From the NCBI GenBank assembly GCA_009917695.1, contig JAACJG010000008.1, positions 248,001-312,000 of the forward strand: a stretch of 64,000 nt of DNA. The letters run 5' to 3'. The notes under the pieces were generated by a model. The model searched no databases, was not told where the DNA came from, and saw nothing but the letters and a program-made list of their open reading frames with translations. Position numbers and translations under genes: made by a program. Position 1 is the first letter of the stretch. Every line of letters starts with the position of its first letter. This document shows positions 1 to 64,000 of this stretch, piece after piece. Source of the stretch: Candidatus Rifleibacterium amylolyticum. Lineage in GTDB: Bacteria > Muiribacteriota > Ozemobacteria > Ozemobacterales > Ozemobacteraceae.

Positions 1-2
1 CT

Positions 3-191
3 CCTGACCAGGCCAGTTTTACAGCTTCGATACGCATTATAGGGTTTGCCATGTTCGAACTCGTCGATGCTTCAAGCTCTGATGCCGATGACATTGGGGA
101 TTACCAGGTGGGGCAGGTGAGAGGAAAGTTCGTTCGCTACATTGTCGATCCGCGTGAAGTTGCCGGAATGGATCCTTACGTTACACCATGA
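3..191 (+). CDS. 3' end of a protein of unknown function (partial)
   Basis: An open frame runs in from the window edge and stops at TGA 189-191, leaving about 62 C-terminal residues. The tail ends in the residues MDPYVTP, and an intrinsic terminator follows about 60 bp later, so this is the end of a transcription unit. No recognisable motif remains. It precedes two TadE-like genes on the same strand, so a link with the same surface apparatus is possible but not shown. The function is unknown. Confidence 0.55.
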   Translation, partial: PDQASFTASIRIIGFAMFELVDASSSDADDIGDYQVGQVRGKFVRYIVDPREVAGMDPYVTP

Positions 192-249
192 TCATAATTT
201 AGAGAGAAAATAGAGAGTCCTGACCAACCAAAGGGGAAACCCTTTCTTA

Positions 250-278
250 AGCGCCCTCAAGGGCGCTTTTTATTTTAT
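250..278 (+). terminator. Rho-independent terminator
   Basis: AGCGCCC (250-256) and GGGCGCT (261-267) form a 7-bp GC-rich stem with a 4-nt loop, followed by a T-rich tract. It ends the transcript of the partial gene at the left edge. Confidence 0.85.
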
Positions 279-432
279 TGCCGCGCCCTTGATCGGGTGT
301 TTTTCCACACCAAAAAAGAATGAGTAATTTCACTCCCGGGGTATTTATACCCCATATCAGGGAATTTTTTCTTGCTGGTTAATTATTCGACCGATATTGC
401 CTTAGCCCGGCTGAACTTCTGCAAGTCCCCTG

Positions 433-469
433 AGATTGCTTCGTCAGACTGAATCCTCCTCGCAATGAC
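433..469. repeat. Half copy of the GTCATTGCGAGG/CCTCGCAATGAC repeat
   Basis: The segment begins AGATTGCTTCGTC and ends CTCCTCGCAATGAC. This matches the right half of the full inverted-repeat element at 29,955-30,068. The left end is missing. Confidence 0.7.
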
Positions 470-661
470 CAGACCAATCGCAATCTGGATCTCAATCGAT
501 CTTTCTTTTCTCTCTAACATCTTTCTTGGCCGGCCCTCCAAGTCTCTGGTTGAGTTTATTCTTATTTTCTTCCTTGTGACTCTGCGTCTTTGTGCGCACC
601 TCCTCTATTCATAGCTATCGGGATAGATCTTCTCTTGTTCTCTGTAACTAAGTGTGAAAAT

Positions 662-692
662 CGATTACAATTACGATTACGACAACGACGAG
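662..692. repeat. Imperfect CGATTA hexamer array
   Basis: CGATTA, CAATTA, CGATTA, CGACAA and CGACGA follow one another in a strict 6-nt phase. The same phase is seen at 11,488, 28,775 and 42,601-42,701. Confidence 0.7.
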
Positions 693-731
693 AGAGAACT
701 TGCATTTGCTATTAAAATCTCAGCTGATTTG

Positions 732-759
732 TTGTATATTTCTTATAAAATGATAGACT
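732..759 (+). promoter_or_regulatory. Possible promoter of the TadE-like operon
   Basis: TTGTAT (732-737) and TAGACT (754-759) are separated by 16 nt in an AT-rich stretch about 50 nt before the ATG at 810. The match to the consensus is moderate. Confidence 0.35.
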
Positions 760-809
760 TATAGTGTGAGCATGATTTTTGCTTATGAATAAGCAGGGGG
801 GAACAAAAT

Positions 810-1247
810 ATGTACAAACGCAGAAAAAGAAAGGGTCAGGCAATCGTCGAGTTTGCCATGGTATTTCCATTCTTTCTGCTGATCGTAGTTGGCGGCATTA
901 TCGATTTCGGCTTCGCCTTCTACAACTATCAGACATTGCAGCAGATAGCCAATGACACTGCGCAATGGGCTGCCGAGTCACTGCCAGATCCCAACAACAT
1001 CACGGCAATCACAGAATATGCCAACAAGCAGCGCCCAGCCTGGTGGACAGGGGCTTTTACCGTCAACACTCCCACCTGGACAGAACTGCCTACAAACGGT
1101 CAGCTCATAAACATCTCGGTATCTTACACATCACCGGCTTATACCCCGTTCTACCAGACCATGTTCAGCGCTGCCACCGGCAACAACGGAATCCAACTGG
1201 CGACAACCGCCTCATACAAGAGACTTACTCAGCTGAAACGCTATTAA
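810..1247 (+). CDS. TadE-like pilus/surface protein
   Basis: This is a 145-residue bitopic protein. A basic N-terminus (MYKRRKRK) leads into GQAIVEFAMVFPFFLLIVVG, the hallmark of the TadE/TadG family: an invariant Glu after a short polar lead, then one transmembrane helix. The C-terminal domain should lie outside the cytoplasmic membrane. Family members are minor pseudopilins or membrane anchors of tight-adherence pili. The gene starts at ATG 810 behind a GGGGGGA purine run and is followed 12 bp later by a second TadE-like gene. No tad ATPase or secretin is nearby, so the partner machinery must be elsewhere. Confidence 0.85.
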   Translation: MYKRRKRKGQAIVEFAMVFPFFLLIVVGGIIDFGFAFYNYQTLQQIANDTAQWAAESLPDPNNITAITEYANKQRPAWWTGAFTVNTPTWTELPTNGQLINISVSYTSPAYTPFYQTMFSAATGNNGIQLATTASYKRLTQLKRY

Positions 1248-1259
1248 CAGGAGACTTAT

Positions 1260-1760
1260 ATGAGAAAGCAGGAAAATCGAGGCCAGGCTCTTGTCGAAAT
1301 GGCGTTGGTGCTGCCGCTTTTCATCTTTGTAATAATGGGAATCTTCGATTTTGGCAGAGTCCTGCACTGCTGGGGCACCCTCAATTATCAATGCGTAAGA
1401 GCGGCTAGAGTCTCCACAAGACGCATAAATCCGCTGCTTACCGGCAATGCCATGATCCCGTCTGCCTTCCCCACTCTGTCGGAGACAGCTGCAACCTTCA
1501 ATCAATTCCGGTCGCCGATGATGACAAGCGACAACTATCTCGATCAAAACGTGACTACGTTCACCGATGGCGAAGGCAACACCGTAACAGTACCTGTGCT
1601 GTTTTCTCACTCAGGCATAGGAAGCGCCTCACCAACAGTTGAAATCAGCGCAGCATACACGCTGGACATGATAACGCCATTCCTCGGAAAACTCGTCGGC
1701 GGCGAAAACAGAGCTGGCGCCATAACCATACACGCCTATGCCAGCGAATCAAAAGAATAA
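1260..1760 (+). CDS. TadE-like pilus/surface protein
   Basis: This is a 166-residue protein with the same architecture as its upstream neighbour. A short basic start is followed by RGQALVEMALVLPLFIFVIM, which gives the conserved Glu and a single hydrophobic helix, and then a roughly 130-residue extracytoplasmic domain. The ATG at 1260 lies 12 bp after the previous stop behind a CAGGAG ribosome site, so the two form an operon that ends at the hairpin at 1772. The pair probably act together as minor pseudopilins or envelope anchors. The exact role is inferred from the family only. Confidence 0.85.
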   Translation: MRKQENRGQALVEMALVLPLFIFVIMGIFDFGRVLHCWGTLNYQCVRAARVSTRRINPLLTGNAMIPSAFPTLSETAATFNQFRSPMMTSDNYLDQNVTTFTDGEGNTVTVPVLFSHSGIGSASPTVEISAAYTLDMITPFLGKLVGGENRAGAITIHAYASESKE

Positions 1761-1771
1761 AAGTTTCCAAC

Positions 1772-1810
1772 AAAAGCGGCTGTTCATTATAGAACAGCCG
1801 CTTTTGTTTT
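1772..1810 (+). terminator. Rho-independent terminator of the TadE-like pair
   Basis: A perfect 14-bp stem pairs 1772-1785 with 1792-1805 around a 6-nt loop. The downstream arm ends in TTTT, followed by GTTTT. Confidence 0.9.
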
Positions 1811-1860
1811 ACCGCGTTCGCGAGAGGGCATCAGCCAAACGAAGCAATATCACCGACAGA

Positions 1861-1889
1861 AAGATTGCTTCGCTGCGCTCGCAATGACC
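1861..1889. repeat. Short copy of the GCAATGAC repeat
   Basis: The segment AAGATTGCTTCGCTGC followed by GCTCGCAATGACC matches the inner and right end of the dispersed GTCATTGCGAGG family. It sits between the TadE terminator and the ridA stop. Confidence 0.65.
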
Positions 1890-1894
1890 TGTTA

Positions 1895-2278
1895 TTAGTC
1901 GGTCAGGGCAATGGCTTCGATTTCTACCAGGCAGTCGAGTGGCAGTTTGGCGACCTGCACGCAGGAGCGCGCCGGCGGTTCTGATTTGAAACGGGCGCCG
2001 TAAATCTCGTTGACTTTGGCGAAATGGCCAAGATCCTTTAAAAAGATAGTACACTTTACTACTTTCGAAAAATCAGATCCACCAGCCTTGAGAACCGCTT
2101 CGAGATTCTTCATGACCTGCTCGGCCTGACCTTCGATATCGGTCGCCTCGATTTTGCCGGTTTCGGGAACTATCGGCACCTGCCCCGAGGTGAACAGCAT
2201 GCCGGCGATCTTTATTGCCTGAGAATAAGGGCCAATGGCGGCCGGAGCCTTGTCGGTGCTGATAACCTGTCTTTTCAT
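1895..2278 (-). CDS. ridA: RidA family reactive intermediate (enamine/imine) deaminase
   Basis: RidA hydrolyses reactive enamine/imine intermediates released by PLP enzymes such as threonine dehydratase, in the cytosol. The 127-residue product has the family layout: an N-terminal GPYSQA motif, LFTSGQVP, a central NLEAVL segment, and PPARSCVQVAKLP with the arginine that binds the substrate carboxylate in true RidA. I chose the ATG at 2278 because a perfect GGAGG lies just before it. The ATG at 2290 overlaps that ribosome site and would add only four residues. It is a lone gene on the minus strand. Confidence 0.93.
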   Translation of the reverse strand: MKRQVISTDKAPAAIGPYSQAIKIAGMLFTSGQVPIVPETGKIEATDIEGQAEQVMKNLEAVLKAGGSDFSKVVKCTIFLKDLGHFAKVNEIYGARFKSEPPARSCVQVAKLPLDCLVEIEAIALTD

Positions 2279-2302
2279 ACATTCCTCCATTTTAGCTCGA
2301 AT

Positions 2303-2330
2303 TTTATAACAGAGCCATTATCTACCTCAA
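2303..2330 (-). promoter_or_regulatory. Possible ridA promoter
   Basis: Reading the minus strand, TTGAGG (2330-2325) and TATAAA (2308-2303) are 16 nt apart, about 25 nt before the start codon. An alternative pair, TTGACC with GATAAT spaced 17 nt, lies slightly upstream. Confidence 0.4.
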
Positions 2331-2432
2331 CCGCTTCGAGGTCAACCTGTTGATTTTTTCAAAGATTGTTATAAATTCAGCAACAGCTGACGATACTTTG
2401 TGAGATTCCGGCACGCATATTTTTGCTGGTTA

Positions 2433-2462
2433 TTGCATTTATGCGCGCAGAAGAGGTAGAAT
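2433..2462 (+). promoter_or_regulatory. Possible promoter for the secreted protein and TPR gene
   Basis: TTGCAT (2433-2438) and TAGAAT (2457-2462) are separated by 18 nt and lie 25 nt before the ATG at 2488. Confidence 0.45.
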
Positions 2463-2487
2463 TATACCGTGATCAAAGGAGTTACGA

Positions 2488-3048
2488 ATGAGGAAAACTG
2501 CTGAAAGACTGCTGCTGACGATCATGCTGGTCGCCATTCTCGGCGCCTTCGCACAGCCGCGACCAGTCCAGGCCGCCCAGGAAATCAAAGAAACCTTCAT
2601 GTTATCTGGCTTTCTTGGCGACAACCATGAAGCCATAAAAAAGATACTGCGACACTCTCATGAAATGCAGCATCAGGCCAGACCTTTCACCATAAAACGC
2701 CATCGCGAGCGCTTTCGCTTCGAACCTGGCGACAGACATCCTCGCGAAATCATGGTGCTTTCGCGCAAAATGATATCGCACTTCAAGCTTATCAACGGTC
2801 TGCTCTATCACACAGAGATTCCCAATCGCGAACAGCTCTACAACCAGCTTCTCGAAACAGTCGAAAGCATGGTCACCTTCAGCAAACGAGCCATCAGAGC
2901 TAACAAAGACTACAATTACGCGCTTTACCTCGCCTCAGCACAGGGCATCGAAAAAGAAGTGTTCATGCTCAACGAACTGATGCACAGTCTCGAGCTCTCA
3001 ATCAACGCCAACATTATCGAAACCGACGCTCTTAAAGAGAACCTTTAA
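2488..3048 (+). CDS. Secreted protein of unknown function
   Basis: The product has 186 residues. A typical Sec signal peptide covers residues 1 to about 30, with a basic start, a hydrophobic core and likely cleavage after VQA. The mature part is helical and rich in His, Arg and Lys, with no Cys. AAAGGAG precedes the ATG. The downstream TPR gene is 24 bp away, so the two are probably co-transcribed and exported together. I recognise no family. Confidence 0.75.
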   Translation: MRKTAERLLLTIMLVAILGAFAQPRPVQAAQEIKETFMLSGFLGDNHEAIKKILRHSHEMQHQARPFTIKRHRERFRFEPGDRHPREIMVLSRKMISHFKLINGLLYHTEIPNREQLYNQLLETVESMVTFSKRAIRANKDYNYALYLASAQGIEKEVFMLNELMHSLELSINANIIETDALKENL

Positions 3049-3072
3049 GCGCCTCAAGGAAAGAGGAACAAG

Positions 3073-4488
3073 ATGAAACCTTCTGCCAGCTGGTCCAACA
3101 AACTTCTGACCGCTTCGCTGCTTCTTGGTCTGCTGGTTGCACCGCTGACTGCTGCAGAAAAAGGCCCGGTCACAGCAAAGGAAAGAGCAGCCACAATGAT
3201 TCAGGAAGGCCTGAACCATCTGCTGCTTGAACAGAACAAGCAGGCAGAAGAACTCTTCATCAAAGCCAAGTCTATCGATCCCTATTCTGAACAGGCCTAC
3301 AACTTCCTTGGTCTCATCTACCTGCAGCAGGAACTGTTTGAAAAAGCCGAAGACATGCTCAAGCGAGCCATTGCCATCGAACCTATGTACCCAGAAGCGT
3401 TGCGCAACCTTGGCAAGCTGTATCTGCGCCAGGATCGCTTTGATGAAGCCTCTACCTATCTGCGCCGAACTCTCGCCCTCGATGTAAATCAGCCATATAC
3501 CTGGTATCTGCTGGGCATGGCACAGTATTTCAGCGGCAAAGTCAGCGAGTCGATTACTTCTTACGAAAATGCGTTCTCGATGGAACCCAACCTGCCGGTA
3601 GAGGCGCACTACAACCTGGGCGTCGCCTACCACGAAACCTCGCGCTATCTCGAAGCCGTACGCTCTTACGAGCAGGTGTTGAAGCACGAACCGGACCACA
3701 TCAACGCCCTCAACAATCTCGGGCTGGTCTACTCGATTCTTGGCGAGAAAGATCGCGCCATCGACCTGTTCAATCAGGTGCTCAAGATTGACAACGGCAA
3801 CATCAAGGCTCGCATAAATCTCGGCAACGTATTTCTGAGCACCCGCGACCTGGTTGAGGCAGAAAAGATCTACCGCAGCGCCATTTCTCTCGACCAGACC
3901 GACATCAGTCCACGCCTGAACCTTGGTGTCGTATATTACGAGAAGGGCGACTTCGCCAATGCCCGCTCAGAATGGGAAAAGCTGCTCAAAGAAAATCCCG
4001 ACAACGTCAGAGTTCTTTCGGTAATGGGTTCAGCTTTTCTTGAAAAGAAGGAATACGACCTTGCCATCGAAGTATTCAAACGCATGGCCAAACTCATGCC
4101 TGACAACGGCAGCATCGCCAACACGCTTGGCTACCTGCTCGCCGACCAGAACAAGGAACTGCCGCTGGCCAAAGATCTGATAGAAAAGGCGATTGAACTC
4201 GACCGTCCCAATCGTGCTACATATCTCGATTCACTTGCCTGGGTTGAATACCGCCGCGGCAACTTCAAACAGGCTCTCCAGATACAGAACCGTGCCATGC
4301 GCATCTTCGGGCTCACCCACGAACCGGTTTCGAGCGAAGTTCATCTGCACATGGGAAAAATTCAGGAACGACTGAAAAACTACGAGCAGGCACGTAATGC
4401 CTATGAAGCGGCGATCAAGAGCAACACCGATGCTGCTTCGGTAAAAATTGCCTCAGAAAGCCTGCACCTGCTGAAAGACAAGCAGTGA
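3073..4488 (+). CDS. Secreted TPR-repeat protein
   Basis: This 471-residue protein starts with a signal peptide ending near LTAAEK. The rest is built of about eleven consecutive 34-residue tetratricopeptide repeats, recognisable by recurring motifs such as NLGLIYLQQ, NLGKLYLRQDRFDEA, NLGVAYHE and NLGLVYSILGEKDRAI. TPR superhelices are protein-binding scaffolds. With a signal peptide, this one should act in the periplasm or at the outer membrane, as in many pilus or secretion assembly factors. It follows the secreted 186-residue protein by 24 bp and is followed by a repeat element, so the operon ends here. Confidence 0.85.
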   Translation: MKPSASWSNKLLTASLLLGLLVAPLTAAEKGPVTAKERAATMIQEGLNHLLLEQNKQAEELFIKAKSIDPYSEQAYNFLGLIYLQQELFEKAEDMLKRAIAIEPMYPEALRNLGKLYLRQDRFDEASTYLRRTLALDVNQPYTWYLLGMAQYFSGKVSESITSYENAFSMEPNLPVEAHYNLGVAYHETSRYLEAVRSYEQVLKHEPDHINALNNLGLVYSILGEKDRAIDLFNQVLKIDNGNIKARINLGNVFLSTRDLVEAEKIYRSAISLDQTDISPRLNLGVVYYEKGDFANARSEWEKLLKENPDNVRVLSVMGSAFLEKKEYDLAIEVFKRMAKLMPDNGSIANTLGYLLADQNKELPLAKDLIEKAIELDRPNRATYLDSLAWVEYRRGNFKQALQIQNRAMRIFGLTHEPVSSEVHLHMGKIQERLKNYEQARNAYEAAIKSNTDAASVKIASESLHLLKDKQ

Positions 4489-4511
4489 CCTACTCTGAAG
4501 TCAAAAATGCT

Positions 4512-4595
4512 GTCATCGCGAGGCATCTTCAAGATGCCGTGGCGATCTCATTGAGCAAGGAGACTGCTTCGTCGCGAACCGCTCCTCGCAGTGAC
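4512..4595. repeat. Inverted-repeat element of the GTCATTGCGAGG family
   Basis: The ends GTCATCGCGAGG (4512-4523) and CCTCGCAGTGAC (4584-4595) pair in 10 of 12 positions, making an 84-bp miniature element with an inner GCATCTTCAAGATGC hairpin. Its last bases supply the GTG at 4591, so the next gene is better started at ATG 4606. Confidence 0.75.
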
Positions 4596-4605
4596 GGTAA
4601 AGCAT

Positions 4606-5550
4606 ATGAGTCGTAATCTGGTGATTTTGCCGGTAGCGGTTGCTGGCTGGATAATGCTTTATCTTGCTGCGCTTCTTTATCCACCGGAAGCAGCATTACC
4701 AAGACAGATCGCACTGTTTACCGCCGCCACCATCTTAACCCTTGCCTCCGCTCTGGTTGTTGCCGGGTTTTCGCGGCTGAAACAACATCGCAATGTTTAT
4801 CTGCTGATCGGCCTGGTCGGACTGGTCGCTACCTTTTATTGCGCGAAACCTCTGGTAAACCGCAGTCAAATGCTGAATCGGAGTGGCGCCATACCAGGTC
4901 AGCTGATCTTTGTCACCTCCGAAACGCATGGCCTGACCGGAATATCAGAATTTCTGCTGGTCGAACTTCGCAATGCCAATTTCACAGCCATCAATCACCA
5001 GCTGGAAGAAGAATTCCCCGAGTCAGCCCGGATGATACTGCTGCTGGCACTGGTACAACTGACGCTGGCATCAGGAATCGGCCTGTGGATAGGTGAAGGC
5101 ATAGATGAGATCGCGCATCTGCTTCCGGTTGCCATAATTGCAACCGTTGCCGACATCTGGAGCGTGTCAGCCGGCGCCACTGCCAAAATTGTGGTTTCTT
5201 CGGCAATCAACTATTTTCTGCTGCGTTTTCCCATGCCAGGCTACGGCACTATTCCTTATTTGATAGGGCTTACCGACTTTCTCTTTTTCGCCATTTTCTT
5301 CCAGGCCGCGGTTCGCTTCGAACTTGGTATCAAAAAAAACGTATTGCTGCTTCTGGCTTCTTTTTTTATCGCAGTTGCCGCTGCAATATTTTTTGCAACC
5401 GGTTTGCCGGTGCTGCCATTCATGGCTGTACTCTTCGTCGTCGGCAATTTCAAGCGTCTCAGTCTGAAAAAAGAAGAGATCAGACAGATTTTGCTGTTTG
5501 TGGTATTTATAATTATTGCATTCACACTTATCAGTAAATTTGCACATTGA
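4606..5550 (+). CDS. Polytopic membrane protein with presenilin/SPP-like diaspartyl motifs
   Basis: The product has 314 residues and eight or nine hydrophobic helices. Three motifs occur in the order and spacing of GxGD intramembrane aspartyl proteases (family A22, archaeal presenilin homologues). The first is ADIWSV with Asp at about residue 183, matching the YD/DxxSV helix 6. The second is IGLTDFLFF with Asp at about 224, matching GxGD in helix 7. The third is GLPVLPF at about 266-272, matching PAL in helix 9. Thr replaces the second Gly of GxGD. If active, it would cleave membrane helices. I prefer the ATG at 4606 because the GTG at 4591 lies inside a repeat. dapF follows 19 bp later. Confidence 0.7.
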   Translation: MSRNLVILPVAVAGWIMLYLAALLYPPEAALPRQIALFTAATILTLASALVVAGFSRLKQHRNVYLLIGLVGLVATFYCAKPLVNRSQMLNRSGAIPGQLIFVTSETHGLTGISEFLLVELRNANFTAINHQLEEEFPESARMILLLALVQLTLASGIGLWIGEGIDEIAHLLPVAIIATVADIWSVSAGATAKIVVSSAINYFLLRFPMPGYGTIPYLIGLTDFLFFAIFFQAAVRFELGIKKNVLLLLASFFIAVAAAIFFATGLPVLPFMAVLFVVGNFKRLSLKKEEIRQILLFVVFIIIAFTLISKFAH

Positions 5551-5569
5551 GTGCCAGGGAGGTAATGAA

Positions 5570-6436
5570 ATGATCGGTTTTCACAAGATGCACGGACTCG
5601 GCAACTGCTTTATCTTCTTCGACGAATTCAACCAGGATTTGTCGTTCATAAAAACTCCCGAAAAAATCAGACTGCTTTGCACGACCAGCCATGGTCTTGG
5701 TTCTGACGGACTTGTTTTTATCGCGCCGCCACGCGATGCCAAACATCATTGCCGAATGGAAATGTTCAACACAGACGGCAGCGAAGCCGAAATGTGCGGT
5801 AACGCCATTCGTGGTGCCGCCATGTTGTACGACCGCAAATCACTGGGAATTTCGCCGGTTTTGATCGAGACTCGAAGCGGCACTAAAGAAGTAAGCTTCG
5901 TCAAAGTCAGCGATGGCGAGGGCTATTATCGGGCGCAGATGGGTCAGGCCAACTTCGACCTGGTCAGCAGCGGCGAACTGGTCAGCGAAGACAAACGCAA
6001 ACCACTTGAATGGAACCTGATAACTTTCGAACCAGTTTACGTCAACGTTGGCAACCCGCATGCAGTAATCTTTCTCAAAACACCGTTGTCACACGATGAA
6101 ATGAAGACTGCCGGCGCCTGGCTGGAAACCCATGCCAACCACCCGCGCCGTATCAACGTAGAATTCGTCGAAGCGCTGTCACGCAGCGAAGCCCGGGTAA
6201 ACGTCTGGGAACGCGGTTGCGGCATGACGGCCGCCTGCGGAACCGGTGCTACTGCTGTTGCTGCCGCCGGCATCAAAAATGGATTGTTTGACAAAAAAGT
6301 TACCATTCACATGCCGGGTGGCGACCTGGTTATCGAACAGGATGCCGAAGGACTGCTCTACATGACCGGTCCGGTACAGGAAGTAGCGGTCGGCCAGATT
6401 TCGGCCGGCATGGCACATCGTCTGAGTCGCGCATGA
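5570..6436 (+). CDS. dapF: Diaminopimelate epimerase
   Basis: DapF converts LL- to meso-diaminopimelate for lysine and peptidoglycan synthesis in the cytosol. The 288-residue product has both catalytic-cysteine motifs, NTDGSEAEMCGNAIRG in the first half and ERGCGMTAACGTGATA in the second, plus GNPHAV. The start at ATG 5570 has an AGGGAGG site 7 nt upstream; longer versions of the frame would run into the previous gene. The N-terminal signature reads HGLGNCFIFF, where most family members have GNDF or GNDY, so Cys replaces Asp at residue 13. The downstream gene overlaps by ATGA. Confidence 0.95.
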   Translation: MIGFHKMHGLGNCFIFFDEFNQDLSFIKTPEKIRLLCTTSHGLGSDGLVFIAPPRDAKHHCRMEMFNTDGSEAEMCGNAIRGAAMLYDRKSLGISPVLIETRSGTKEVSFVKVSDGEGYYRAQMGQANFDLVSSGELVSEDKRKPLEWNLITFEPVYVNVGNPHAVIFLKTPLSHDEMKTAGAWLETHANHPRRINVEFVEALSRSEARVNVWERGCGMTAACGTGATAVAAAGIKNGLFDKKVTIHMPGGDLVIEQDAEGLLYMTGPVQEVAVGQISAGMAHRLSRA

Positions 6437-6981
6437 GTTTCGCAGAAGAAGCCTTAAAGGCTGTAAGAAGGACACTTGAAGAGGTGCTGGCCGGAAGGCC
6501 GGCACCTGCTATCAGCTTTGCCGACCCACGTTTCAAAGAGCACTGCGGTATATTCGTCACTCTCAAAAAGCAAGGTGAACTGCGTGGCTGTATTGGTCTG
6601 GTGCGCGGTGTTGAACCGCTCAGTCAGGCCATAGGGAAAATGGCGGTGGCAGCGGCAACGCACGACCCGCGCTTTCCACCAGTCCGGCTGAATGAGCTGG
6701 CTGACATTGACATCGAAATCTCTGTACTGACACCTATGAGCAAAGTCGACAATGTCGCCGACATTAAAATCGGCCGTGACGGGCTGATGCTGCAATACCA
6801 CGGCCGATCGGGTCTTCTGCTGCCACAGGTACCGATTGAATGGGGCTGGGATGTTGAAGAATTTCTCGAAAATCTCTGCCACAAAGCCGGCCTGCCACCG
6901 GGCTCGCATCTGCAACCAGGCGCTACCCTGCTGAAGTTCTCGGCTGATATATTTTCTGAGAACAGTCACTCGGCAGTTTGA
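6433..6981 (+). CDS. AMMECR1-domain protein (AmmeMemoRadiSam system protein A type)
   Basis: This 182-residue protein carries the AMMECR1 signature LRGCIG at residues 51-56, followed by the typical FPPV, IDIEISVL and LLLPQV segments. Single-domain bacterial members are often linked with a Memo protein and a radical SAM enzyme, but neither partner is in this window. The biochemical activity of the family is not established. The start codon overlaps the dapF stop (ATGA), so translation is coupled to dapF. Confidence 0.9.
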   Translation: MSFAEEALKAVRRTLEEVLAGRPAPAISFADPRFKEHCGIFVTLKKQGELRGCIGLVRGVEPLSQAIGKMAVAAATHDPRFPPVRLNELADIDIEISVLTPMSKVDNVADIKIGRDGLMLQYHGRSGLLLPQVPIEWGWDVEEFLENLCHKAGLPPGSHLQPGATLLKFSADIFSENSHSAV

Positions 6982-7006
6982 CGCTTATCACTGCGCGTGT
7001 TACACT
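6978..7006 (+). promoter_or_regulatory. Promoter of pseudopilin cassette I
   Basis: TTGACG (6978-6983) and TACACT (7001-7006) are 17 nt apart. They overlap the end of the AMMECR1 gene and lie about 50 nt before the chosen ATG at 7059, which argues against the TTG at 6978 being a start codon. Confidence 0.6.
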
Positions 7007-7058
7007 TAAAGAAATGGCTCAGGCCTTCTGGAAAAAATCTGAGGACTGGAGAAAGGCG

Positions 7059-9467
7059 ATGAATCGACAGGGTTTTGCTTACCTGGTAGCGGTTTTGATA
7101 CTGGGCCTGCTCGCATTTATGGGGCTTTTTCTGGCTCAGAGCAGCTCGGCCGAATACTCGCAGGCCGCTGTTTCGGTCTATCGCACCATGGCCCGCCAGC
7201 TTGCCGAAGCCGCCGCCGACGAAGCATACGTCATGCTCGAAGAGCGCTTCAAGGATAAAACCGAAACCGGCTTTCTTCAGCAGCTCCTCTGGCAGGCCTC
7301 CGGGTCACAGGTGCCAAAAGGCGGTGGAGCAACCGGCCTCAACCCCACCCTGCTGCATGATTTTACCGATCTTAAGGACAAAGTAACACAGACCCTGACT
7401 CTCAAAGACTACCACATGACCAGGGCCGGCTTTACGATCGAAAAGATTCTGCCCAATATCAAGGGCTGCCGCCCCATTCCAAACGGCCCGCTCGACGATC
7501 CAGAAAACTACCATCGCTCGCCGGACCGCACCAAGGGCTTTGACGATCACTATTCGCGCGACTGGTACCTGGTGATTCAGCTCGATATAACTATTGCTCT
7601 GCAAAAGCAGCGCAAATTCAAAGTCGACTTCACAATTTCGCGCGATGTAAAGCTGCTTAACCTCGGCCCGATAGCCCGAAATTACTCAATGTTCAGCATT
7701 CTCGGCCATCGTATTCCTTCGGGCGATCCTGCCAGTGTTCAGGCAGCATTGCGCAACGAAATGAACATGCCCGACCGCGCCGGCGGCCGGCTCATTCTCT
7801 GGAACATGCCGTTCCAGTCGCGCGTCTACCTGCACGGGCCAGCAATAGTAAATCTTGAGAACCCTGAATTGGCCAGCGAAAGACAGTTTGGCGGCGCCTA
7901 CAACATTTACGACCCCAAATACCCGCAACCCGGTATAAACCAAGCTTTTCAATACAGTGACACTTTTTACGGCATGTCTTACCTGCCGACCATTGGCAGA
8001 GCCATTTTCCCATCCAAAACGCTCTGGGATTCAATTGCTGTCTGGTGGCGACCGGGCAAGCAACGCAAATCTGACGAAATAGCCAACCGCGATACTTATC
8101 TTGGACTCTTCACCGATGAAACGGCTTACGGCGGCCTGCTGCCTCACCGCAATCGCACCTTCGGCGAAGTCCTCGGCGATATAAGCTCGCGTGGCATCCA
8201 GGATACATATTTCCGCGGCACCAACGTCAACCAGAAATTCCTGCCGGGCGGCCCCTTCTGCCGCACGCCCTGGAAATTCGTTTCGCCCACTCTCATGGGC
8301 GAAGACCGTTACCTCCCCAACAGCACAGCCGATTTCAGCGGTGCCGTCAACAAGGTTTTTCCGAAGGACGATCAGCACCTGCGTATCGAACACCGCTGGC
8401 TCGCCGATGACACCAAAATCGCGGAACAGAGCAAAATTTACGCCCGCACCTACAAGATCAAATACAATAATGTTACCAATAACGTCGAAACCCCACCCAA
8501 AGAAGAACTGATGGAATTTTCACTGAGCTATTTCAATGAATCAGACCCTGAGGGCTTTCTGGGCAAACTCGGCTATTCCCTCTCCTCAATCGGCGAAAGC
8601 TTCTGGCGCAACTTTACCATGCCCTTCGAAGCGATCACGGTAATCGCCTCGCCTCTCATCAACCGCATATGGCCGGGACAAGACACCTTAGTTTCCGCCA
8701 ATGCCGAGCAGATTTTCAAAAATCTGTTTCCGAATAACTTCAAATATAATTTCAGGGGAATTGCGACCCGTCAGCTTGCAGATGAAAGCGAAATCCCACG
8801 TGATGCCGAAGGTCGCTGGCTGCTGAACGGCGTCTACTGGCTTGATTCTTGCCAGATTGACAGCTCGGTAACTTACGTTGGCACCGGCACAATTCTGGTC
8901 ACAAAGTTCACCCCAGACCGGCCGTTCAAAATCAGGGGAAGCATTGTGTCATTGAAGGCTGACGACCGCGTGACACCGCTTGGACACCTCAACATCTTCT
9001 ATCAACCATACGACCAGACAGTTTCCGATGTCACCGACAGAATGCTAACCATTGAAGGCTCTGGCAACATGATCGAGGCGAGCGTGTTCTCATGCTATGG
9101 CATCAGAACTACTGACGGCGATGTTCTCGACCTGACCAGGGTCGGCATTTACCCTGACCGCCCGACCAATGAATGGGCCGGCGACTGCCTGAGCAAAATA
9201 TCTGAAGCTTCCAACATGATTTACGGCAACTATGTTAATTTTTTCATGTGCAAAGACAAGCAGGAAGGCGATCTGTGGATAGTTCACAATTTCAACAGCC
9301 CGCTTTACTTTGACAAATACAATACCGGCTTCAAGGCTGCGCAGGTTAAAATCGATGAAAACGAAGACAATCGCAAGGCCTACGAGCTTATGACCCATGA
9401 ATTTTTCATGAGTCCCAAAATCATGCACGTGGCAAGTATGGGCGGCAACGATGAAGATGACGAATAA
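7059..9467 (+). CDS. Large protein with PilX-like prepilin N-terminus (cassette I)
   Basis: The 802-residue product begins MNRQGFAYLVAVLILGLL: a short basic lead, a Gly-Phe that could be a prepilin cleavage site, a 20-residue hydrophobic helix without the usual Glu at +5, then an amphipathic Ala-rich helix (MARQLAEAAADEAY). This is the layout of PilX/GspK-type minor pilins, but the extracellular part is several times larger than normal. Its far C-terminal region (about 600-700) has beta-solenoid-like strand repeats. ATG 7059 has GGAGAAAGG upstream. The two prepilin genes that follow overlap one another, so the proteins are likely made and assembled together. Paralogues sit at 23,296 and 59,168. 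Confidence 0.8.
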   Translation: MNRQGFAYLVAVLILGLLAFMGLFLAQSSSAEYSQAAVSVYRTMARQLAEAAADEAYVMLEERFKDKTETGFLQQLLWQASGSQVPKGGGATGLNPTLLHDFTDLKDKVTQTLTLKDYHMTRAGFTIEKILPNIKGCRPIPNGPLDDPENYHRSPDRTKGFDDHYSRDWYLVIQLDITIALQKQRKFKVDFTISRDVKLLNLGPIARNYSMFSILGHRIPSGDPASVQAALRNEMNMPDRAGGRLILWNMPFQSRVYLHGPAIVNLENPELASERQFGGAYNIYDPKYPQPGINQAFQYSDTFYGMSYLPTIGRAIFPSKTLWDSIAVWWRPGKQRKSDEIANRDTYLGLFTDETAYGGLLPHRNRTFGEVLGDISSRGIQDTYFRGTNVNQKFLPGGPFCRTPWKFVSPTLMGEDRYLPNSTADFSGAVNKVFPKDDQHLRIEHRWLADDTKIAEQSKIYARTYKIKYNNVTNNVETPPKEELMEFSLSYFNESDPEGFLGKLGYSLSSIGESFWRNFTMPFEAITVIASPLINRIWPGQDTLVSANAEQIFKNLFPNNFKYNFRGIATRQLADESEIPRDAEGRWLLNGVYWLDSCQIDSSVTYVGTGTILVTKFTPDRPFKIRGSIVSLKADDRVTPLGHLNIFYQPYDQTVSDVTDRMLTIEGSGNMIEASVFSCYGIRTTDGDVLDLTRVGIYPDRPTNEWAGDCLSKISEASNMIYGNYVNFFMCKDKQEGDLWIVHNFNSPLYFDKYNTGFKAAQVKIDENEDNRKAYELMTHEFFMSPKIMHVASMGGNDEDDE

Positions 9468-9909
9468 ACGCAGAGCTTTTACGACACCAGAACTGCTGAT
9501 GACCATTGTCGTCTTTTCATTCGGTCTGCTGCCGCTTATCGTCTTGTTTCAAAGCAGTCACAAGCAGACGGCACAGGCCAAAAATCTCATGGTTGCTCAC
9601 AGCCTCGGCCGCACCATGATCGCCGAAATCCGCGCCCTCGGTTTTGAAGTGCTTGAACAGGAAATGCAGAACTCTCGCCTCAACATAATTCATACTAGCC
9701 GGCCAGTTGAAGGGCCGCTGGTAGGCAGCGACGGCGACTCGACCGTTTACCCGGAATATTACAAACGCTTCAACACCAGCGTCAAACTCGAACGCGCCAG
9801 CACAGATCAGAACAAAAAAATTCGCGTCGAACTCGACATCGAATGGAAAGAGCCCAATCGCACCTTTAACCTGGGCTTTGGAACGGTAGTTGGAAAATAT
9901 GGCAATTAA
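9451..9909 (+). CDS. Minor prepilin, GspI/PilV-like (cassette I)
   Basis: The protein has 152 residues. After a lead of about ten residues comes AFTTPELLMTIVVFSFGLLP, a class III prepilin signal with Phe at +1 and Glu at +5 but Ala rather than Gly at -1. The helix continues into a SLGRTMIAEIRA segment typical of PilV/GspI-type minor pilins. The reading frame overlaps the previous gene by 17 bp and the next by 11 bp. An in-frame ATG at 9457 is an alternative start. It should be processed by a prepilin peptidase that is not encoded in this window. Confidence 0.85.
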   Translation: MKMTNKRRAFTTPELLMTIVVFSFGLLPLIVLFQSSHKQTAQAKNLMVAHSLGRTMIAEIRALGFEVLEQEMQNSRLNIIHTSRPVEGPLVGSDGDSTVYPEYYKRFNTSVKLERASTDQNKKIRVELDIEWKEPNRTFNLGFGTVVGKYGN

Positions 9910-10666
9910 GAGATCTACAGGCTTCACTCTGACAGAAATGATGGTGGTAGTGGTTGTAGTCACACTGCTGATGGGCTTTGCCTGGCATTTCTACTTCAGC
10001 GGCCGCGAAACCATGCGCCATACCGTTTCACAGAGCCAGATACAGCTCGACACCCGTATTTTTCTCGACAATCTTGAAATCGAGATGGGTTCCTGTTACG
10101 CCTTTTCCGAGGTAGATACCCAGAACAAAAAATTCTCGTTCTACTCTTACACCTTCACGCCTCCGCATCTTGACGACGTTCTGTATGATAACACCGGCAC
10201 GCCTCACACAACCGGCGCAGACAGTCAAGCAACCCTGTCGATGGTTAAATACGACTATGAGTGGAAAGAGGACGGCACCGTTTTAAAAAGACGCACTCCT
10301 GGCAAACTCTTCTTTTTGCAGAACCCGATGCGCTTCCAGGAAGGGGAACCGACCGACGACCGCTACAGCAGCATGGAAAAAATTGTGTTGCGTGATATTG
10401 CCGATTTTGAAATCAAACCTTACAGCCAGAAAGTCGTTCGCGAAGGTGAGCTGCTCAATCCGGTCATCGAGCCGGTAACTGCGCCCGACAAGGTCAATGA
10501 CGTTTCATTCATCGTGTTGCGAGTTCACACCAAAATCGACGAACAGTCAGAAAAGAGACGTGACGAAGAACTCGACATCGTCACCAAATTTTACAGCAGC
10601 GTCAAGCTCAGTGAAGTAGCCAACCCGGGCTGTTTCTCGACGACTGACAGAGACGGCAGGTTCTAA
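9899..10666 (+). CDS. Minor prepilin, GspJ/PilW-like (cassette I)
   Basis: The product has 255 residues and a canonical class III signal, TGFTLTEMMVVVVVVTLLMG: Gly at -1, Phe +1, Glu +5 and a hydrophobic helix. The next segment (IQLDTRIFLDNLEIEMG) resembles the GspJ/PilW helix, and the C-terminal half is a mixed globular domain. I chose ATG 9899, which leaves a natural seven-residue basic leader; the TTG at 9890 would add three residues. It overlaps the previous gene by 11 bp and the next gene starts on the base after its stop. Confidence 0.87.
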   Translation: MAIKRSTGFTLTEMMVVVVVVTLLMGFAWHFYFSGRETMRHTVSQSQIQLDTRIFLDNLEIEMGSCYAFSEVDTQNKKFSFYSYTFTPPHLDDVLYDNTGTPHTTGADSQATLSMVKYDYEWKEDGTVLKRRTPGKLFFLQNPMRFQEGEPTDDRYSSMEKIVLRDIADFEIKPYSQKVVREGELLNPVIEPVTAPDKVNDVSFIVLRVHTKIDEQSEKRRDEELDIVTKFYSSVKLSEVANPGCFSTTDRDGRF

Positions 10667-11473
10667 ATGGAAGAAAAACGCTGGCCAATAATAGGAATCA
10701 GTCTGTTGATGATTCTGCTCATCTACAGCTTTCTTACGACCGTTTTCAAGTCAGATCAGAAGCGCTTCAATCACGACCGCATCTTCGTCGACTATTCAGA
10801 CTATCGCCAGGGCAGCAAGACGCCACCAGCTCAGCGCACTACCCGCGCCCCGACATATCGTCACCCGAATGCCTATAAAGCAGCCCAGGAAGCCAATGAG
10901 ATAAAACGAACCATGTTTTCGAACGTTATGACGGCGACCATCAGCACTTATAACGCACACATGAGCGAGGCTCTCAAAAACCAGCCGTCGCCAAGCGCGC
11001 AGTTTCCCAAGCCGGTGCGCAACGCTCAATATGAACAGATCATCGATCTGTCGATGCAGCCGGTTCCTGATTTTCAGTCTGGTATGCAGCATTTCGCAGC
11101 CGGCGATTACCAGCGCGCGCTCGAGAGTTTTAATTCGGCCCTCGACAAAGTTGATCAGATGGATGTTAAACACCGCATCGATATTTTCAGCATGATGGCT
11201 GAGTGTTATCTCAAGCTCAAAAGCGATGACGGTTACATTCAGAACAAGATCAGGCAGGTGCGCATGGAGCGCCGCCTTAAACAGGTAATTCAGGCAGCAT
11301 TTCCCGAAAAAGCCGACAGCATGAAAATATTTGACTGGTCAACGACTCAGGAAGCGTCAAAACAGCTGCTACGCATGCGTTCGCTGGCAGCCAAATCAGA
11401 TTCGCCACAAATGTACGAAATGCTTAAGCGCGCGGAACTAGACCTTGAAGTAGCGCGCAAAGTTACACAGTAG
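10667..11473 (+). CDS. Bitopic protein with TPR-like C-terminal half (cassette I)
   Basis: This 268-residue protein has one N-terminal membrane helix (residues 6-23, WPIIGISLLMILLIYSFL) and then a long polar, Pro- and Gln-rich linker. Around residues 140-190 a TPR-like stretch includes AAGDYQRALESFNSALDKV. The start codon directly abuts the previous stop, and the operon ends at the terminator at 11,512. Its place suggests an assembly or anchoring factor for cassette I pseudopilins, comparable to the TPR protein at the head of cassette II. No family is recognised. Confidence 0.7.
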   Translation: MEEKRWPIIGISLLMILLIYSFLTTVFKSDQKRFNHDRIFVDYSDYRQGSKTPPAQRTTRAPTYRHPNAYKAAQEANEIKRTMFSNVMTATISTYNAHMSEALKNQPSPSAQFPKPVRNAQYEQIIDLSMQPVPDFQSGMQHFAAGDYQRALESFNSALDKVDQMDVKHRIDIFSMMAECYLKLKSDDGYIQNKIRQVRMERRLKQVIQAAFPEKADSMKIFDWSTTQEASKQLLRMRSLAAKSDSPQMYEMLKRAELDLEVARKVTQ

Positions 11474-11487
11474 AAAACAGAATTTTT

Positions 11488-11511
11488 CGATTACGATTAC
11501 GAGCACGAAGC
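11488..11511. repeat. Short CGATTA hexamer array
   Basis: Two copies of CGATTA are followed by CGAGCA and CGAAGC in the same 6-nt phase, just before the terminator. Confidence 0.65.
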
Positions 11512-11548
11512 AAAAAAAAATGCCCCGTTACCGGGGCATTTTTTTTGC
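11512..11548. terminator. Bidirectional terminator between cassette I and pnp
   Basis: ATGCCCCG (11520-11527) pairs with CGGGGCAT (11532-11539). An A run lies before the stem and a T run after it, so it can end the plus-strand cassette and the minus-strand rpsO-pnp operon. The same stem sequence recurs at 18,838-18,857. Confidence 0.9.
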
Positions 11549-11555
11549 TTAGATA

Positions 11556-13667
11556 TCAGCTCTGCTCGGCCTGCTGTTCCATACAGGCTTTGCGGGAAAG
11601 GTTAACACGACCCTGTGAGTCAATTTCGATAACCTTAACCTTAACTTCGTCGCCGATGTTAACAACATCTTCGACCTTGTTAACTCTGCGGTGTTCGAGC
11701 TGGCTGATATGAACCATGCCTTCGATACCAGGCAGAATTTCGACGAAAGCGCCGAAGTTCATGATGCGTTTGACCTTGCCGACGTAGATTTTGCCGACTT
11801 CGGCATCTTCAGTGACCTGACGGATCATGAAGACAGCCTTCTCATTGGCAGCCGCATCGGGGCTGATAATGAGAATGCGACCATCGTCGTTGGCTTCGAT
11901 TTCGACACCGGTTTCTTCGGTGATCTTGCGGATCATCTTGCCACCTGGGCCGATAACGTTGCGAATCTTGTCGGGGTCGATTTCGATGGTTACGATACGC
12001 GGAGCGAACTGCGAAAGCTCAGGGCGTGGTGCCTGAATTGCCTCATTCATCTTGCCGAGAATGTGCAGACGACCTTCTTTGGCCTGCTGCAAAGCATTGC
12101 GCATGATTTCAAGAGTTACCCCGGTGATCTTGATATCCATCTGCAGTGCGGTTACACCGTGCTCGGTACCAGCCACCTTGAAATCCATGTCGCCGAAGTG
12201 GTCTTCGTCGCCGAGAATATCACTGAGAACCTTGTAGTTGTCGCCTTCTTTGATCAGACCCATGGCGATACCGGCCACCGGAGCCTTGATCGGAACGCCG
12301 GCATCCATCATCGCCAGACTGCCTGAGCAGACCGAAGCCATTGATGAACTGCCATTGCTCGACATGATTTCGCTAACCATGCGAATTGTATAGGGGAATT
12401 CGCTGGCGTCAGGAATCACATGCTTGAGTGCACGTTCAGCCAGGGCGCCGTGACCGATTTCGCGACGACCGGGGCCGCGCATCGGCTTGGACTCGCCAAC
12501 TGAGAACGGCGGGAAGTTGTAGTGCAGCAGGAAGCGCTTTTTGTATTCATCGTCGAGACCGTCGATGATTTGCGAATCGCCGCTGGCACCAAGAGTGACA
12601 ATGCCGAGAGACTGGGTCTGACCACGGTTGAACAGGGCCGAACCATGGGTGCGCGGCAAAAAGCCAACCGCGCAGCTTATCGGACGGATATCGCACAGGC
12701 CACGATTGTCGATACGGTGGGTATCTTCGAGGATCATGCGACGCATTTCAGTATAGATCGTCGATTCGAGAATACGCTTGGCAGCTTCATGCTTTTCGCC
12801 GGCAACTTCTTCGCCGAAGCGGGCAACCAGCTGCTCCTCAAGTTTCTGGTCGATTTTTCTGAACTTTTCGACGCGCTCGATCTTTTCGGGGGTGCAAAGA
12901 GTGTCTTTGATATCGCCCATCAGCGATTTTACCACTTCTTCGACCTCATTTTCGGGAGCCGGTTCGGGCACGACGGTTTTGGGCTTGCCGGCTTTGGCAG
13001 CGAGTTCTTTCTGTGCAGCGGCGAGCTTTTTGATGTTTTCATGGGCGAAGCCAAGAGCTTCGATGAGTTCTTCTTCAGACACTTCTGAAGAGCCGCATTC
13101 TACCATGGTTATTGCTTCAGCAGTGCCGGCTACGACCATTTCTATGGTGGCGACATCAGCCTGATCCGGTGACGGATTCAGAACCAGTTTACCATCGACC
13201 TTGCACACGCGAACGGCTGCAATGGCGTCGAGAAGCGGAACTTCCGAAACCATCAGAGCGCAGCTGGCTGCGTTCATTGCGAGCACATCGACCTGATTCA
13301 CCTTGTCATACGAAAGAACGTATGATACCAGCTGCAGATCGTTGTGATAATGCTCGGGGAACATCGGGCGCAGCGGGCGGTCGATCAGACGACAGGTAAG
13401 AATTTCTTTGGTCGTCGGGCGGCCTTCGCGCTTGAAGAAACCACCGGGAATCTTGCCGGCAGCGTAGGTTTTTTCTGAGTAATCGACGGTCAGCGGCAGA
13501 AAGTCGCAACCTTCGCGAGCTTCTTTACTGGCCACAACAGCGGCAAATACCACAGAATCACCACTGCGAACAACGACGGCGCCAGAAGCCTGGCCAGCCA
13601 GTGCGCCGGTTTCGAAGGTGACACTGTGACCGTTCAAATCACATGCTACTATTTCAAATTTCTGCAT
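11556..13667 (-). CDS. pnp: Polyribonucleotide nucleotidyltransferase (PNPase)
   Basis: PNPase degrades RNA 3' to 5' by phosphorolysis and is a degradosome component. The 703-residue length is normal. The order is two RNase PH domains separated by a helical domain, then a KH domain with IGPGGKMIRKI near residue 565, then an S1 domain starting at GKIYVGKVKRIMNFGAFVE. RNase PH motifs such as FFKREGRPTTKEILTCRLID and GRREIGHGALAERAL are intact. It begins 9 bp after rpsO, the standard bacterial order, and probably shares the rpsO promoter. Confidence 0.98.
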   Translation of the reverse strand: MQKFEIVACDLNGHSVTFETGALAGQASGAVVVRSGDSVVFAAVVASKEAREGCDFLPLTVDYSEKTYAAGKIPGGFFKREGRPTTKEILTCRLIDRPLRPMFPEHYHNDLQLVSYVLSYDKVNQVDVLAMNAASCALMVSEVPLLDAIAAVRVCKVDGKLVLNPSPDQADVATIEMVVAGTAEAITMVECGSSEVSEEELIEALGFAHENIKKLAAAQKELAAKAGKPKTVVPEPAPENEVEEVVKSLMGDIKDTLCTPEKIERVEKFRKIDQKLEEQLVARFGEEVAGEKHEAAKRILESTIYTEMRRMILEDTHRIDNRGLCDIRPISCAVGFLPRTHGSALFNRGQTQSLGIVTLGASGDSQIIDGLDDEYKKRFLLHYNFPPFSVGESKPMRGPGRREIGHGALAERALKHVIPDASEFPYTIRMVSEIMSSNGSSSMASVCSGSLAMMDAGVPIKAPVAGIAMGLIKEGDNYKVLSDILGDEDHFGDMDFKVAGTEHGVTALQMDIKITGVTLEIMRNALQQAKEGRLHILGKMNEAIQAPRPELSQFAPRIVTIEIDPDKIRNVIGPGGKMIRKITEETGVEIEANDDGRILIISPDAAANEKAVFMIRQVTEDAEVGKIYVGKVKRIMNFGAFVEILPGIEGMVHISQLEHRRVNKVEDVVNIGDEVKVKVIEIDSQGRVNLSRKACMEQQAEQS

Positions 13668-13676
13668 TATTTCCCC

Positions 13677-13946
13677 TTAGCGGCGCAGGCCGAGTCTCTG
13701 AATCAATGACTGATAGCGTTCGGCACTCTTGTTTTTGAGATAAGCGAGGTGGCGTTTGCGGGCGCCGATCATCTTGAGCAGACCGCGGCGGGAATGGTGA
13801 TCCTTGGGGTTCTTTTCAAAATGAGCCGAAAGATTGTTGATTCTCTCGGTGAGCAGGGCTACCTGAACTTCGGGTGAGCCGGTGTCTTTGTCAGACAGTT
13901 TGTAATCTTCGATTACCTTTACTTTTCCTTCTTTGGTGATAGTCAT
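13677..13946 (-). CDS. rpsO: 30S ribosomal protein S15
   Basis: The 89-residue product is full length, with the family motifs [36 protein letters not shown] and the C-terminal [14 protein letters not shown]15 binds 16S rRNA early in assembly of the small-subunit platform and often represses its own mRNA. An AAGGAG site precedes the ATG. pnp follows 9 bp downstream. The leader contains inverted repeats (see 13,971-14,012). Confidence 0.98.
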
Positions 13947-13970
13947 GGAAAACTCCTTAACATTAACGTT

Positions 13971-14012
13971 GTAGAACCAAGCATCGCCACTTTGGGTCGA
14001 CCCTAGATCTAC
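13971..14012 (-). promoter_or_regulatory. Structured rpsO leader, possible S15 autoregulatory site
   Basis: In the transcript, GTAGA (14012-14008) can pair with TCTAC (13975-13971). Inside, GGGTCGACCC (14003-13994) is self-complementary, and ACC/AAG can pair with CTT/GGT around it, giving competing folds. Known S15 autoregulation uses such junctions in the rpsO leader. The assignment is inferred from position and pairing only. Confidence 0.35.
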
Positions 14013-14023
14013 ATACGGGCAAG

Positions 14024-14052
14024 ATTATACCACATTACAAGCCTGCAGGCAA
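14024..14052 (-). promoter_or_regulatory. Promoter of rpsO-pnp
   Basis: On the minus strand TTGCCT (14052-14047) and TATAAT (14029-14024) are 17 nt apart. The predicted leader is about 70 nt. Confidence 0.6.
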
Positions 14053-14072
14053 AGAATTATTGCTCATCGAAG

Positions 14073-14101
14073 TTGACAAAAGATTGGCGCTGCGCTATTG
14101 T
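14073..14101 (+). promoter_or_regulatory. Promoter of the methyltransferase/histidine kinase operon
   Basis: TTGACA (14073-14078) and TATTGT (14096-14101) are 17 nt apart. Transcription would start near 14,108, giving a leader of about 94 nt. It is back to back with the rpsO promoter. Confidence 0.6.
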
Positions 14102-14109
14102 GAGGCGGG

Positions 14110-14136
14110 AAAACGGAATTGTGCCGTTTTTCTTTT
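14110..14136 (+). terminator. Possible leader terminator (attenuator)
   Basis: AAAACGG (14110-14116) and CCGTTTT (14124-14130) form a 7-bp stem with a 7-nt loop, and the T run continues to 14,136. It lies inside the predicted leader. A second hairpin, GGCGC/GCGCC, follows at about 14,141-14,157. The stem is short and mostly A-U, so it may be inactive. Confidence 0.35.
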
Positions 14137-14201
14137 ACCCGGCGCGAAGAAAGCGCCGTTCGGCTGTCAAGCCGCTCAACAACAAGTTTTAAGGATTACA
14201 G

Positions 14202-15485
14202 ATGCAAACCGTTTCTATCGAAAAAATGACCTATGGTATAGATTCTCTCGCTCACGCCGATGATGGCAAAGTAGTTTTCCTGCCCTATGGCGCGCCCGGA
14301 GACAAGGTCAATATCAACATTACAGAAGATAAAGCCGACTATCTGCGCGGCGAAATTGTCGAGATAGTCGAACAGTCTCCCGATCGTCGGACTTCCCCCT
14401 GCCCCAATTTCCCTGAATGCGGTGGCTGCCACTGGCTCCAGATGAAAACTGAATCACAACGCCGCGAAAAAGAAGACGTGCTTGATTTTATACTCAAGCC
14501 GCTGGCGCCAGGTCGTATATACCCGATGGAACCGCTGCCCGACCGTGGCTACCGCAACAAGATGGAACTCAAACTGGCCATTGACGGAGACAAAGTCATT
14601 CTCGGCAACTACAAATATCGCTCACACGATGTAGTTCAGTTGCATGGCTGCATTGTACAGTGCCCGGCCAACATGGCTGTTTATGAACAGCTCGACGCAC
14701 ATATGAACAACCCGCAACAGCGCGCGCTGGCCGAAAACAGCAAAAGCATAGTAGTGCGAACACTTGACCCTCAACAGCACTGCGCTTTTTATCTTAGCTC
14801 GCCGCCAACCCCTGACATGCTGACATCGATGCAGGAATTCTTCGACAAAACCGACACACTCAGCCGTCTTGAAGCGCACTCCGACATGGGCAACCACCTC
14901 ACGCTCGTGCGTGAAAAAGGCATGTTCAATTTCATGAAGCGCAACTGGCGCATATCGGTTAATTCATTTTTTCAGAACAATCTGGAAGGCGCCGAAGCCA
15001 TCCTGCACACCCTGATATCGCAGTATCAGGCCTACCAGCACAAGGGCAAGTTCATCGATCTTTACTGCGGCTGCGGCACCCAGACCTTTCTGCTCGAGTC
15101 TCTGTTCGAAGAAGTCTACGGCGTCGAAAGCAATATTTCTTCGTATCAGGACGCTCTTGCCTTTCAAAAAACCCGCTCCAGCTCTAAGGCCAAATTCATC
15201 TGCCGCAAGGCCGAAACCATATTCAACACGCCTATGACCAAGGGCGTCATCGCCGCCCTGCACCTCAATCCACCACGTACCGGCATATCGCAGCGCGTCA
15301 TGCGCGGGCTTTCAGGTATAAAACCGCGCATCATATCGTATCTGTCATGCAACCCGATGACCTTTCGGCGCGATGCCAAATTCATCAAACAGATGGGTTA
15401 CAAGCTGGAAAACGTCTATTCTTTCGACCTGTTCCCAGGGACCTTCCACATGGAGACCCTGAGCATTTTCGCAAGAGGACAATAA
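14202..15485 (+). CDS. 23S rRNA/tRNA uracil-C5 methyltransferase (RlmD/TrmA superfamily)
   Basis: These SAM-dependent enzymes make 5-methyluridine in RNA. The 427-residue product has an N-terminal TRAM domain (about 1-60), a 4Fe-4S cysteine cluster of RlmD type (CPNFPECGGC plus a later CIVQC), a Rossmann domain with LYCGCGTQTFLLE, the catalytic cysteine in YLSCNP (near residue 382) and the C-terminal FPGTFHMET with the general-base Glu. The usual DPPR motif reads NPPR, an Asp-to-Asn change. AAGGA precedes ATG 14202. Whether the target is 23S rRNA or tRNA cannot be told by eye. Confidence 0.9.
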   Translation: MQTVSIEKMTYGIDSLAHADDGKVVFLPYGAPGDKVNINITEDKADYLRGEIVEIVEQSPDRRTSPCPNFPECGGCHWLQMKTESQRREKEDVLDFILKPLAPGRIYPMEPLPDRGYRNKMELKLAIDGDKVILGNYKYRSHDVVQLHGCIVQCPANMAVYEQLDAHMNNPQQRALAENSKSIVVRTLDPQQHCAFYLSSPPTPDMLTSMQEFFDKTDTLSRLEAHSDMGNHLTLVREKGMFNFMKRNWRISVNSFFQNNLEGAEAILHTLISQYQAYQHKGKFIDLYCGCGTQTFLLESLFEEVYGVESNISSYQDALAFQKTRSSSKAKFICRKAETIFNTPMTKGVIAALHLNPPRTGISQRVMRGLSGIKPRIISYLSCNPMTFRRDAKFIKQMGYKLENVYSFDLFPGTFHMETLSIFARGQ

Positions 15486-15486
15486 A

Positions 15487-16977
15487 TTGCTGCAGAATCT
15501 GGCTGATCAACAGACCCTCAATCGAATCCTGATAATCGAAGACGAGCCCGATATCAGCGATTTTCTCTATGAAACCCTTTCGCTGTCTGGATATGAGGTC
15601 GCGCAGGCTTATGACGGCGTCGAAGGGCTCGATAAAATAGCCAGTTTCAAACCGAACATGGTTCTGCTCGACATCATGATGCCGCGATTGAACGGACTGG
15701 AAGTCTGCCGACGCATACGTGCCAGCGAAAGCATGCGCTCGATCAGAGTAATTTTCATCTCGGCAAAAGGCTCACTCGAAGAAAAACTTGAAGGATTTCA
15801 GGCAGGCGCCAGTGACTTTATTGTCAAACCTTTTTCGAGCAGCGAACTGCTCGCCCGTATCGAAGCACATTTACGTATAGACTCGCTGTCTCGTGACCTC
15901 GAACTGTCTGAAACCAGATACCGTCAGCTGATAGAACACTCGCCCGATGGAATTCTGCTTTTCTCAGATGACAAGAAGCTTCTCTTTGCCAACAGCCGCT
16001 TCAAATCGATGATCAACATCAAAAGCGAAACTCTCGAAACCGGCAGCAGCTTGAAGCAACTCGGCGAAATTTCGCCGCTTTTCAAAGAAGTCGGCAGTCT
16101 GGTCAAAAAAGTACAGGAAACCCGTCTGATTGTGACACGAACTGTTGCCACCAACTTTCAGAGACATCAGCCATCGGTTCTCGAAATCCGCGGCATTCCA
16201 TCAGAATTGCCGGGCTCGCGGGCGTCGATGGTTCAGGTAGTTCTGCGTGATGTCACCGAAAAGCACAATATGGACAAGCTTCTGGCACGCACTGAAAAGA
16301 TAAATTCACTCGGAATTCTTACAGCCGGTATAGCGCACGAGATAAACAATCCGCTCACCGGGATCTCGAATGCTATTCAAATGCTGCAGAAAGACTCGGT
16401 CAGCCTGGAAAAGCGCCAGGAAATGCTCGATCTCATTCTTGCCAACATCGGCCGGATCACCCGAATCATTGACGATCTTCGCGTATTTTCCAGACAGGAG
16501 CGCCTGGACTCTGACAGGTTCGACCTGATTCCGGCCATCGAAGAAACTCTCAAACTTCTACGCTACCAGAGCGAGGGAAAACATGTTGAGATGCAGCTGC
16601 ATCATGATGGTCGCTGCTACCGTATCGAGGGCAGCAAAAGTCAGTTCCAGCAGCTCATGGTCAACCTGCTGCTTAATGCCACTCAGTCTATTGACAGCCA
16701 GGGTGGCAAAGTAAGAGTAGAACTGACCCAGACGCAATTACCGGTGGCCTCCGCTCAGATAAAGGTAATCGATAACGGTTGTGGTATTCCCGAGGAACAG
16801 CTCGACCAGATTTTCGACCCTTTTTTCACTACCAAACGCGATTGGCACGGAACCGGGTTGGGGCTTGCAGTATCGCACCGAATAATACAACTGCTGAAAG
16901 GCACTATTTCGGTCGCCAGCAAGGTTGGCCAGGGCACAACCTTCACTGTGACGCTACCCTTGCTTACAGAAAACTGA
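15487..16977 (+). CDS. Response-regulator/PAS/histidine kinase hybrid
   Basis: This 496-residue cytosolic signalling protein has no membrane helix. An N-terminal receiver domain (about 11-130) has phospho-acceptor Asp62 in LLDIMMPRLNG and the conserved Lys in IVKPFS. A PAS domain (about 145-265) follows. A HisKA domain carries the phospho-histidine His284 in AGIAHEINNPL, and an HATPase domain has VNLLLNA, DNGCGIPEE and GTGLGLAVS. The start is TTG at 15487, one base after the stop of the methyltransferase. Receiver-first kinases usually take phosphate from, or are tuned by, another kinase. No cognate regulator gene is adjacent. Confidence 0.92.
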   Translation: MLQNLADQQTLNRILIIEDEPDISDFLYETLSLSGYEVAQAYDGVEGLDKIASFKPNMVLLDIMMPRLNGLEVCRRIRASESMRSIRVIFISAKGSLEEKLEGFQAGASDFIVKPFSSSELLARIEAHLRIDSLSRDLELSETRYRQLIEHSPDGILLFSDDKKLLFANSRFKSMINIKSETLETGSSLKQLGEISPLFKEVGSLVKKVQETRLIVTRTVATNFQRHQPSVLEIRGIPSELPGSRASMVQVVLRDVTEKHNMDKLLARTEKINSLGILTAGIAHEINNPLTGISNAIQMLQKDSVSLEKRQEMLDLILANIGRITRIIDDLRVFSRQERLDSDRFDLIPAIEETLKLLRYQSEGKHVEMQLHHDGRCYRIEGSKSQFQQLMVNLLLNATQSIDSQGGKVRVELTQTQLPVASAQIKVIDNGCGIPEEQLDQIFDPFFTTKRDWHGTGLGLAVSHRIIQLLKGTISVASKVGQGTTFTVTLPLLTEN

Positions 16978-16987
16978 AACTCCCGGC

Positions 16988-17854
16988 TCAGGTGATGTCA
17001 AAGCCCTTGGCGGCACATTTGCTGACCAGATCGAAATACAGTTCCTGCGTAAGGCCGTAGCTACCCAGCCGATCGGCGTGTTTGCCGTATTCGCCATGAT
17101 AGTCACTGCCGCCGGTTGAAACCAGACCGTTCTGGTTCGCCAGTTGCGCGAATTTCTTGACATCAGATGGTGTGTGTTCAGAATAGTAGGTCTCGATACC
17201 ATCCCATTTAAAGCCAGAAATGTGCGACCAGACAGCCGCCCAGTCACTTGTCAGGCCAGGATGGGCGACAACTGCCAGACCTCCGGCAGCATGAATCACT
17301 TCAATACCGACTTCGGGCAGAACATGATCTTTGGGCACATAAGCCGGCTTGCCCCGCGACAGATACTTCTCGAAAGCACCCTGAAAATCCTTTACATAGC
17401 CGCGTTCCTGTAGATAGCGGGCAATATGCGGACGGCCGAGCACCTTTTCTGGAGACTTTTCAAAGCGCTCTTTCAGTTCGGCAACATCCAGCCCAAGCCC
17501 GGCCAGCAGATCGACCATCTTGAGAGCGCGATGAAAACGCTGTTCTCTCTGCTGGTTGAGAAGTTTTTGCAAAGCTGGTGCTTTTTCGTCAATATAAAGA
17601 CCGAGAACATGCACTGAAGTATCGCGGCCCTGCCAGCCACAAGATAATTCGATACCCGGCACCAGCCTTATACCAGAATGATGCGCTGCCTGACGCGCCT
17701 CGGCCAGACCGCCAACCGTATCGTGATCGGTGATGGCTATAACCGAAAGCCCCTTTTCCCGTGCGCTTTCAACCAGCTGAGTCGGGGTAAGAAGACCGTC
17801 AGAGGCTGTGCTGTGTGTGTGCAGATCGGCAAAAATATTCTTCTGCTTTTTCAA
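16988..17854 (-). CDS. PHP-domain metal-dependent phosphoesterase (RnaAM/YciV-like)
   Basis: The 288-residue product has the PHP metal ligands in order: DLHTHSTASDG at residues 10-20, AITDHDTVGG, VPGIELSC, AVVAHPG and TGGSDYHGE. This short single-domain form matches the TrpH/YciV group, members of which hydrolyse 3',5'-nucleoside bisphosphates or trim the 5' end of 5S rRNA. The start is TTG at 17854 behind AAAGGAA; no ATG is available. Its stop lies 10 bp from the stop of the convergent histidine kinase gene. Confidence 0.88.
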   Translation of the reverse strand: MKKQKNIFADLHTHSTASDGLLTPTQLVESAREKGLSVIAITDHDTVGGLAEARQAAHHSGIRLVPGIELSCGWQGRDTSVHVLGLYIDEKAPALQKLLNQQREQRFHRALKMVDLLAGLGLDVAELKERFEKSPEKVLGRPHIARYLQERGYVKDFQGAFEKYLSRGKPAYVPKDHVLPEVGIEVIHAAGGLAVVAHPGLTSDWAAVWSHISGFKWDGIETYYSEHTPSDVKKFAQLANQNGLVSTGGSDYHGEYGKHADRLGSYGLTQELYFDLVSKCAAKGFDIT

Positions 17855-17958
17855 TGTATGTTCCTTTCGCTGCGACTGAGGCTGTATGCTTTTATATTAC
17901 AATATCAGCCGCAAAACTTCCAGAAGTAGCGATTACGATTTATTAGCAAATCTGCTGT

Positions 17959-17988
17959 TTGACAAGCTGTGTTACAAAACAATATAAT
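17959..17988 (+). promoter_or_regulatory. Strong sigma70-type promoter
   Basis: Perfect TTGACA (17959-17964) and TATAAT (17983-17988) hexamers are separated by 18 nt, 28 nt before the ATG at 18,017. Confidence 0.8.
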
Positions 17989-18016
17989 TGCGTACCCTTG
18001 ATAGGGAGGTAAATGA

Positions 18017-18799
18017 ATGAAGAAAAGAATTTTAGCGGCAGCTGTGCTGTTGCTGATGGTTGGAACAGTTTCGGTTATGGCGCAGCCACGCAATATGCTG
18101 CCGAGGTTTCCTGAACTGATAATCGAAAAGGGCCTTTCTGAAAGCTTCGAAGTAAGCGAGTGTACTGCCAAAGTCGATATTTCAGGCAATGATGCCGATT
18201 CTTCTTTGAAAGTGACAATCAAAAACGTTAGTGAAAAGCCGGTCAACAGTTCAATAAAATACCGAATACTCTATCCGGCCGGCGAAAGTCATGTGAGAAT
18301 ACGCATTGATGGAAAATCGGTCAGGTTCGATCACACCAACCCGCGCCATGCTTTTGAGCTGCAGCCCGGCGCGACGATAAACTTTGAAATCAGCGCCAGA
18401 ACCTCGGTCAACTACAGCGTTGACAGCGTCAGAAAGGCTCTCCGTGAGCAGGAGGACGAGAACAGCAAGCGCAAAAAAGGTTTTTTGGTGGAAGATTTTA
18501 CCCGGCTGTTCGAACGCGAAAAATATGGCAGACGGTTCATGGTAGGACCGCTGGTTTCGAAATGGGGACTTTTTCCGGTTGACTTCGTCAAAGCCAGCAT
18601 TGAAGTCAGCGTGCCATCAGAATTTGTAATGGTTTCGCCAAATGCTGAAATCTGGAAAGAAAGCCATAGTGGAAATACCAGAGTATTCAAATCCGAGGCG
18701 CTCGAAAACTTTGCCGCAGCTGTTTTTCTGCCGGAAGGCGACCGCGAGGATTTTATCAAGACCCAGCAGGTGCTGACCTCAGAAAACTTTATGCACTGA
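18017..18799 (+). CDS. Secreted protein of unknown function
   Basis: The 260-residue product has a clear signal peptide (residues 1-22, basic start, hydrophobic core, cleavage after VMA). The mature part looks like two beta-rich segments around a charged helix (about 137-157, rich in Arg, Glu and Lys). An AGGGAGG ribosome site and a consensus promoter suggest high expression. The gene is monocistronic, ending at the terminator at 18,831. I recognise no family. Confidence 0.8.
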   Translation: MKKRILAAAVLLLMVGTVSVMAQPRNMLPRFPELIIEKGLSESFEVSECTAKVDISGNDADSSLKVTIKNVSEKPVNSSIKYRILYPAGESHVRIRIDGKSVRFDHTNPRHAFELQPGATINFEISARTSVNYSVDSVRKALREQEDENSKRKKGFLVEDFTRLFEREKYGRRFMVGPLVSKWGLFPVDFVKASIEVSVPSEFVMVSPNAEIWKESHSGNTRVFKSEALENFAAAVFLPEGDREDFIKTQQVLTSENFMH

Positions 18800-18830
18800 G
18801 GAGTTCTAAAACTCTCAGCGAAAAAGCTCC

Positions 18831-18863
18831 AAAAAAAATGCCCCGTCACCGGGGCATTTTTTT
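18831..18863. terminator. Bidirectional terminator
   Basis: ATGCCCCG (18838-18845) pairs with CGGGGCAT (18850-18857), flanked by an A run and a T run. It separates convergent genes and repeats the stem found at 11,520. Confidence 0.9.
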
Positions 18864-18880
18864 GTTCTTATATTATGCTG

Positions 18881-19099
18881 TCAGATGGGGCAGGAATCGC
18901 CATCGCAACCGCCGTGACCATCGCCGTCACCGTCCTGATCGTCGGGATCACCTTCGTGACCGTGACCGCAACCATCGCCGCAACCGTCGTCATCATGGTC
19001 GCCACCGTCCTGGCAGCCGTCGTTGCCACATGCCATAGCCGGCGCAGCAACAAATCCGATCATCAGAAATACAACCAGCAGACTGATCAAAAGCTTCAT
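18881..19099 (-). CDS. Small secreted Cys/His/Asp-rich protein, possibly metal-binding
   Basis: This 72-residue protein has a textbook signal peptide (residues 1-23, cleavage after PAMA) and a mature part of 49 residues containing about 15 Asp, 6 Cys, 4 His and many Gly. An AGGAGGATG ribosome site precedes the ATG, and a promoter lies further upstream. These signals support expression on this strand rather than the low-complexity frames opposite. The composition suggests binding of Ca, Zn or other divalent cations, or a disulphide-rich peptide. No family is recognised; function is inferred from composition only. Confidence 0.75.
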   Translation of the reverse strand: MKLLISLLVVFLMIGFVAAPAMACGNDGCQDGGDHDDDGCGDGCGHGHEGDPDDQDGDGDGHGGCDGDSCPI

Positions 19100-19151
19100 A
19101 CTACATCCTCCTGATACTTATTGAATTATCGATACAGAAGCTAATATTGAC

Positions 19152-19181
19152 ATAATATCAGTGTCACTTTGAAAGTGTCAA
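19152..19181 (-). promoter_or_regulatory. Promoter with palindromic operator for the small Cys/Asp-rich gene
   Basis: On the minus strand TTGACA (19181-19176) and TATTAT (19157-19152) are 18 nt apart. A 13-bp perfect palindrome, CACTTTGAAAGTG (19165-19177), lies in the spacer and overlaps the -35 box, where a bound repressor would block polymerase. Confidence 0.55.
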
Positions 19182-19253
19182 TGAAAAGACAAAAAAAATA
19201 TTATTGAACAAATGGAGAATTCTCAGGAACCGTGATGGATAAAAAAGCAGTTT

Positions 19254-19282
19254 TTGACATGTATGGCATGGGGTGATATAAT
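19254..19282 (+). promoter_or_regulatory. Consensus promoter of the multi-parvulin gene
   Basis: Perfect TTGACA (19254-19259) and TATAAT (19277-19282) hexamers are spaced 17 nt. The leader to the ATG at 19,363 is about 75 nt. Confidence 0.8.
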
Positions 19283-19362
19283 CCACAATCCCTGAGTGCC
19301 CCCATACAAAAATGTGAGGGTACAGATGGTTATCAAGACAAGATAGACGAGGTAACAAGCGA

Positions 19363-22344
19363 ATGTCCAAGGCAAGTTTCATGTCGATGCGATGGCTCAG
19401 GCTCCATATCAAGGAAATCATCTGGGCAACTGTACTCCTGTTTGTCGGTTCGATTTTTGTAATTGGTTATGGCACCAGTCGAGCGATTAAACAGCAGGAA
19501 GAACGCAAACGCCAGGCCGACGAAACGGAACAGCGCGCCAACAACCTGCGCAACCTGGTTCCGGCTCACCTGCAGAACAAGCTCAATCTGCCGGTAGCCC
19601 ACGTATCGCTGCCGACAGGCAATGCGTCACTGACCACCATGATCGATGTCAAGACCGTTTGGCGCGCCATAAAGGATTCGCCTGAATATCAGCAATTACA
19701 GAATGATTCTATGCCTGCCGGCATCAGAGAGTTCTATGGCAAGATGCTCAAAGAAAGAGCTGTCGAAAGCTTGATCTCGATGTCACTTCTCGAACTCTAT
19801 GCGCGCGCCAACAACATCAAGCCCGAGATGACTGCGGCCGCCATTATTGAAAAGGATCGCCAGACGATTTCGCCAGTTGAATTTGACCGTCAGCTCAGAC
19901 GCGAAGGTCTTTCTCTCGATGAATACGGTCAGCAGAGAATCAAACAGCTGACCTATCAGGCGGTATCGCAGCAGATCATGCAGGTTGTACCGCCTGCGAG
20001 CGCTACCGAAGACTTTCTGAAAAACTATTACGAAACCAACAAAATTCGCTTTAAAGATGACGATCAGATCACTTTCAATCACCTGCTCGTTTCTCCAGCC
20101 GATTTTTCAGGTCAGGCAGAAGTCAAAGACGCCGAAATCAAGGATTACTTCGATAAGCATCGCGAAGAATTCAAGAGCTCTGAACGCCTCAGCCTGTCTC
20201 ATATTTTCATTGACCCCAAACAGCCAGCTTTCCGCCAGACCATTTCTATAAGCGACAGCGAAATGCGACGCCAGTATACCGATAATCTCGACCGCTATAA
20301 AAGCCCCGAGAAGGTCAAAGCCAGTCACATTCTTATCAAACCCAAAAACAGCTTTGACGAAAAATTCGGTGAACTTGGCATCAATCTGCGCAACTTCACC
20401 TCTGAAGAAGTTGACGGCAAAACCCTGTTCAGCTTTGACGCCGGCATAGCCAATCTGCAAAGCACAACCAGTCTTGGACGCGAAAATTTCGTTCTGGTTA
20501 CAGCAGATGGTGAAAAGCTTGTCGCTGATGACGCCAGCATGAAACAAATCGAAAATGCTCTTGAACTCCCGATAAACGGCGCAACCAAATCAGCCTTGTT
20601 CGGCAAAATCGGCATTTTCGCCAAAGCTGGCGCAGAACCGGCTTCTCTCGTGGTGTCACACGCCGGCGAAAGTCACGACATCGACGTCAAAGCAGCCTTT
20701 GACTCAGAGAAAGCCTTCGAAGCAGCCCGCGTTGAGATTGAAAAAATTCAGCAGCAGCTGAAAGACGGTGCAAATTTTGCTGATCTTGCAAAGAAATTCT
20801 CGCAGGACACCGGTTCTGCCGAAAAAGGTGGCGACCTTGGCGAATTTGCGCGCGGTGCCATGGTAAAATCCTTCGAAGATGCAGCGTTCAGCACCGCTGT
20901 TGGCAAAATCACCGACCCGGTAAAGTCACAGTTTGGTTACCACCTGATCAAGGTCGAAGGCAAAGTTGCCGAAAAAGTACGCCCCTTTGAAGAAGTCAAA
21001 ACAGAACTTGCTGCCGAAATGCAGGCGATGCAGGCTGAAATCAAGGCAGAAAGTACACTTGAAACTGCCCGACAGAAAATTGTCTACCAGAGTGACACTT
21101 TCGAAAATCTTGCCAAACTCCATTCAATGGCCGGTTCACGCAGCAACGGCGGCAAACTGCCGGTGATCTTCGCCGGCGCCATAACTGATGATTACTCCCC
21201 GGATCAGAAGAAAATCATCATCGCCGAACTGACCAATACCAAGGCTAAAGCTGAAATCGATACCGGCGTTCCGACAATTATGAAGGAGATCGAAACTGCC
21301 GTTTTCGCGCTTGAACCTGGCGAAGTCAGCAATGTCATCAAAACCGACGCTGGCTATCACCTTTTCAGACTCGAAGCCAGACTCGAACCGGTCAATCTCG
21401 CTCTGACCCCCACCCTGTCGCTCAAGATCCATGAAATTCTCGAAAAAGAAGCACGCGACCGTCTGGCCAAGGCAAGAGCCGAAAAACTGCGCTCTGACAA
21501 CCCGGCTGCAACTGTAGCCGAACTGGCAAAACTGGCAAACTCGGGTAAAGACGAGCAGAAAGAAGCCAAGTTCTCATTCGGCCCGCTGCCGATTTCTGCC
21601 AATCCGGGCTTTTCAAGTTATGCCATTTCTGATGGCGCCGGCGAAATCTCGGCCGATGGCCGCACTTATCTGCCCGAACTGCATGCTGCATTCATGAATC
21701 TGATAAAAGACAGCAAATGGCAGGGTAAGATTGCCGGACCAATTAAAAGCGAACTGGGCTACCACTTCGTCGAGATCACGGCATTCGAAAGCAACCGCTA
21801 CGAACCATTCGAAGAAGTCAAAGAAAAGATCAGACAGATGGTCACGCTCGAACCGTCTCAAGAAGCCATTCAGAAAGAATTCGAAGCCAATATCGACAAG
21901 TTCGATGTTCCGGCGACCCGCAAAATTCGCCAGATCGTAATGTCTGAAGAACGCACAGCCCAGGAAGTTCATGAACGCCTGAAAAAAGGTGAAATCTTCG
22001 CACTGCTGGCTAACCGCTTCAGCATCGACGGATCAGCCAATACCGGCGGTCTGATCGCCCCGGTTCGTCGCGGCCAGCTCTCTGAAAAACTCGACAAAGC
22101 GGTCTGGAATCTCAAAAAGGGCGAGATTACCGACGTTATCGAAACTCCCTACGGTTATGTTATCGCCATGCTGGAAGAAGACGAAAAGCCTGGTGTAAAA
22201 GCAACCCTGAGTGAAGATGTAATCACTCAGCTCAAACGCGAACTGCGCAGTGAATACCAGGAAGAAGTCTGGACGTATTTCCTGAAGGGCCTCAACAACC
22301 AGGCCTATGTAATACGCCATGGTGACATTCTCGAAGAAATCTGA
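19363..22344 (+). CDS. Membrane-anchored multi-domain parvulin (PpiD/SurA-like) folding factor
   Basis: The product has 993 residues, against about 430 for SurA and 620 for PpiD. A PpiD-like N-terminal anchor (residues 18-37) is followed by a SurA_N-like helical region and several rotamase modules. One has KASHILIK near 318 but resumes with LKDGANFADLAKKFSQD and KGGDLGEF only after about 130 inserted residues. A degenerate module lies near 590-680 (ALEPGEVSNVIKTDAGYHLF). Another lies near 750-800 (IKSELGYHFVEI). A last one is at about 850-940 (TRKIRQIVM to YGYVIAML). It should catalyse prolyl isomerisation and chaperone exported proteins such as the surface proteins here. GAGGT precedes ATG 19363, and the gene is monocistronic. 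Confidence 0.88.
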   Translation: MSKASFMSMRWLRLHIKEIIWATVLLFVGSIFVIGYGTSRAIKQQEERKRQADETEQRANNLRNLVPAHLQNKLNLPVAHVSLPTGNASLTTMIDVKTVWRAIKDSPEYQQLQNDSMPAGIREFYGKMLKERAVESLISMSLLELYARANNIKPEMTAAAIIEKDRQTISPVEFDRQLRREGLSLDEYGQQRIKQLTYQAVSQQIMQVVPPASATEDFLKNYYETNKIRFKDDDQITFNHLLVSPADFSGQAEVKDAEIKDYFDKHREEFKSSERLSLSHIFIDPKQPAFRQTISISDSEMRRQYTDNLDRYKSPEKVKASHILIKPKNSFDEKFGELGINLRNFTSEEVDGKTLFSFDAGIANLQSTTSLGRENFVLVTADGEKLVADDASMKQIENALELPINGATKSALFGKIGIFAKAGAEPASLVVSHAGESHDIDVKAAFDSEKAFEAARVEIEKIQQQLKDGANFADLAKKFSQDTGSAEKGGDLGEFARGAMVKSFEDAAFSTAVGKITDPVKSQFGYHLIKVEGKVAEKVRPFEEVKTELAAEMQAMQAEIKAESTLETARQKIVYQSDTFENLAKLHSMAGSRSNGGKLPVIFAGAITDDYSPDQKKIIIAELTNTKAKAEIDTGVPTIMKEIETAVFALEPGEVSNVIKTDAGYHLFRLEARLEPVNLALTPTLSLKIHEILEKEARDRLAKARAEKLRSDNPAATVAELAKLANSGKDEQKEAKFSFGPLPISANPGFSSYAISDGAGEISADGRTYLPELHAAFMNLIKDSKWQGKIAGPIKSELGYHFVEITAFESNRYEPFEEVKEKIRQMVTLEPSQEAIQKEFEANIDKFDVPATRKIRQIVMSEERTAQEVHERLKKGEIFALLANRFSIDGSANTGGLIAPVRRGQLSEKLDKAVWNLKKGEITDVIETPYGYVIAMLEEDEKPGVKATLSEDVITQLKRELRSEYQEEVWTYFLKGLNNQAYVIRHGDILEEI

Positions 22345-22357
22345 TTTCTGCACGAAT

Positions 22358-22395
22358 AAACGGCGGCCGTATAATACGGCCGCCGTTTGTTTTTG
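22358..22395 (+). terminator. Rho-independent terminator
   Basis: A 14-bp perfect stem pairs 22358-22371 with 22375-22388 around TAA, and a GTTTTT tract follows. Confidence 0.9.
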
Positions 22396-22431
22396 CGAAA
22401 ACTTTTTTTCATTTGTAAGGTAAAATATCTG

Positions 22432-22460
22432 CTGTCACCGTCAAATTTTGTTGCTATAAT
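22432..22460 (+). promoter_or_regulatory. Promoter of cassette II, leaderless configuration
   Basis: CTGTCA (22432-22437) and perfect TATAAT (22455-22460) are 17 nt apart. Only 8 nt separate the -10 box from the ATG at 22,469, so the transcript would begin at or next to the start codon. Confidence 0.5.
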
Positions 22461-22468
22461 GGAGTGCC

Positions 22469-23299
22469 ATGGGATACACAACAGCAGACATCGTAAAAAA
22501 GGCAAATGCCTGCCTGCGACAAGGCAAAAATCTGGTCAATGCCGAGATAGCTCTTGGCATCGCCAGTTTTGAGAATGGCAACATCGAAACTGCCATAAGG
22601 CATTACGAAAAGGCGCTGAAGCACAACCAGAACAGCGCTGAAGCACATGCCGGCATGGGCATCTCGCAAGCGCGCGCCGGCAATCTTGATCAGGCAATCA
22701 AGCACCTGCAACAGGCCTACGACTTGAGCCCCGAATGCGGGCTATTGGCCAACTGGTTGGCTGACGCCTGGTTTGACAAGGGCGACCTCGACCGTGCCAT
22801 AGAATATTACAGTGAAGCGATCAGAAACAATGCATCAGACAGTAACGCCCACAACGATATGGCAGATGCTTACAGGCTTAAAGGTGATTACAGCAGGGCT
22901 GCTGATTTATACCGGCGCACCCTTAAAATAGACCCTCTCGATACCAACGCCATGCTCGAACTGGCCCAGTGCCAGGCTCAGATGAACAAACCCGAAGAAG
23001 CTCTGCAAACTCTCAAGAATCTGATTGACAACTTTCCGTCGAGCCGTGACAGCGCGACAGCCATGGTAGTCTGCGCAACGATTCTTATCGAAAAAGGCGA
23101 TTTCAACAGTGCCAGCTCATGGCTCGAGCGCTCGCGCGAATTTTTCCCATTCAACCGGCCGGTGCTGTTTCAGTCAGCTGTATGCGCGCTCAAACAGGGA
23201 AAAACCGACAAATGCTGCGAACATCTCAGACGCATTCTTGAACTCGACCCTTCTGACAATCGGGCGGCAGCCCTGCTCAAAAAGGTGTCTGCAGCATGA
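22469..23299 (+). CDS. TPR-repeat protein heading cassette II
   Basis: This 276-residue soluble protein has no signal peptide and consists of about seven tetratricopeptide repeats (for example ETAIRHYEKALKHN, DLDRAIEYYSEAIRNN, DYSRAADLYRRTLKID). The four bases ATGA at 23,296-23,299 join its stop to the start of the large pseudopilin-like gene, so the two are translationally coupled. It is probably a cytosolic scaffold or assembly factor for the cassette. TPR proteins also accompany pilus systems such as PilF/PilW. Confidence 0.82.
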   Translation: MGYTTADIVKKANACLRQGKNLVNAEIALGIASFENGNIETAIRHYEKALKHNQNSAEAHAGMGISQARAGNLDQAIKHLQQAYDLSPECGLLANWLADAWFDKGDLDRAIEYYSEAIRNNASDSNAHNDMADAYRLKGDYSRAADLYRRTLKIDPLDTNAMLELAQCQAQMNKPEEALQTLKNLIDNFPSSRDSATAMVVCATILIEKGDFNSASSWLERSREFFPFNRPVLFQSAVCALKQGKTDKCCEHLRRILELDPSDNRAAALLKKVSAA

Positions 23300-25635
23300 A
23301 ATTCCCGGGCAGCAAAGCAAAAAGCGGCATGATCATGATCATCGTTGCCGGCGTGCTGTTTTTTCTGACCATAATATTTACCTCTCTGGTAAGCCGTGTC
23401 CGCCACGAGAGCACTGTTACCAACCGGGTTTCGGTAAATGAACGGCTTTATCAGCTCGCTTCTGCCGTCGGGCGCCTGACAGTACGCAAACTTCAAAAAG
23501 ATTTCGAAACCAACAGCCCGGATGATCCTGATTACGGGCGACGCATCCTGAAGGCAGCCTTTGCCGACAAAACAGGCATTATGGACGAGATTGACTATAC
23601 CAGCCGGATAAAGGCACTCGATGTCGTCAAAGAAATCATGACGCGCTTCAAAAAAGAATGGGGCAACCACGGAGAAGTAGATTTCAAGGTAACCTACATA
23701 GTAAATCTCGGCGACAAGTTCCCTTTCCGTGCTCCAATTAAAGGTCTTGAAAAGAATCCTTACGAACGCAATGGCTACATAGAAGTAATAGTCAAAGTCA
23801 GCCATCTCGGAATAGAAAAGACCTGCCGGATACGTAAAGAGTTTCTGCTGTGCAACCTCATGGCCCCGCCGTTCCATCGCTTTACCCTGTTCTCGCATCG
23901 GGGTGCTTCTATCGGCACGCACCATGATGAAAGCATGATCAACAAGCTTGCCAACCAGACTTTCAACAAAGATGACGGCAAGCTCGACACAACTGTCTCA
24001 GACGGCAGAAGACCACTCACCTGCATCAACCGGCTGGTTCGCAAAAAACGCGAGCGTATCGAAGGGCTCGACTTCCGCTTCAACCGTGCCGACAACATAG
24101 TCAAAGACATAGACGGAGATCCGTCTTTCGTCAAGAGCGGCTGGATATATCTTGGCGGCCGCGGCCCATCGAAAGACTCCAAAGGCGATGATGGCAATCT
24201 GATTCTCAATGTACTGGCCGGGGCGCACGACGATATACTGAAAAGCGCTTTTGGCGAATATTTTCATTTCTATTTCAATCCCAACTCAGCCGGCTGGTTA
24301 ATCTCAAAGGACTGGACCGAATGGTTCAACGACAAAATCCCGGGTAATGCCCAGGGCGAGGCCAGCAAGCTGATGGTTGCTTTTGTTGATTACGGTTATT
24401 ACAAGGGCGTATGGGATATCAAATTTCGTGACCTCAAACTGTTTAACGCGGCGAAATACATTTACGAACAGCATCTGCAGAAGCCCGACATAAGAAAGAT
24501 TATCGATGTCGGCAATTCGATGCACCTGTTCGGCACCCCCGCATTCTGTACCCCCACTCTGGTATTCGGAAAAATCAAACGTCGCTATCTGCGTACTTTC
24601 GCCTTTTATTTTGGCGAAATATCTCGTGTACATCCTATCCCGTCTTTCACCCGAAGCGATGATCTCGACGCCTTCATCACTGACACCATCCCCAACTGGT
24701 TCAGCGAAATGAGCGGCGGCAGTGCTGACGACATTTTTTTTAACGATTTCATTTCGGCATTTCTGACCAATATCGACTATCGCAAATTTCAGATCGGTTT
24801 TCCCGACAATTCTCCCTCTCTCTGCGGTCTCGACCCTGAAGTCAGAGACTGGGAACCCTACATGAGCGCTCTGCATAACATCAGTGATCCAGGCGGGCCT
24901 GACCGCAAATGGACAGATGCTGTACCCGACAACGGCTATGTCGATGATGATCCCGAGCCTCTATGTGTAACTGACTATCAGTTCGTAAACGATAAGGAAA
25001 TTCATTATTCCGGTGGCATTCGCGACATCAAACCCGACAGCAGCTATCTGCGCGACCGCGTCAGCTTCAGGATTCCGACTGAGGCTGGAAAACCTCTTTA
25101 TCTAAGCAAAAGCGAGTTTTTCAACAACCATTTCATCACCGAGGAAGACAGAAAAAAGCTGCTTTATCTTAACCAGATAATCGCAATCGATGGCGACCTG
25201 GTCATCGACATGCCGCTCGAAGTAGCCAAAGGTGGTATTATCATTGCCAGTGGTCATATCACTGTCAAAGAGCCGATTATAAATAAATACATTCTCGAAA
25301 CTCCTGATAACGACGATGCTTTCGGCATGCTGACACTGATCGGCGACAAAGGCATCACCATAAACGAAGGTCGCAGCGGACTTGGCGAACTGCCCCAGAC
25401 GCATGCCATGTTCATCAGTGTAAATGGCGATAACGGTAAGGTTACTGTAACCAAACCGCTTCATATAATTGGCGGGGTTGCCAGCGACGACCTTGAAAGT
25501 CTGGTAACCAAAGGCTGTGTGATTGAATGGGGTTTTGAACCGGAAGAATTCGGTGGCAACAAGGATCTCGTCACCCCCGGGTTCTACGGATTGTCTATGG
25601 GTCCACGCGATATAGAAATAATAACAGAAGAATAA
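23296..25635 (+). CDS. Large protein with PilX-like prepilin N-terminus (cassette II)
   Basis: The 779-residue product starts with a basic lead and KSGMIMIIVAGVLFFLTIIF, a prepilin-like hydrophobic helix, then the amphipathic segment ERLYQLASAVGRLTVRKLQ. The extracellular part is very large. Its last third contains beta-helix-like strand repeats (DGDLVIDMPLEVAKGGIIIA, GHITV, GDKGITI). It parallels the proteins at 7,059 and 59,168 in size, N-terminus and neighbours, although sequence identity looks low by eye. It is followed 30 bp later by an ECF sigma gene. Confidence 0.78.
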   Translation: MKFPGSKAKSGMIMIIVAGVLFFLTIIFTSLVSRVRHESTVTNRVSVNERLYQLASAVGRLTVRKLQKDFETNSPDDPDYGRRILKAAFADKTGIMDEIDYTSRIKALDVVKEIMTRFKKEWGNHGEVDFKVTYIVNLGDKFPFRAPIKGLEKNPYERNGYIEVIVKVSHLGIEKTCRIRKEFLLCNLMAPPFHRFTLFSHRGASIGTHHDESMINKLANQTFNKDDGKLDTTVSDGRRPLTCINRLVRKKRERIEGLDFRFNRADNIVKDIDGDPSFVKSGWIYLGGRGPSKDSKGDDGNLILNVLAGAHDDILKSAFGEYFHFYFNPNSAGWLISKDWTEWFNDKIPGNAQGEASKLMVAFVDYGYYKGVWDIKFRDLKLFNAAKYIYEQHLQKPDIRKIIDVGNSMHLFGTPAFCTPTLVFGKIKRRYLRTFAFYFGEISRVHPIPSFTRSDDLDAFITDTIPNWFSEMSGGSADDIFFNDFISAFLTNIDYRKFQIGFPDNSPSLCGLDPEVRDWEPYMSALHNISDPGGPDRKWTDAVPDNGYVDDDPEPLCVTDYQFVNDKEIHYSGGIRDIKPDSSYLRDRVSFRIPTEAGKPLYLSKSEFFNNHFITEEDRKKLLYLNQIIAIDGDLVIDMPLEVAKGGIIIASGHITVKEPIINKYILETPDNDDAFGMLTLIGDKGITINEGRSGLGELPQTHAMFISVNGDNGKVTVTKPLHIIGGVASDDLESLVTKGCVIEWGFEPEEFGGNKDLVTPGFYGLSMGPRDIEIITEE

Positions 25636-25665
25636 AAACTTTTTGCAAAGAAGTCGGTATAGTAG

Positions 25666-26229
25666 ATGAACAGGCAAGAAAGAACCGATGTTGAACTGGT
25701 TCAGGCAGTTCTGGCAGGCGAACTCGAACAGTTTGCCGAACTGGTTGAACGCTACGAGAAACTGGTGTTCAGCTTTCTGCTGACACGGCTGAATGACCTG
25801 CAGGAGGTCGAAGACATTGTTCAGGAAACATTTGTCAAAGCATTCAGACATCTGGCCAGTTTTGATTGCGAGCGACGTTTTGCCGCCTGGTTGCTCACCA
25901 TTGCCCGCAATCTGCTTATCGACTCACGCCGCAAGGCCGGCCGCAGCATAGCTTCGACAAATCTGGTCAACGAGGTAATGCTTACCGACAGCGCCAGGGA
26001 AGCAGCATCTCAGCCCTCAGAAGTGGTAGTCAGGCGCGAAAGGTTCAGAAGTATAGTTGCTATGATTCAGGAGCTTCCAGAAGAACTCCGGACGCCTTTC
26101 CTGCTGAGGGTAATCAACGAACTGCCCTATCAGGAGATCGCAGAGGTTCTCGACGTGCCGTTACAGACGGTAAAGAACAGAATCTTCAAAGCCCGTGAGA
26201 TCCTCAGGGAAAAAAGAGAAAGCCTATGA
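25666..26229 (+). CDS. ECF-type RNA polymerase sigma factor
   Basis: The 187-residue product has sigma region 2 (about 15-85; RLNDLQEVEDIVQETFVKAF and FAAWLLTIARNLLID) and region 4 (about 125-180; LPEELRTPFLLRVINELPYQ, then EIAEVLDVPLQTVKNRIFKA), with no region 1 or 3. The next gene, overlapping by ATGA, is its likely anti-sigma factor. The pair sits between the large pseudopilin-like gene and two small prepilin genes of the same operon, so the sigma factor probably controls this cassette or related surface genes. Confidence 0.95.
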   Translation: MNRQERTDVELVQAVLAGELEQFAELVERYEKLVFSFLLTRLNDLQEVEDIVQETFVKAFRHLASFDCERRFAAWLLTIARNLLIDSRRKAGRSIASTNLVNEVMLTDSAREAASQPSEVVVRRERFRSIVAMIQELPEELRTPFLLRVINELPYQEIAEVLDVPLQTVKNRIFKAREILREKRESL

Positions 26230-27152
26230 ACAGATGCCCTGAAAAAGACAAAATAGTGCTCTTCTGTGAACGCGAGCTCTCCGATGTTGAGCAGGCGCAA
26301 TTCGAACTGCATCTTAAAACCTGCTCAGAATGCCGACTTGAGCTCGAACAGACAATTGCCGACGACTCTCTTCTCCGCGAGGGAGTCGAAGAAGCCTTCA
26401 CCCGCCATCGCGTCAGCCAACGCATAATGGCGCAGATCCGCAACGAAAAAACAGCCAGACCAGCCACAGACAGTTATAAAGGCTGGCGTTACTTCTGGCT
26501 GACAGCCTTCGCGCTGCTCACCATTATTGCTGTCATCAGCCTGTATACTCCGTCACCGGCAAAATACCAGGGCCGCGTCGGTGCGATCATGCTACAGGCA
26601 CTTAACGAAGAGACAACACTGCAAAACGAAAAGCTGGCGGTCGCTAAAATATACAACCTCGAAACCCTGGCGCCGGCGAGTCTTGACGGCTGTATCCTCT
26701 TTACCGTCAGCGGCGATAAGACCTCTGTGTTCAAAATGTCAGGTCAGGCAACTGTTCGCATCAACAATGGTCTGCCCGAATTCTCAGATGCCAAAGCGAC
26801 CTTTGAGCTGGTTTCAGGGGCTATCATCACCATCCTGGTCAATGGCAACCCTCTCAAGCTTGAGCGCAAGACCATGATACCGGCGCCATTTGATACATCC
26901 GACCTTGAACCCGATCAGGTCAGTCTGCCGGCTGCCAATGTGCCACTGGTAGCATCGACAAGCGAACAGACCGATGCTATAATAGATGACATGCCCGAAG
27001 AACCCTGCATAGTCGACAAACCCGCCGGCAATGCCTCTGCCTCCGAACCGGCGGCCGAAGTCATGCCCGGCAGCGATACCTGGATCGACCCGACCCAGGC
27101 TCCAGGCAATAATCCCTTTGCCGACGAACCGCTCAAACTGGACGGAAACTGA
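26226..27152 (+). CDS. Membrane anti-sigma factor with zinc-finger domain
   Basis: The 308-residue protein has an N-terminal anti-sigma zinc-binding domain with HLKTCSEC (His29, Cys33, Cys36), a single membrane helix at about 88-104 (YFWLTAFALLTIIAVIS) and a roughly 200-residue outer domain with a FecR-like beta segment (VFKMSGQATVRINNG, FELVSGAIITILVNG). The overlap with the sigma gene indicates a cognate pair. It would hold the sigma factor at the membrane until an envelope signal, possibly pilin assembly state, triggers release. The prepilin gene starts 2 bp after its stop. Confidence 0.88.
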   Translation: MNRCPEKDKIVLFCERELSDVEQAQFELHLKTCSECRLELEQTIADDSLLREGVEEAFTRHRVSQRIMAQIRNEKTARPATDSYKGWRYFWLTAFALLTIIAVISLYTPSPAKYQGRVGAIMLQALNEETTLQNEKLAVAKIYNLETLAPASLDGCILFTVSGDKTSVFKMSGQATVRINNGLPEFSDAKATFELVSGAIITILVNGNPLKLERKTMIPAPFDTSDLEPDQVSLPAANVPLVASTSEQTDAIIDDMPEEPCIVDKPAGNASASEPAAEVMPGSDTWIDPTQAPGNNPFADEPLKLDGN

Positions 27153-27153
27153 G

Positions 27154-27651
27154 ATGCAACGCCAGGCCTTCTCGATGCTGGAAATACTGATAGCGCTGGT
27201 AATCGCCGCGGTTGCGTTCCTGCCTATTTACAATCTGTTCAGATTCGGCAGTCAGGGCGCAGTAAACAACATCTACGAAGTTACCGCCTCGAATTATGCT
27301 GCCGACCTTATCAATTTCACCCGCGACATAAAGGCGCACCAGATCAAAACAGTGGCAGGTAACTCCAACAAAATCACGCTCTCATCCGATGAACAGATTG
27401 CTGCATTTTTTTCGCGACTCGACATGACAGCGCCACCGCCTGTCAAAGAGCCCTTCAGCCGCAAACTCGAACTCGAAAAATTCTCAGGTCGCGATGTAAC
27501 TGGCCCGGCCGGCATTATCGGCTGGCTGAGCGACCTCATAAATCGGCGCCGATCGGTTCCCAACTATCTTATATGCGTTAAGGTTTCATATCCCAAAATG
27601 AACAGCACCGAGAAAGACGACGTAACTCTCTTCTCGATGGCAATGGACTGA
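27154..27651 (+). CDS. Minor prepilin, GspI/PilV-like (cassette II)
   Basis: The protein has 165 residues. MQRQAFSMLEILIALVIAAV gives a four-residue basic leader, Ala at -1, Phe +1 and Glu +5, then the hydrophobic helix. The following LPIYNLFRFGSQ resembles LPLIVLFQSSHK in the cassette I counterpart at 9,451, which supports equivalence. I chose ATG 27154, just after the anti-sigma stop, because the upstream part of the frame lies inside the anti-sigma gene. Confidence 0.87.
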   Translation: MQRQAFSMLEILIALVIAAVAFLPIYNLFRFGSQGAVNNIYEVTASNYAADLINFTRDIKAHQIKTVAGNSNKITLSSDEQIAAFFSRLDMTAPPPVKEPFSRKLELEKFSGRDVTGPAGIIGWLSDLINRRRSVPNYLICVKVSYPKMNSTEKDDVTLFSMAMD

Positions 27652-27653
27652 AC

Positions 27654-28241
27654 ATGAAAAGAAAACAGGGCTTCACGCTTGTCGAGATAATAATCGTGGT
27701 TTTTATCGTCGCGATTGTCTCAGGAATCGCTTATCGGCTGATGAGCGGAACATTTTCGCAGTATTTCAAGAGTCAGTCAAAGCTGACCAATCTGCGTGCA
27801 GCCAGCATCATTCTCGAACGCATAAAGGCTGATATACGACTCGCGCTGATTCCGATCGATGATTCCGAAAACCCGGTTATCGAGGCCGAAAAACTCTCGT
27901 TCTGCATTACTGATGAAGGCAAGCGACGCATGGTCACCTATACTTTCAACTCCAGTGAAGGCAAGGTGATCAGAGAGGTAGCCGGTGGCAGCAATCGGGT
28001 TATCAGCCTGGTCAGAGTCGGCGACTTCAAAGTATCAGAAGTCGGCGAAGAAGATCGCAAACTGCTGTCGATTGCGGTTGTTGTCGACAACGAAAAAGAT
28101 CAGGAGATACGCACTGAAACGAGTCTGGCCAATCAGGTTGAGCTCAAAGCCGTTCTCTACCCGAGATTTTTTACCGAGACTCTCAGCGATGAAGAAAAAT
28201 TCTGGAATCTGGCGCGCACCAGCGCAGGAGGAAGCACATGA
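27654..28241 (+). CDS. Minor prepilin, GspJ/PilW-like (cassette II)
   Basis: The product has 195 residues with a canonical prepilin signal, KQGFTLVEIIIVVFIVAIVS: Gly -1, Phe +1, Glu +5. The helix continues as LRAASIILERIKADIRLA, matching the GspJ/PilW pattern, and a beta-rich C-terminal domain follows. It starts 2 bp after the previous stop and overlaps the LysM gene by ATGA, so it is part of one tightly packed operon. Confidence 0.9.
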   Translation: MKRKQGFTLVEIIIVVFIVAIVSGIAYRLMSGTFSQYFKSQSKLTNLRAASIILERIKADIRLALIPIDDSENPVIEAEKLSFCITDEGKRRMVTYTFNSSEGKVIREVAGGSNRVISLVRVGDFKVSEVGEEDRKLLSIAVVVDNEKDQEIRTETSLANQVELKAVLYPRFFTETLSDEEKFWNLARTSAGGST

Positions 28242-28690
28242 AAAAGGCTGTTCTATTGGTATCTGTATTATTGTTGATCGCAACAGTGGCCGAAGCCGCC
28301 ACGACTCACGTTTTCCGGGCGGGCGACACCCTGTGGGAACTCGCTGCCAAGCACTACGGCGACCCGACGCTCTACCCGATACTTTTACAGGTAAATAATA
28401 TCAGTAATCCGCGCACGATTCCAAACGGCAAGGTCATCATTATTCCTGATAAATCAGATATGAAGGCAATCGCCAACGAAAGCGACTCACTCAAGCGCCA
28501 GGAAATGATCGCCCGCGTCACCGGCGGGCAGAACACCAATCAGCCAGCGGGCGAAAAGGCCAAAGCTGCCGCACGTCCTGATCAGGCTGCGCGCGAAGGT
28601 GAAGTAAACCCGGACGACACATCTTTCACCAATATTCTCAACGGCCCCAAAGTCGGAGCTGACAAACTGATCAAAACCAACACCCCCTGA
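28238..28690 (+). CDS. Secreted LysM-domain protein (cassette II)
   Basis: The 150-residue product has a signal peptide (1 to about 21, ending AEA) and one LysM domain (about 23-73) with HVFRAGDTLWELAAKHYGDP, then the NNISNPRTIPNGKVIIIP core. The C-terminal tail is polar and low complexity. LysM binds N-acetylglucosamine in peptidoglycan, so this protein could tie the cassette II structure to the cell wall. It is the last gene of the operon. Confidence 0.9.
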   Translation: MKKAVLLVSVLLLIATVAEAATTHVFRAGDTLWELAAKHYGDPTLYPILLQVNNISNPRTIPNGKVIIIPDKSDMKAIANESDSLKRQEMIARVTGGQNTNQPAGEKAKAAARPDQAAREGEVNPDDTSFTNILNGPKVGADKLIKTNTP

Positions 28691-28705
28691 ACTGAATAAA
28701 AAAGC

Positions 28706-28748
28706 AAAAGCGGCGACCGAATTATGAAACCCGGTCGCCGCTTTTTTG
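28706..28748 (+). terminator. Rho-independent terminator of cassette II
   Basis: A 14-bp stem pairs 28706-28719 with 28732-28745 around a 12-nt loop, and the T run continues past the stem. Confidence 0.9.
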
Positions 28749-28774
28749 CCGGTAGAATATATTGATAACTGGGA

Positions 28775-28816
28775 CGATTACGATTACGATTACGATTACG
28801 ATTACGATTACGACAA
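28775..28816. repeat. Perfect CGATTA/GATTAC hexamer array
   Basis: Six exact head-to-tail copies of GATTAC occupy 28776-28811. The array ends a few bases before a TAATAT box (28821-28826) upstream of the S4-domain gene. Confidence 0.95.
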
Positions 28817-28837
28817 AAGATAATATGGGGCATAAGT

Positions 28838-29137
28838 ATGAGGTTAGATAAATATTTACAGGTAACCGGACTGATCAAGCGGCGGGCACTGGCTAACGAG
28901 GCCTGCAAACTCGGACTGATCAAGATAAACGGCACAACCGCCAAGGCAACTCGCGAAGTAGCGGTCGATGACATCATAGATATCTGCCTGGCACGCCGTG
29001 ATATGTCGATCAAGGTGTTGCAGCTGATCACCGGCAGTTCGCTAAAAAAGACGATCCGCCACGAATATTTTACTGTCCTTAAAGATATCGAAAAAACAGT
29101 TGTTGACGACTTCTGGCAGGACAACCCCGATGAATAA
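28838..29137 (+). CDS. S4-domain RNA-binding protein (RqcP/Hsp15-like)
   Basis: The 99-residue product is mostly an S4 domain: MRLDKYLQVTGLIKRRALAN, then CKLGLIKINGTTAKATREV. Proteins of this size and start belong to the Hsp15/YabO group, which act on stalled or split 50S subunits; YabO (RqcP) helps tail-addition ribosome rescue. The C-terminus is acidic. It overlaps rsmA by 8 bp, so the two form an rRNA/ribosome-related unit. Confidence 0.85.
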   Translation: MRLDKYLQVTGLIKRRALANEACKLGLIKINGTTAKATREVAVDDIIDICLARRDMSIKVLQLITGSSLKKTIRHEYFTVLKDIEKTVVDDFWQDNPDE

Positions 29138-29945
29138 AGCTCGACATGGCGCTAACGACGCCGGTTTTATCAGGGCAAAAAAATCACTCGGGCAGAATTT
29201 CTGTCGCGATGAACGCATTCCTGAAGAAATACTGCGACGACTCGCACCAGCTCAAACGCATCAGATATGGGAAATCGGCCCAGGCCAGGGCGCCCTGACC
29301 GAACGACTGGCAGAAAGCGGCGCCAAGCTGCATCTTTTTGAAATAGATGAACGAATGCGCCCGATCCTCACGCAAAAATTTGCCGGCGTCGAAATTACCT
29401 GGGGCGATTTCCTGGAAATCAGCTCAGATAGACTGCCACCAGCTGGCGAACACCTGCTCGTCTGCGGCAATCTGCCATACTACTGCGGCACGCCGATCAT
29501 TCGTCGTTTTCTCGAAGACGGCCCGCTGGCCGAGCGCATAGTATTTCTACTGCAGGAAGAAGTAAGCAAAAAAGCAGCCGCACAGTACAACAACAGCGAT
29601 TACAGTTACCTTTCGGTACACACTGCGTTTTTTGCAAAGGCGACCATCGGCAGCACCTTTGGCCCCGGTTCTTTTGTGCCGCCGCCAAAAATCAACAGCA
29701 CGATACTTCAGCTCGAACCGCTGAAGTTAACCCATGGCGAGCGAGAACGCCGATTACAGGCCCTGAAAAACGTATCGCCACTATTTCAGCAGCGGCGCAA
29801 AATGGCTCTGCCGCTTCTCAAAAAACGCTTTCCCGAAACCGACTGGGCGACCAGATTCGACGAACTCGGCATCGACCACAAAGCCCGCCCCGAGAACATC
29901 TCGCCAGAGCAGTTCCTGGCTCTCTTCTCACCACCCCAACCCTAG
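29130..29945 (+). CDS. rsmA: 16S rRNA adenine dimethyltransferase RsmA (KsgA)
   Basis: RsmA dimethylates two adjacent adenines near the 3' end of 16S rRNA during 30S maturation. The 271-residue product has KKSLGQNF near the start, the SAM-binding EIGPGQGALTERL, the catalytic NLPYY and VPPPKINS. I chose ATG 29130, overlapping the S4 gene; the frame opens further upstream at a TTG inside that gene. A MITE-like repeat follows the stop by 10 bp. Confidence 0.96.
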   Translation: MNKARHGANDAGFIRAKKSLGQNFCRDERIPEEILRRLAPAQTHQIWEIGPGQGALTERLAESGAKLHLFEIDERMRPILTQKFAGVEITWGDFLEISSDRLPPAGEHLLVCGNLPYYCGTPIIRRFLEDGPLAERIVFLLQEEVSKKAAAQYNNSDYSYLSVHTAFFAKATIGSTFGPGSFVPPPKINSTILQLEPLKLTHGERERRLQALKNVSPLFQQRRKMALPLLKKRFPETDWATRFDELGIDHKARPENISPEQFLALFSPPQP

Positions 29946-29954
29946 TGTTTTATC

Positions 29955-30068
29955 GTCATTGCGAGGAGCGTAGCGACGAAGCGGTATGCCGCAGGCATAA
30001 GCCAGCTCTGAGCTAATCCTTCTGACAATTAGATTGCCACGTCGGGCTAACGCCCTCCTCGCAATGAC
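29955..30068. repeat. Full-length MITE-like inverted-repeat element
   Basis: The ends GTCATTGCGAGGAG (29955-29968) and CTCCTCGCAATGAC (30055-30068) are a perfect 14-bp inverted repeat bounding 114 bp. Partial or diverged copies are at 433, 1,861 and 4,512. Similar short repeats are known from many bacterial genomes. Confidence 0.85.
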
Positions 30069-30103
30069 ATTAAGCTCTTGATCTCTTTCTCTTATTGCCG
30101 TTC

Positions 30104-30175
30104 TTTGCGTCTCTGCGGCTTTGTGCGGATCTCTTCGAACTGCTCAAACCTCTGCGTCATCGGTGCAATCTGCGG
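30104..30175. repeat. CTCTGCG/ATCTGCGG-type dispersed repeats
   Basis: TTTGCGTCTCTGCGG plus CTTTGTGCGG (30104-30128) resembles the motif near 579. CCTCTGCGTCATCGG plus TGCAATCTGCGG (30149-30175) resembles the motif at 31,803. The second copy lies inside the 3' end of tcdA. Confidence 0.6.
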
Positions 30176-30956
30176 AGGCATTCTCTTCTTCTTTTCTTGT
30201 CTCTCTGGCGGTGTTGAAACCGGTTAGATGTTGCACGACCATGCCGGCCAGAGTCAGGCCGAACAGGGCTGGCAGATAACTTATCGTACCCTGAATCATG
30301 CGTTCACGCCCGCGTTTGAGCGAAAATTCCTTTTTATCAGCCTCTATGGTTTCTGGCGAGAATGGCAATATTGGCGGCTCGATCGAATAGACGACTCGTA
30401 TTCCGGTCTCGATAGCAAAAGCACGCAGGCGCTTGCGAATGCGCCGCGCCATCGGGCAGATGGTCGATTCTGAAATATCGCCGACCCTGATTTTTGCCGG
30501 ATCGATCTTGCCGGCTGCCCCCATCGCCGAAAAAATCGGCAGGCCAAGACGCAGACTTTCAACCAGCAATCTGATCTTGGGATTAAAAGAATCAATAGCA
30601 TCGACGACCGCATCAAACCCGCCGGCCAGAATCTGATCGCTGTTTTCTTCACAGAAGAATTCAGACAGTGCTGTAACCTGACAGTCTGGATTGATAAGTG
30701 CTATGCGCTCAGCCATCACTTCGACCTTCGGCCGGCCAACCGTGTCACTGAACGCGAGATTCTGCCGGTTGATATTGGTCACGCCAACCTTATCAAAGTC
30801 GACGATGGTAATGCGCCCGACACCGGCCCGCGCCAAACTTTCGCAGGCATACGACCCGACGCCGCCAAGGCCAAAAACTGCCACATGAGCCGCCTGCAAC
30901 CGCCCGGCACCTTCTTCGCCGAGCAGAAGAAGGGTGCGATGAAACCTGTTATCCAT
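30144..30956 (-). CDS. tcdA: tRNA threonylcarbamoyladenosine dehydratase (TcdA, ThiF/E1-like)
   Basis: TcdA uses ATP to cyclise t6A37 to ct6A in tRNA. The 270-residue product starts FHRTLLLLGEEG and has the nucleotide-binding FGLGGVGSYACESLARAGVG, VDFDKVGVTNINRQ and DAIDSFNPK motifs. I chose ATG 30956, which overlaps the tatD stop by 8 bp; the longer frame to 31,085 would lie inside tatD. The last ten codons come from a dispersed repeat, so the C-terminal tail is probably not functional protein sequence. Confidence 0.92.
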   Translation of the reverse strand: MDNRFHRTLLLLGEEGAGRLQAAHVAVFGLGGVGSYACESLARAGVGRITIVDFDKVGVTNINRQNLAFSDTVGRPKVEVMAERIALINPDCQVTALSEFFCEENSDQILAGGFDAVVDAIDSFNPKIRLLVESLRLGLPIFSAMGAAGKIDPAKIRVGDISESTICPMARRIRKRLRAFAIETGIRVVYSIEPPILPFSPETIEADKKEFSLKRGRERMIQGTISYLPALFGLTLAGMVVQHLTGFNTARETRKEEENASADCTDDAEV

Positions 30957-31722
30957 GTTGATTTTGCCTGCTTTCACCAAATAGCCTGATCGAGTTGTTA
31001 TACAGAATTTCAGCGAGTTTTTCAACTGGCATACCAGCAACTTCCGCAATTGCAGAACCGATGAGCGGCAACGCCGATGGCTCATTGAATTCTCCGCTCC
31101 AGAACGGAGGTATCATATCTGGCGCATCTGTTTCCAGAAGCAGCGAGGAAACAGGCAACGCGGCAAGCAGCCTGGCCAGCTTTTCCGGGCGTCGCAGGTG
31201 CCCGCCCGATACAGAAATATAAGCGCCGAGACCGGCAAAGCGCTTTGCCATTTCAGCCGACCCGGACCAGGAATGCATTACACAACGCGGTCGTTTCGCC
31301 ATTGCCTTCAGCAGATCGAATGCACGCTGATAGTGCCCAACCAGATGAATGATTGCCGGCAGATCATATTCTGCTGCCAGCTCGAGCTGCCAGATAAAAA
31401 CTTTTTCCTGTTCCTCGATGCTTAACATGCTGCGCCGGTCGAGCCCGCATTCGCCGACAGCCACAGGCTCGAAGCCAGCTGCCTGCCAAGGTTTTCCCGG
31501 AGGCTCTTCTGCCTTCAGGTAATTGATAAAATCAGGATGCACCCCCCAGGCCATACTTACCCCGGTAAAGGTGCTCAATTCTGCAACACTCTGCGGTGAG
31601 CCAGCTACTCCAGGTACGACTATCTTCTCGACTCCGACTTTTCTGGAGCGCAGCAACGTCGCCGCCAGATCGCTTCCGGCCGGCAACCTGTCGAGATGGC
31701 AATGTGTGTCGAACCAGCGCAT
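30949..31722 (-). CDS. tatD: TatD family metal-dependent hydrolase
   Basis: The 257-residue product has the TatD amidohydrolase-fold ligands: FDTHCHLD at the N-terminus, AVGECGLD with the metal-bridging Glu, AIIHLVGH, MHSWSG and LLLETDAPD. Members are divalent-metal nucleases or phosphoesterases of cytosolic quality control. It is closer to the YjjV branch than to E. coli TatD by its short length. An AGGGA site precedes ATG 31722, and tcdA follows with an 8-bp overlap. Confidence 0.92.
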   Translation of the reverse strand: MRWFDTHCHLDRLPAGSDLAATLLRSRKVGVEKIVVPGVAGSPQSVAELSTFTGVSMAWGVHPDFINYLKAEEPPGKPWQAAGFEPVAVGECGLDRRSMLSIEEQEKVFIWQLELAAEYDLPAIIHLVGHYQRAFDLLKAMAKRPRCVMHSWSGSAEMAKRFAGLGAYISVSGGHLRRPEKLARLLAALPVSSLLLETDAPDMIPPFWSGEFNEPSALPLIGSAIAEVAGMPVEKLAEILYNNSIRLFGESRQNQHG

Positions 31723-31802
31723 ATTTCCCTGTCCTTTTCAAGTAGTATACATTGCAAATGATCTCATCTCTACCTCTCTTCTCTTTTAATCGCTGTCGGG
31801 TT

Positions 31803-31835
31803 CGCAATCTGTGCTATCTGCGTAATCGGCGGATA
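31803..31835. repeat. ATCTGCG-type dispersed repeat
   Basis: CGCAATCTGTGCTATCTGCG followed by TAATCGGCGGATA is the same family as 30,149-30,175. It lies between the divergent tatD and yicC genes. Confidence 0.6.
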
Positions 31836-31870
31836 GTCGTTGTATTTCTCAGCTTTTCTTTGCAAAATGA

Positions 31871-31899
31871 TTGAGAAAAAAAAATATGTACGTTATAAT
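31871..31899 (+). promoter_or_regulatory. Promoter of the yicC operon, leaderless configuration
   Basis: TTGAGA (31871-31876) and TATAAT (31894-31899) are 17 nt apart. The ATG at 31,908 is 8 nt after the -10 box, and no ribosome-binding site precedes it. Confidence 0.65.
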
Positions 31900-31907
31900 G
31901 CTGGACT

Positions 31908-32783
31908 ATGATTTCGAGTCTTACTGGTTTCGGGCGGGCTTCCTTCACCGATGAGTCTGGGCGTATCAACGTCGAGCTCAAGTCGGTTAACAACCGTTTT
32001 CTGCAAATAGATCTACATCTGCCATATGGATATAACTGGCTCGATGGCCTGGTCAGGCAGCAGGTCAGCACCCGCATCTCGCGTGGCAAGGTCTACCTGC
32101 ATCTCGAAATCGTCGATTATAACCCGAACCAGGAAATTATCATCAACCGGCCGTTGCTCAACAAACTCATCAATCTGCGCGAAGAGATCGCTAAAGAAAG
32201 CGGTCAGGCGCTGCCACTCGAATTCGATGGCATGCTCGCCCTGCCTGGCGTCATGAAGGTTGATTCGAAGCAGATAGATAACGATGCCATGTGGCAGCGA
32301 ATTCAACCGGTTCTTGCCGAAGCCCTCGATCATTTCGCCTCATCGAGAGAACGCGAAGGCAGCAATCTTGCCGACGACATGCGGCAGCGCAGCATCAGTC
32401 TGAAAGAGACTCTGAGCAAAATCGAGAAACTACTGCCCGAATTCAAACAGCAGTTCATCAGCAGATTTACCGAGCGAATAACCGAACTGGCTGGTAAAGC
32501 GGGTTTCGACGAAGCCAAACTCGCCACTGAAATCGCTATCTGGGCTGACCGTAGCGATGTCAGCGAAGAAATCACCCGACTCAACAGCCATCTTAAAGAA
32601 CTCGAAAACGTTCTTGGTTCTGACAAGCCGGTTGGACGCAGACTTGATTTTCTTGTCCAGGAACTTAACCGAGAGGCCAACACGCTCAGCAGCAAAATCA
32701 GCGATGTCGCGATTTCCCAGCTGGCAATCGATATTAAATGTGAGATCGAAAAAATCCGTGAACAGGCACAAAACATTGAATAG
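31908..32783 (+). CDS. yicC: YicC family endoribonuclease
   Basis: The 291-residue product has the YicC_N start SLTGFGRASF, the VELKSVNNRFLQID segment and the C-terminal DUF1732 signature GRRLDFLVQELNREANTLSS. E. coli YicC (RnaYC type) is an endoribonuclease that affects small-RNA levels. No ribosome-binding site is visible and the promoter lies directly upstream, so the mRNA is probably leaderless. It heads a cluster ordered yicC, remA, rpoZ, CoaBC relic, priA, def and fmt. Confidence 0.94.
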   Translation: MISSLTGFGRASFTDESGRINVELKSVNNRFLQIDLHLPYGYNWLDGLVRQQVSTRISRGKVYLHLEIVDYNPNQEIIINRPLLNKLINLREEIAKESGQALPLEFDGMLALPGVMKVDSKQIDNDAMWQRIQPVLAEALDHFASSREREGSNLADDMRQRSISLKETLSKIEKLLPEFKQQFISRFTERITELAGKAGFDEAKLATEIAIWADRSDVSEEITRLNSHLKELENVLGSDKPVGRRLDFLVQELNREANTLSSKISDVAISQLAIDIKCEIEKIREQAQNIE

Positions 32784-32792
32784 GAGCAATGC

Positions 32793-33113
32793 ATGAAAGC
32801 TCTTCTGCTGAATATCGGCTTTGGCAACGTTGTAGTAGCAGACCGCGTGGTCGCGATAGTCAGTCCCGGATCAGCGCCAATCAAGCGCCTCAAGGAAGAC
32901 GCCAAGGAACAGGGGCGGCTTATCGATGCCACCTACGGCCGCAAAACGCGCGCCATAGTTGTTACCGACTCGAATCATGTGATTCTCTCGGCGATAAACC
33001 CCGAAACCGCGGCAATTCGCATGCTCGGCAAAAAAGGTGCCCATGAGAATGGCGAAAGCCATGATGACGATATTGAAATTACTGAACTCGATGCAACGGA
33101 GGTTGACGAATGA
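32793..33113 (+). CDS. remA: RemA/DUF370 family regulator
   Basis: This 106-residue protein matches the DUF370 core: [35 protein letters not shown]-like [15 protein letters not shown], and [10 protein letters not shown]. In Bacillus, RemA is a DNA-binding activator of matrix and osmoprotectant genes; in other phyla the role is less clear. The acidic 25-residue C-terminal tail extends beyond the usual length. It overlaps rpoZ by ATGA. Confidence 0.93.
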
Positions 33114-33313
33114 AATTCCGCTCACGCACTGAAATCACGAAAAAGGTTCCGAACAAGTATGATGCCGTGATGGCCATTTCGAACCGCGTCAAGATGCTGG
33201 TAGACGGCAAGCGGCGCCTGATCGAAGAATATGACGAGAACTACGTCAAGATCGCCATGGAAGAAATCGCATCTGGAGCTCTCGAAATTGAAATCCAGGA
33301 CAAGGAAAAATAG
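33110..33313 (+). CDS. rpoZ: DNA-directed RNA polymerase omega subunit
   Basis: The 67-residue product has the omega signature [17 protein letters not shown], then a short helix ending [13 protein letters not shown]. Omega binds the beta-prime subunit and helps RNA polymerase assembly. It starts inside the remA stop (ATGA). The following gene overlaps its 3' end. The place between remA and a CoaBC-like gene is the usual one. Confidence 0.92.
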
Positions 33314-34262
33314 AGCCCGGATCCTACTCGCACTCGGAAAAGGCATTGCCAGCAGCTTGGCTACCGAACTGGCAATGCTTTTTTGTCATGCCGGATGCGA
33401 GGTAAAAATCGCTCTTATCGATAATGGGCACGAATGGATCAGCGACTCAGCAATCAGGCAGATCAGTGGCAGTGCTGCCCTGACAGCAAGTCATCGCCCC
33501 GGCTGGTTTTTTGCGCCGGTCGCGTTTGACCTTGCCATTGCCGTTGCGCCAGCCAGCCTGACTCAGCAGCTTCTACAGGCACGGCTGACCGCCGATCCGG
33601 TGCTTGAATTCATATTACAGAAAAGCCCGACTCTCTGGATACTTCAAGAGCCAGCTCATGTTCCTGCAGAAACCGATGATTGCGATCCCCGACTGATTTT
33701 TCGAGCCTTACCGACACAACCACAGCAGCTTTCGACGTTTTATCAGAAAATTTTTGCTGAATGCACCGCCTGGCTGGCCAACCATCGTAAAAATGGCAAA
33801 AAGTCATTCTGGCTTGATTACCAGATTCCCGAGCAACTCAAAACAATAGCCAACCTGAGACCGTCATGGCTGGCTCGTTTCGACCATGCCCTGCAGGCGT
33901 GTGGAATAAGCCGGGCAGAATCAAGCGGCGATGCAGACCTGTTGATCGATGCTTACGATGGACCACAGCTCGATGCTGACAACCGGCTCGTCTTCAGCGA
34001 ACCCGAATTACCAGCCCGCACAGAGAGCAAAACATCGGCTCTGCATATTATTTTTGTGGCTCCTGAGCTCAACCTCGAGTTGCTGACTGCCGGCAAAAAT
34101 CGGCTTCTGGCGCAACGCCAGAACAACTCCCTGCACGTTGCCGATCAGCACGGAATCAGAGTCATACCAGATGTCACCGGACAGTGCTGCTATGCCCGTT
34201 TCAGCTCGCAGCTTGTGAATCAACTGAACTGCGCCACGCCCGGGCGCACACATCAGACATGA
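33288..34262 (+). CDS. Degenerate CoaBC-like flavoprotein
   Basis: The 324-residue product occupies the slot where coaBC normally sits, between rpoZ and priA. Its N-terminus (RILLALGKGIASSLATELAM, AGCEVKIALIDNG, ISGSAAL, FDLAIAVAPAS) follows the CoaC flavoprotein fold segment by segment. However, the catalytic HIxL His, the PxMNxxMW loop and the GRM-loop Cys are absent. The second half shows only faint resemblance to CoaB. The start is uncertain: TTG 33288 with GGAG 9 nt upstream, or ATG 33231; both overlap rpoZ. It is coupled to priA by ATGA. It is either a repurposed paralogue or a decaying gene. Confidence 0.65.
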   Translation: MKSRTRKNRARILLALGKGIASSLATELAMLFCHAGCEVKIALIDNGHEWISDSAIRQISGSAALTASHRPGWFFAPVAFDLAIAVAPASLTQQLLQARLTADPVLEFILQKSPTLWILQEPAHVPAETDDCDPRLIFRALPTQPQQLSTFYQKIFAECTAWLANHRKNGKKSFWLDYQIPEQLKTIANLRPSWLARFDHALQACGISRAESSGDADLLIDAYDGPQLDADNRLVFSEPELPARTESKTSALHIIFVAPELNLELLTAGKNRLLAQRQNNSLHVADQHGIRVIPDVTGQCCYARFSSQLVNQLNCATPGRTHQT

Positions 34263-36640
34263 CCTGCTACGTCGAGGTCTCTTTTCCGGACCCGATTGGC
34301 GAAGGCACCCTGACCTATCATCTCCCACCCGGCCGCGATGTTCCGCTGATTGGCTGCCGAGTTGTTGTGCCTGTACAAAACCGGCGGCTGATCGGCTATA
34401 TAACTCGTATTCATAGTGTTCTGCCGACATTCAGAACTGTAGCGCTGGGCGAAGTTCTCGACCCGCTGCCTCTTTTCAGCCCGGCCATGCTCGAACTGGC
34501 AGCTATAACGGCAAACGACTGCGCCTGCAATATTGGCGAAGTTCTGCATGCCATGCTTCCTGGCGGTATCAAACAGAAAATTGTGCGCATGATCTCGGCG
34601 ACAGCCGATTCTGACGACTCGGCGCTGCACTGGCTTTATGAACATGGCCAGACCCCCTACAACAGCTTCATCGAAGCTTTCCCACGATCTGCAGGGCAGC
34701 TGAAAGACTGGCTTGATTCCGGCTTCGTGGAAATCCTGCACAGCATCACCACAAACGCAGGCCCCAGGCTGATAAAGGTTCTCAAATTAAACCCGCAGAT
34801 GGCGGTCGAACCAGAGAAGCTCACGCCCAAAGAGCGCCAAGCGGTTCAAGCTCTGCTCGCATGCTCCTCGGCTCCGACAGCGGCTCAACTTTGCCGGGCG
34901 GCCAGCATCAGCAGCGCCCCGATCAACCAGCTGAAAAAGAAGGGACTGCTGCTCGAAGTCGAAGAACGTGTCATGCGTCAGGTGGCCGACGCAGACTATT
35001 ACCGGCGGCCAGCCGAAGTTCCTCCAGAGCTGTCGGACGACCAGCAGAAGGTTCTCGCCGAGATAAAAGATGCTTATGCGACCGACAGAAAACCGGTTCT
35101 GGTAAGAGGCGTAACCTGCTCCGGCAAAACCGAGGTCTATCTGCGCTGGGTCGCTGAAATTATCAGTATGAACAGAACCGCGATTGTGCTGGTGCCTGAA
35201 ATTTCGCTGACGCCGCAGATGATGAAGCGCTTTACCGATCGTTTTCAATCACAGGTGGCGATTCTGCACAGTAAGCTGTCTGATGGCGAGCGCTTCGATC
35301 AATGGGAAAAAATCAGACGCGGCGTCTGCCCGGTCGTGGTTGGAGCCCGTTCTGCCGTTTTCGCTCCGCTACCAAGACTGGGCACCATCATTCTTGACGA
35401 AGAAGGCGAACCCTCTTTCAAACAGGGCGATTCACCACGATATCATGCGCGTGAAGTAGCGAACCATCGTTGCCGCATCGAAAATGCCCAGCTTGTCATG
35501 GGCTCTGCCACTCCAACTATTGACTCTTTTTATCAGTGCTCTACCGGCGCCTGTCGTCTGGTCGAGATGAATTCACGCGTCAGCGACCGCAGGCCGCCAC
35601 TGGTCAAGGTCGTCGATATGCGCCATGAACTGGTTGCCCGCAAAAACCGCTCGATTTTTTCACAGCAACTCGGCGATTCAATCAAAAAAACTCTGGCAGC
35701 GCACAAGCAGGTAATACTATATCTCAACCGCCGCGGTTACAGCAGCTTCGTCTTCTGCCGAGAATGCGGCAAAGCCGTTGAATGCCCAAAATGCAATGTT
35801 TCTCTCGTCTATCATACCGGCAGTCAAATCATGCGTTGCCATTACTGCAGCGAAATACAGACAGTGCCAGAAACCTGCCCTGCCTGCGGCAGTCGTGCCA
35901 TCAAGTTTTTCGGCGCCGGAACCCAGCGTGTCGAAAGTGAGGCAAAGCGGTATTTTCCGACGGCACGCATTCAGCGCCTCGACTCCGACAGCGTATCGAC
36001 AAAAGGCAGCATGGAAGAAATTCTCGATCGCTTCGGCCGCGGCGAAATCGATATTCTCGTAGGCACCCAGATGGTTGCCAAAGGTCTCGATTTCCCAAAT
36101 GTTACACTGGTAGGAATTCTAGCCGCTGACAGCCTGCTGCGCCTGCCTGACTTTCGCGCTTCCGAACGCAATTTTTCTCTGCTGGCCCAGGTTTCGGGCC
36201 GAGCCGGACGTGGCGACAGCCCGGGCGAAGTAATTTTGCAGACTTATTATCCTGAGCATCATTCGATTCAGTTCGCCCTGACCGAAGATTATCACGGGTT
36301 CTATACGAAAGAGGCACAACTGCGGCACGAAACACTTTTTCCGCCATACATGGAACTTGCCTCGTTTATTGTTTCTGCAACCGATAAAAAGCGGGCGGCC
36401 GATAGCGCAAAGGCTCTTCACGATCTTTTTGCTGCACATCCGGCCGTCGACGCCAGCCTGCTGCTCGGCCCGGCGCCCGCAGCCATCGAAAAAATCAACG
36501 ACCGCTACCGCTTTCAGCTGCTGCTCAAGATGTCCGATTTCGAACAGCTCACCCGCACCGTCAGAGAAGTCTGCCGCCAGCTCAAAAAGCCAGGCGACAC
36601 CCGCCTGAGCATCGACATCAACCCCTGCTTCATGCTCTGA
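34259..36640 (+). CDS. priA: Primosomal replication-restart helicase PriA
   Basis: PriA rebuilds the replisome at collapsed forks. The 793-residue product has an N-terminal 3'-DNA-binding domain, a winged helix, a helicase core with VRGVTCSGKTEVYL (Walker A), a zinc-binding insertion with four CxxC pairs (FCREC, CPKC, CHYC, CPAC) and motifs GTQMVAKGLDFPNV and QVSGRAGRG. Two unusual residues occur: Cys replaces Gly in GVTGSGKT, and the DEEH box reads DEEG (35,396-35,407). ATG 34259 overlaps the preceding stop. Confidence 0.95.
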   Translation: MTCYVEVSFPDPIGEGTLTYHLPPGRDVPLIGCRVVVPVQNRRLIGYITRIHSVLPTFRTVALGEVLDPLPLFSPAMLELAAITANDCACNIGEVLHAMLPGGIKQKIVRMISATADSDDSALHWLYEHGQTPYNSFIEAFPRSAGQLKDWLDSGFVEILHSITTNAGPRLIKVLKLNPQMAVEPEKLTPKERQAVQALLACSSAPTAAQLCRAASISSAPINQLKKKGLLLEVEERVMRQVADADYYRRPAEVPPELSDDQQKVLAEIKDAYATDRKPVLVRGVTCSGKTEVYLRWVAEIISMNRTAIVLVPEISLTPQMMKRFTDRFQSQVAILHSKLSDGERFDQWEKIRRGVCPVVVGARSAVFAPLPRLGTIILDEEGEPSFKQGDSPRYHAREVANHRCRIENAQLVMGSATPTIDSFYQCSTGACRLVEMNSRVSDRRPPLVKVVDMRHELVARKNRSIFSQQLGDSIKKTLAAHKQVILYLNRRGYSSFVFCRECGKAVECPKCNVSLVYHTGSQIMRCHYCSEIQTVPETCPACGSRAIKFFGAGTQRVESEAKRYFPTARIQRLDSDSVSTKGSMEEILDRFGRGEIDILVGTQMVAKGLDFPNVTLVGILAADSLLRLPDFRASERNFSLLAQVSGRAGRGDSPGEVILQTYYPEHHSIQFALTEDYHGFYTKEAQLRHETLFPPYMELASFIVSATDKKRAADSAKALHDLFAAHPAVDASLLLGPAPAAIEKINDRYRFQLLLKMSDFEQLTRTVREVCRQLKKPGDTRLSIDINPCFML

Positions 36641-36733
36641 CAGTTGTTTTTTTTGCAATCACATCGCGCCGCAGCAAACTTTGTGATATAATGCTCATAT
36701 TATAACTTTTTTGTATCACCCCACGGAGACTAT

Positions 36734-37264
36734 ATGAAATACAGAGTTTTACACTATGGTGAAGAGCCACTGCGTGCGGCCTCTGAACCGGTCACAGAAA
36801 TCGACGACGATATTCGCCGCCTTGTCGAAGACATGTTCGAAACGATGAACGAAGCAAAAGGTGTTGGACTGGCTGCGCCACAAGTCGGCGTAAATCTGCG
36901 CCTCGCCGTCATCGATATCGGCGACGACCCGCTTGTTCTCATAAATCCACGTATTCTCAAAAGTTCGGGTAAAGAAACCTGCGACGAAGGCTGTCTGTCA
37001 TTTCCAGGCCTGACCGAAAAAGTCGAGCGTGCAACAAAAGTGATTGCCGAAGCAACTGATCTCGACGGCTCGGTTTATGAGATCGAGGCAGAAGGTCTGC
37101 TTGCCCGCGCCATTCAGCACGAACTCGATCATCTCGACGGCGTGCTCTTCATTGACAGAATAAGTAAGGCCCGCAAACTCCAGATCAAGCATGAGCTGGA
37201 GATGATTAAAAACGGCGAGTCACTTTATGACGATGACGAAGAAGAAGATGAGGCAAGATTCTGA
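36734..37264 (+). CDS. def: Peptide deformylase
   Basis: Def removes the formyl group from nascent N-terminal methionine. The 176-residue product has all three metal-site motifs: GVGLAAPQVG near residue 43, EGCLSFPG near 85 and QHELDHLDG near 127. The C-terminal tail is strongly acidic (DDDEEEDEARF). A CGGAG site precedes the ATG, and a TATAAT box lies at 36,687-36,692 in an AT-rich stretch. fmt starts on the last base of the def stop, the standard def-fmt pair. Confidence 0.97.
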   Translation: MKYRVLHYGEEPLRAASEPVTEIDDDIRRLVEDMFETMNEAKGVGLAAPQVGVNLRLAVIDIGDDPLVLINPRILKSSGKETCDEGCLSFPGLTEKVERATKVIAEATDLDGSVYEIEAEGLLARAIQHELDHLDGVLFIDRISKARKLQIKHELEMIKNGESLYDDDEEEDEARF

Positions 37265-38235
37265 TGGATAAAGCGCCTCTGCGCCTGGTTTTCATGGGTT
37301 GCCCACAATTCGCGGTACCCGCCCTTGAAAAGCTTACGCAGGACCCTGCCTTTAATGTGATTGCAGTCTACTGCATGCCTGACCGTCCAAAAGGGCGCGG
37401 CAAGAAACCAAGCCCGACGCCGGTCAAGATTTTTGCCGAAACTCATGGATTACCGGTCTTTTCGCCAGAAACCTTTCGCAATGCGCCCGAAGAAATTGAC
37501 AGATTGCGAAGTTTTGCGCCGGACTATCTGGTTGTTGCGGCCTACGGCCTGATCCTGCCACAAGCAATCCTGGACATACCAGGGCTGGCTCCGGTCAACC
37601 TGCACGCCTCAATTCTGCCGGCATATCGAGGCCCATCTCCAATTCACCAGGCTATAATCGATGGTCTGCCTGAGACGGGCAATACGATAATGTTGATGAG
37701 CAAGGGTATGGATGAGGGCGACATTCTTGCCATACAAACCACACCGATATTGCCAGACGAAGACTTTGCCGCAGTGCATGACCGCCTGAGCATCATGGGA
37801 GCCGATCTACTTGTGGATACTCTCAAAAAATTTGCAGACGGCAGCATCACGCCGAGACAGCAGAATCACGCGACGGCCACCTATACCCGCAAGATTACTC
37901 CTGACCTGGCAAAAATAGACTGGAACGAGCCTGCGGTAAAAATAGCCAACCTGATTCGTGCAATGAGCCCGACACCAGGAGCCTGGTTTGAAGATGCCGG
38001 AGAGCGCATCAAGGTATTCAAGGCAACCCCCGGCGCGGCGATAAGCGCAGAACCTGGCATGGTTCTCGATCAGCAGCCTGGAAGCGGCATACTGGTCGCA
38101 TGCGGGGCTGGCAGCAGCCTTCACCTGCTCGAGCTGCAGCGCGCCGGTAAAAGTCGTCTTTCCTGCCGCGAGTTTCTCTGCGGCTGTGCCCTGAAATCAA
38201 AAAACCTTGTCATCGATGACAGAACAAAAATCTGA
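37264..38235 (+). CDS. fmt: Methionyl-tRNA formyltransferase
   Basis: Fmt formylates initiator Met-tRNA with 10-formyl-THF. The 323-residue product has the N-terminal VFMGCPQFAVPALEKL segment, the catalytic VNLHASILPAYRGPSPIHQA with Asn, His and the substrate loop, and MDEGDIL with the catalytic Asp. The C-terminal domain includes PGAWF. It overlaps def by one base (TGATG). Confidence 0.96.
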   Translation: MDKAPLRLVFMGCPQFAVPALEKLTQDPAFNVIAVYCMPDRPKGRGKKPSPTPVKIFAETHGLPVFSPETFRNAPEEIDRLRSFAPDYLVVAAYGLILPQAILDIPGLAPVNLHASILPAYRGPSPIHQAIIDGLPETGNTIMLMSKGMDEGDILAIQTTPILPDEDFAAVHDRLSIMGADLLVDTLKKFADGSITPRQQNHATATYTRKITPDLAKIDWNEPAVKIANLIRAMSPTPGAWFEDAGERIKVFKATPGAAISAEPGMVLDQQPGSGILVACGAGSSLHLLELQRAGKSRLSCREFLCGCALKSKNLVIDDRTKI

Positions 38236-38280
38236 AGGGGGAGTGTCGATTGTACTAATGCAATTAACACAATCTTGCCA

Positions 38281-38982
38281 ATGAAGAAAACAGAACCAGC
38301 GCCCAAAAAACCGCTTCCTCCACAGGCCACGATAAGACGCCTCTCCGTTTATCTGCGTTACCTCAATGGACTTGACGGAGATGGCGTAAAGGTCATTTCT
38401 TCGCATGATCTTGCCCGCAGACTTGCGCTCAACCCGGCCCAGGTACGAAAAGATCTCGCCTATTTCGGCGAGTTCGGTAAGCGTGGCGTCGGCTACTCGG
38501 TAAAAAAGCTGCGTGACCATATAGTCAAGATTCTTGGCCTCCAGAAAATGCGCAAAGTAGCCATTATCGGAGCAGGCGGTCGGCTTGGCACCGCGCTCGC
38601 CCTGTATACCGGCTTTGAAAAGCGCAATTTCAAAGTCTGCGCACTCTTCGATAAAGATCCGGCCGTCATCGGCAACGAGGTCGACGGCGTCGGCAGAATT
38701 CTATCTATCGAAGAACTGCCGCGCACCGTTAAGGAAACGGGCATCGAGATACTTGTGCTGACTATTCCGGCTGCTGCGATCAAAGAGGTTCACGATATCA
38801 TCATGCTTTCTGGAGTAAGAGCCATTCTTAACTTTGCGCCATACAAGATGCTGTCGACCGAAGACGTCGCCGTTCATAACGTTGATCTGACAACCGAGCT
38901 GGAAGCATTGAGTTATCTTCTCTCTTTACGAGAATCCGGACTGACTTCTCTTGAAAACAACCTGCCTGCAGACAACGAATAA
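38281..38982 (+). CDS. rex: Redox-sensing transcriptional repressor Rex
   Basis: Rex senses the NADH/NAD ratio and represses fermentation and respiration genes. The product has about 233 residues: an N-terminal winged helix (TIRRLSVYLRYL, ISSHDLARRLALNPAQVRKD, GVGYSV) and a Rossmann domain with IIGAGGRLGTALALY, then the C-terminal swapped helix. I used ATG 38281; TTG 38275 is possible. A 13-codon mini-ORF (38,243-38,284) ends on the start codon, so coupling is possible. It follows fmt but an AAGGGGGAG purine run starts right at the fmt stop. Confidence 0.94.
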   Translation: MKKTEPAPKKPLPPQATIRRLSVYLRYLNGLDGDGVKVISSHDLARRLALNPAQVRKDLAYFGEFGKRGVGYSVKKLRDHIVKILGLQKMRKVAIIGAGGRLGTALALYTGFEKRNFKVCALFDKDPAVIGNEVDGVGRILSIEELPRTVKETGIEILVLTIPAAAIKEVHDIIMLSGVRAILNFAPYKMLSTEDVAVHNVDLTTELEALSYLLSLRESGLTSLENNLPADNE

Positions 38983-39014
38983 ACACACATCACGCAGCGC
39001 CCGTGCAGAGTCGC

Positions 39015-39044
39015 TTGACACCTTGTCTTAATCGGTGCTAGACT
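39015..39044 (+). promoter_or_regulatory. Promoter of the STAS-rel operon
   Basis: Perfect TTGACA (39015-39020) and TAGACT (39039-39044) are 18 nt apart, 29 nt before the ATG at 39,074. Confidence 0.65.
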
Positions 39045-39073
39045 GATCCATCACAGCACGAATTGGAGTTTTC

Positions 39074-39439
39074 ATGAGTCTTACCATTGATAGCCAGCAG
39101 CATGAAAACGATGTTGTAGTTATAGCCGTCAGCGGCGAAATTACCTTCGAAAATTCAGATCAGTTCCGCGACAAAATCGATCAGTTGTGCGAACAGGGCA
39201 GATATCGCCTGATCATCGATCTTGCCGGCCTGCAGTATATGAGTTCAGCCGGAATGGGTGTTCTTGTCCATGGCCTTAAGAAAGCGCGTGCCAAAAATGG
39301 CGATCTGCGCCTGATAAATCTCAGCGAAAAGATGCGCCGGGTATTTCTGATCACCCAGTTTACTCATCATTTTATGGTTCTGCCTAACCTTGAAGAAGCT
39401 GTAAAAAGCTTTGCCGCCACTGACGAAAGCAGCAGGTGA
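39074..39439 (+). CDS. STAS-domain anti-sigma factor antagonist (SpoIIAA/RsbV-like)
   Basis: This 121-residue single-domain protein has the STAS fold signature LIIDLAGLQYMSSAGMGVLV, including the Ser that switch kinases phosphorylate. Such proteins release a sigma factor from an RsbW/SpoIIAB-type anti-sigma kinase, or act in other partner-switching circuits. Neither kinase nor phosphatase is adjacent. TTGGAG precedes the ATG. Its TGA stop is followed in frame by TAG and then by the rel coding region, in the same reading frame. Confidence 0.93.
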   Translation: MSLTIDSQQHENDVVVIAVSGEITFENSDQFRDKIDQLCEQGRYRLIIDLAGLQYMSSAGMGVLVHGLKKARAKNGDLRLINLSEKMRRVFLITQFTHHFMVLPNLEEAVKSFAATDESSR

Positions 39440-39445
39440 TAGATT

Positions 39446-41647
39446 ATTTCGCTCGAACAGATTTTTTCCGCAATTAAATCTTACAACCCCGAAGCCGATT
39501 TCGACCGCATCGAACGCGCTTATAAGTTTGCCGAAGAATGTCACAAAGACCAGTTCAGAGCCTCAGGTGAGCCTTATTTTCTGCATCCTGAATCAGTTGC
39601 TTTGATAGCAGCGGCTGAGCTGAAACTCGATACAACATCGATCTGCGCTGCGCTGCTGCACGATGTAATCGAAGACACCGCCGCCACCTCCGCTGACATC
39701 GAAGCAATGTTCGGCCCAACCATGGCACAGCTGGTCGAAGGCGTCACCAAGCTGAACAAGATGTTCTTCAGCTCAGCAACAGCCGCTCAGGCCGCCAACT
39801 TCCGCAAAATGCTCTTCGCCATGACCAACGACGTCAGAGTTATTCTGATCAAACTCGCAGATCGCCTGCACAACATCAGAACCCTTCAATATCTGCCGCC
39901 GGTCAAACAAAAATACGTTGCGCGCGAGACCATCGAAATCTACGCGCCCCTAGCCCACCGCCTCGGCATCAATAAGGTCAAAAGTGAACTCGAAGAGACT
40001 TCCTTCAAGGTTCTACAGCCAGAAAAAGCCAAAGAAATCTACGAGTTTCTCAATTCAACCGGCCTTGAAGGCGACAGCAAATTGCGCGAGGCCATGCAGC
40101 AGCTTGAAGAACACCTGATCGAATTCAATATCAAAGCGCGCATCACCGGCCGACCCAAACAGGCTTACTCGATCTACAACAAAACTCTAAAATACAACAC
40201 CAGTATCGAGGGGCTCTACGATTTCCTCGGCGTGCGCATTCTGACCGAGTCGGTCAAAGACTGCTACGGCGCTCTCGGCATGGTTCACAAATATTACAAG
40301 CCGATTCCCGGCCGCTTCAAAGACTACATTGCGGTGCCCAAGCCCAACATGTATCAGTCGCTGCACACCACCGTAATTTTCGACGGCAAACCGCTCGAAA
40401 TACAGATTCGCACCGAAGAGATGCATCGTATCGCCGAAGAGGGCATCGCCGCCCACTGGGACTACAAAGAATCAGGCGGCAAAGATTCGACGCCCGACTA
40501 CAAAGAGAAGCTTTCCTGGCTGCGCAATCTTATTGACTGGTATCAGGACGTAAAAGATGCGTCTGAATTCATGGAAACGGTCAAGGTCGAGCTCTTCGAA
40601 TACCATGTTTACGTATTTACGCCAAAGGGCGATGTTATCGAATTGCCGAGTGGAAGCACGCCGATCGATTTTGCCTACTCTATTCATACCGATGTCGGCC
40701 ATCGCTGCATAGGCGCCAAAGTCAACGGGCATATAGTGCCGCTCGAATACCGCCTGCAGAACGGCGATATCGTCTCGATTCTCACCAGCAAGAACCAGAA
40801 AGGCCCGAGCCGCGACTGGCTCAAGATCGTCGGCAGTGCCAGCGCCAAACGCAAGATCCGTATCTGGCTCAAAAAAGAATTCCGCGACGAATATGTCAGC
40901 AGTGGTGAACGCGAGTTCGTCGAGACATTTATTAAACTTGGCGGCGATCGGGAAACCGAAAAAACCTTCAAGACCGCAGCTTTTGGCAGCAAGGTCAAAG
41001 AACTCGGCTTTCCTTCTATCGAAGAACTCTACGCTGGCATCGGTGCCGGCGAAGTCAGGCCGCAGCAGGTAATCGGCAAGCTATTTCCCGACCTCATCAC
41101 CAGATCGGTGCCAAAACAACCCAACAAGGCGGCCCGACGCGAAAAGCAGAAAAAGCGCGACAACAAAGGACCGCGCATTATCGTCGGCGGCCTCGAAGAC
41201 GCATTGATAAAAATGTCACGCTGCTGCAATCCGATTCCCGGTGACGAGATAATCGGCTATATAACGCGCGGGCGTGGCGTGACCGTGCATAAGAAAGACT
41301 GCCCGAATGCGCGCAACCTGCAGAACGACACCGAAGACCGTCTCATCGACGTCAGATGGGATCTCGGCATAACCGAAGAACAGCACGTGGAAGGCGATTA
41401 CCTCGCCAAGATCCGCATCGAAACTACAGATCGCAAAGGCATGCTCAACTCGGTCACCAGTGTTATCGCGAATCAAGGCATCAACATTCATTCGGCCATT
41501 GCCAGAACAACGAAGCAAAAGACCGGTATTCTCGAGTTTTCGATTGAAGTGCGTGACTCGAACATGCTCGATGGCCTGCTTAAAGCAGTACAGCGTGTTA
41601 TTGGCGTTACCAAAGCTTATCGCATCGACAATCAGAGCGGCAAATAA
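39446..41647 (+). CDS. rel: Bifunctional (p)ppGpp synthetase/hydrolase Rel, apparent AUU start
   Basis: Rel makes and degrades the alarmone (p)ppGpp. The order is an HD hydrolase domain (LLHDVIEDT, IKLADRLHNIRTL), a synthetase domain (GRFKDYIAVPKPNMYQSLHT, EIQIRTEEMHRIAEEGIAAH), TGS (VYVFTPKGDVIELPSGSTPI), a zinc/helical region and a C-terminal ACT domain, 733 residues in all. Rel homology begins at least 50 residues before the first standard start (TTG 39602), at AYKFAEECHKDQFRASGEPY. The frame upstream reads TGA TAG ATT ATT. AGGTGA (39434-39439) is spaced 6 nt from ATT 39446, which I take as the start. This implies coupling to the STAS gene. Confidence 0.9.
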   Translation: MSLEQIFSAIKSYNPEADFDRIERAYKFAEECHKDQFRASGEPYFLHPESVALIAAAELKLDTTSICAALLHDVIEDTAATSADIEAMFGPTMAQLVEGVTKLNKMFFSSATAAQAANFRKMLFAMTNDVRVILIKLADRLHNIRTLQYLPPVKQKYVARETIEIYAPLAHRLGINKVKSELEETSFKVLQPEKAKEIYEFLNSTGLEGDSKLREAMQQLEEHLIEFNIKARITGRPKQAYSIYNKTLKYNTSIEGLYDFLGVRILTESVKDCYGALGMVHKYYKPIPGRFKDYIAVPKPNMYQSLHTTVIFDGKPLEIQIRTEEMHRIAEEGIAAHWDYKESGGKDSTPDYKEKLSWLRNLIDWYQDVKDASEFMETVKVELFEYHVYVFTPKGDVIELPSGSTPIDFAYSIHTDVGHRCIGAKVNGHIVPLEYRLQNGDIVSILTSKNQKGPSRDWLKIVGSASAKRKIRIWLKKEFRDEYVSSGEREFVETFIKLGGDRETEKTFKTAAFGSKVKELGFPSIEELYAGIGAGEVRPQQVIGKLFPDLITRSVPKQPNKAARREKQKKRDNKGPRIIVGGLEDALIKMSRCCNPIPGDEIIGYITRGRGVTVHKKDCPNARNLQNDTEDRLIDVRWDLGITEEQHVEGDYLAKIRIETTDRKGMLNSVTSVIANQGINIHSAIARTTKQKTGILEFSIEVRDSNMLDGLLKAVQRVIGVTKAYRIDNQSGK

Positions 41648-41668
41648 AGCTGTTTCGGGAGGCAGGCC

Positions 41669-42598
41669 ATGGCGGCAAAGCGCAAAAAAACCGATGATGA
41701 AAGCATCGAAGCCATCGACCTGATCACTCTGCTGACTCCACCTTCGGCGGCCGGTTGTTATGAGGTCGAAATTCAACGCCCGCTACCTGGCGAAGAGTTC
41801 GACCTGCTGAAAGCAGCGGCCGATCTGCCAGATGTGCCAGAACCAGCGCAATTGCGATCTTTACCAGCTGCCAGTACAAGCCGCAAGCCATCGGCAACTC
41901 TTCACCAGTTGCCAGCTTCAGACAAACCTTCGCCCCAGCAGTCCGAGCAGGATATTGAAAACCTGCTGACCGGCATGCGCAAGCCACGCAAGCCCACGCG
42001 TCTGCAGCCATTACCAGACATTGCCGACGACTCGCTCACGCGCATTGCTGATGAGATCGCACAGTGCCAGAAATGCGATCTCTGCAAAACCCGCAACAAA
42101 ACAGTTCCAGGCGCTGGCCCTGACAGCGCCAGGCTGGTGTTTATCGGCGAGGCTCCGGGCGGCGATGAAGATGCCACCGGAATTCCCTTTGTTGGTCGGG
42201 CCGGTCAGCATCTCGACAAGATTCTCGCAGCCGCCGGCTTCAAGCGCGAAGAAGTTTTCATCTGCAACATTCTAAAATGCCGGCCGCCAGAGAATCGCGA
42301 CCCGACGCTCTCAGAGATGATCTGTTGCACACCCTATCTGCAGCGCCAGCTGCGCCTGCTAAAACCTGCTCTGATCGCCTGCCTCGGCAATGTCGCGGTA
42401 AAATTCGTCATCGGCCCTGAGTCGCCTGGTATCACCCGCATTCACGGGCAATGGTTCAATTCGATTTTTGATATTCCAACCATGGCGATGTATCACCCTT
42501 CTTTTCTGCTGCGTTCGCAAGGTCGCGAAAAAGGCAGCCCGAACTGGCAGATGTGGCAGGATATTCAGGCCCTCAAACAACGCTACGATTCACTCTGA
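41669..42598 (+). CDS. Family 4 (Fe-S) uracil-DNA glycosylase
   Basis: The enzyme removes uracil from DNA. Residues from about 120 have the family-4 motifs: CQKCDLCKTR with the first two cluster cysteines, FIGEAPGGDEDATGIPFVGR, NILKCRPPENRDP with further cysteine ligands, and MYHPSFLLR. The first 115 residues are a Pro/Ser/Gln-rich, probably disordered extension absent from most homologues. CGGGAGG lies upstream of ATG 41669. It follows rel by 21 bp and is probably in the same operon. Confidence 0.93.
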   Translation: MAAKRKKTDDESIEAIDLITLLTPPSAAGCYEVEIQRPLPGEEFDLLKAAADLPDVPEPAQLRSLPAASTSRKPSATLHQLPASDKPSPQQSEQDIENLLTGMRKPRKPTRLQPLPDIADDSLTRIADEIAQCQKCDLCKTRNKTVPGAGPDSARLVFIGEAPGGDEDATGIPFVGRAGQHLDKILAAAGFKREEVFICNILKCRPPENRDPTLSEMICCTPYLQRQLRLLKPALIACLGNVAVKFVIGPESPGITRIHGQWFNSIFDIPTMAMYHPSFLLRSQGREKGSPNWQMWQDIQALKQRYDSL

Positions 42599-42600
42599 CG

Positions 42601-42701
42601 TGCCCGTGCTCGTGCGCGTGCGCGTGCGCGTAATCGTAATCGAAGCAGGCCAGTCCTCTAAATCTCGATTACGAGGACGAAAACGATTACGAGAACGAAA
42701 G
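42601..42701. repeat. Two imperfect hexamer arrays in opposite orientation
   Basis: The left part (42601-42643) reads as repeated CGTGCG and CGTAAT units, the complement orientation. The right part (42666-42701) reads CGATTA, CGAGGA, CGAAAA, CGATTA, CGAGAA and CGAAAG. Both keep a strict 6-nt CG phase. Confidence 0.8.
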
Positions 42702-42720
42702 AAAAAAGTGCTGTTGAGTA

Positions 42721-42749
42721 TTGTGTCGAGCGGCATTACATGCTAAGAT
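42721..42749 (+). promoter_or_regulatory. Promoter of the 1,494-residue lipoprotein, leaderless configuration
   Basis: TTGTGT (42721-42726) and TAAGAT (42744-42749) are 17 nt apart, with a TGC extended -10. The ATG at 42,757 is 7 nt after the -10 box, and no ribosome site is visible. Confidence 0.5.
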
Positions 42750-42756
42750 CGCAACT

Positions 42757-45700
42757 ATGAGAAACTTTCTCGTCCTTTTTCTTGTACTTTGCCTGTGCAT
42801 ATTCATTGGCTGTCTGGGAGTGAGCGGAGGGGGCGGCAGTCTTGGTGGCGGCGACAGTCCGTATTCATCAGCCCTGCTGACCGGCCGGGTATATTTTGCC
42901 GAGCGCCAGTTGTATGGCGGAATTCCGATTGCAGCCTACGATATGTCCGGGCAGAAAATCGAAACCGTTCTGACCGATGCGAACGGTTACTTTGCCTTTT
43001 CCACACTGCCGGCCGGCGTCTACAGTCTGGCCGCACTCACCGGCGAAAGCGAAGTAATTTTTGCCCGCTCTGTTCAGGTCGATGGAGTAAGTCTTAAAGA
43101 GATAGCCGAGACTTCTCTGCTCGCTATTACTGAAGTGGTAATCGATGAAATAAGCTCCAGTTCCTTTCACATTCAATTCAAAGCCAACCGCGCCTCGCGC
43201 GCATCTATTGAGTATGGCCCTCTGGGGGGTTACCAGCAAACCGTGACCATTGGCCAGGCTGGTTTTACCAACCATGAGATAACAATAGAAGGCCTGCGGG
43301 CTCTTAATGACTACGAAGCGACAATTTATTTAACCGGCGACGACGGTCAGGATTTCATCATGCGCGGGCTTTACATAGGCACCACCGGGGCTGCCGGCCC
43401 GACCAATCTGTCGGTCGCGATCAATGAAGGTGATTACGAAACCAAAACTCAAAATGTAACTCTGTATCTTAATGCTGATAACTGCACCCATATGCGGATC
43501 AGCGAAAACTTCGACATGTCAGAAGCGTCCTGGGTGACTTATTCCCAGACCTATTCTTATACTTTCAAAACGTCAACAGCCGGAACCAGGCGCGTATACG
43601 TGCAGTTTCGCGATGCCAACGGTGTAACTTCACCCATCCAGTCTGATGCAATTCTTCTCAGTGGCAGCGGTTATGTCGGCATCTGGATCAACGGCGGCGA
43701 GTCGATGACCAGCAATACGGAAGCGCTTCTCACAATCGTATTCCCTGGCGCCACTCATATGCAGCTTGCGAACAGTTCAGATTTCCTCAACACTTTCTGG
43801 GAAGTCTACGTTGAAGCAAAAAAATGGAAATTCAGCACAGGCGATGGTCTGAAAACAATCTACTGCAGATTCAAAGGTGGCAACGCCGACCCGGAACAGG
43901 TTTTTACGGCATCGATACTGCTCGACACCACTCCGCCTGAACTTGAAATGAAGATCAATAATGGCAACAAGGTCACAGCCACGACAAGCGTCACGCTCAC
44001 CTTTGACTTTTCGGTGCCCCCCAGCCAGATGAAGCTTGCCAATACAGCTGCGCCAGCCACTTCTGCGGCCTGGATCGCCTTCGCCGACACAGTCAGCTGG
44101 ACACTGACAGCCGACGATGAGGAAAAAGAAGTCTTCGCCATCTTCAGAGACGGCGCAGGCAATGAGTTTGGCCCGATCTCGGCAGTAATCGAACTCGATA
44201 CGGTTGCCCCGACCGGCAACACAATCGCACTGCTGGCAAGCGAAGATCCGACTTCCGAAGTCGCCACCTTCGCGCTGATAGCCAGCCTGCCAATCTTTCT
44301 TCATTTTGACGCTGCCGATGAAACAACCTATCAAGCACACTATTCAATCACCACCGCCACGACAACTCCACCCGTCAGCTCAACGACTGTCGGGCAGCCA
44401 TTCACCCCGGTTGCACTCGACGCAACCGCTCTTGCAGTAGGAACCCAGAAAATCTGGACGGTTTTTTCTGACCAGGCTGGCAATACCGGCTATTATCAGA
44501 CCGTCAGCGTTAAGATCGATGGCCCGCAGATAATAGTTTCACCAGAGACCACAACATTGAAGTCTGGCCAGACTCAGCAATTCACCGCGACTCTCAAGAA
44601 CATCAGCAGCGAAGAGGCTGGTACCGTTCGCTGGCGTGTAATAGATGGATCTGGCACCATAGATGCCAACGGCCTTTTTACGGCACCCTCGCCCGTCTAT
44701 TATTCAACAACTTCGACCATCAGAGCCGATTCAACTGTTATTTCCACTTTGTTAACCCAGGTTTCCGCCAATCTGGCGACCTCTGTCGAAATGCTTTTCC
44801 AACAGAAAAGCGGTGAATTCAATTATACGGCAATCTCTGAGCAGGTTGCTCCGGGCGGCTCGATCACTGCTCAAATCATGATACTTCACAGCAGCCAGGG
44901 CTATGAAATCAGCAAACAGCCAACCGCCGGCACTGTAGCAATCTCAGCCGCGGTCGCAACTGATTTTGGGACGGTCGCAACACTTACCTATTCAGCACCT
45001 GCGACAGTTCCGGCCAATAACCCGGTGCAGATCGGGGTACGTTCACAACAGAAATCATCGGTCGTCGGAACTCTCACCTATCTTATATCCACCGGAGCCA
45101 ACCTCACAATCACACCTTCAAGCGGAGAAGCCCAACGAAATGCGCCGCTGAACATTTCAGCCACAGTAACCGGCACAGCTTCGACAACCATGACCTGGAC
45201 TATCAATCCGGCTAATATGGGCAGCTTCGATCCAGAATCGATACTCACAACAACGACCACCATTGCACCCGACCACCTGGTTACATTTTACGCATCCAGC
45301 CCAACCCAGATTAGTCAGGCGTCAGTCACAGCAACAATAGACGGTGCCAGCAAAAGCTGCAATATCACAGTCTATCCTCCAATCAACTTTGTCATAAATC
45401 CATCAGCTACAGACTCGATGCCCATAGTTGCTCCAATGACTTTCAATATACCGGGCTTCGATTATCTGCTTGGCAACGCCAGTGAAGCGGTTGTCTGGGA
45501 ATTCAAAAATACCGCCCGTGCCGACTTTATGCCAGCAGATGGCAAGACATACGTCGATAGAGGTTCTCTGACCGTGATTGACGAAACGACGGCCGAATAC
45601 CGGCGCCCGGCCGTTTTGCCGAGCCTTTCCGACCCGACCGCTGTTAACACTGTAACTATCCGGGCTACCTCAGTCTCTGATTCAATGGCATCAAAAACAG

Positions 45701-47241
45701 CGCTTGTCAGCATTGCCGAAAAAGTCGTAGTTGAGATATACGATTCGGTAGAAAAAATAGCATCGATCTCAACTGCTGCAACTGTTGCTGAAGTTGGTAA
45801 AATACAGTTCTTCGCCGGAGTCACTCCGACAGTTATCGGTGACACTTCAGTCAGCTGGACTGTTAACGGCGTCACCGACTCCGAACAGTATGGCAGCATA
45901 GATTCAAACGGTCTCTATACTGCACCAGACATTATTGTAGTGAATGAAGTTACGGTAAGAGCCACCTCAAATTATGACTCAACCGCCTATGCCGAGGTCA
46001 AAATAAGCCTGAGTGACTTCTGGCTGCCAAAACGAACTAATATGTTCGATACCAACACCGGTGAAGTTATGCCTGTTAAAGCAGTAATGGTAAACCCATA
46101 TACGGCGAGCGGAAGCGACTTCATAGTGTACGCAGGAACTTCTGGATACGGCGTCTGGGTAGCAACCTTTTCAGACCTGCCAGGAAACACGTCTGGAGGC
46201 TATTGGCAACCAATCTCAGGTTTGTCTGTCAATACAAAAAACAATGATGGCGAATACAATGTTAATCATCTGGTGATTGCACCTGGCCAGAATGTCTATG
46301 CAGCGACCTCTAACGGAGTCTGGTATATACCTGCTGCTGGCAACGCCGAAAAAATTATGGGAAATCTGCCGGCAAATGATCTTCCTGACGAAAATTTTCT
46401 TAAGCTCTCTTTTGACAACAAAAATCCGCAGTACCTATTTGCTACCACCCCCAGAGGTGTTTACCGTGTAACTCTTTCTGCACCACAGACAAGCTCTGGG
46501 ATACTAAAAGTGCTTAACACAACGAATCTATACAAAGACAGTGTACTTGATTCAAGAACCGATAACACGGCATCGCCACCTGTCACAGTAGAAGCGCATT
46601 CAAACCTTTACAATACAAATCCAATCAATGGAATTTTGCAGACTATTGCTTACGACGACTTTAGCGACCGCCTTTATGCCGGTGGTGAAAACGGCGTCTT
46701 TCTTTCTATGAGCGACACAGAAGAACCAAATCTTTCTCTTATCACGGCAAGCGCTTTCATTGCTGATGAGCCAAGCGTTGCAGCTGCGATCTTTTCTTTC
46801 TACATCATAAATCCTATCAGCCAGGTAACATTGAATGAACTGCCAGATGGGCCGGGCGGCAAGTCATCTCCGCTTGATCTTGCTATCGATGTGATTAACA
46901 GAAACACAATTTGGGCGGCCACAGTAAATGGGATTTTCCGATCAGTTGATAACGGCGAAACCTGGATCTCAAGTGCTTTTGGCACAGGCAGTAATGTTAA
47001 CACCCGCGCGATAATCGTCGATCCGACCAATACCATCAATGTCCTGGCAGGTAGTGAAGACGGGCTTTATCGAACGACTGATGCCGGCACCAACTGGACT
47101 CGCATTAAAAGTGGCCTGGGCAACCACAAGACCATTACCGGGCTGGCACAGGCTGCCGGTCTGGCCGGCGCGCGCCGCAAGGTCTGGGCTGCCACTGCCG
47201 GTGGCGTCTTCATGGGCAAGCAATCGCTCGACCTCGAATAG
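42757..47241 (+). CDS. Giant surface lipoprotein with Ig-like domains and C-terminal beta-propeller
   Basis: The product has 1,494 residues. A signal peptide ends IFIGC with Cys19, followed by a Gly/Ser linker. Then come a CnaB-like regulatory domain (about 40-110, TDANGYFAFSTLPAGVYSL), several Ig/FN3-like and Big-type domains (WRVIDGSGTIDANGLFTAPS and a later SIDSNGLYTAPD), and a C-terminal propeller with Asp-box motifs SVDNGETW and TTDAGTNW. Such proteins bind glycans or proteins at the cell surface. The Cys19 start parallels the 3,541-residue protein nearby. ATG 42757 is chosen over TTG 42721, which forms the -35 box. Confidence 0.85.
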   Translation: MRNFLVLFLVLCLCIFIGCLGVSGGGGSLGGGDSPYSSALLTGRVYFAERQLYGGIPIAAYDMSGQKIETVLTDANGYFAFSTLPAGVYSLAALTGESEVIFARSVQVDGVSLKEIAETSLLAITEVVIDEISSSSFHIQFKANRASRASIEYGPLGGYQQTVTIGQAGFTNHEITIEGLRALNDYEATIYLTGDDGQDFIMRGLYIGTTGAAGPTNLSVAINEGDYETKTQNVTLYLNADNCTHMRISENFDMSEASWVTYSQTYSYTFKTSTAGTRRVYVQFRDANGVTSPIQSDAILLSGSGYVGIWINGGESMTSNTEALLTIVFPGATHMQLANSSDFLNTFWEVYVEAKKWKFSTGDGLKTIYCRFKGGNADPEQVFTASILLDTTPPELEMKINNGNKVTATTSVTLTFDFSVPPSQMKLANTAAPATSAAWIAFADTVSWTLTADDEEKEVFAIFRDGAGNEFGPISAVIELDTVAPTGNTIALLASEDPTSEVATFALIASLPIFLHFDAADETTYQAHYSITTATTTPPVSSTTVGQPFTPVALDATALAVGTQKIWTVFSDQAGNTGYYQTVSVKIDGPQIIVSPETTTLKSGQTQQFTATLKNISSEEAGTVRWRVIDGSGTIDANGLFTAPSPVYYSTTSTIRADSTVISTLLTQVSANLATSVEMLFQQKSGEFNYTAISEQVAPGGSITAQIMILHSSQGYEISKQPTAGTVAISAAVATDFGTVATLTYSAPATVPANNPVQIGVRSQQKSSVVGTLTYLISTGANLTITPSSGEAQRNAPLNISATVTGTASTTMTWTINPANMGSFDPESILTTTTTIAPDHLVTFYASSPTQISQASVTATIDGASKSCNITVYPPINFVINPSATDSMPIVAPMTFNIPGFDYLLGNASEAVVWEFKNTARADFMPADGKTYVDRGSLTVIDETTAEYRRPAVLPSLSDPTAVNTVTIRATSVSDSMASKTALVSIAEKVVVEIYDSVEKIASISTAATVAEVGKIQFFAGVTPTVIGDTSVSWTVNGVTDSEQYGSIDSNGLYTAPDIIVVNEVTVRATSNYDSTAYAEVKISLSDFWLPKRTNMFDTNTGEVMPVKAVMVNPYTASGSDFIVYAGTSGYGVWVATFSDLPGNTSGGYWQPISGLSVNTKNNDGEYNVNHLVIAPGQNVYAATSNGVWYIPAAGNAEKIMGNLPANDLPDENFLKLSFDNKNPQYLFATTPRGVYRVTLSAPQTSSGILKVLNTTNLYKDSVLDSRTDNTASPPVTVEAHSNLYNTNPINGILQTIAYDDFSDRLYAGGENGVFLSMSDTEEPNLSLITASAFIADEPSVAAAIFSFYIINPISQVTLNELPDGPGGKSSPLDLAIDVINRNTIWAATVNGIFRSVDNGETWISSAFGTGSNVNTRAIIVDPTNTINVLAGSEDGLYRTTDAGTNWTRIKSGLGNHKTITGLAQAAGLAGARRKVWAATAGGVFMGKQSLDLE

Positions 47242-47289
47242 CCTTTACAATTCGGCTGGCAATGCATTCATAATAAAATCAGCGTTAAA

Positions 47290-47330
47290 AAGCAGACTGC
47301 CTGAAAATATCAGACAGTCTGCTTCTTGTT
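47290..47330. terminator. Terminator between convergent genes
   Basis: AAGCAGACTG (47290-47299) pairs with CAGTCTGCTT (47315-47324). CTG/CAG extends the stem inward past one mismatch. A T-rich stretch follows and an A run precedes it. Confidence 0.75.
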
Positions 47331-47359
47331 TCTGTTAGCTACGCTGTTACTGGTTGTGT

Positions 47360-48274
47360 TTATTCGAGAGGCAGGTCGGCGGCTTCGCCCTGGAAGATCG
47401 GTTCTTCGGGCGGGGCCACGTGGGTGCAGTCATACTCGAGTCCGTAGGCCTTGTCTTTTTTGAGTAATTTGACGCGGCCAGTGCCTGCTTTGTGCTCTTT
47501 TGCCCACTCGGCCAGAATCCACTGATAAATGTAATATGGTTCGTAAAGCATCAGTTCGCGGTTTGGCTCGTCTTCTCTGGCCCAGCGTTTGGCTCTGGTG
47601 ACTTTGGCAATCGAAACCTTGTTGCCGGTCAGCGGGCCACCGATGAGTTCGAGCGGAATGCGCACCTTGATTGGCCATTTTTCACGCCATACCGGATGCA
47701 TTAAACCTGCGATTTCGAGAAAAGCAATGCCAAAAATGCTGCAGCCAGCCCCCAGCCCTTCTCTTGGCCGATTCAGACCATTGTAAATATTGCCGTATCC
47801 TCTGGCTCGATAGTTGTTGAGATAGGTTTTGAGGCGGTCATAATTGGCATCATTGAGTTTGAATCTGATATAAGCGATTCGCCCTGATTCAAAGCGGGCA
47901 GGAATCTCATTGAGCAGATCTTCGGTATTTTCCAGACGGCCCAGCATGTCGGTAAAGAGAATACCAAGGCCATATCCCTGCTTGAGAATCTTGTTCTTCG
48001 AGTCATCTTCCGGTCTCGGCACACTGCCGGTCAGAATGAGCTCACCACGTTCCTGGTGACTGAGCTGAATGAACACATGCCCGATTGCATGCTTGGCCTT
48101 GCGGTGCTTGAGCGTGAGATTATTGGTAATCGCGCTCACCAGCAGGCCGCGCGGCGTTTTCCAGTTGATCTCACGTGGAGACGGCATGGTATAAAGAGTC
48201 AGCTCCTGAGCCATAACGCTGCCTGCACAAATGAAACTCAGCAGTAACAGCCCGGCAACTTTAAATTTATTCAT
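47360..48274 (-). CDS. Secreted protein, possibly a permuted papain-like (NlpC/LRAT-type) hydrolase
   Basis: The 304-residue product has a signal peptide (1-22, cleavage after VMA). Two motifs suggest a permuted NlpC/P60-type cysteine hydrolase: HAIGHVFIQL in the first third and GAGCSIFGIAFLE in the second half, giving His before Cys as in YiiX or LRAT-like proteins. The remainder is unfamiliar, so the assignment is tentative. ATG 48274 has AGGAG upstream and a good promoter. It lies between the two giant lipoprotein genes. Confidence 0.7.
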   Translation of the reverse strand: MNKFKVAGLLLLSFICAGSVMAQELTLYTMPSPREINWKTPRGLLVSAITNNLTLKHRKAKHAIGHVFIQLSHQERGELILTGSVPRPEDDSKNKILKQGYGLGILFTDMLGRLENTEDLLNEIPARFESGRIAYIRFKLNDANYDRLKTYLNNYRARGYGNIYNGLNRPREGLGAGCSIFGIAFLEIAGLMHPVWREKWPIKVRIPLELIGGPLTGNKVSIAKVTRAKRWAREDEPNRELMLYEPYYIYQWILAEWAKEHKAGTGRVKLLKKDKAYGLEYDCTHVAPPEEPIFQGEAADLPLE

Positions 48275-48304
48275 TATCAGCTCCTGATGGCAATTATTGT
48301 ACAA

Positions 48305-48333
48305 AGTATAAGAATCAAAACCACATGCGTCAA
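48305..48333 (-). promoter_or_regulatory. Promoter of the 304-residue secreted protein
   Basis: On the minus strand TTGACG (48333-48328) and TATACT (48310-48305) are 17 nt apart, about 30 nt before the ATG. Confidence 0.7.
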
Positions 48334-48363
48334 TGACTGATCGGGGGCTGTCATGAGTTTGAG

Positions 48364-51300
48364 TTACCAGGCATTAGTTCTGAAGCGAAGAATCTTGCTG
48401 CCGCCACGGTCAGTCACATACATGTCGTAAGCGCCAGAATCTCCGGCAATAGTAATGGCCCATGGCTCGGTAAACTGGCTGAAACCAGCTCCTGAAGTGC
48501 CAAATGAATATAACAAAACGCCACTGGAAGCAATTACATTGACTTTGTCGCCAATCGGGTCGGTTACGTATATATTGTTGCTCGGCGCACCAACAACAAA
48601 ATAAGATGCATTCGTGGCATTTGCCGATGAAGTCCAATCAGCTACGCTGTTAAGATCGCTCTTGAAGCGCTTCATACGACTTGTACCAGAATCAGCCACA
48701 TACAGATTTTCAGCTCCAAGATATCTTATTCCAACAGGATCGAAAACCGTCTGAGACTGGCTGAAAAAAGCTCCGGTGTTGGCATCCAGCTTCTTGATCA
48801 GATCGTTACCGTAGTCGGAAATATATATTGCAGACCCGGCTTCTACCGATATTCCTCTGGGAACGTTGAACTGGCCTGCCGCTGTGCCTTGTCCCTTGTA
48901 AAACAGTATACTTGAAATTGAATTGAAATCATTCGCAGACCAGCCCTGAATTCGATGCTCTAAGCCAGGGACAGCTCCCAGATTCGTCTCAAGAGTATAA
49001 ATTGTGCTACCGGCAAAAGAAATATCCTGAATAGTGTATGGTGTAATTGAAGCAACTGTCGTCTGCGTAGCTATAGCAGTTAGATCGCCTCGGGTTGTTA
49101 AACCGGCAGTGTTATCGCGGGTCAGTTTTCTAACGATACGGAGAGTAGGCTCAGAAACAACGATTTCGGTTGGAGACAAAGTTAGAATTGAAGAAGGCGC
49201 AGTTACCAGAGTCGGGTATTCTTCGACTTCCCAGGCCCAGAAAACGAATGTTGTAGAAGCCACCTGATTGTATTTGTCCCTGGCAAAGACTCTTACCGTA
49301 TAACTGCCCGGTGTTTCGATGTTATAGTCAATCAGGCTTGTGCCGCTGCCCATATAAGAAGCACCCAAATACCAGGTGATACTGGCACCGCTTATTGGAA
49401 CCGCATCCTCGTCAATAGCAGCGGTATTGAAAGTGAAGGCATAATTGCCTGTATATGTGAGGTGAACAGGAATGTTGTTGCCATCGAGCAACGGGCCTGT
49501 AGCATACTGAGCAGGAACGCTTATACCTGGCGAAGAGCTGAAAGTCGGCAGCTTGTCCATCAGAAGCATAATTTGTGCTGATCTGGTAGTGCCCTCGCTG
49601 TCAGTTCCGCTGTAAGTGATTGTCTGCCAACCCCTTACATTGACCGCTAAGGAGGTTGTTGAAGAGCCATTACCGAGAAGTGTCATCGGGCCTTCTACCC
49701 AATGCCATTGCATGTTGATATAACCTGAAAGATCTGGTGTTCCCGTGTAATAGATGCTGCTGCCAGTATCATATCTGGTGCCTGAAGCTGGCGCAGTAAT
49801 AAGAGGATCAGCGAATCCGGTGCGCACTATTGTTGTAATGCTACCAGTGGTTCCATATTGATCTTTCCCTTCCAGGCGTATGCTGTAAGTGCCGGCAGGC
49901 AATTCAGCCGGTGCTGCGCTGAAATTATTTACCCCTGTTTTCCAGACAGCACCATCAAGATACCAGGTCATCGAGGCAGCCGGAATGCCAAAGCCACCAG
50001 AGTCAGTTCCAGCACCGGCGAAACTGATATTCTGTCCACCAAAATAATGGGCCGGCGAGACGGCAGGAGTTGTGATCGTCATGGTCGGCGGCGAATTAAC
50101 AAGGATCTGAATCGTGTGTGAGCTGAGAAGGCCTGAACTGTCAGTTGCAAGATAGGTAATTTTCTGATAGCCGCGGGCTGCTGCCGGCAAGGCATTCCAT
50201 GTCGCATTCTGCCCGGTGCCGAAATATGAGCTGTCATAATCGCGGTACCAGTAGGTTACAATACCGGCAAGAGTATCGGGAGTTCCGATGAATGTCGCAT
50301 TCGAGCCGATGTTATATCTTGCTCCATCTACCGGATTAATAATTGTCGGCTGGTCATGCCCATAGAAGAAGTTCAATGAAGTCTCACCAGTTGTGCCGTA
50401 GGTATCAGAGCCGACCAGGCGCAGATCATGGAATCCCACAGAGACGTTTCCAGGTGCAAACACGGCTGTAGCAGTTGCAGAGCGGATGGCCGTGCCTGAC
50501 AGGTCGAGATACCAGTTCATGGTCGAAGAAGCAATCGCCCCACCGATGTAAGAGGTTCCTGAGCCGAGGAAGCCAAAAGTCGTATTGTTAAAGAATCTTG
50601 AACCATTACCCGGAGTAATCTGCATGGTCGGTGTATCATTCTTGAGAAGCATTATCGAATGAGAGCTCATGTTGTTGGCGCTGTCTGTTCCAATATAGGT
50701 AATAGTATTCCAGCCATCGCTCATACGCGGATAGATATTGGCCAGAACATTAGTGTTTGCACCCGGTTCAGGCACGCCATCAATTTCCCAGCTCAGCGAA
50801 ATTGCCGATGAGGCAACCGTGCCGGTAAGGTTAATCACTGGATCAGTAGAAGATATTCGAGTTCCTGAAGCCGGCGGCGAAGAAATCGTGAGCGTCGGGT
50901 GACCGTAGTAAACAGCCTTAACAGTAGAGGTTCCCAGGGTTCCGAAGCCGTCAACTGCTGAGACATAAAGCGTATGCGTTCCAACTGTCAGATCTCCAGC
51001 CAGGACTGTGGCAGGAGCACCGGTTTTGAACAATACGCCTGTATCTCTATACCACTTGTAGTCGCTTAAAGTAAGGGGCAAACTTTCCAAAGTAAAATCG
51101 CCACCAGCAAAGAACACAGAATTCGAAGCTGGTGTGGTGAAATTCACTGTTGGCGAGTTGTTTACCAGTATGGTTACTGTGGCTGAACTGACAGTGCCGG
51201 CACTGTCAGTAGCGACGTATCTTATCGTATGCCAGCCATCGGCAAAAACTCTGCTTGTAGAACTGCCGGTAGCAAAGGGGGGCGCCAGAGACCCTGCACC

Positions 51301-54300
51301 AGAAATATGGTACCATTCAGCCGTCAAGCCATAAGAGCTCAAGTCTGGCGAGCCAACAAAACTGACATTGGGATTCGGGCTGGGAAAGGTCTGATTCATC
51401 GTCGGCGAGGTAATGCTTAAATTTGCAACGCCGTAGAACAGGTTGTTTCCGGTAACCTCACCGATGGTTCCAAAGGCATCAACGCCGCGCAACAGCATGG
51501 TGTTCACGCCGGCATTCAAGCTGCCAGCAAGAATAAGAGCAGGCGAGTTCAGCGTCGGTATTGCCGAACCGTTAAGATACCAGCTCATGCTGGCTGCAGA
51601 AATCGGCAGACCTTCCGAACTGGTTCCGATTCCGGTAAATGTGACATCATTACCGGCAAAGAAATATGAGTTGGAAGCCGGGCTGAAGCTCATCTGCGGC
51701 CTGGTGCTGACACGTATGTTTATGGTATGCGAACCAACAAAGCCTGAACTGTCGGTAGCCCGGTATTCTACCGTATACACACCCGTTGCCAGAGGCAGAG
51801 AAGTGAAGGTTGCTACAGTTTCGGTTAAAGCCCCGCCGATCCACCATTCAGGCGTGATGCCAAGCAACGCCGCTGGAGTCGCAACAAAATTTATATTGTC
51901 GGTTGAAAGGAAAACTGTTCCTGTGGATGGCAGAGAAATCGAAGGGATGGAATAGCCATAGTAAATATTCTGAGAATAAGTGCCTACGGTGCCGAAATTG
52001 TCGGTTCCCTCGATTGTTATCGTGTTATTGCCATTGTTCAGCCATGCCGTGTTAAGAGTGATGTTTGGCAAGCTTCCGCGGAAAGTGCCATTGACATACC
52101 AGCTGAAAGTCGCAACCGGCACTACGCCCGGATTGCTGTTTCCAGAAGCGGCAAGATCGATCGGGCGCCCGACGAAAAAGACCGAATTGTTGCCAGGAGT
52201 TATGTTGAGGTCAGGTTTGTTGTTCACGAGAACATTTACTGTGGCTGAGCTGACAAAACCCGAGCTGTCGGTGGCAAGATAACGTATGGTATTCCAGCCA
52301 GCAGCCAGCGAAACGCCAGTTATACTGTTGCCTGAGCCCAGCAGAGTCGGCGCGCCGGTAACATCATACCAGTCTGGGATGAAAGCGTGCGGAGGAGCTG
52401 GCGGCAACGAACCGGTGAAAGAAACGTTGGCGGCAGAGAGCGTCGTAATAGTGGTTCCATTAAGCGGATCACTTATAGTAAGATTCGCAACCCCGAAGCG
52501 AACTGAGCTGGTAGCCTCGGCAAACTCGTTCAAGGTATCGGTTGCCGTCACCCTGACGGTGTTCAGACCAGCATTGAGAGAAGCGGTCAAGGTCGCCGGA
52601 GAGCCTGTAAAAACAAGTGGCCCGCCATTGACATACCATTTCATGTTATTGGCCGGATCAATGGTGACACCAGCCTTGCTGGTTCCGGAGCCGATGAACT
52701 GAGCCGGCTGTCCGACGAAATAGAACGGGCTGGCTGCGGCATCATTTTTCAAGGCCAGAATTTCGAGGGCCGGGGTATCGTTAACTGTGAAGGTGACCGA
52801 AGAAGAACTGATATATCCTGAACTGTCCGATGCTACGTATCTGACGGTATAAGAAGCGATAGGCAAATTGGTGAAGGTTATGTTGTCCACATTAGTTCCA
52901 GTAGCGATGAGAGCACCGTTCAGATACCATTGTGTCGTGACTTCTGGCGAGGACGGAGCAGGAACAGCCCCGCAGTTTATTGTGTTGGCAAGAGAAGGAT
53001 AAACATTTCCATTAAAAGGCGCAGTTATTGACGCAAGAGGCTCACCGTAAACAATGCTGCGCGTAAGGCTTCCCGTTGTGCCCAACTCGTCTGTACCTGA
53101 AATGGTAACTTCATTGAGAAGCGGGAACTCACTCAGATTTGCAGCATTAATGATTGGATTGGTATCTGTATAATTAAACGTACCCTTCGAATTAACTATC
53201 TTCCAGCTGAAAGTGCTTACAGATTGAGGAATCGTTGCAGTATTCGATCCATAGCCATAGAGGGTGACCGGTCGGCTGATGAAATAACGCGGCACGTTGG
53301 GCGGCGAAAAATTCACTGTTGGTGGCTTATTGGCGAGAATAGTAACAGTTGCGGTGGCCCAGACATTTCCGCTGTCAGTAGCGCTGTATTCTATTGTGTG
53401 TAAATCTCTGGCAAGAGCGACTGTGGCAGGATTAGCTCCAAAGCGGTTCAGAGAGGCGCCATTATCATACCATTGCAGCTGAATATCCGGCAGATATGAA
53501 TCAGGCTGTCCCTGCAATGTTACCGGTAATGTATGATCAACGGTGGCACCGTTGGCGGGTGAATTGATAGACGGATTGTCTAGTCGGAAATTGAACGAGG
53601 CATCGATCTCAGCCTGCGTGCCATATATGTCTTCGCCCTGGAGGGTGATAGTGTGCGGGCCAGCAGAAATATCAACCACATTGAAGGTCGGACTCGCCTG
53701 ACCGTTCAAAGATGCTCGCAAAGCGCCGTCGACATACCATTTAAAAGTCGAAGATGCGATAGGTTCGCCGATAGCGCTGGTGCCGGACCCTGACAATACA
53801 ACCGGGCGCGCGAAAAAGGCGCCGCCGGCCGGAGTGATTTTCATCGTCGGAGGATCAGCCATGATAATCTGAATTGAAGAAGAGCCAACAAAGCCTGAAC
53901 TGTCGACACCACGATAAGTTATAGTACGCGAGCCGTATGGAATCGCATTAACAGCAGAGGTTAATGGGGTATCTGCTCCCAGCTGAGCGCCACCGGAAGC
54001 GTAATCATACCACCATTGCATATCAAGATTCGGCAATGAGTTTGGCGCACCCTCAAACAGAACGGCACTGCCACTGGCGAAACGCTGAGCAGGGGTTGGG
54101 TTTGAAATAGAAGGTTGAGCCCGGAACCAGATACTGATGGTTACATCATTCTTAACTCCGTATTCATCTGTAGCCTCAAGGCGCAAGCTATGCGGAGAAC
54201 CTGCCGTAGATAAGGTATTAGCCGGAATGGTGATAGACAAACCAGTGTAATTCGGCGTCACCGAACCATTGACATACCAGCTGAAAGTGGCAACATTATT

Positions 54301-57300
54301 ACCGCTGGATGTGGTTCCTGTGGCTGTCAAGTTTACCGGCCGGTTGGCAAAGAATACAAGATTGTCGGCCGGAGGCGATAATACCGGCAACAATATTGCG
54401 ACGGACGGTTCGTCGTTAATCAGGAGCTGGATCGTAGTAGAACTTACAAATCCTGATGAGTCAGTGCCTTCATAGCGTATGGTTCTGATTCCGGCAGGCC
54501 AACCGTCGGTCACTATATCAACGGTAGGATTCGGAGCACTGGAAAACCAGACTCCATCCCGATACCAGTTCATGGTTATGGCGCCATCATCAGGATAACC
54601 GTTGAATGATATGGTGTCATTCGTATCATATCGAGAACCGGAAGCCGGAGCTGTGATAGATGCGACCGGGTAACCAAATGCGACATTTATCGGGCCAAAT
54701 GTGTCTGTTGTGCCGAGATCGTCGGTTCCCTGAAGCGTTAGAGATCTTACGGAGGGATACAGAGGTGGCTGGTTAAGAATGCCATAGGATGGCGTTGAAG
54801 TAGCCGTAATATCAGATCCGCCAGAAATAGTCCATTTCATTGTCGATCCGGCAACCGGCAGGCCACTGATCACAGAAGTGCCGGAACCTGTAAAAGTTAC
54901 TGTACGACCAGCAAAGAAGATTGAATTGTTGCCGGGATTGATTTCGAGAGGTGGCGGGTCATTGATCAATATCTGAATGCTTGAAGAACTTATGAAACCA
55001 GCACTGTCGCTGCCCACGTAAGTTATCGTGTGACGGCCCTGCGGCATCGCGTAATTGGCAAGGCTGGCGGTGTTACCCATATAGACAGGGCCACCGCCAT
55101 CATCGCGGTACCATTGCATGGTTATCGCAGCCGTTGGGGCTGGCACCGCCGAGAAAGTCACCGGAGTATTCAGCGCAGTAACGATGGGAAATACCGAACC
55201 CGATGCCGGAGCTGTAATGCTTGCAAGAGCCACGCCGTAATAGATGCTGTTGGTAATACTTGCGGGAACTCCGAGATCGTTCTCGCCCTCAGCAGTGATA
55301 AGATTTGTTCCCAGAGGGAGCTGACCGGGGCTGACGGTCTGCGGCGATCCGCTTCTCCATACAGTTGCGCCGCCGTCAAGAGACCAGACGACGCTGGTTG
55401 CGATCACAACGGCGTCATTCGCCCTGAGCTCAAATGCCTGTCCGATAAACAGTTCTGAATTGTTAGTCGGAGTGAAAGTAATTGAAGGGCTGTCGCTTAC
55501 CCTGACGCGAATGGTGGTTGAACTGACAACGCCCTGAGAGTCAGTGCCGATGTAAGTCATATATTGCATGCCATCAGGCAGCGTGTCGGTAAGAGATTGC
55601 CCGCTTCCTCTCAGTGATGCGCCGGGCTGATCGTAGTTAAGCCACCATTCCATTGTCAGCGGCTCGGTTATATCCACGCCGGTAACGGAATCGGGAACAG
55701 CGGTGAAGGTATAAGGGGTTGCCGTCGGAATTACTGCATCAGATACCGGGTCAGTAATAGCTGCGTTTGGCGCACCGAGGTAGACTTTCTTGACAGTTGA
55801 GCCGGCGGCGCCAAGGCTGTTGTAGCCCCTGAGTTCGACATCCTTCAGACCGGCCCCCAGAACAGCCATGCGCGCAGGCGTAATCGTCATTACTGAATAG
55901 GAAGCCAGTTCGAGAACACCGTCTATATACCAGGCCATTCGACTGCCGGGAAGCGTGCCATCGACGGAATCAGTTCCCACGCCAGTAAATACGACATCCT
56001 GTTTTGCAAAGAAAACCGTACCGGCGTCAGGAGTAAAATCCATGACCGGAAACTCGCCAATACCTATGCGAATGGTACTTGAACCAACAAAACCCGAGCT
56101 GTCAGTGCCAAGATAGGTTATATAATGATAACCATCTGGCAACGTATTGGTTGTAAAAGTCGCTCCATCGGCAAGTTTTGTTTCGCTCGGCAAACCAATG
56201 TCCCGCCACCATTCCATCAAGATTGTGCCGGTGCTGTCTGGTTCTCCAGTAAAACTGATATTCGTACCTGAAGTAAATGTCTGATTATTGGGCGGCGTAA
56301 TAATGCGCGCCGCCTTAACGCCAGCAGTAATGGTATTGGTAATAGCTCCAGAGGTGCCATAGGGGCCGGTGGCAATGAGAGTGATCTGATAGGTACCCGA
56401 AGGCAGCTGACCAGGCTGGGTTACAGAAAAACTTTTGCCATTGCCAAGCAGCCAGGGGCTACCATCGAGCAACCAGCTGACCCTGCTGTTTGGAATTTCG
56501 TTATTATTGGTATCAATACAGGTTGCCGCGAAACTTATCGGTCTATCGGTAAAGAGATAACTGCCTGTCTGAGGCAAAAAGCTCACGATCGGCACGCGCT
56601 CTACAACTATGTTTATTGTTGATGAGCTGATTATGCCCTGGCTGTCTGAGCCGATGTAGGTAACTTTGTGAGCGCCGTTCGGAGGGCCGTAATTCACGAT
56701 CGAGCCACTGCCAAAACTGGCAATATCGTCATTAAGAAACCACGCCAGCGTCAGAGTTCCGGTCGAATCTGGAGTTGCTGTAAAAGTAACTACGTCGAGC
56801 GGCTCAAAACGTGTGCCACTGGCGGGGCTGGTAATGCTGGCCACCGGCCAGCCCATCTGAATTACGTGAACAGGGCTGGTTGCCGTACCGAACTTCGAAG
56901 GGCCCTCTACTCTGACACGCTGGGCACCGGGAACATATGCGCCGGCGCTTATTGAAAATGCCGCGCCATCACGCCAGATATCCGGCGAGTCGTTGAGATA
57001 CCATCGAAACTGGGATGAATCGAGCGGAGTATTATCAGTATCCGTGCCAACTGCGGCGAATGGAATATCATAACCCTCGAAGAAAACAGCAAGGTTGTCA
57101 GGTGTGAAGCTTATGCGGGCAGGAACATCATACCAGATAATGATGCTGGTCGAACCGACGGCGCCGCCGCTGTCGGTGGCTGAGAGACGTATTTCATGGC
57201 GGCTCGAAGTCATGCTGGCAACGGTAAAAGTCGTGCCTGAGCCGATTATACCGTCGATATCTGATGTCCAGATCAGTTTTGTTGCATCGGTAATTGGCCC

Positions 57301-58989
57301 GTCTTCGAGGTCGGTGGCACTGCCGACAAAGGTAACCGGAGCATTCGGCAGAAAGCTCGCATCGTTGAGAGGTTGTTCAATAACACAGATCGGCCGGCCA
57401 TTTATTATCGTTATATTCTTGGTGCCGGTGCCAGCGACACCATTCGAATCAAAAGCCTCAAGGGCAACCGTATAGCTTCCCTGAGAAAGAAACAGCCAGG
57501 TAAAAGTGGCGCCACCGGTCTGACCGAGCGTGAACGGCTGCGTGCCTGTTGCGACATACCAGCTCATTGAATCCGGGCTGATGACAGTGTTGAGATAATC
57601 TCGCGCCGTTCCGGTGAATACGATCAGGCCGGGCTCAAATGCAGTGGCGGTTGGCTGGCCGACAGTTACAGTGGGGGCCGAAGTTACTCTGACCTGAATC
57701 TCTTTTGTGGCCGTGCCGATGCCATCGGTAACCGATACAGCGATAGATGCAACCTGAGTGACCCCGGGAGCAAGTGCGGGCGAACGCCAGGAGATAATTG
57801 ATTCTGTCGCGCTCGACAGAAGTGTTCCGCGATCGACGGCCCAGTTATAGGTTAGAGGCAGGCCAGGCGGAAACTTTGTTTTTGCCTCGTATTGAGCAAC
57901 AGTATTGCCGGGAATCTGGCTGGTCGAAGACCCGACAATATCGACAGCGCGGGTGACCGGTCGCAAAAGGATTTCGCCGGGAAAACTCACCTCACCGGAA
58001 CTGGCAACATTTATCGCCAGGTTGGCGATCGAAGTCAGACGCGGGTAATATTGGCCGTCTTCGCTGGCAGAAAAATAGACGGTGACCGAAGCCGAAACCG
58101 ATGGTACCGCCCAGTCAGCATAGTCTTTGGCGATATAAGTAAAAGTGCTGACGTTGGTGAGCCATTTTGTCGCTATCGGCTCGTTCTCGGGGTCTTTGTA
58201 ATGACCAAAAAGACGAAGAAAGGCGCTGCCTTCTTCCGGGTATTTATCGGTGGTTATGCTGACTATAGGCGCCTTGTTGGTAATGCCGGCTGTCGGCAGG
58301 GTCAAGCCAATGATTTCGACATTTTCCGGGTTGAAGGTCGTTGCCGGAATATCGAAGCTGAGACCGGAAAGTTCTTTGTCGGCGGGCGGTTCGACCTTTA
58401 TGGTTCCGGCGGCGGCGGCCGGCATATAAGGCGACACATAGTAGCCATTCGAATCTACTGTGAACTGCTCGCCCCAGAACCAGACCTTGCATTTGCCAAC
58501 CGGATTGCCGTTGAGATCTTTGATGATCATGCGGATCTGGTTTTCAGCGATATCTGGCGGACTGATAACGAGCGGAACATTCGCTGTAGGAGCGCTTTGT
58601 GTCAAACTTTTGGCACTTGCCCGAATTTTATAGACTCGCCCGGAAAGTGAGGTTACCCGGGCAATAATGCGATAAGTGCCAAACGGGACGTTTTCAAATA
58701 CGAATTTACCGTCCTGATCGGCGCGGGTGGACATATTGGGTAATTCCTCGATCATGACGAAAGAATCGAGGAAACGCAGACTGGGAGAAAATGAGCTTAT
58801 CTCAGGCCTTAAGGCTGTAATCGTCGCATCGATTGAAATCGTGCCCGAAATAGTGCCTGAGACAACAACTGGGGTACCCGGCACTAATCCTGTTCCAGTG
58901 CTACTGCCACCGCCGCCACCACCACCACCGCCGCAGCCAAGAAATACGAGCAGCACAATCAAACTGGCAAAAAACAAACGCACAGCCAT
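48364..58989 (-). CDS. 3,541-residue surface lipoprotein with about 30 Ig-like domains and NHL propeller
   Basis: The signal peptide ends VFLGC (Cys19), followed by nine Gly. Next is a CnaB-like domain (DGKFVFENVPFGTYRI) and a few PKD-like domains. Then about fifteen tandem two-domain units of roughly 175-185 residues lie between 57,400 and 49,550. One domain of each unit ends with a motif like GTDSSGFVSSSTI; the other contains motifs like FFAGRTVTFTGSGTS and WYVDG. The last 220 residues form an NHL-type propeller (NVPRGISV, YISDYGNDLIKKLD, LYVADSGTSRMKRF, MYVTDRGGSKILRF). It is probably a long stalk carrying a binding head. Pseudopilin cassette III lies directly upstream on the same strand. 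Confidence 0.9.
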   Translation of the reverse strand: MAVRLFFASLIVLLVFLGCGGGGGGGGGSSTGTGLVPGTPVVVSGTISGTISIDATITALRPEISSFSPSLRFLDSFVMIEELPNMSTRADQDGKFVFENVPFGTYRIIARVTSLSGRVYKIRASAKSLTQSAPTANVPLVISPPDIAENQIRMIIKDLNGNPVGKCKVWFWGEQFTVDSNGYYVSPYMPAAAAGTIKVEPPADKELSGLSFDIPATTFNPENVEIIGLTLPTAGITNKAPIVSITTDKYPEEGSAFLRLFGHYKDPENEPIATKWLTNVSTFTYIAKDYADWAVPSVSASVTVYFSASEDGQYYPRLTSIANLAINVASSGEVSFPGEILLRPVTRAVDIVGSSTSQIPGNTVAQYEAKTKFPPGLPLTYNWAVDRGTLLSSATESIISWRSPALAPGVTQVASIAVSVTDGIGTATKEIQVRVTSAPTVTVGQPTATAFEPGLIVFTGTARDYLNTVISPDSMSWYVATGTQPFTLGQTGGATFTWLFLSQGSYTVALEAFDSNGVAGTGTKNITIINGRPICVIEQPLNDASFLPNAPVTFVGSATDLEDGPITDATKLIWTSDIDGIIGSGTTFTVASMTSSRHEIRLSATDSGGAVGSTSIIIWYDVPARISFTPDNLAVFFEGYDIPFAAVGTDTDNTPLDSSQFRWYLNDSPDIWRDGAAFSISAGAYVPGAQRVRVEGPSKFGTATSPVHVIQMGWPVASITSPASGTRFEPLDVVTFTATPDSTGTLTLAWFLNDDIASFGSGSIVNYGPPNGAHKVTYIGSDSQGIISSSTINIVVERVPIVSFLPQTGSYLFTDRPISFAATCIDTNNNEIPNSRVSWLLDGSPWLLGNGKSFSVTQPGQLPSGTYQITLIATGPYGTSGAITNTITAGVKAARIITPPNNQTFTSGTNISFTGEPDSTGTILMEWWRDIGLPSETKLADGATFTTNTLPDGYHYITYLGTDSSGFVGSSTIRIGIGEFPVMDFTPDAGTVFFAKQDVVFTGVGTDSVDGTLPGSRMAWYIDGVLELASYSVMTITPARMAVLGAGLKDVELRGYNSLGAAGSTVKKVYLGAPNAAITDPVSDAVIPTATPYTFTAVPDSVTGVDITEPLTMEWWLNYDQPGASLRGSGQSLTDTLPDGMQYMTYIGTDSQGVVSSTTIRVRVSDSPSITFTPTNNSELFIGQAFELRANDAVVIATSVVWSLDGGATVWRSGSPQTVSPGQLPLGTNLITAEGENDLGVPASITNSIYYGVALASITAPASGSVFPIVTALNTPVTFSAVPAPTAAITMQWYRDDGGGPVYMGNTASLANYAMPQGRHTITYVGSDSAGFISSSSIQILINDPPPLEINPGNNSIFFAGRTVTFTGSGTSVISGLPVAGSTMKWTISGGSDITATSTPSYGILNQPPLYPSVRSLTLQGTDDLGTTDTFGPINVAFGYPVASITAPASGSRYDTNDTISFNGYPDDGAITMNWYRDGVWFSSAPNPTVDIVTDGWPAGIRTIRYEGTDSSGFVSSTTIQLLINDEPSVAILLPVLSPPADNLVFFANRPVNLTATGTTSSGNNVATFSWYVNGSVTPNYTGLSITIPANTLSTAGSPHSLRLEATDEYGVKNDVTISIWFRAQPSISNPTPAQRFASGSAVLFEGAPNSLPNLDMQWWYDYASGGAQLGADTPLTSAVNAIPYGSRTITYRGVDSSGFVGSSSIQIIMADPPTMKITPAGGAFFARPVVLSGSGTSAIGEPIASSTFKWYVDGALRASLNGQASPTFNVVDISAGPHTITLQGEDIYGTQAEIDASFNFRLDNPSINSPANGATVDHTLPVTLQGQPDSYLPDIQLQWYDNGASLNRFGANPATVALARDLHTIEYSATDSGNVWATATVTILANKPPTVNFSPPNVPRYFISRPVTLYGYGSNTATIPQSVSTFSWKIVNSKGTFNYTDTNPIINAANLSEFPLLNEVTISGTDELGTTGSLTRSIVYGEPLASITAPFNGNVYPSLANTINCGAVPAPSSPEVTTQWYLNGALIATGTNVDNITFTNLPIASYTVRYVASDSSGYISSSSVTFTVNDTPALEILALKNDAAASPFYFVGQPAQFIGSGTSKAGVTIDPANNMKWYVNGGPLVFTGSPATLTASLNAGLNTVRVTATDTLNEFAEATSSVRFGVANLTISDPLNGTTITTLSAANVSFTGSLPPAPPHAFIPDWYDVTGAPTLLGSGNSITGVSLAAGWNTIRYLATDSSGFVSSATVNVLVNNKPDLNITPGNNSVFFVGRPIDLAASGNSNPGVVPVATFSWYVNGTFRGSLPNITLNTAWLNNGNNTITIEGTDNFGTVGTYSQNIYYGYSIPSISLPSTGTVFLSTDNINFVATPAALLGITPEWWIGGALTETVATFTSLPLATGVYTVEYRATDSSGFVGSHTINIRVSTRPQMSFSPASNSYFFAGNDVTFTGIGTSSEGLPISAASMSWYLNGSAIPTLNSPALILAGSLNAGVNTMLLRGVDAFGTIGEVTGNNLFYGVANLSITSPTMNQTFPSPNPNVSFVGSPDLSSYGLTAEWYHISGAGSLAPPFATGSSTSRVFADGWHTIRYVATDSAGTVSSATVTILVNNSPTVNFTTPASNSVFFAGGDFTLESLPLTLSDYKWYRDTGVLFKTGAPATVLAGDLTVGTHTLYVSAVDGFGTLGTSTVKAVYYGHPTLTISSPPASGTRISSTDPVINLTGTVASSAISLSWEIDGVPEPGANTNVLANIYPRMSDGWNTITYIGTDSANNMSSHSIMLLKNDTPTMQITPGNGSRFFNNTTFGFLGSGTSYIGGAIASSTMNWYLDLSGTAIRSATATAVFAPGNVSVGFHDLRLVGSDTYGTTGETSLNFFYGHDQPTIINPVDGARYNIGSNATFIGTPDTLAGIVTYWYRDYDSSYFGTGQNATWNALPAAARGYQKITYLATDSSGLLSSHTIQILVNSPPTMTITTPAVSPAHYFGGQNISFAGAGTDSGGFGIPAASMTWYLDGAVWKTGVNNFSAAPAELPAGTYSIRLEGKDQYGTTGSITTIVRTGFADPLITAPASGTRYDTGSSIYYTGTPDLSGYINMQWHWVEGPMTLLGNGSSTTSLAVNVRGWQTITYSGTDSEGTTRSAQIMLLMDKLPTFSSSPGISVPAQYATGPLLDGNNIPVHLTYTGNYAFTFNTAAIDEDAVPISGASITWYLGASYMGSGTSLIDYNIETPGSYTVRVFARDKYNQVASTTFVFWAWEVEEYPTLVTAPSSILTLSPTEIVVSEPTLRIVRKLTRDNTAGLTTRGDLTAIATQTTVASITPYTIQDISFAGSTIYTLETNLGAVPGLEHRIQGWSANDFNSISSILFYKGQGTAAGQFNVPRGISVEAGSAIYISDYGNDLIKKLDANTGAFFSQSQTVFDPVGIRYLGAENLYVADSGTSRMKRFKSDLNSVADWTSSANATNASYFVVGAPSNNIYVTDPIGDKVNVIASSGVLLYSFGTSGAGFSQFTEPWAITIAGDSGAYDMYVTDRGGSKILRFRTNAW
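49550..57400 (-). repeat. About fifteen tandem Ig-pair coding units
   Basis: Protein-level repeats of about 175-185 residues recur head to tail. I count fifteen A-type ends of the form TDSxGxxxSxxI. The copies are diverged at the DNA level, so the array is old or under diversifying pressure rather than freshly amplified. Confidence 0.8.
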
Positions 58990-58995
58990 GCCTAA

Positions 58996-59025
58996 ATAAT
59001 ACCCTATCCTGCATCAATAAAGCAA
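58996..59025 (-). promoter_or_regulatory. Possible promoter of the giant lipoprotein, leaderless configuration
   Basis: On the minus strand TTGCTT (59025-59020) and TATTAT (59001-58996) are 18 nt apart. Six nucleotides separate the -10 box from the ATG at 58,989, and no ribosome site is present. Confidence 0.45.
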
Positions 59026-59064
59026 TATCCGCAGAATTATTTCTCTGGAAGTATATATATTTCT

Positions 59065-59142
59065 GGATTCTGCGACTTCGCCGTTGGCTCGCGCAGAATG
59101 ACAAGAAAAGAAGCGGCCTGCCAACTGACTCGCGCAGAATGA
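59065..59142. repeat. Paired GCGCAGAATGAC repeat fragments
   Basis: CTCGCGCAGAATGACA occurs twice, ending near 59,103 and 59,143, with GGATTCTGCG at the left. This is the CAGAATGAC variant of the inverted-repeat family seen whole at 62,778. Confidence 0.65.
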
Positions 59143-59167
59143 CAGCGTGAGAACAGCGCCGAATGAC

Positions 59168-61393
59168 TTAGTTAATCTTGTCGTATTCTTCAGCGGGTAT
59201 CGATTCGTCTTTCCAGCTGATGATGGTAAAGCCGGCCATCGGGTAAGGCGGATGATAATCGCCGCCGCCGCGCACGAACGTGGTATCGAAAATATTGCGG
59301 CGAACCACTGACTGATCATTGCGCAGAGAACCGTCGAGATAGCCTTTTGCCGGGCGCGTGCGCAGATGAATCATCGAACCCATGTGCCGCAAAAAAAACC
59401 TGCTGTCACGCCCGATAAAAGGCAGACTGCGCATATGCGGGTTCGCCACGTTACCAAGTTCATTACGCACCTTGCTGGTGTTGTTACCCATGCTCCAGCG
59501 CGCGTTCAGTTCAGCAGAATCGATAAGCAGAGCATTTACAGTCATTTCCGGCATGCGAAAACCGGTGCGAGGGTATTTGAGAGCCATCTGAAACAGGCGA
59601 TCAGCAATATTCCAGGGACCAAGCGAAGGGTCAGGTTCGCCTTCCTGCATTTCCTTTTCGGCCTGATTCATTATTGAATCGATGATTTTATCGCGGGCGC
59701 CGGCCAGCAATGTTCCGGTCATGTAGCAACGGGCGCCGACTCCTTCATAAACAGCGGTTCTTCGTAACGCGCTTTTGATGACGAAACGATTCTTGTTTTC
59801 TTCTGGAGTAGAACCTGGCTTCAGATAATCTCGGAGCTTTTCGAGAGCAGGATGCAGGGCTATTCCGGCGGTGGTCACCGGTATAATTTCGGGTGGCTGC
59901 TTCGGCATCGAAAACAACGAGTTGATCACCGAAAAATTCAGGGCAGTCATCGGCAGTCTTTTGTCGTATGCTCCAGTGCTCAATCGCGGAGGAAACACAA
60001 TGCCACCAAGCACCAGCACATTAACATCTTCACCACCGAGCGCCATAGCCAGATCGTAATCGATCAGAGTCTGCATCTCGTTTCGCAGAAAATTCATGGG
60101 GTTTGAGTAATCAAACCAGATCCTTCCCATGGAAAGCACCGCCACACCGTTCTTGTCGGTGCCATTACGCGGTTCCTTGCTGTAATCCTTGAAACCGACG
60201 TTGTAATTCTGCGGGTTATCTGGATTAGCATTGAAATCGCCAGCAATGAAAACATCTTTTTCGCAGAAGATCGTCAGAGACTTCCAGGGTGGGCAGCCCC
60301 AGATGCGCAAAGGCACTTCAGAATAAAGAAGTACCTTGTCGTCTGCGTTCTTATATTCCCAACCAAAAAACAGATCGTATACGGTCTCGGTCGGATTGGC
60401 CGGGCAGCGCCACTTTGACTCGGAAAACCCTTTAAAACTGCTGCCAGCACGGAGAATAGTCGGTGCCGGCCGGCGCGCCTTTTTATAATACTCAGGATTC
60501 AGCGGCGGCAGCTTTTGCGGTCTGGCGCCATGGTAGCCGTCAAGAACAAAAGGATCGATCAGCTTGCCATTCTTATATTCGGCAAAGGTTTCGAATTTGT
60601 CGGGATCGGTAGAATCGTTTGAAGGCTTGATGGTTCCACGTTTGCCATTATAGAAATCGACATGGACAGAAGATTCTGCCCGGATAAATCCAGGGGTAGA
60701 TATTCTCTCCATCTCACGCAACTCGGCGCCACGATCGAAAGTGCCGCGCTGAGAAAAGATCAACATTTCATGACCATAGAGGCGGCCGGTCTTCATCTCA
60801 CCGGGACTGACACGATATGGGCCGTAACCACCGACATCAAGAATCTGCCCATCGTAGAAGAGAAAATTGCCCGGCACGACTTTTTCAATTACGGTCGAAA
60901 TCTTGCGACAGGTATCTTCGACTCTGCCAACAGCCTCGAGCAGAAAGTAACGATGTGACTCATCGACGGTTTTGCTGTCCGGGCTGTTTTGCGACTTGAT
61001 CAGCTTGACCCGAACCTTGAACTTGCCGGTGAGCTTCATTGCCGGCAATTCTACCGAGCCGCTGTAAGTGCCACGTTCATTGTTATCGAGTTTGAGAAGC
61101 CCGAAACTTTTAAGATGGTTGTAGCGATTTTCTGAGGCCGACGGCCAGCCTTCTGCCGGAATATATGGATTGCCATGGGTTACGAACTGGTAATCTGCGC
61201 GCATTTCAGCCAGCACCGCATGCAACCCGGCCTCTGCCACGCTCAGAGCCACATAGTCCCGGGCAGAACGTGACAGCAGCGCAATCTGGCCGCGCTGAAA
61301 GGTAAGAACCGCGCCGGCCAATATTCCCAGCACGAGACAGATCATCACGATAGCCAGAATAGCCTGCCCTGATCCTGAATGATTTCTGTTCAC
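59168..61393 (-). CDS. Large protein with PilX-like prepilin N-terminus (cassette III)
   Basis: The 741-residue product begins with the lead NRNHSGSGQ and the helix AILAIVMICLVLGILAGAVL, followed by the amphipathic SARDYVALSVAEAGLHAVLA typical of PilX/GspK minor pilins. The outer region is large and includes beta-helix-like stretches (TIFCEKDVFIAGDFNAN, VNVLVLGGIVFP). The start is GTG 61393, which overlaps the previous stop as GTGA; the frame is open for 13 more codons upstream inside that gene. It corresponds to the genes at 7,059 and 23,296, but here the two small prepilins precede it. Confidence 0.8.
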   Translation of the reverse strand: MNRNHSGSGQAILAIVMICLVLGILAGAVLTFQRGQIALLSRSARDYVALSVAEAGLHAVLAEMRADYQFVTHGNPYIPAEGWPSASENRYNHLKSFGLLKLDNNERGTYSGSVELPAMKLTGKFKVRVKLIKSQNSPDSKTVDESHRYFLLEAVGRVEDTCRKISTVIEKVVPGNFLFYDGQILDVGGYGPYRVSPGEMKTGRLYGHEMLIFSQRGTFDRGAELREMERISTPGFIRAESSVHVDFYNGKRGTIKPSNDSTDPDKFETFAEYKNGKLIDPFVLDGYHGARPQKLPPLNPEYYKKARRPAPTILRAGSSFKGFSESKWRCPANPTETVYDLFFGWEYKNADDKVLLYSEVPLRIWGCPPWKSLTIFCEKDVFIAGDFNANPDNPQNYNVGFKDYSKEPRNGTDKNGVAVLSMGRIWFDYSNPMNFLRNEMQTLIDYDLAMALGGEDVNVLVLGGIVFPPRLSTGAYDKRLPMTALNFSVINSLFSMPKQPPEIIPVTTAGIALHPALEKLRDYLKPGSTPEENKNRFVIKSALRRTAVYEGVGARCYMTGTLLAGARDKIIDSIMNQAEKEMQEGEPDPSLGPWNIADRLFQMALKYPRTGFRMPEMTVNALLIDSAELNARWSMGNNTSKVRNELGNVANPHMRSLPFIGRDSRFFLRHMGSMIHLRTRPAKGYLDGSLRNDQSVVRRNIFDTTFVRGGGDYHPPYPMAGFTIISWKDESIPAEEYDKIN

Positions 61394-62142
61394 GGGTGCA
61401 CCCCATTCAACCGGCCGCGAATGTTGAAACAACTGCGCACAGTCAGGGCTGTTGCATCAGAGCCTTCGCGGTCTTCGCCTTTGCGGACCAGTGAAACCCT
61501 TGCATGCAGCAGATAAGGCCCGGTTCCATCGAGGTCATAGGGTTCGTAAGAAAAAAGATCCTTGCCGGGCAGAATCGACGACATGCCGCTGAGAGCGACC
61601 GGCTTACGATTAGTAGTGTAGACCAGTATTTCGCGCACGCCATCGCAGACCTTGCGTTCATATTCGCCCTGCGCAGCCCCCGGCATGTCAGTCTTGACCT
61701 TGCGATAGAGGTCACTTGTGCCATCATCGGCCTTTTTGAGGTAATACTCTATGATTTCTTCGCGAATGAAATTGGAATCAGGCGGTTTTACCGAAAAATC
61801 AAAAATCTGGCGGCGCAGCACGCAGACCTTGCCTTCATTTACGGGCATAAGAGACGCAACCGTCTGACGGTTCGTCTGCTGCGGATATTCGACCCAGTTT
61901 GAATTGCGAATATCATTACCAAGATGAGCAAAGAGCCGACGCGCGCTTTCGTTAACGCCGATATGCTCCAGGGCCGTCTTTATCGACTTCACTTCGGCAA
62001 AAAACAGCCGATATGCGGCAAGCATCAGCAAAACAAACAGACCCATGGCAATCATGACCTCGACCAGCGTAATAGCCCGCCGGCAGTCAGAGCGCAATGC
62101 CATCTTAGCCATCTTTTGCATGTGCTTATACCCGCTCACCAT
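61390..62142 (-). CDS. Minor prepilin, GspJ/PilW-like (cassette III)
   Basis: The product has 250 residues. After a basic lead comes RRAITLVEVMIAMGLFVLLM: Ala at -1, Ile at +1 and Glu at +5. The helix continues as VNESARRLFAHLGNDIRNS, the PilW/GspJ pattern, matching the genes at 9,899 and 27,654. ATG 62142 overlaps the stop of the preceding prepilin by 7 bp; an internal ATG eight residues in is an alternative. It is followed by the large protein through a GTGA overlap. Confidence 0.85.
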   Translation of the reverse strand: MVSGYKHMQKMAKMALRSDCRRAITLVEVMIAMGLFVLLMLAAYRLFFAEVKSIKTALEHIGVNESARRLFAHLGNDIRNSNWVEYPQQTNRQTVASLMPVNEGKVCVLRRQIFDFSVKPPDSNFIREEIIEYYLKKADDGTSDLYRKVKTDMPGAAQGEYERKVCDGVREILVYTTNRKPVALSGMSSILPGKDLFSYEPYDLDGTGPYLLHARVSLVRKGEDREGSDATALTVRSCFNIRGRLNGVHP

Positions 62143-62663
62143 TGATCACAATGTGTCGTAACCAGCTCAAATTCAACGAGATTACCGTCTTCGCTGGCTC
62201 GCCAGCTCACGTTAACCCGCACCAGCTTGAGTCCAGAACCCACTTCCTTATTATCAGAAGGTATATCCTGAATGCTTATCGTTCGCTTATATTCAATATT
62301 GCCAACGGTAATTACCGGCATGAAACCTTCGCCATTCTTGTCGAAAAGATTGTCGGCCGAGCTAAAGTCAGCCAGCAGAGTATCTTTGCGACGATCACCG
62401 TCAACTCCAAGCTCATGGGAACGGGCAGCGCGAATCGCTTCTACTGCCTGATTTGCAAGAAATATGGCGGTTTCATAGTTGCGCACCTTGCGCACGCCGG
62501 TAAAGCTGCTCGATATAGTCCAGCCAATGATAAAGACCACGACAAGCAGCAACCCGGCAATAAGGATTTCGACAAAAGTCATTGCCGCAGCCGGGCGAAG
62601 TCCGTTCGGCGCTTTTACAGGTATTACTGGCATTGTGTTCTGAACCATAACTGTACTGGTCAT
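62136..62663 (-). CDS. Minor prepilin, GspI/PilV-like (cassette III)
   Basis: The product has about 175 residues. PAAAMTFVEILIAGLLLVVV carries Glu at +5 of a prepilin-type helix with Ala at -1. The next segment, AIFLANQAVEAIRAAR, matches the PilV/GspI-type counterparts at 9,451 and 27,154. The start is uncertain: ATG 62663, ATG 62633 or the TTG at 62,714. Any of them gives a leader longer than usual. It is the first gene of cassette III. Confidence 0.82.
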   Translation of the reverse strand: MTSTVMVQNTMPVIPVKAPNGLRPAAAMTFVEILIAGLLLVVVFIIGWTISSSFTGVRKVRNYETAIFLANQAVEAIRAARSHELGVDGDRRKDTLLADFSSADNLFDKNGEGFMPVITVGNIEYKRTISIQDIPSDNKEVGSGLKLVRVNVSWRASEDGNLVEFELVTTHCDQW

Positions 62664-62777
62664 TTTACCATACAGGCGGCAGGTTTGCATAAATACTGTT
62701 ACCCGATTCAGCAATTCTCGTTGTCAAGCAGTCTCATACTCAGAAAGATACACCCTTCGCAACAGGCTTTTGGGGCT

Positions 62778-62859
62778 GTCATTCTGCGTGGAGTCGCAGA
62801 ATCCAATTTTTAGCGCTTTTATGGATCCTGCGGCTGCGCTTCGCTTCGCGCAGGATGAC
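62778..62859. repeat. GTCATTCTGCG/CGCAGGATGAC inverted-repeat element
   Basis: GTCATTCTGCG (62778-62788) and CGCAGGATGAC (62849-62859) match as inverted repeats in 10 of 11 positions, bounding 82 bp. It is a sequence variant of the GTCATTGCGAGG elements. Confidence 0.75.
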
Positions 62860-62865
62860 GAAAAC

Positions 62866-62897
62866 AAAAAAAGCTGCCTGGCACCTGCCAGGCAGCC
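62866..62897 (-). terminator. Terminator of the transglutaminase-like gene
   Basis: GCTGCCTGGCA (62873-62883) pairs with TGCCAGGCAGC (62886-62896). On the minus strand seven T residues follow the 11-bp stem. Confidence 0.9.
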
Positions 62898-62913
62898 CTT
62901 GTGCTTAAGATGA

Positions 62914-63897
62914 TCAGAAGATGTCAGCCGGATTGAGGCCTGCTTCCATGATAACAGCGTCAGGGCTGCGGAATTCGGAACCGCCTCTGAAATCCCGGTG
63001 CTCAGGGCCTTCAGTGATTTCTTTAACAAAGCGCGGGTCGATACGCGGATTTTCGAGATTGCCGTTGGGCGGATTCGGGGCATCACCGGTCGGCACCCAG
63101 ATGAAGTCAGGGTGGTTCTTGCGCGAGTCACCGGTCCATTCGCCAGAAACGACGTTACCATTGCCATCGAGAAACAGGTTATAGGTATAGCGATGGGCAA
63201 ACCACTTAGTGCCGACAAATTCGGGCGCCACGTTATCATCAACGAAATAACAGGTGGTGGTAACCTTGAGTTTGCTGTCGTCGAACCAGCCGGTTGTCCA
63301 GGTTGATTCAAATTTGTAGAGAGGGAAGTTCCAGACCATGCGGTCAGCAGAAGTATCGGCAATCATGGCACTTTTGCCGGAAGCGATATACTGCATGAGC
63401 ACGCGATGGAATTCATCAGGATAAATATCGTTGTAATCGTCTCCAGGGCGTTCCCAGTTACGATTGCCGTAAAAAGTACAATAAGTGTTCATGTATTGTT
63501 CAGAAAGGATACCCTTCTGATCGCCTGGCGTAAACTGAATACCATTGCGCACATTGGTTCTTTTCGGCTCAGGAGAAAGAATAGAAGCAGCTGCCCAGCC
63601 ATTGCAATGGCCTTCCCAGTTTTCAGCTTTGGGATTGTAATGGTTGTTGCGAATATCCGATTCCCAGGCGACGGCGCCAGGATTTTTACCTGTGCGGGAC
63701 TGCACGTAGGCATCATACTTTTCGAAAGGCGCTGGAGAGTGACCAGGCCAGCCCTTTATCAGGAAACCTTTTTTACGAGACCACCAGTCGCCCGACCAGG
63801 GAGCCGGCTTGATTTCGCCGCGGGCGGAGTCCTGGGCAACAGCGATCAGAGGTGTAACTGCAACAAACAGAGCAACAATTATGCTGAGCTTTTTCAT
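62914..63897 (-). CDS. Secreted transglutaminase-elicitor-like protein
   Basis: The 327-residue product has a signal peptide (1 to about 21, cleavage after AVA). The mature part has WEGHCNGWAAASI near residue 95, with a probable catalytic Cys, and SGEWTGDSRKNHPDFIW near residue 250, with a likely catalytic His. Both resemble the GP42-type transglutaminase elicitor family known from Phytophthora and some marine bacteria. Such enzymes cross-link proteins through Gln and Lys side chains outside the cell. GGAGGT precedes the ATG. The start overlaps an upstream stop by one base (TAATG). Confidence 0.75.
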   Translation of the reverse strand: MKKLSIIVALFVAVTPLIAVAQDSARGEIKPAPWSGDWWSRKKGFLIKGWPGHSPAPFEKYDAYVQSRTGKNPGAVAWESDIRNNHYNPKAENWEGHCNGWAAASILSPEPKRTNVRNGIQFTPGDQKGILSEQYMNTYCTFYGNRNWERPGDDYNDIYPDEFHRVLMQYIASGKSAMIADTSADRMVWNFPLYKFESTWTTGWFDDSKLKVTTTCYFVDDNVAPEFVGTKWFAHRYTYNLFLDGNGNVVSGEWTGDSRKNHPDFIWVPTGDAPNPPNGNLENPRIDPRFVKEITEGPEHRDFRGGSEFRSPDAVIMEAGLNPADIF

Positions 63898-64000
63898 TAT
63901 TCGTTACCTCCGGTCTGTGAACTGGCGCCAGGCAACTCAGTCGATGGAACAAGACGCACTTTGCGCATGCGATTTTCAGAAGAAACCGCCCATGGGCTGC
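63897..64000 (-). CDS. 3' end of a further gene (partial)
   Basis: A frame open to the window edge ends at TAA 63899-63897, sharing its last base with the next ATG. The tail (SENRMRKVRLVPSTELPG) is polar. The tight TAATG overlap and the ribosome site inside this frame support a real upstream gene in the same operon. No function can be read. Confidence 0.5.
   Translation of the reverse strand, partial: SPWAVSSENRMRKVRLVPSTELPGASSQTGGNE

Follow-up and report, generated by a model that had tools for sequence, protein, structure and literature searches.

Results

Translation of rel from an AUU codon

We found that rel, the gene for the long RelA/SpoT homologue of Candidatus Rifleibacterium amylolyticum, is almost certainly translated from an AUU codon at position 39446 of the analysed stretch of 64,000 nucleotides (hereafter, the window). 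Judged from the gene and its relatives, rel has no usable canonical start, its ATT has been kept beyond what the protein demands, and a well-spaced Shine-Dalgarno (SD) sequence precedes it. The best explanation, to which we assign a probability of roughly 0.7, is that the AUU start keeps Rel output low and sensitive to IF3, with partial coupling to translation of the STAS gene upstream. The features of the locus are the following:

39015..39044, forward strand: sigma-70-like promoter candidate TTGACA-18-TAGACT ahead of STAS-rel, its second hexamer preceded by TG (consensus scan)
39074..39439, forward strand: STAS-domain protein of the anti-sigma-factor-antagonist type, 121 aa, opening the STAS-rel unit (PF01740, E=4e-22; TIGR00377 over cut-off)
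39434..39440, forward strand: predicted SD of rel, AGGTGAT, overlapping the STAS stop codon (anti-SD duplex energy; conservation)
39443..39445, forward strand: upstream ATT of the tandem, not used as start (unconserved)
39446..39448, forward strand: predicted AUU start codon of rel (family conservation; aligned with the Bacillota-type ATG)
39446..41647, forward strand: rel, long RelA/SpoT homologue, 733 aa plus stop, with HD, synthetase, TGS, RIS and ACT domains (Pfam, TIGR00691)
39602..39604, forward strand: TTG, first canonical in-frame codon, an internal Leu and not a start (52 upstream codons conserved as protein)

The STAS/rel junction reads ...AGC AGC AGG TGA TAG ATT ATT TCG CTC GAA CAG ATT... 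in the window. The TGA at 39437-39439 ends STAS and is followed by TAG 39440; both stops lie in the rel frame, which STAS (39074-39439) shares. From ATT 39443, the rel frame stays open until the stop codon 41645-41647; the first in-frame ATG, GTG or TTG after TAG 39440 is TTG 39602, 52 codons in. The SD motif AGGTGA (39434-39439) ends 6 nt before ATT 39446. A preliminary description of this DNA had given the same coordinates for the stops, the tandem ATT, AGGTGA 6 nt before the second ATT, and TTG 39602. The consensus scan yielded one promoter against 0.7 expected, and the assignment of 39015..39044 as the STAS-rel promoter is suggestive only. The gene upstream of STAS (38275-38982) appears to encode a Rex-type redox repressor; the order Rex-STAS-rel recurs in most family genomes, with Rex not detected in the g11 genomes.

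The window protein unites HD hydrolase, synthetase, TGS and ACT domains and thus qualifies as a long RSH (Rel/SpoT) enzyme, with Pfam matches to PF13328, PF04607, PF02824, PF19296 and PF13291. Its TIGR00691 score is 782 bits when translated from ATT 39446 versus 736 bits from TTG 39602 (cut-off 499). The RelA/SpoT synthetase domain has a single match in the genome (5.39 Mb, 35 contigs), which is the window rel. A distant second match to the Rel N-terminal HD region, with 34% identity, was found within a 289-aa frame elsewhere in the window genome (G000:C5:107499-107867), and this frame possibly encodes a stand-alone HD hydrolase.

Evidence for initiation at ATT 39446

Mean pairwise amino acid identity in the rel frame is 0.16 over codons -12 to -1, 0.61 over codons 0-11 and 0.78 over codons 12-51. 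The jump from 0.16 to 0.61 falls at the ATT, indicating that translation begins there. A comparison of the window genome with its congener (G002) shows 14 synonymous and 4 non-synonymous changes in the 52 codons that precede the first canonical one; this synonymous excess indicates that these codons are translated, which bears out the preliminary description of coding sequence upstream of TTG 39602. Seven Bacillota-type homologues (L047, L048, L049, L051, L055, L057 and L061) carry an ATG at the exact position of the ATT.

We detected rel in 22 of 24 sampled genomes of the uncultured Ozemobacteraceae (phylum Riflebacteria), the named relatives of the window genome being Candidatus Riflebacteria and Candidatus Ozemobacter genomes. 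The codon at the 39446 position is ATT in all of these rel genes except that of G014, and the 21 ATT genomes are separate assemblies from nine genera, in which ATA, ATC or GTG never replaces the ATT. Ten alignment columns across the 21 genes contain a single codon: nine consist of ATG or TGG, the codons without synonyms, and the tenth is the start ATT. When codon changes were mapped onto the tree, the ATT column had 0 and all other amino-acid-invariant degenerate columns had 1-12 (276 columns in total); each of the 18 other invariant Ile columns had 3-9 on the same tree. Among the other Ile codons of rel, ATT accounts for 0 of 43 in G015 (L016), 3 of 43 in G008 and 3 of 48 in G020. The invariance of the ATT column thus goes beyond protein constraint and is explained by a start codon. 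Codon -1, which corresponds to 39443, specifies Ile in just 4 of the 21 genomes, and we place the start at 39446 because the first ATT is unconserved. Of the two ATT codons considered in the preliminary description, the second therefore holds as the start and the first does not.

Relation of rel to the upstream STAS gene

Of the 21 ATT genomes, all but G021 yielded a STAS gene ahead of rel. In 19 of these 20, STAS terminates within a zone reaching from 36 nt before the ATT to 31 nt beyond it, with overlaps of 19-31 nt in five genomes; in G022, the STAS stop precedes the ATT by 135 nt. Translational coupling of rel to STAS, as suggested in the preliminary description, is plausible from this arrangement and likely common. 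It does not appear to be essential, because of the 135 nt gap in G022 and the missing STAS in G021. A dispersed repeat of ~100-250 bp with inverted ends (L220:18108-18366; G000:C4 about 78,100-78,370) has dozens of matches in G002, one of which (G002:C43:320080-320176) directly precedes the STAS gene, with rel a few hundred bases further on.

Other readings of the junction have to account for the same alignments. TTG 39602 is the first canonical codon of the window rel, and initiation there would give a truncated Rel; six of the 21 genomes also have an in-frame canonical codon 2-3 codons upstream of the ATT (GTG at -3 in four g11 genomes, TTG at -2 in two g5 genomes). Use of any such codon as the start is very improbable, given that protein-level conservation extends through the 52 codons ahead of TTG 39602, in which part of the HD domain lies, that the first canonical codon downstream of the ATT shifts from +5 to +87 among genomes, that the upstream GTG and TTG codons lie inside or touch the SD, and that 15 of the 21 genomes contain no canonical codon between the in-frame stop and the ATT. 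A frameshift from the GTG within AGGTGA was rejected, this GTG being absent in several genomes (e.g. L004, L010, L015 and L017). The common frame of STAS and rel in the window, with TGA TAG as the sole barrier, lay behind an earlier suggestion that readthrough could produce a STAS-Rel fusion. Fusion by readthrough or frameshifting is still less credible: STAS shares the rel frame in only 6 of 20 genomes and all three frame relations (0, 1 or 2) occur, the gap ranges from -31 to +135 nt, STAS is undetected upstream in G021, and the upstream in-frame residues are unconserved. We found no conserved in-frame STAS-Rel junction across the 20 STAS-bearing ATT genomes and abandoned this suggestion. 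That a sequencing or assembly error destroyed an ATG, an idea favoured only by the rarity of AUU starts, has a negligible probability. Alignment of the junction in relatives, proposed in the preliminary description as a check for an ATG that would betray such an error, returned the identical ATT in 21 of 22 genomes, each assembled separately.

Shine-Dalgarno strength and the exception G014

The window SD forms a duplex of -10.7 kcal/mol with the standard anti-SD, stronger than that of ~88% of 290 canonical-start genes. Most of the 21 genomes have an SD of the AGGTGA/AGGTGG type that ends ~6 nt ahead of the ATT, with typical family values of -9 to -14 kcal/mol and weaker ones (-4.8 to -7.4 kcal/mol) in four members (L004, L012, L015 and L017). 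In G014 (L023), rel starts with an ATG one codon upstream, behind a weak SD of -3.3 kcal/mol, and the strengths of start codon and SD look compensatory. In the Rel tree, G014 falls within the family, its branch being long and its placement moderately supported; a single gain of the AUU close to the family's base, followed by loss in G014, is thus probable. The ATG of G014 also means that the AUU is not indispensable, and a role in level setting alone is possible. Folding of the RNA around the rel start in five genomes revealed no obvious common structure, and the rel and infC loci had no match in Rfam.

Genome screen and infC

IF3 discriminates against non-canonical start codons, and infC has an AUU, AUC or AUA start through which IF3 exerts autocontrol. 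We screened blindly for conserved coding sequence upstream of every canonical start in 701 non-overlapping ORFs with G002 homologues (1.04 Mb, 19% of the genome), with a threshold of at least 3 synonymous changes and synonymous changes not below non-synonymous ones. The non-overlapping set was used because the unfiltered screen was dominated by shadow ORFs. The screen, which is blind to genes with a canonical codon within about ten codons after the real start, returned only two of the 701, rel and infC, and a smaller round with 345 ORFs gave the same pair. Two weak candidates at 12-13 columns (C5:53547 and C4:101376) were rejected; they resemble conserved untranslated leaders that precede an ATG.

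In the family, infC starts with ATC in 16 and with ATT in 4 of 20 genomes, preceded by GGAGGT and a spacer of 6-7 nt. IF3 is intact, with both domains present. The analogy to infC drawn in the preliminary description is apt, as infC of this family likewise lacks a canonical start and is the only companion of rel in the screen. The anticodon of the initiator-type tRNA is CAU, which rules out an altered initiator tRNA. The infC leader (L124, G000:C12 about 78,100-78,180, minus strand) is strongly conserved in the genus just upstream of the SD; its fold comprises a strong hairpin, a T run behind it and then a second stem pairing with the SD, and the leader looks like an attenuator.

Distribution outside the family

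Outside the Ozemobacteraceae, rel has an ATG, GTG or TTG near the N-terminus in all 14 genes read from other Riflebacteria families and in all 65 loci read from outside the phylum. Two records labelled Erysipelotrichia bacterium (L034) and Candidatus Methylomirabilis (L035) contain an Ozemobacteraceae-type rel with 87% and 83% identity, respectively, and are probably mislabelled Riflebacteria.

Discussion

We propose that rel is translated from a dedicated AUU behind the good SD AGGTGA. The initiator tRNA, with its CAU anticodon, would mispair with the third base of the AUU, and the resulting weak initiation would depend on the SD and probably also on ribosomes terminating at the adjoining STAS. 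IF3 would reject AUU initiation complexes, leading to low Rel output; a shortage of IF3 relative to 30S subunits, the same condition that de-represses infC, would raise it. Rel, which would be ribosome-bound, may thereby be scaled to the ribosome pool. A low, IF3-sensitive Rel output is rather likely, and we infer the sensitivity from infC and sigR as well as from published work on E. coli. Raised IF3 inhibits non-canonical starts in E. coli with minimal effect on canonical ones (PMC2268962), and the GTC start of Streptomyces sigR was found by experiment to be repressed by IF3 (PMC5472188). Output from AUU and AUA starts in S. aureus amounted to ~10% of that from AUG when the medium was poor, and one of the two had a clear medium dependence (PMC13009471).

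Alternatively, the AUU could serve as the start and set a fixed low Rel level, with IF3 varying too little to regulate it. Such a situation would resemble E. coli pcnB, whose translation is limited by an AUU start according to Binns and Masters (2002) as cited in PMC1780047. The AUU of S. aureus cvfC1 had no medium dependence (PMC13009471), and G014 combines its ATG with a weak SD as if output were held constant. We consider a fixed level unlikely, since an ATG with a weak SD would be a simpler way to achieve it, yet 21 genomes retain the exact ATT, and since the sole other such gene in our screen is infC itself. Within the preferred reading of an IF3-sensitive AUU start, we tentatively suggest, at somewhat less than even odds, that infC and rel together make up a small regulon gated by IF3, in which an excess of 30S subunits over IF3 would cause both IF3 and Rel to be made. 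If so, the amount of Rel would follow the ribosome pool, and the (p)ppGpp made by Rel would in turn hold back ribosome production, so that start-codon fidelity becomes part of a feedback loop.

To our knowledge, AUU starts are established for very few bacterial genes, and non-canonical starts as such are already known from infC, pcnB, sigR, cvfC1 and ccpN. Like infC, rel combines a conserved non-canonical start of the same mispairing class with a good SD in a central translation-related gene. Unlike infC, it encodes a (p)ppGpp synthetase/hydrolase, so that control by IF3 would act in trans, and its start is always AUU in the 21 ATT genomes, whereas the start of the family infC varies between AUC and AUU. 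Streptomyces sigR (PMC5472188) is similarly a stress regulator with a strong SD and a conserved non-canonical start that is misannotated by gene finders; it differs in codon and gene, its GTC is conserved in Streptomyces only, and its repression by IF3 is experimental, whereas that of rel is a prediction. E. coli pcnB, in the account available through PMC1780047, shares the AUU and its limiting effect on translation, but encodes a poly(A) polymerase in another lineage. The AUU of cvfC1 and the AUA of ccpN in S. aureus (PMC13009471) are also lineage-conserved starts with an extended SD, but belong to small regulators for which ribosome profiling and reporters exist. With the long RSH family TIGR00691, the window protein shares the domain order and a full-length match, whereas the rel genes inspected outside the Ozemobacteraceae have ATG, GTG or TTG starts.

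Our literature search found no report of an AUU-started rel or of an ATT start linked to ppGpp, which is weak evidence of novelty as subscription literature was thinly covered; the single paper that brought together non-canonical start codons and the stringent response deals with pathway engineering. Start-codon gating of (p)ppGpp control is a possible consequence of our findings and is undescribed as far as this search reaches. For annotation, gene finders limited to ATG, GTG and TTG will either cut 5 to 87 residues off the Rel of this family or place the start of the gene wrongly. Overall, the occurrence of an AUU start on the family's only long (p)ppGpp enzyme, beside that of infC, suggests that start-codon fidelity may be wired to the stringent response in the Ozemobacteraceae.
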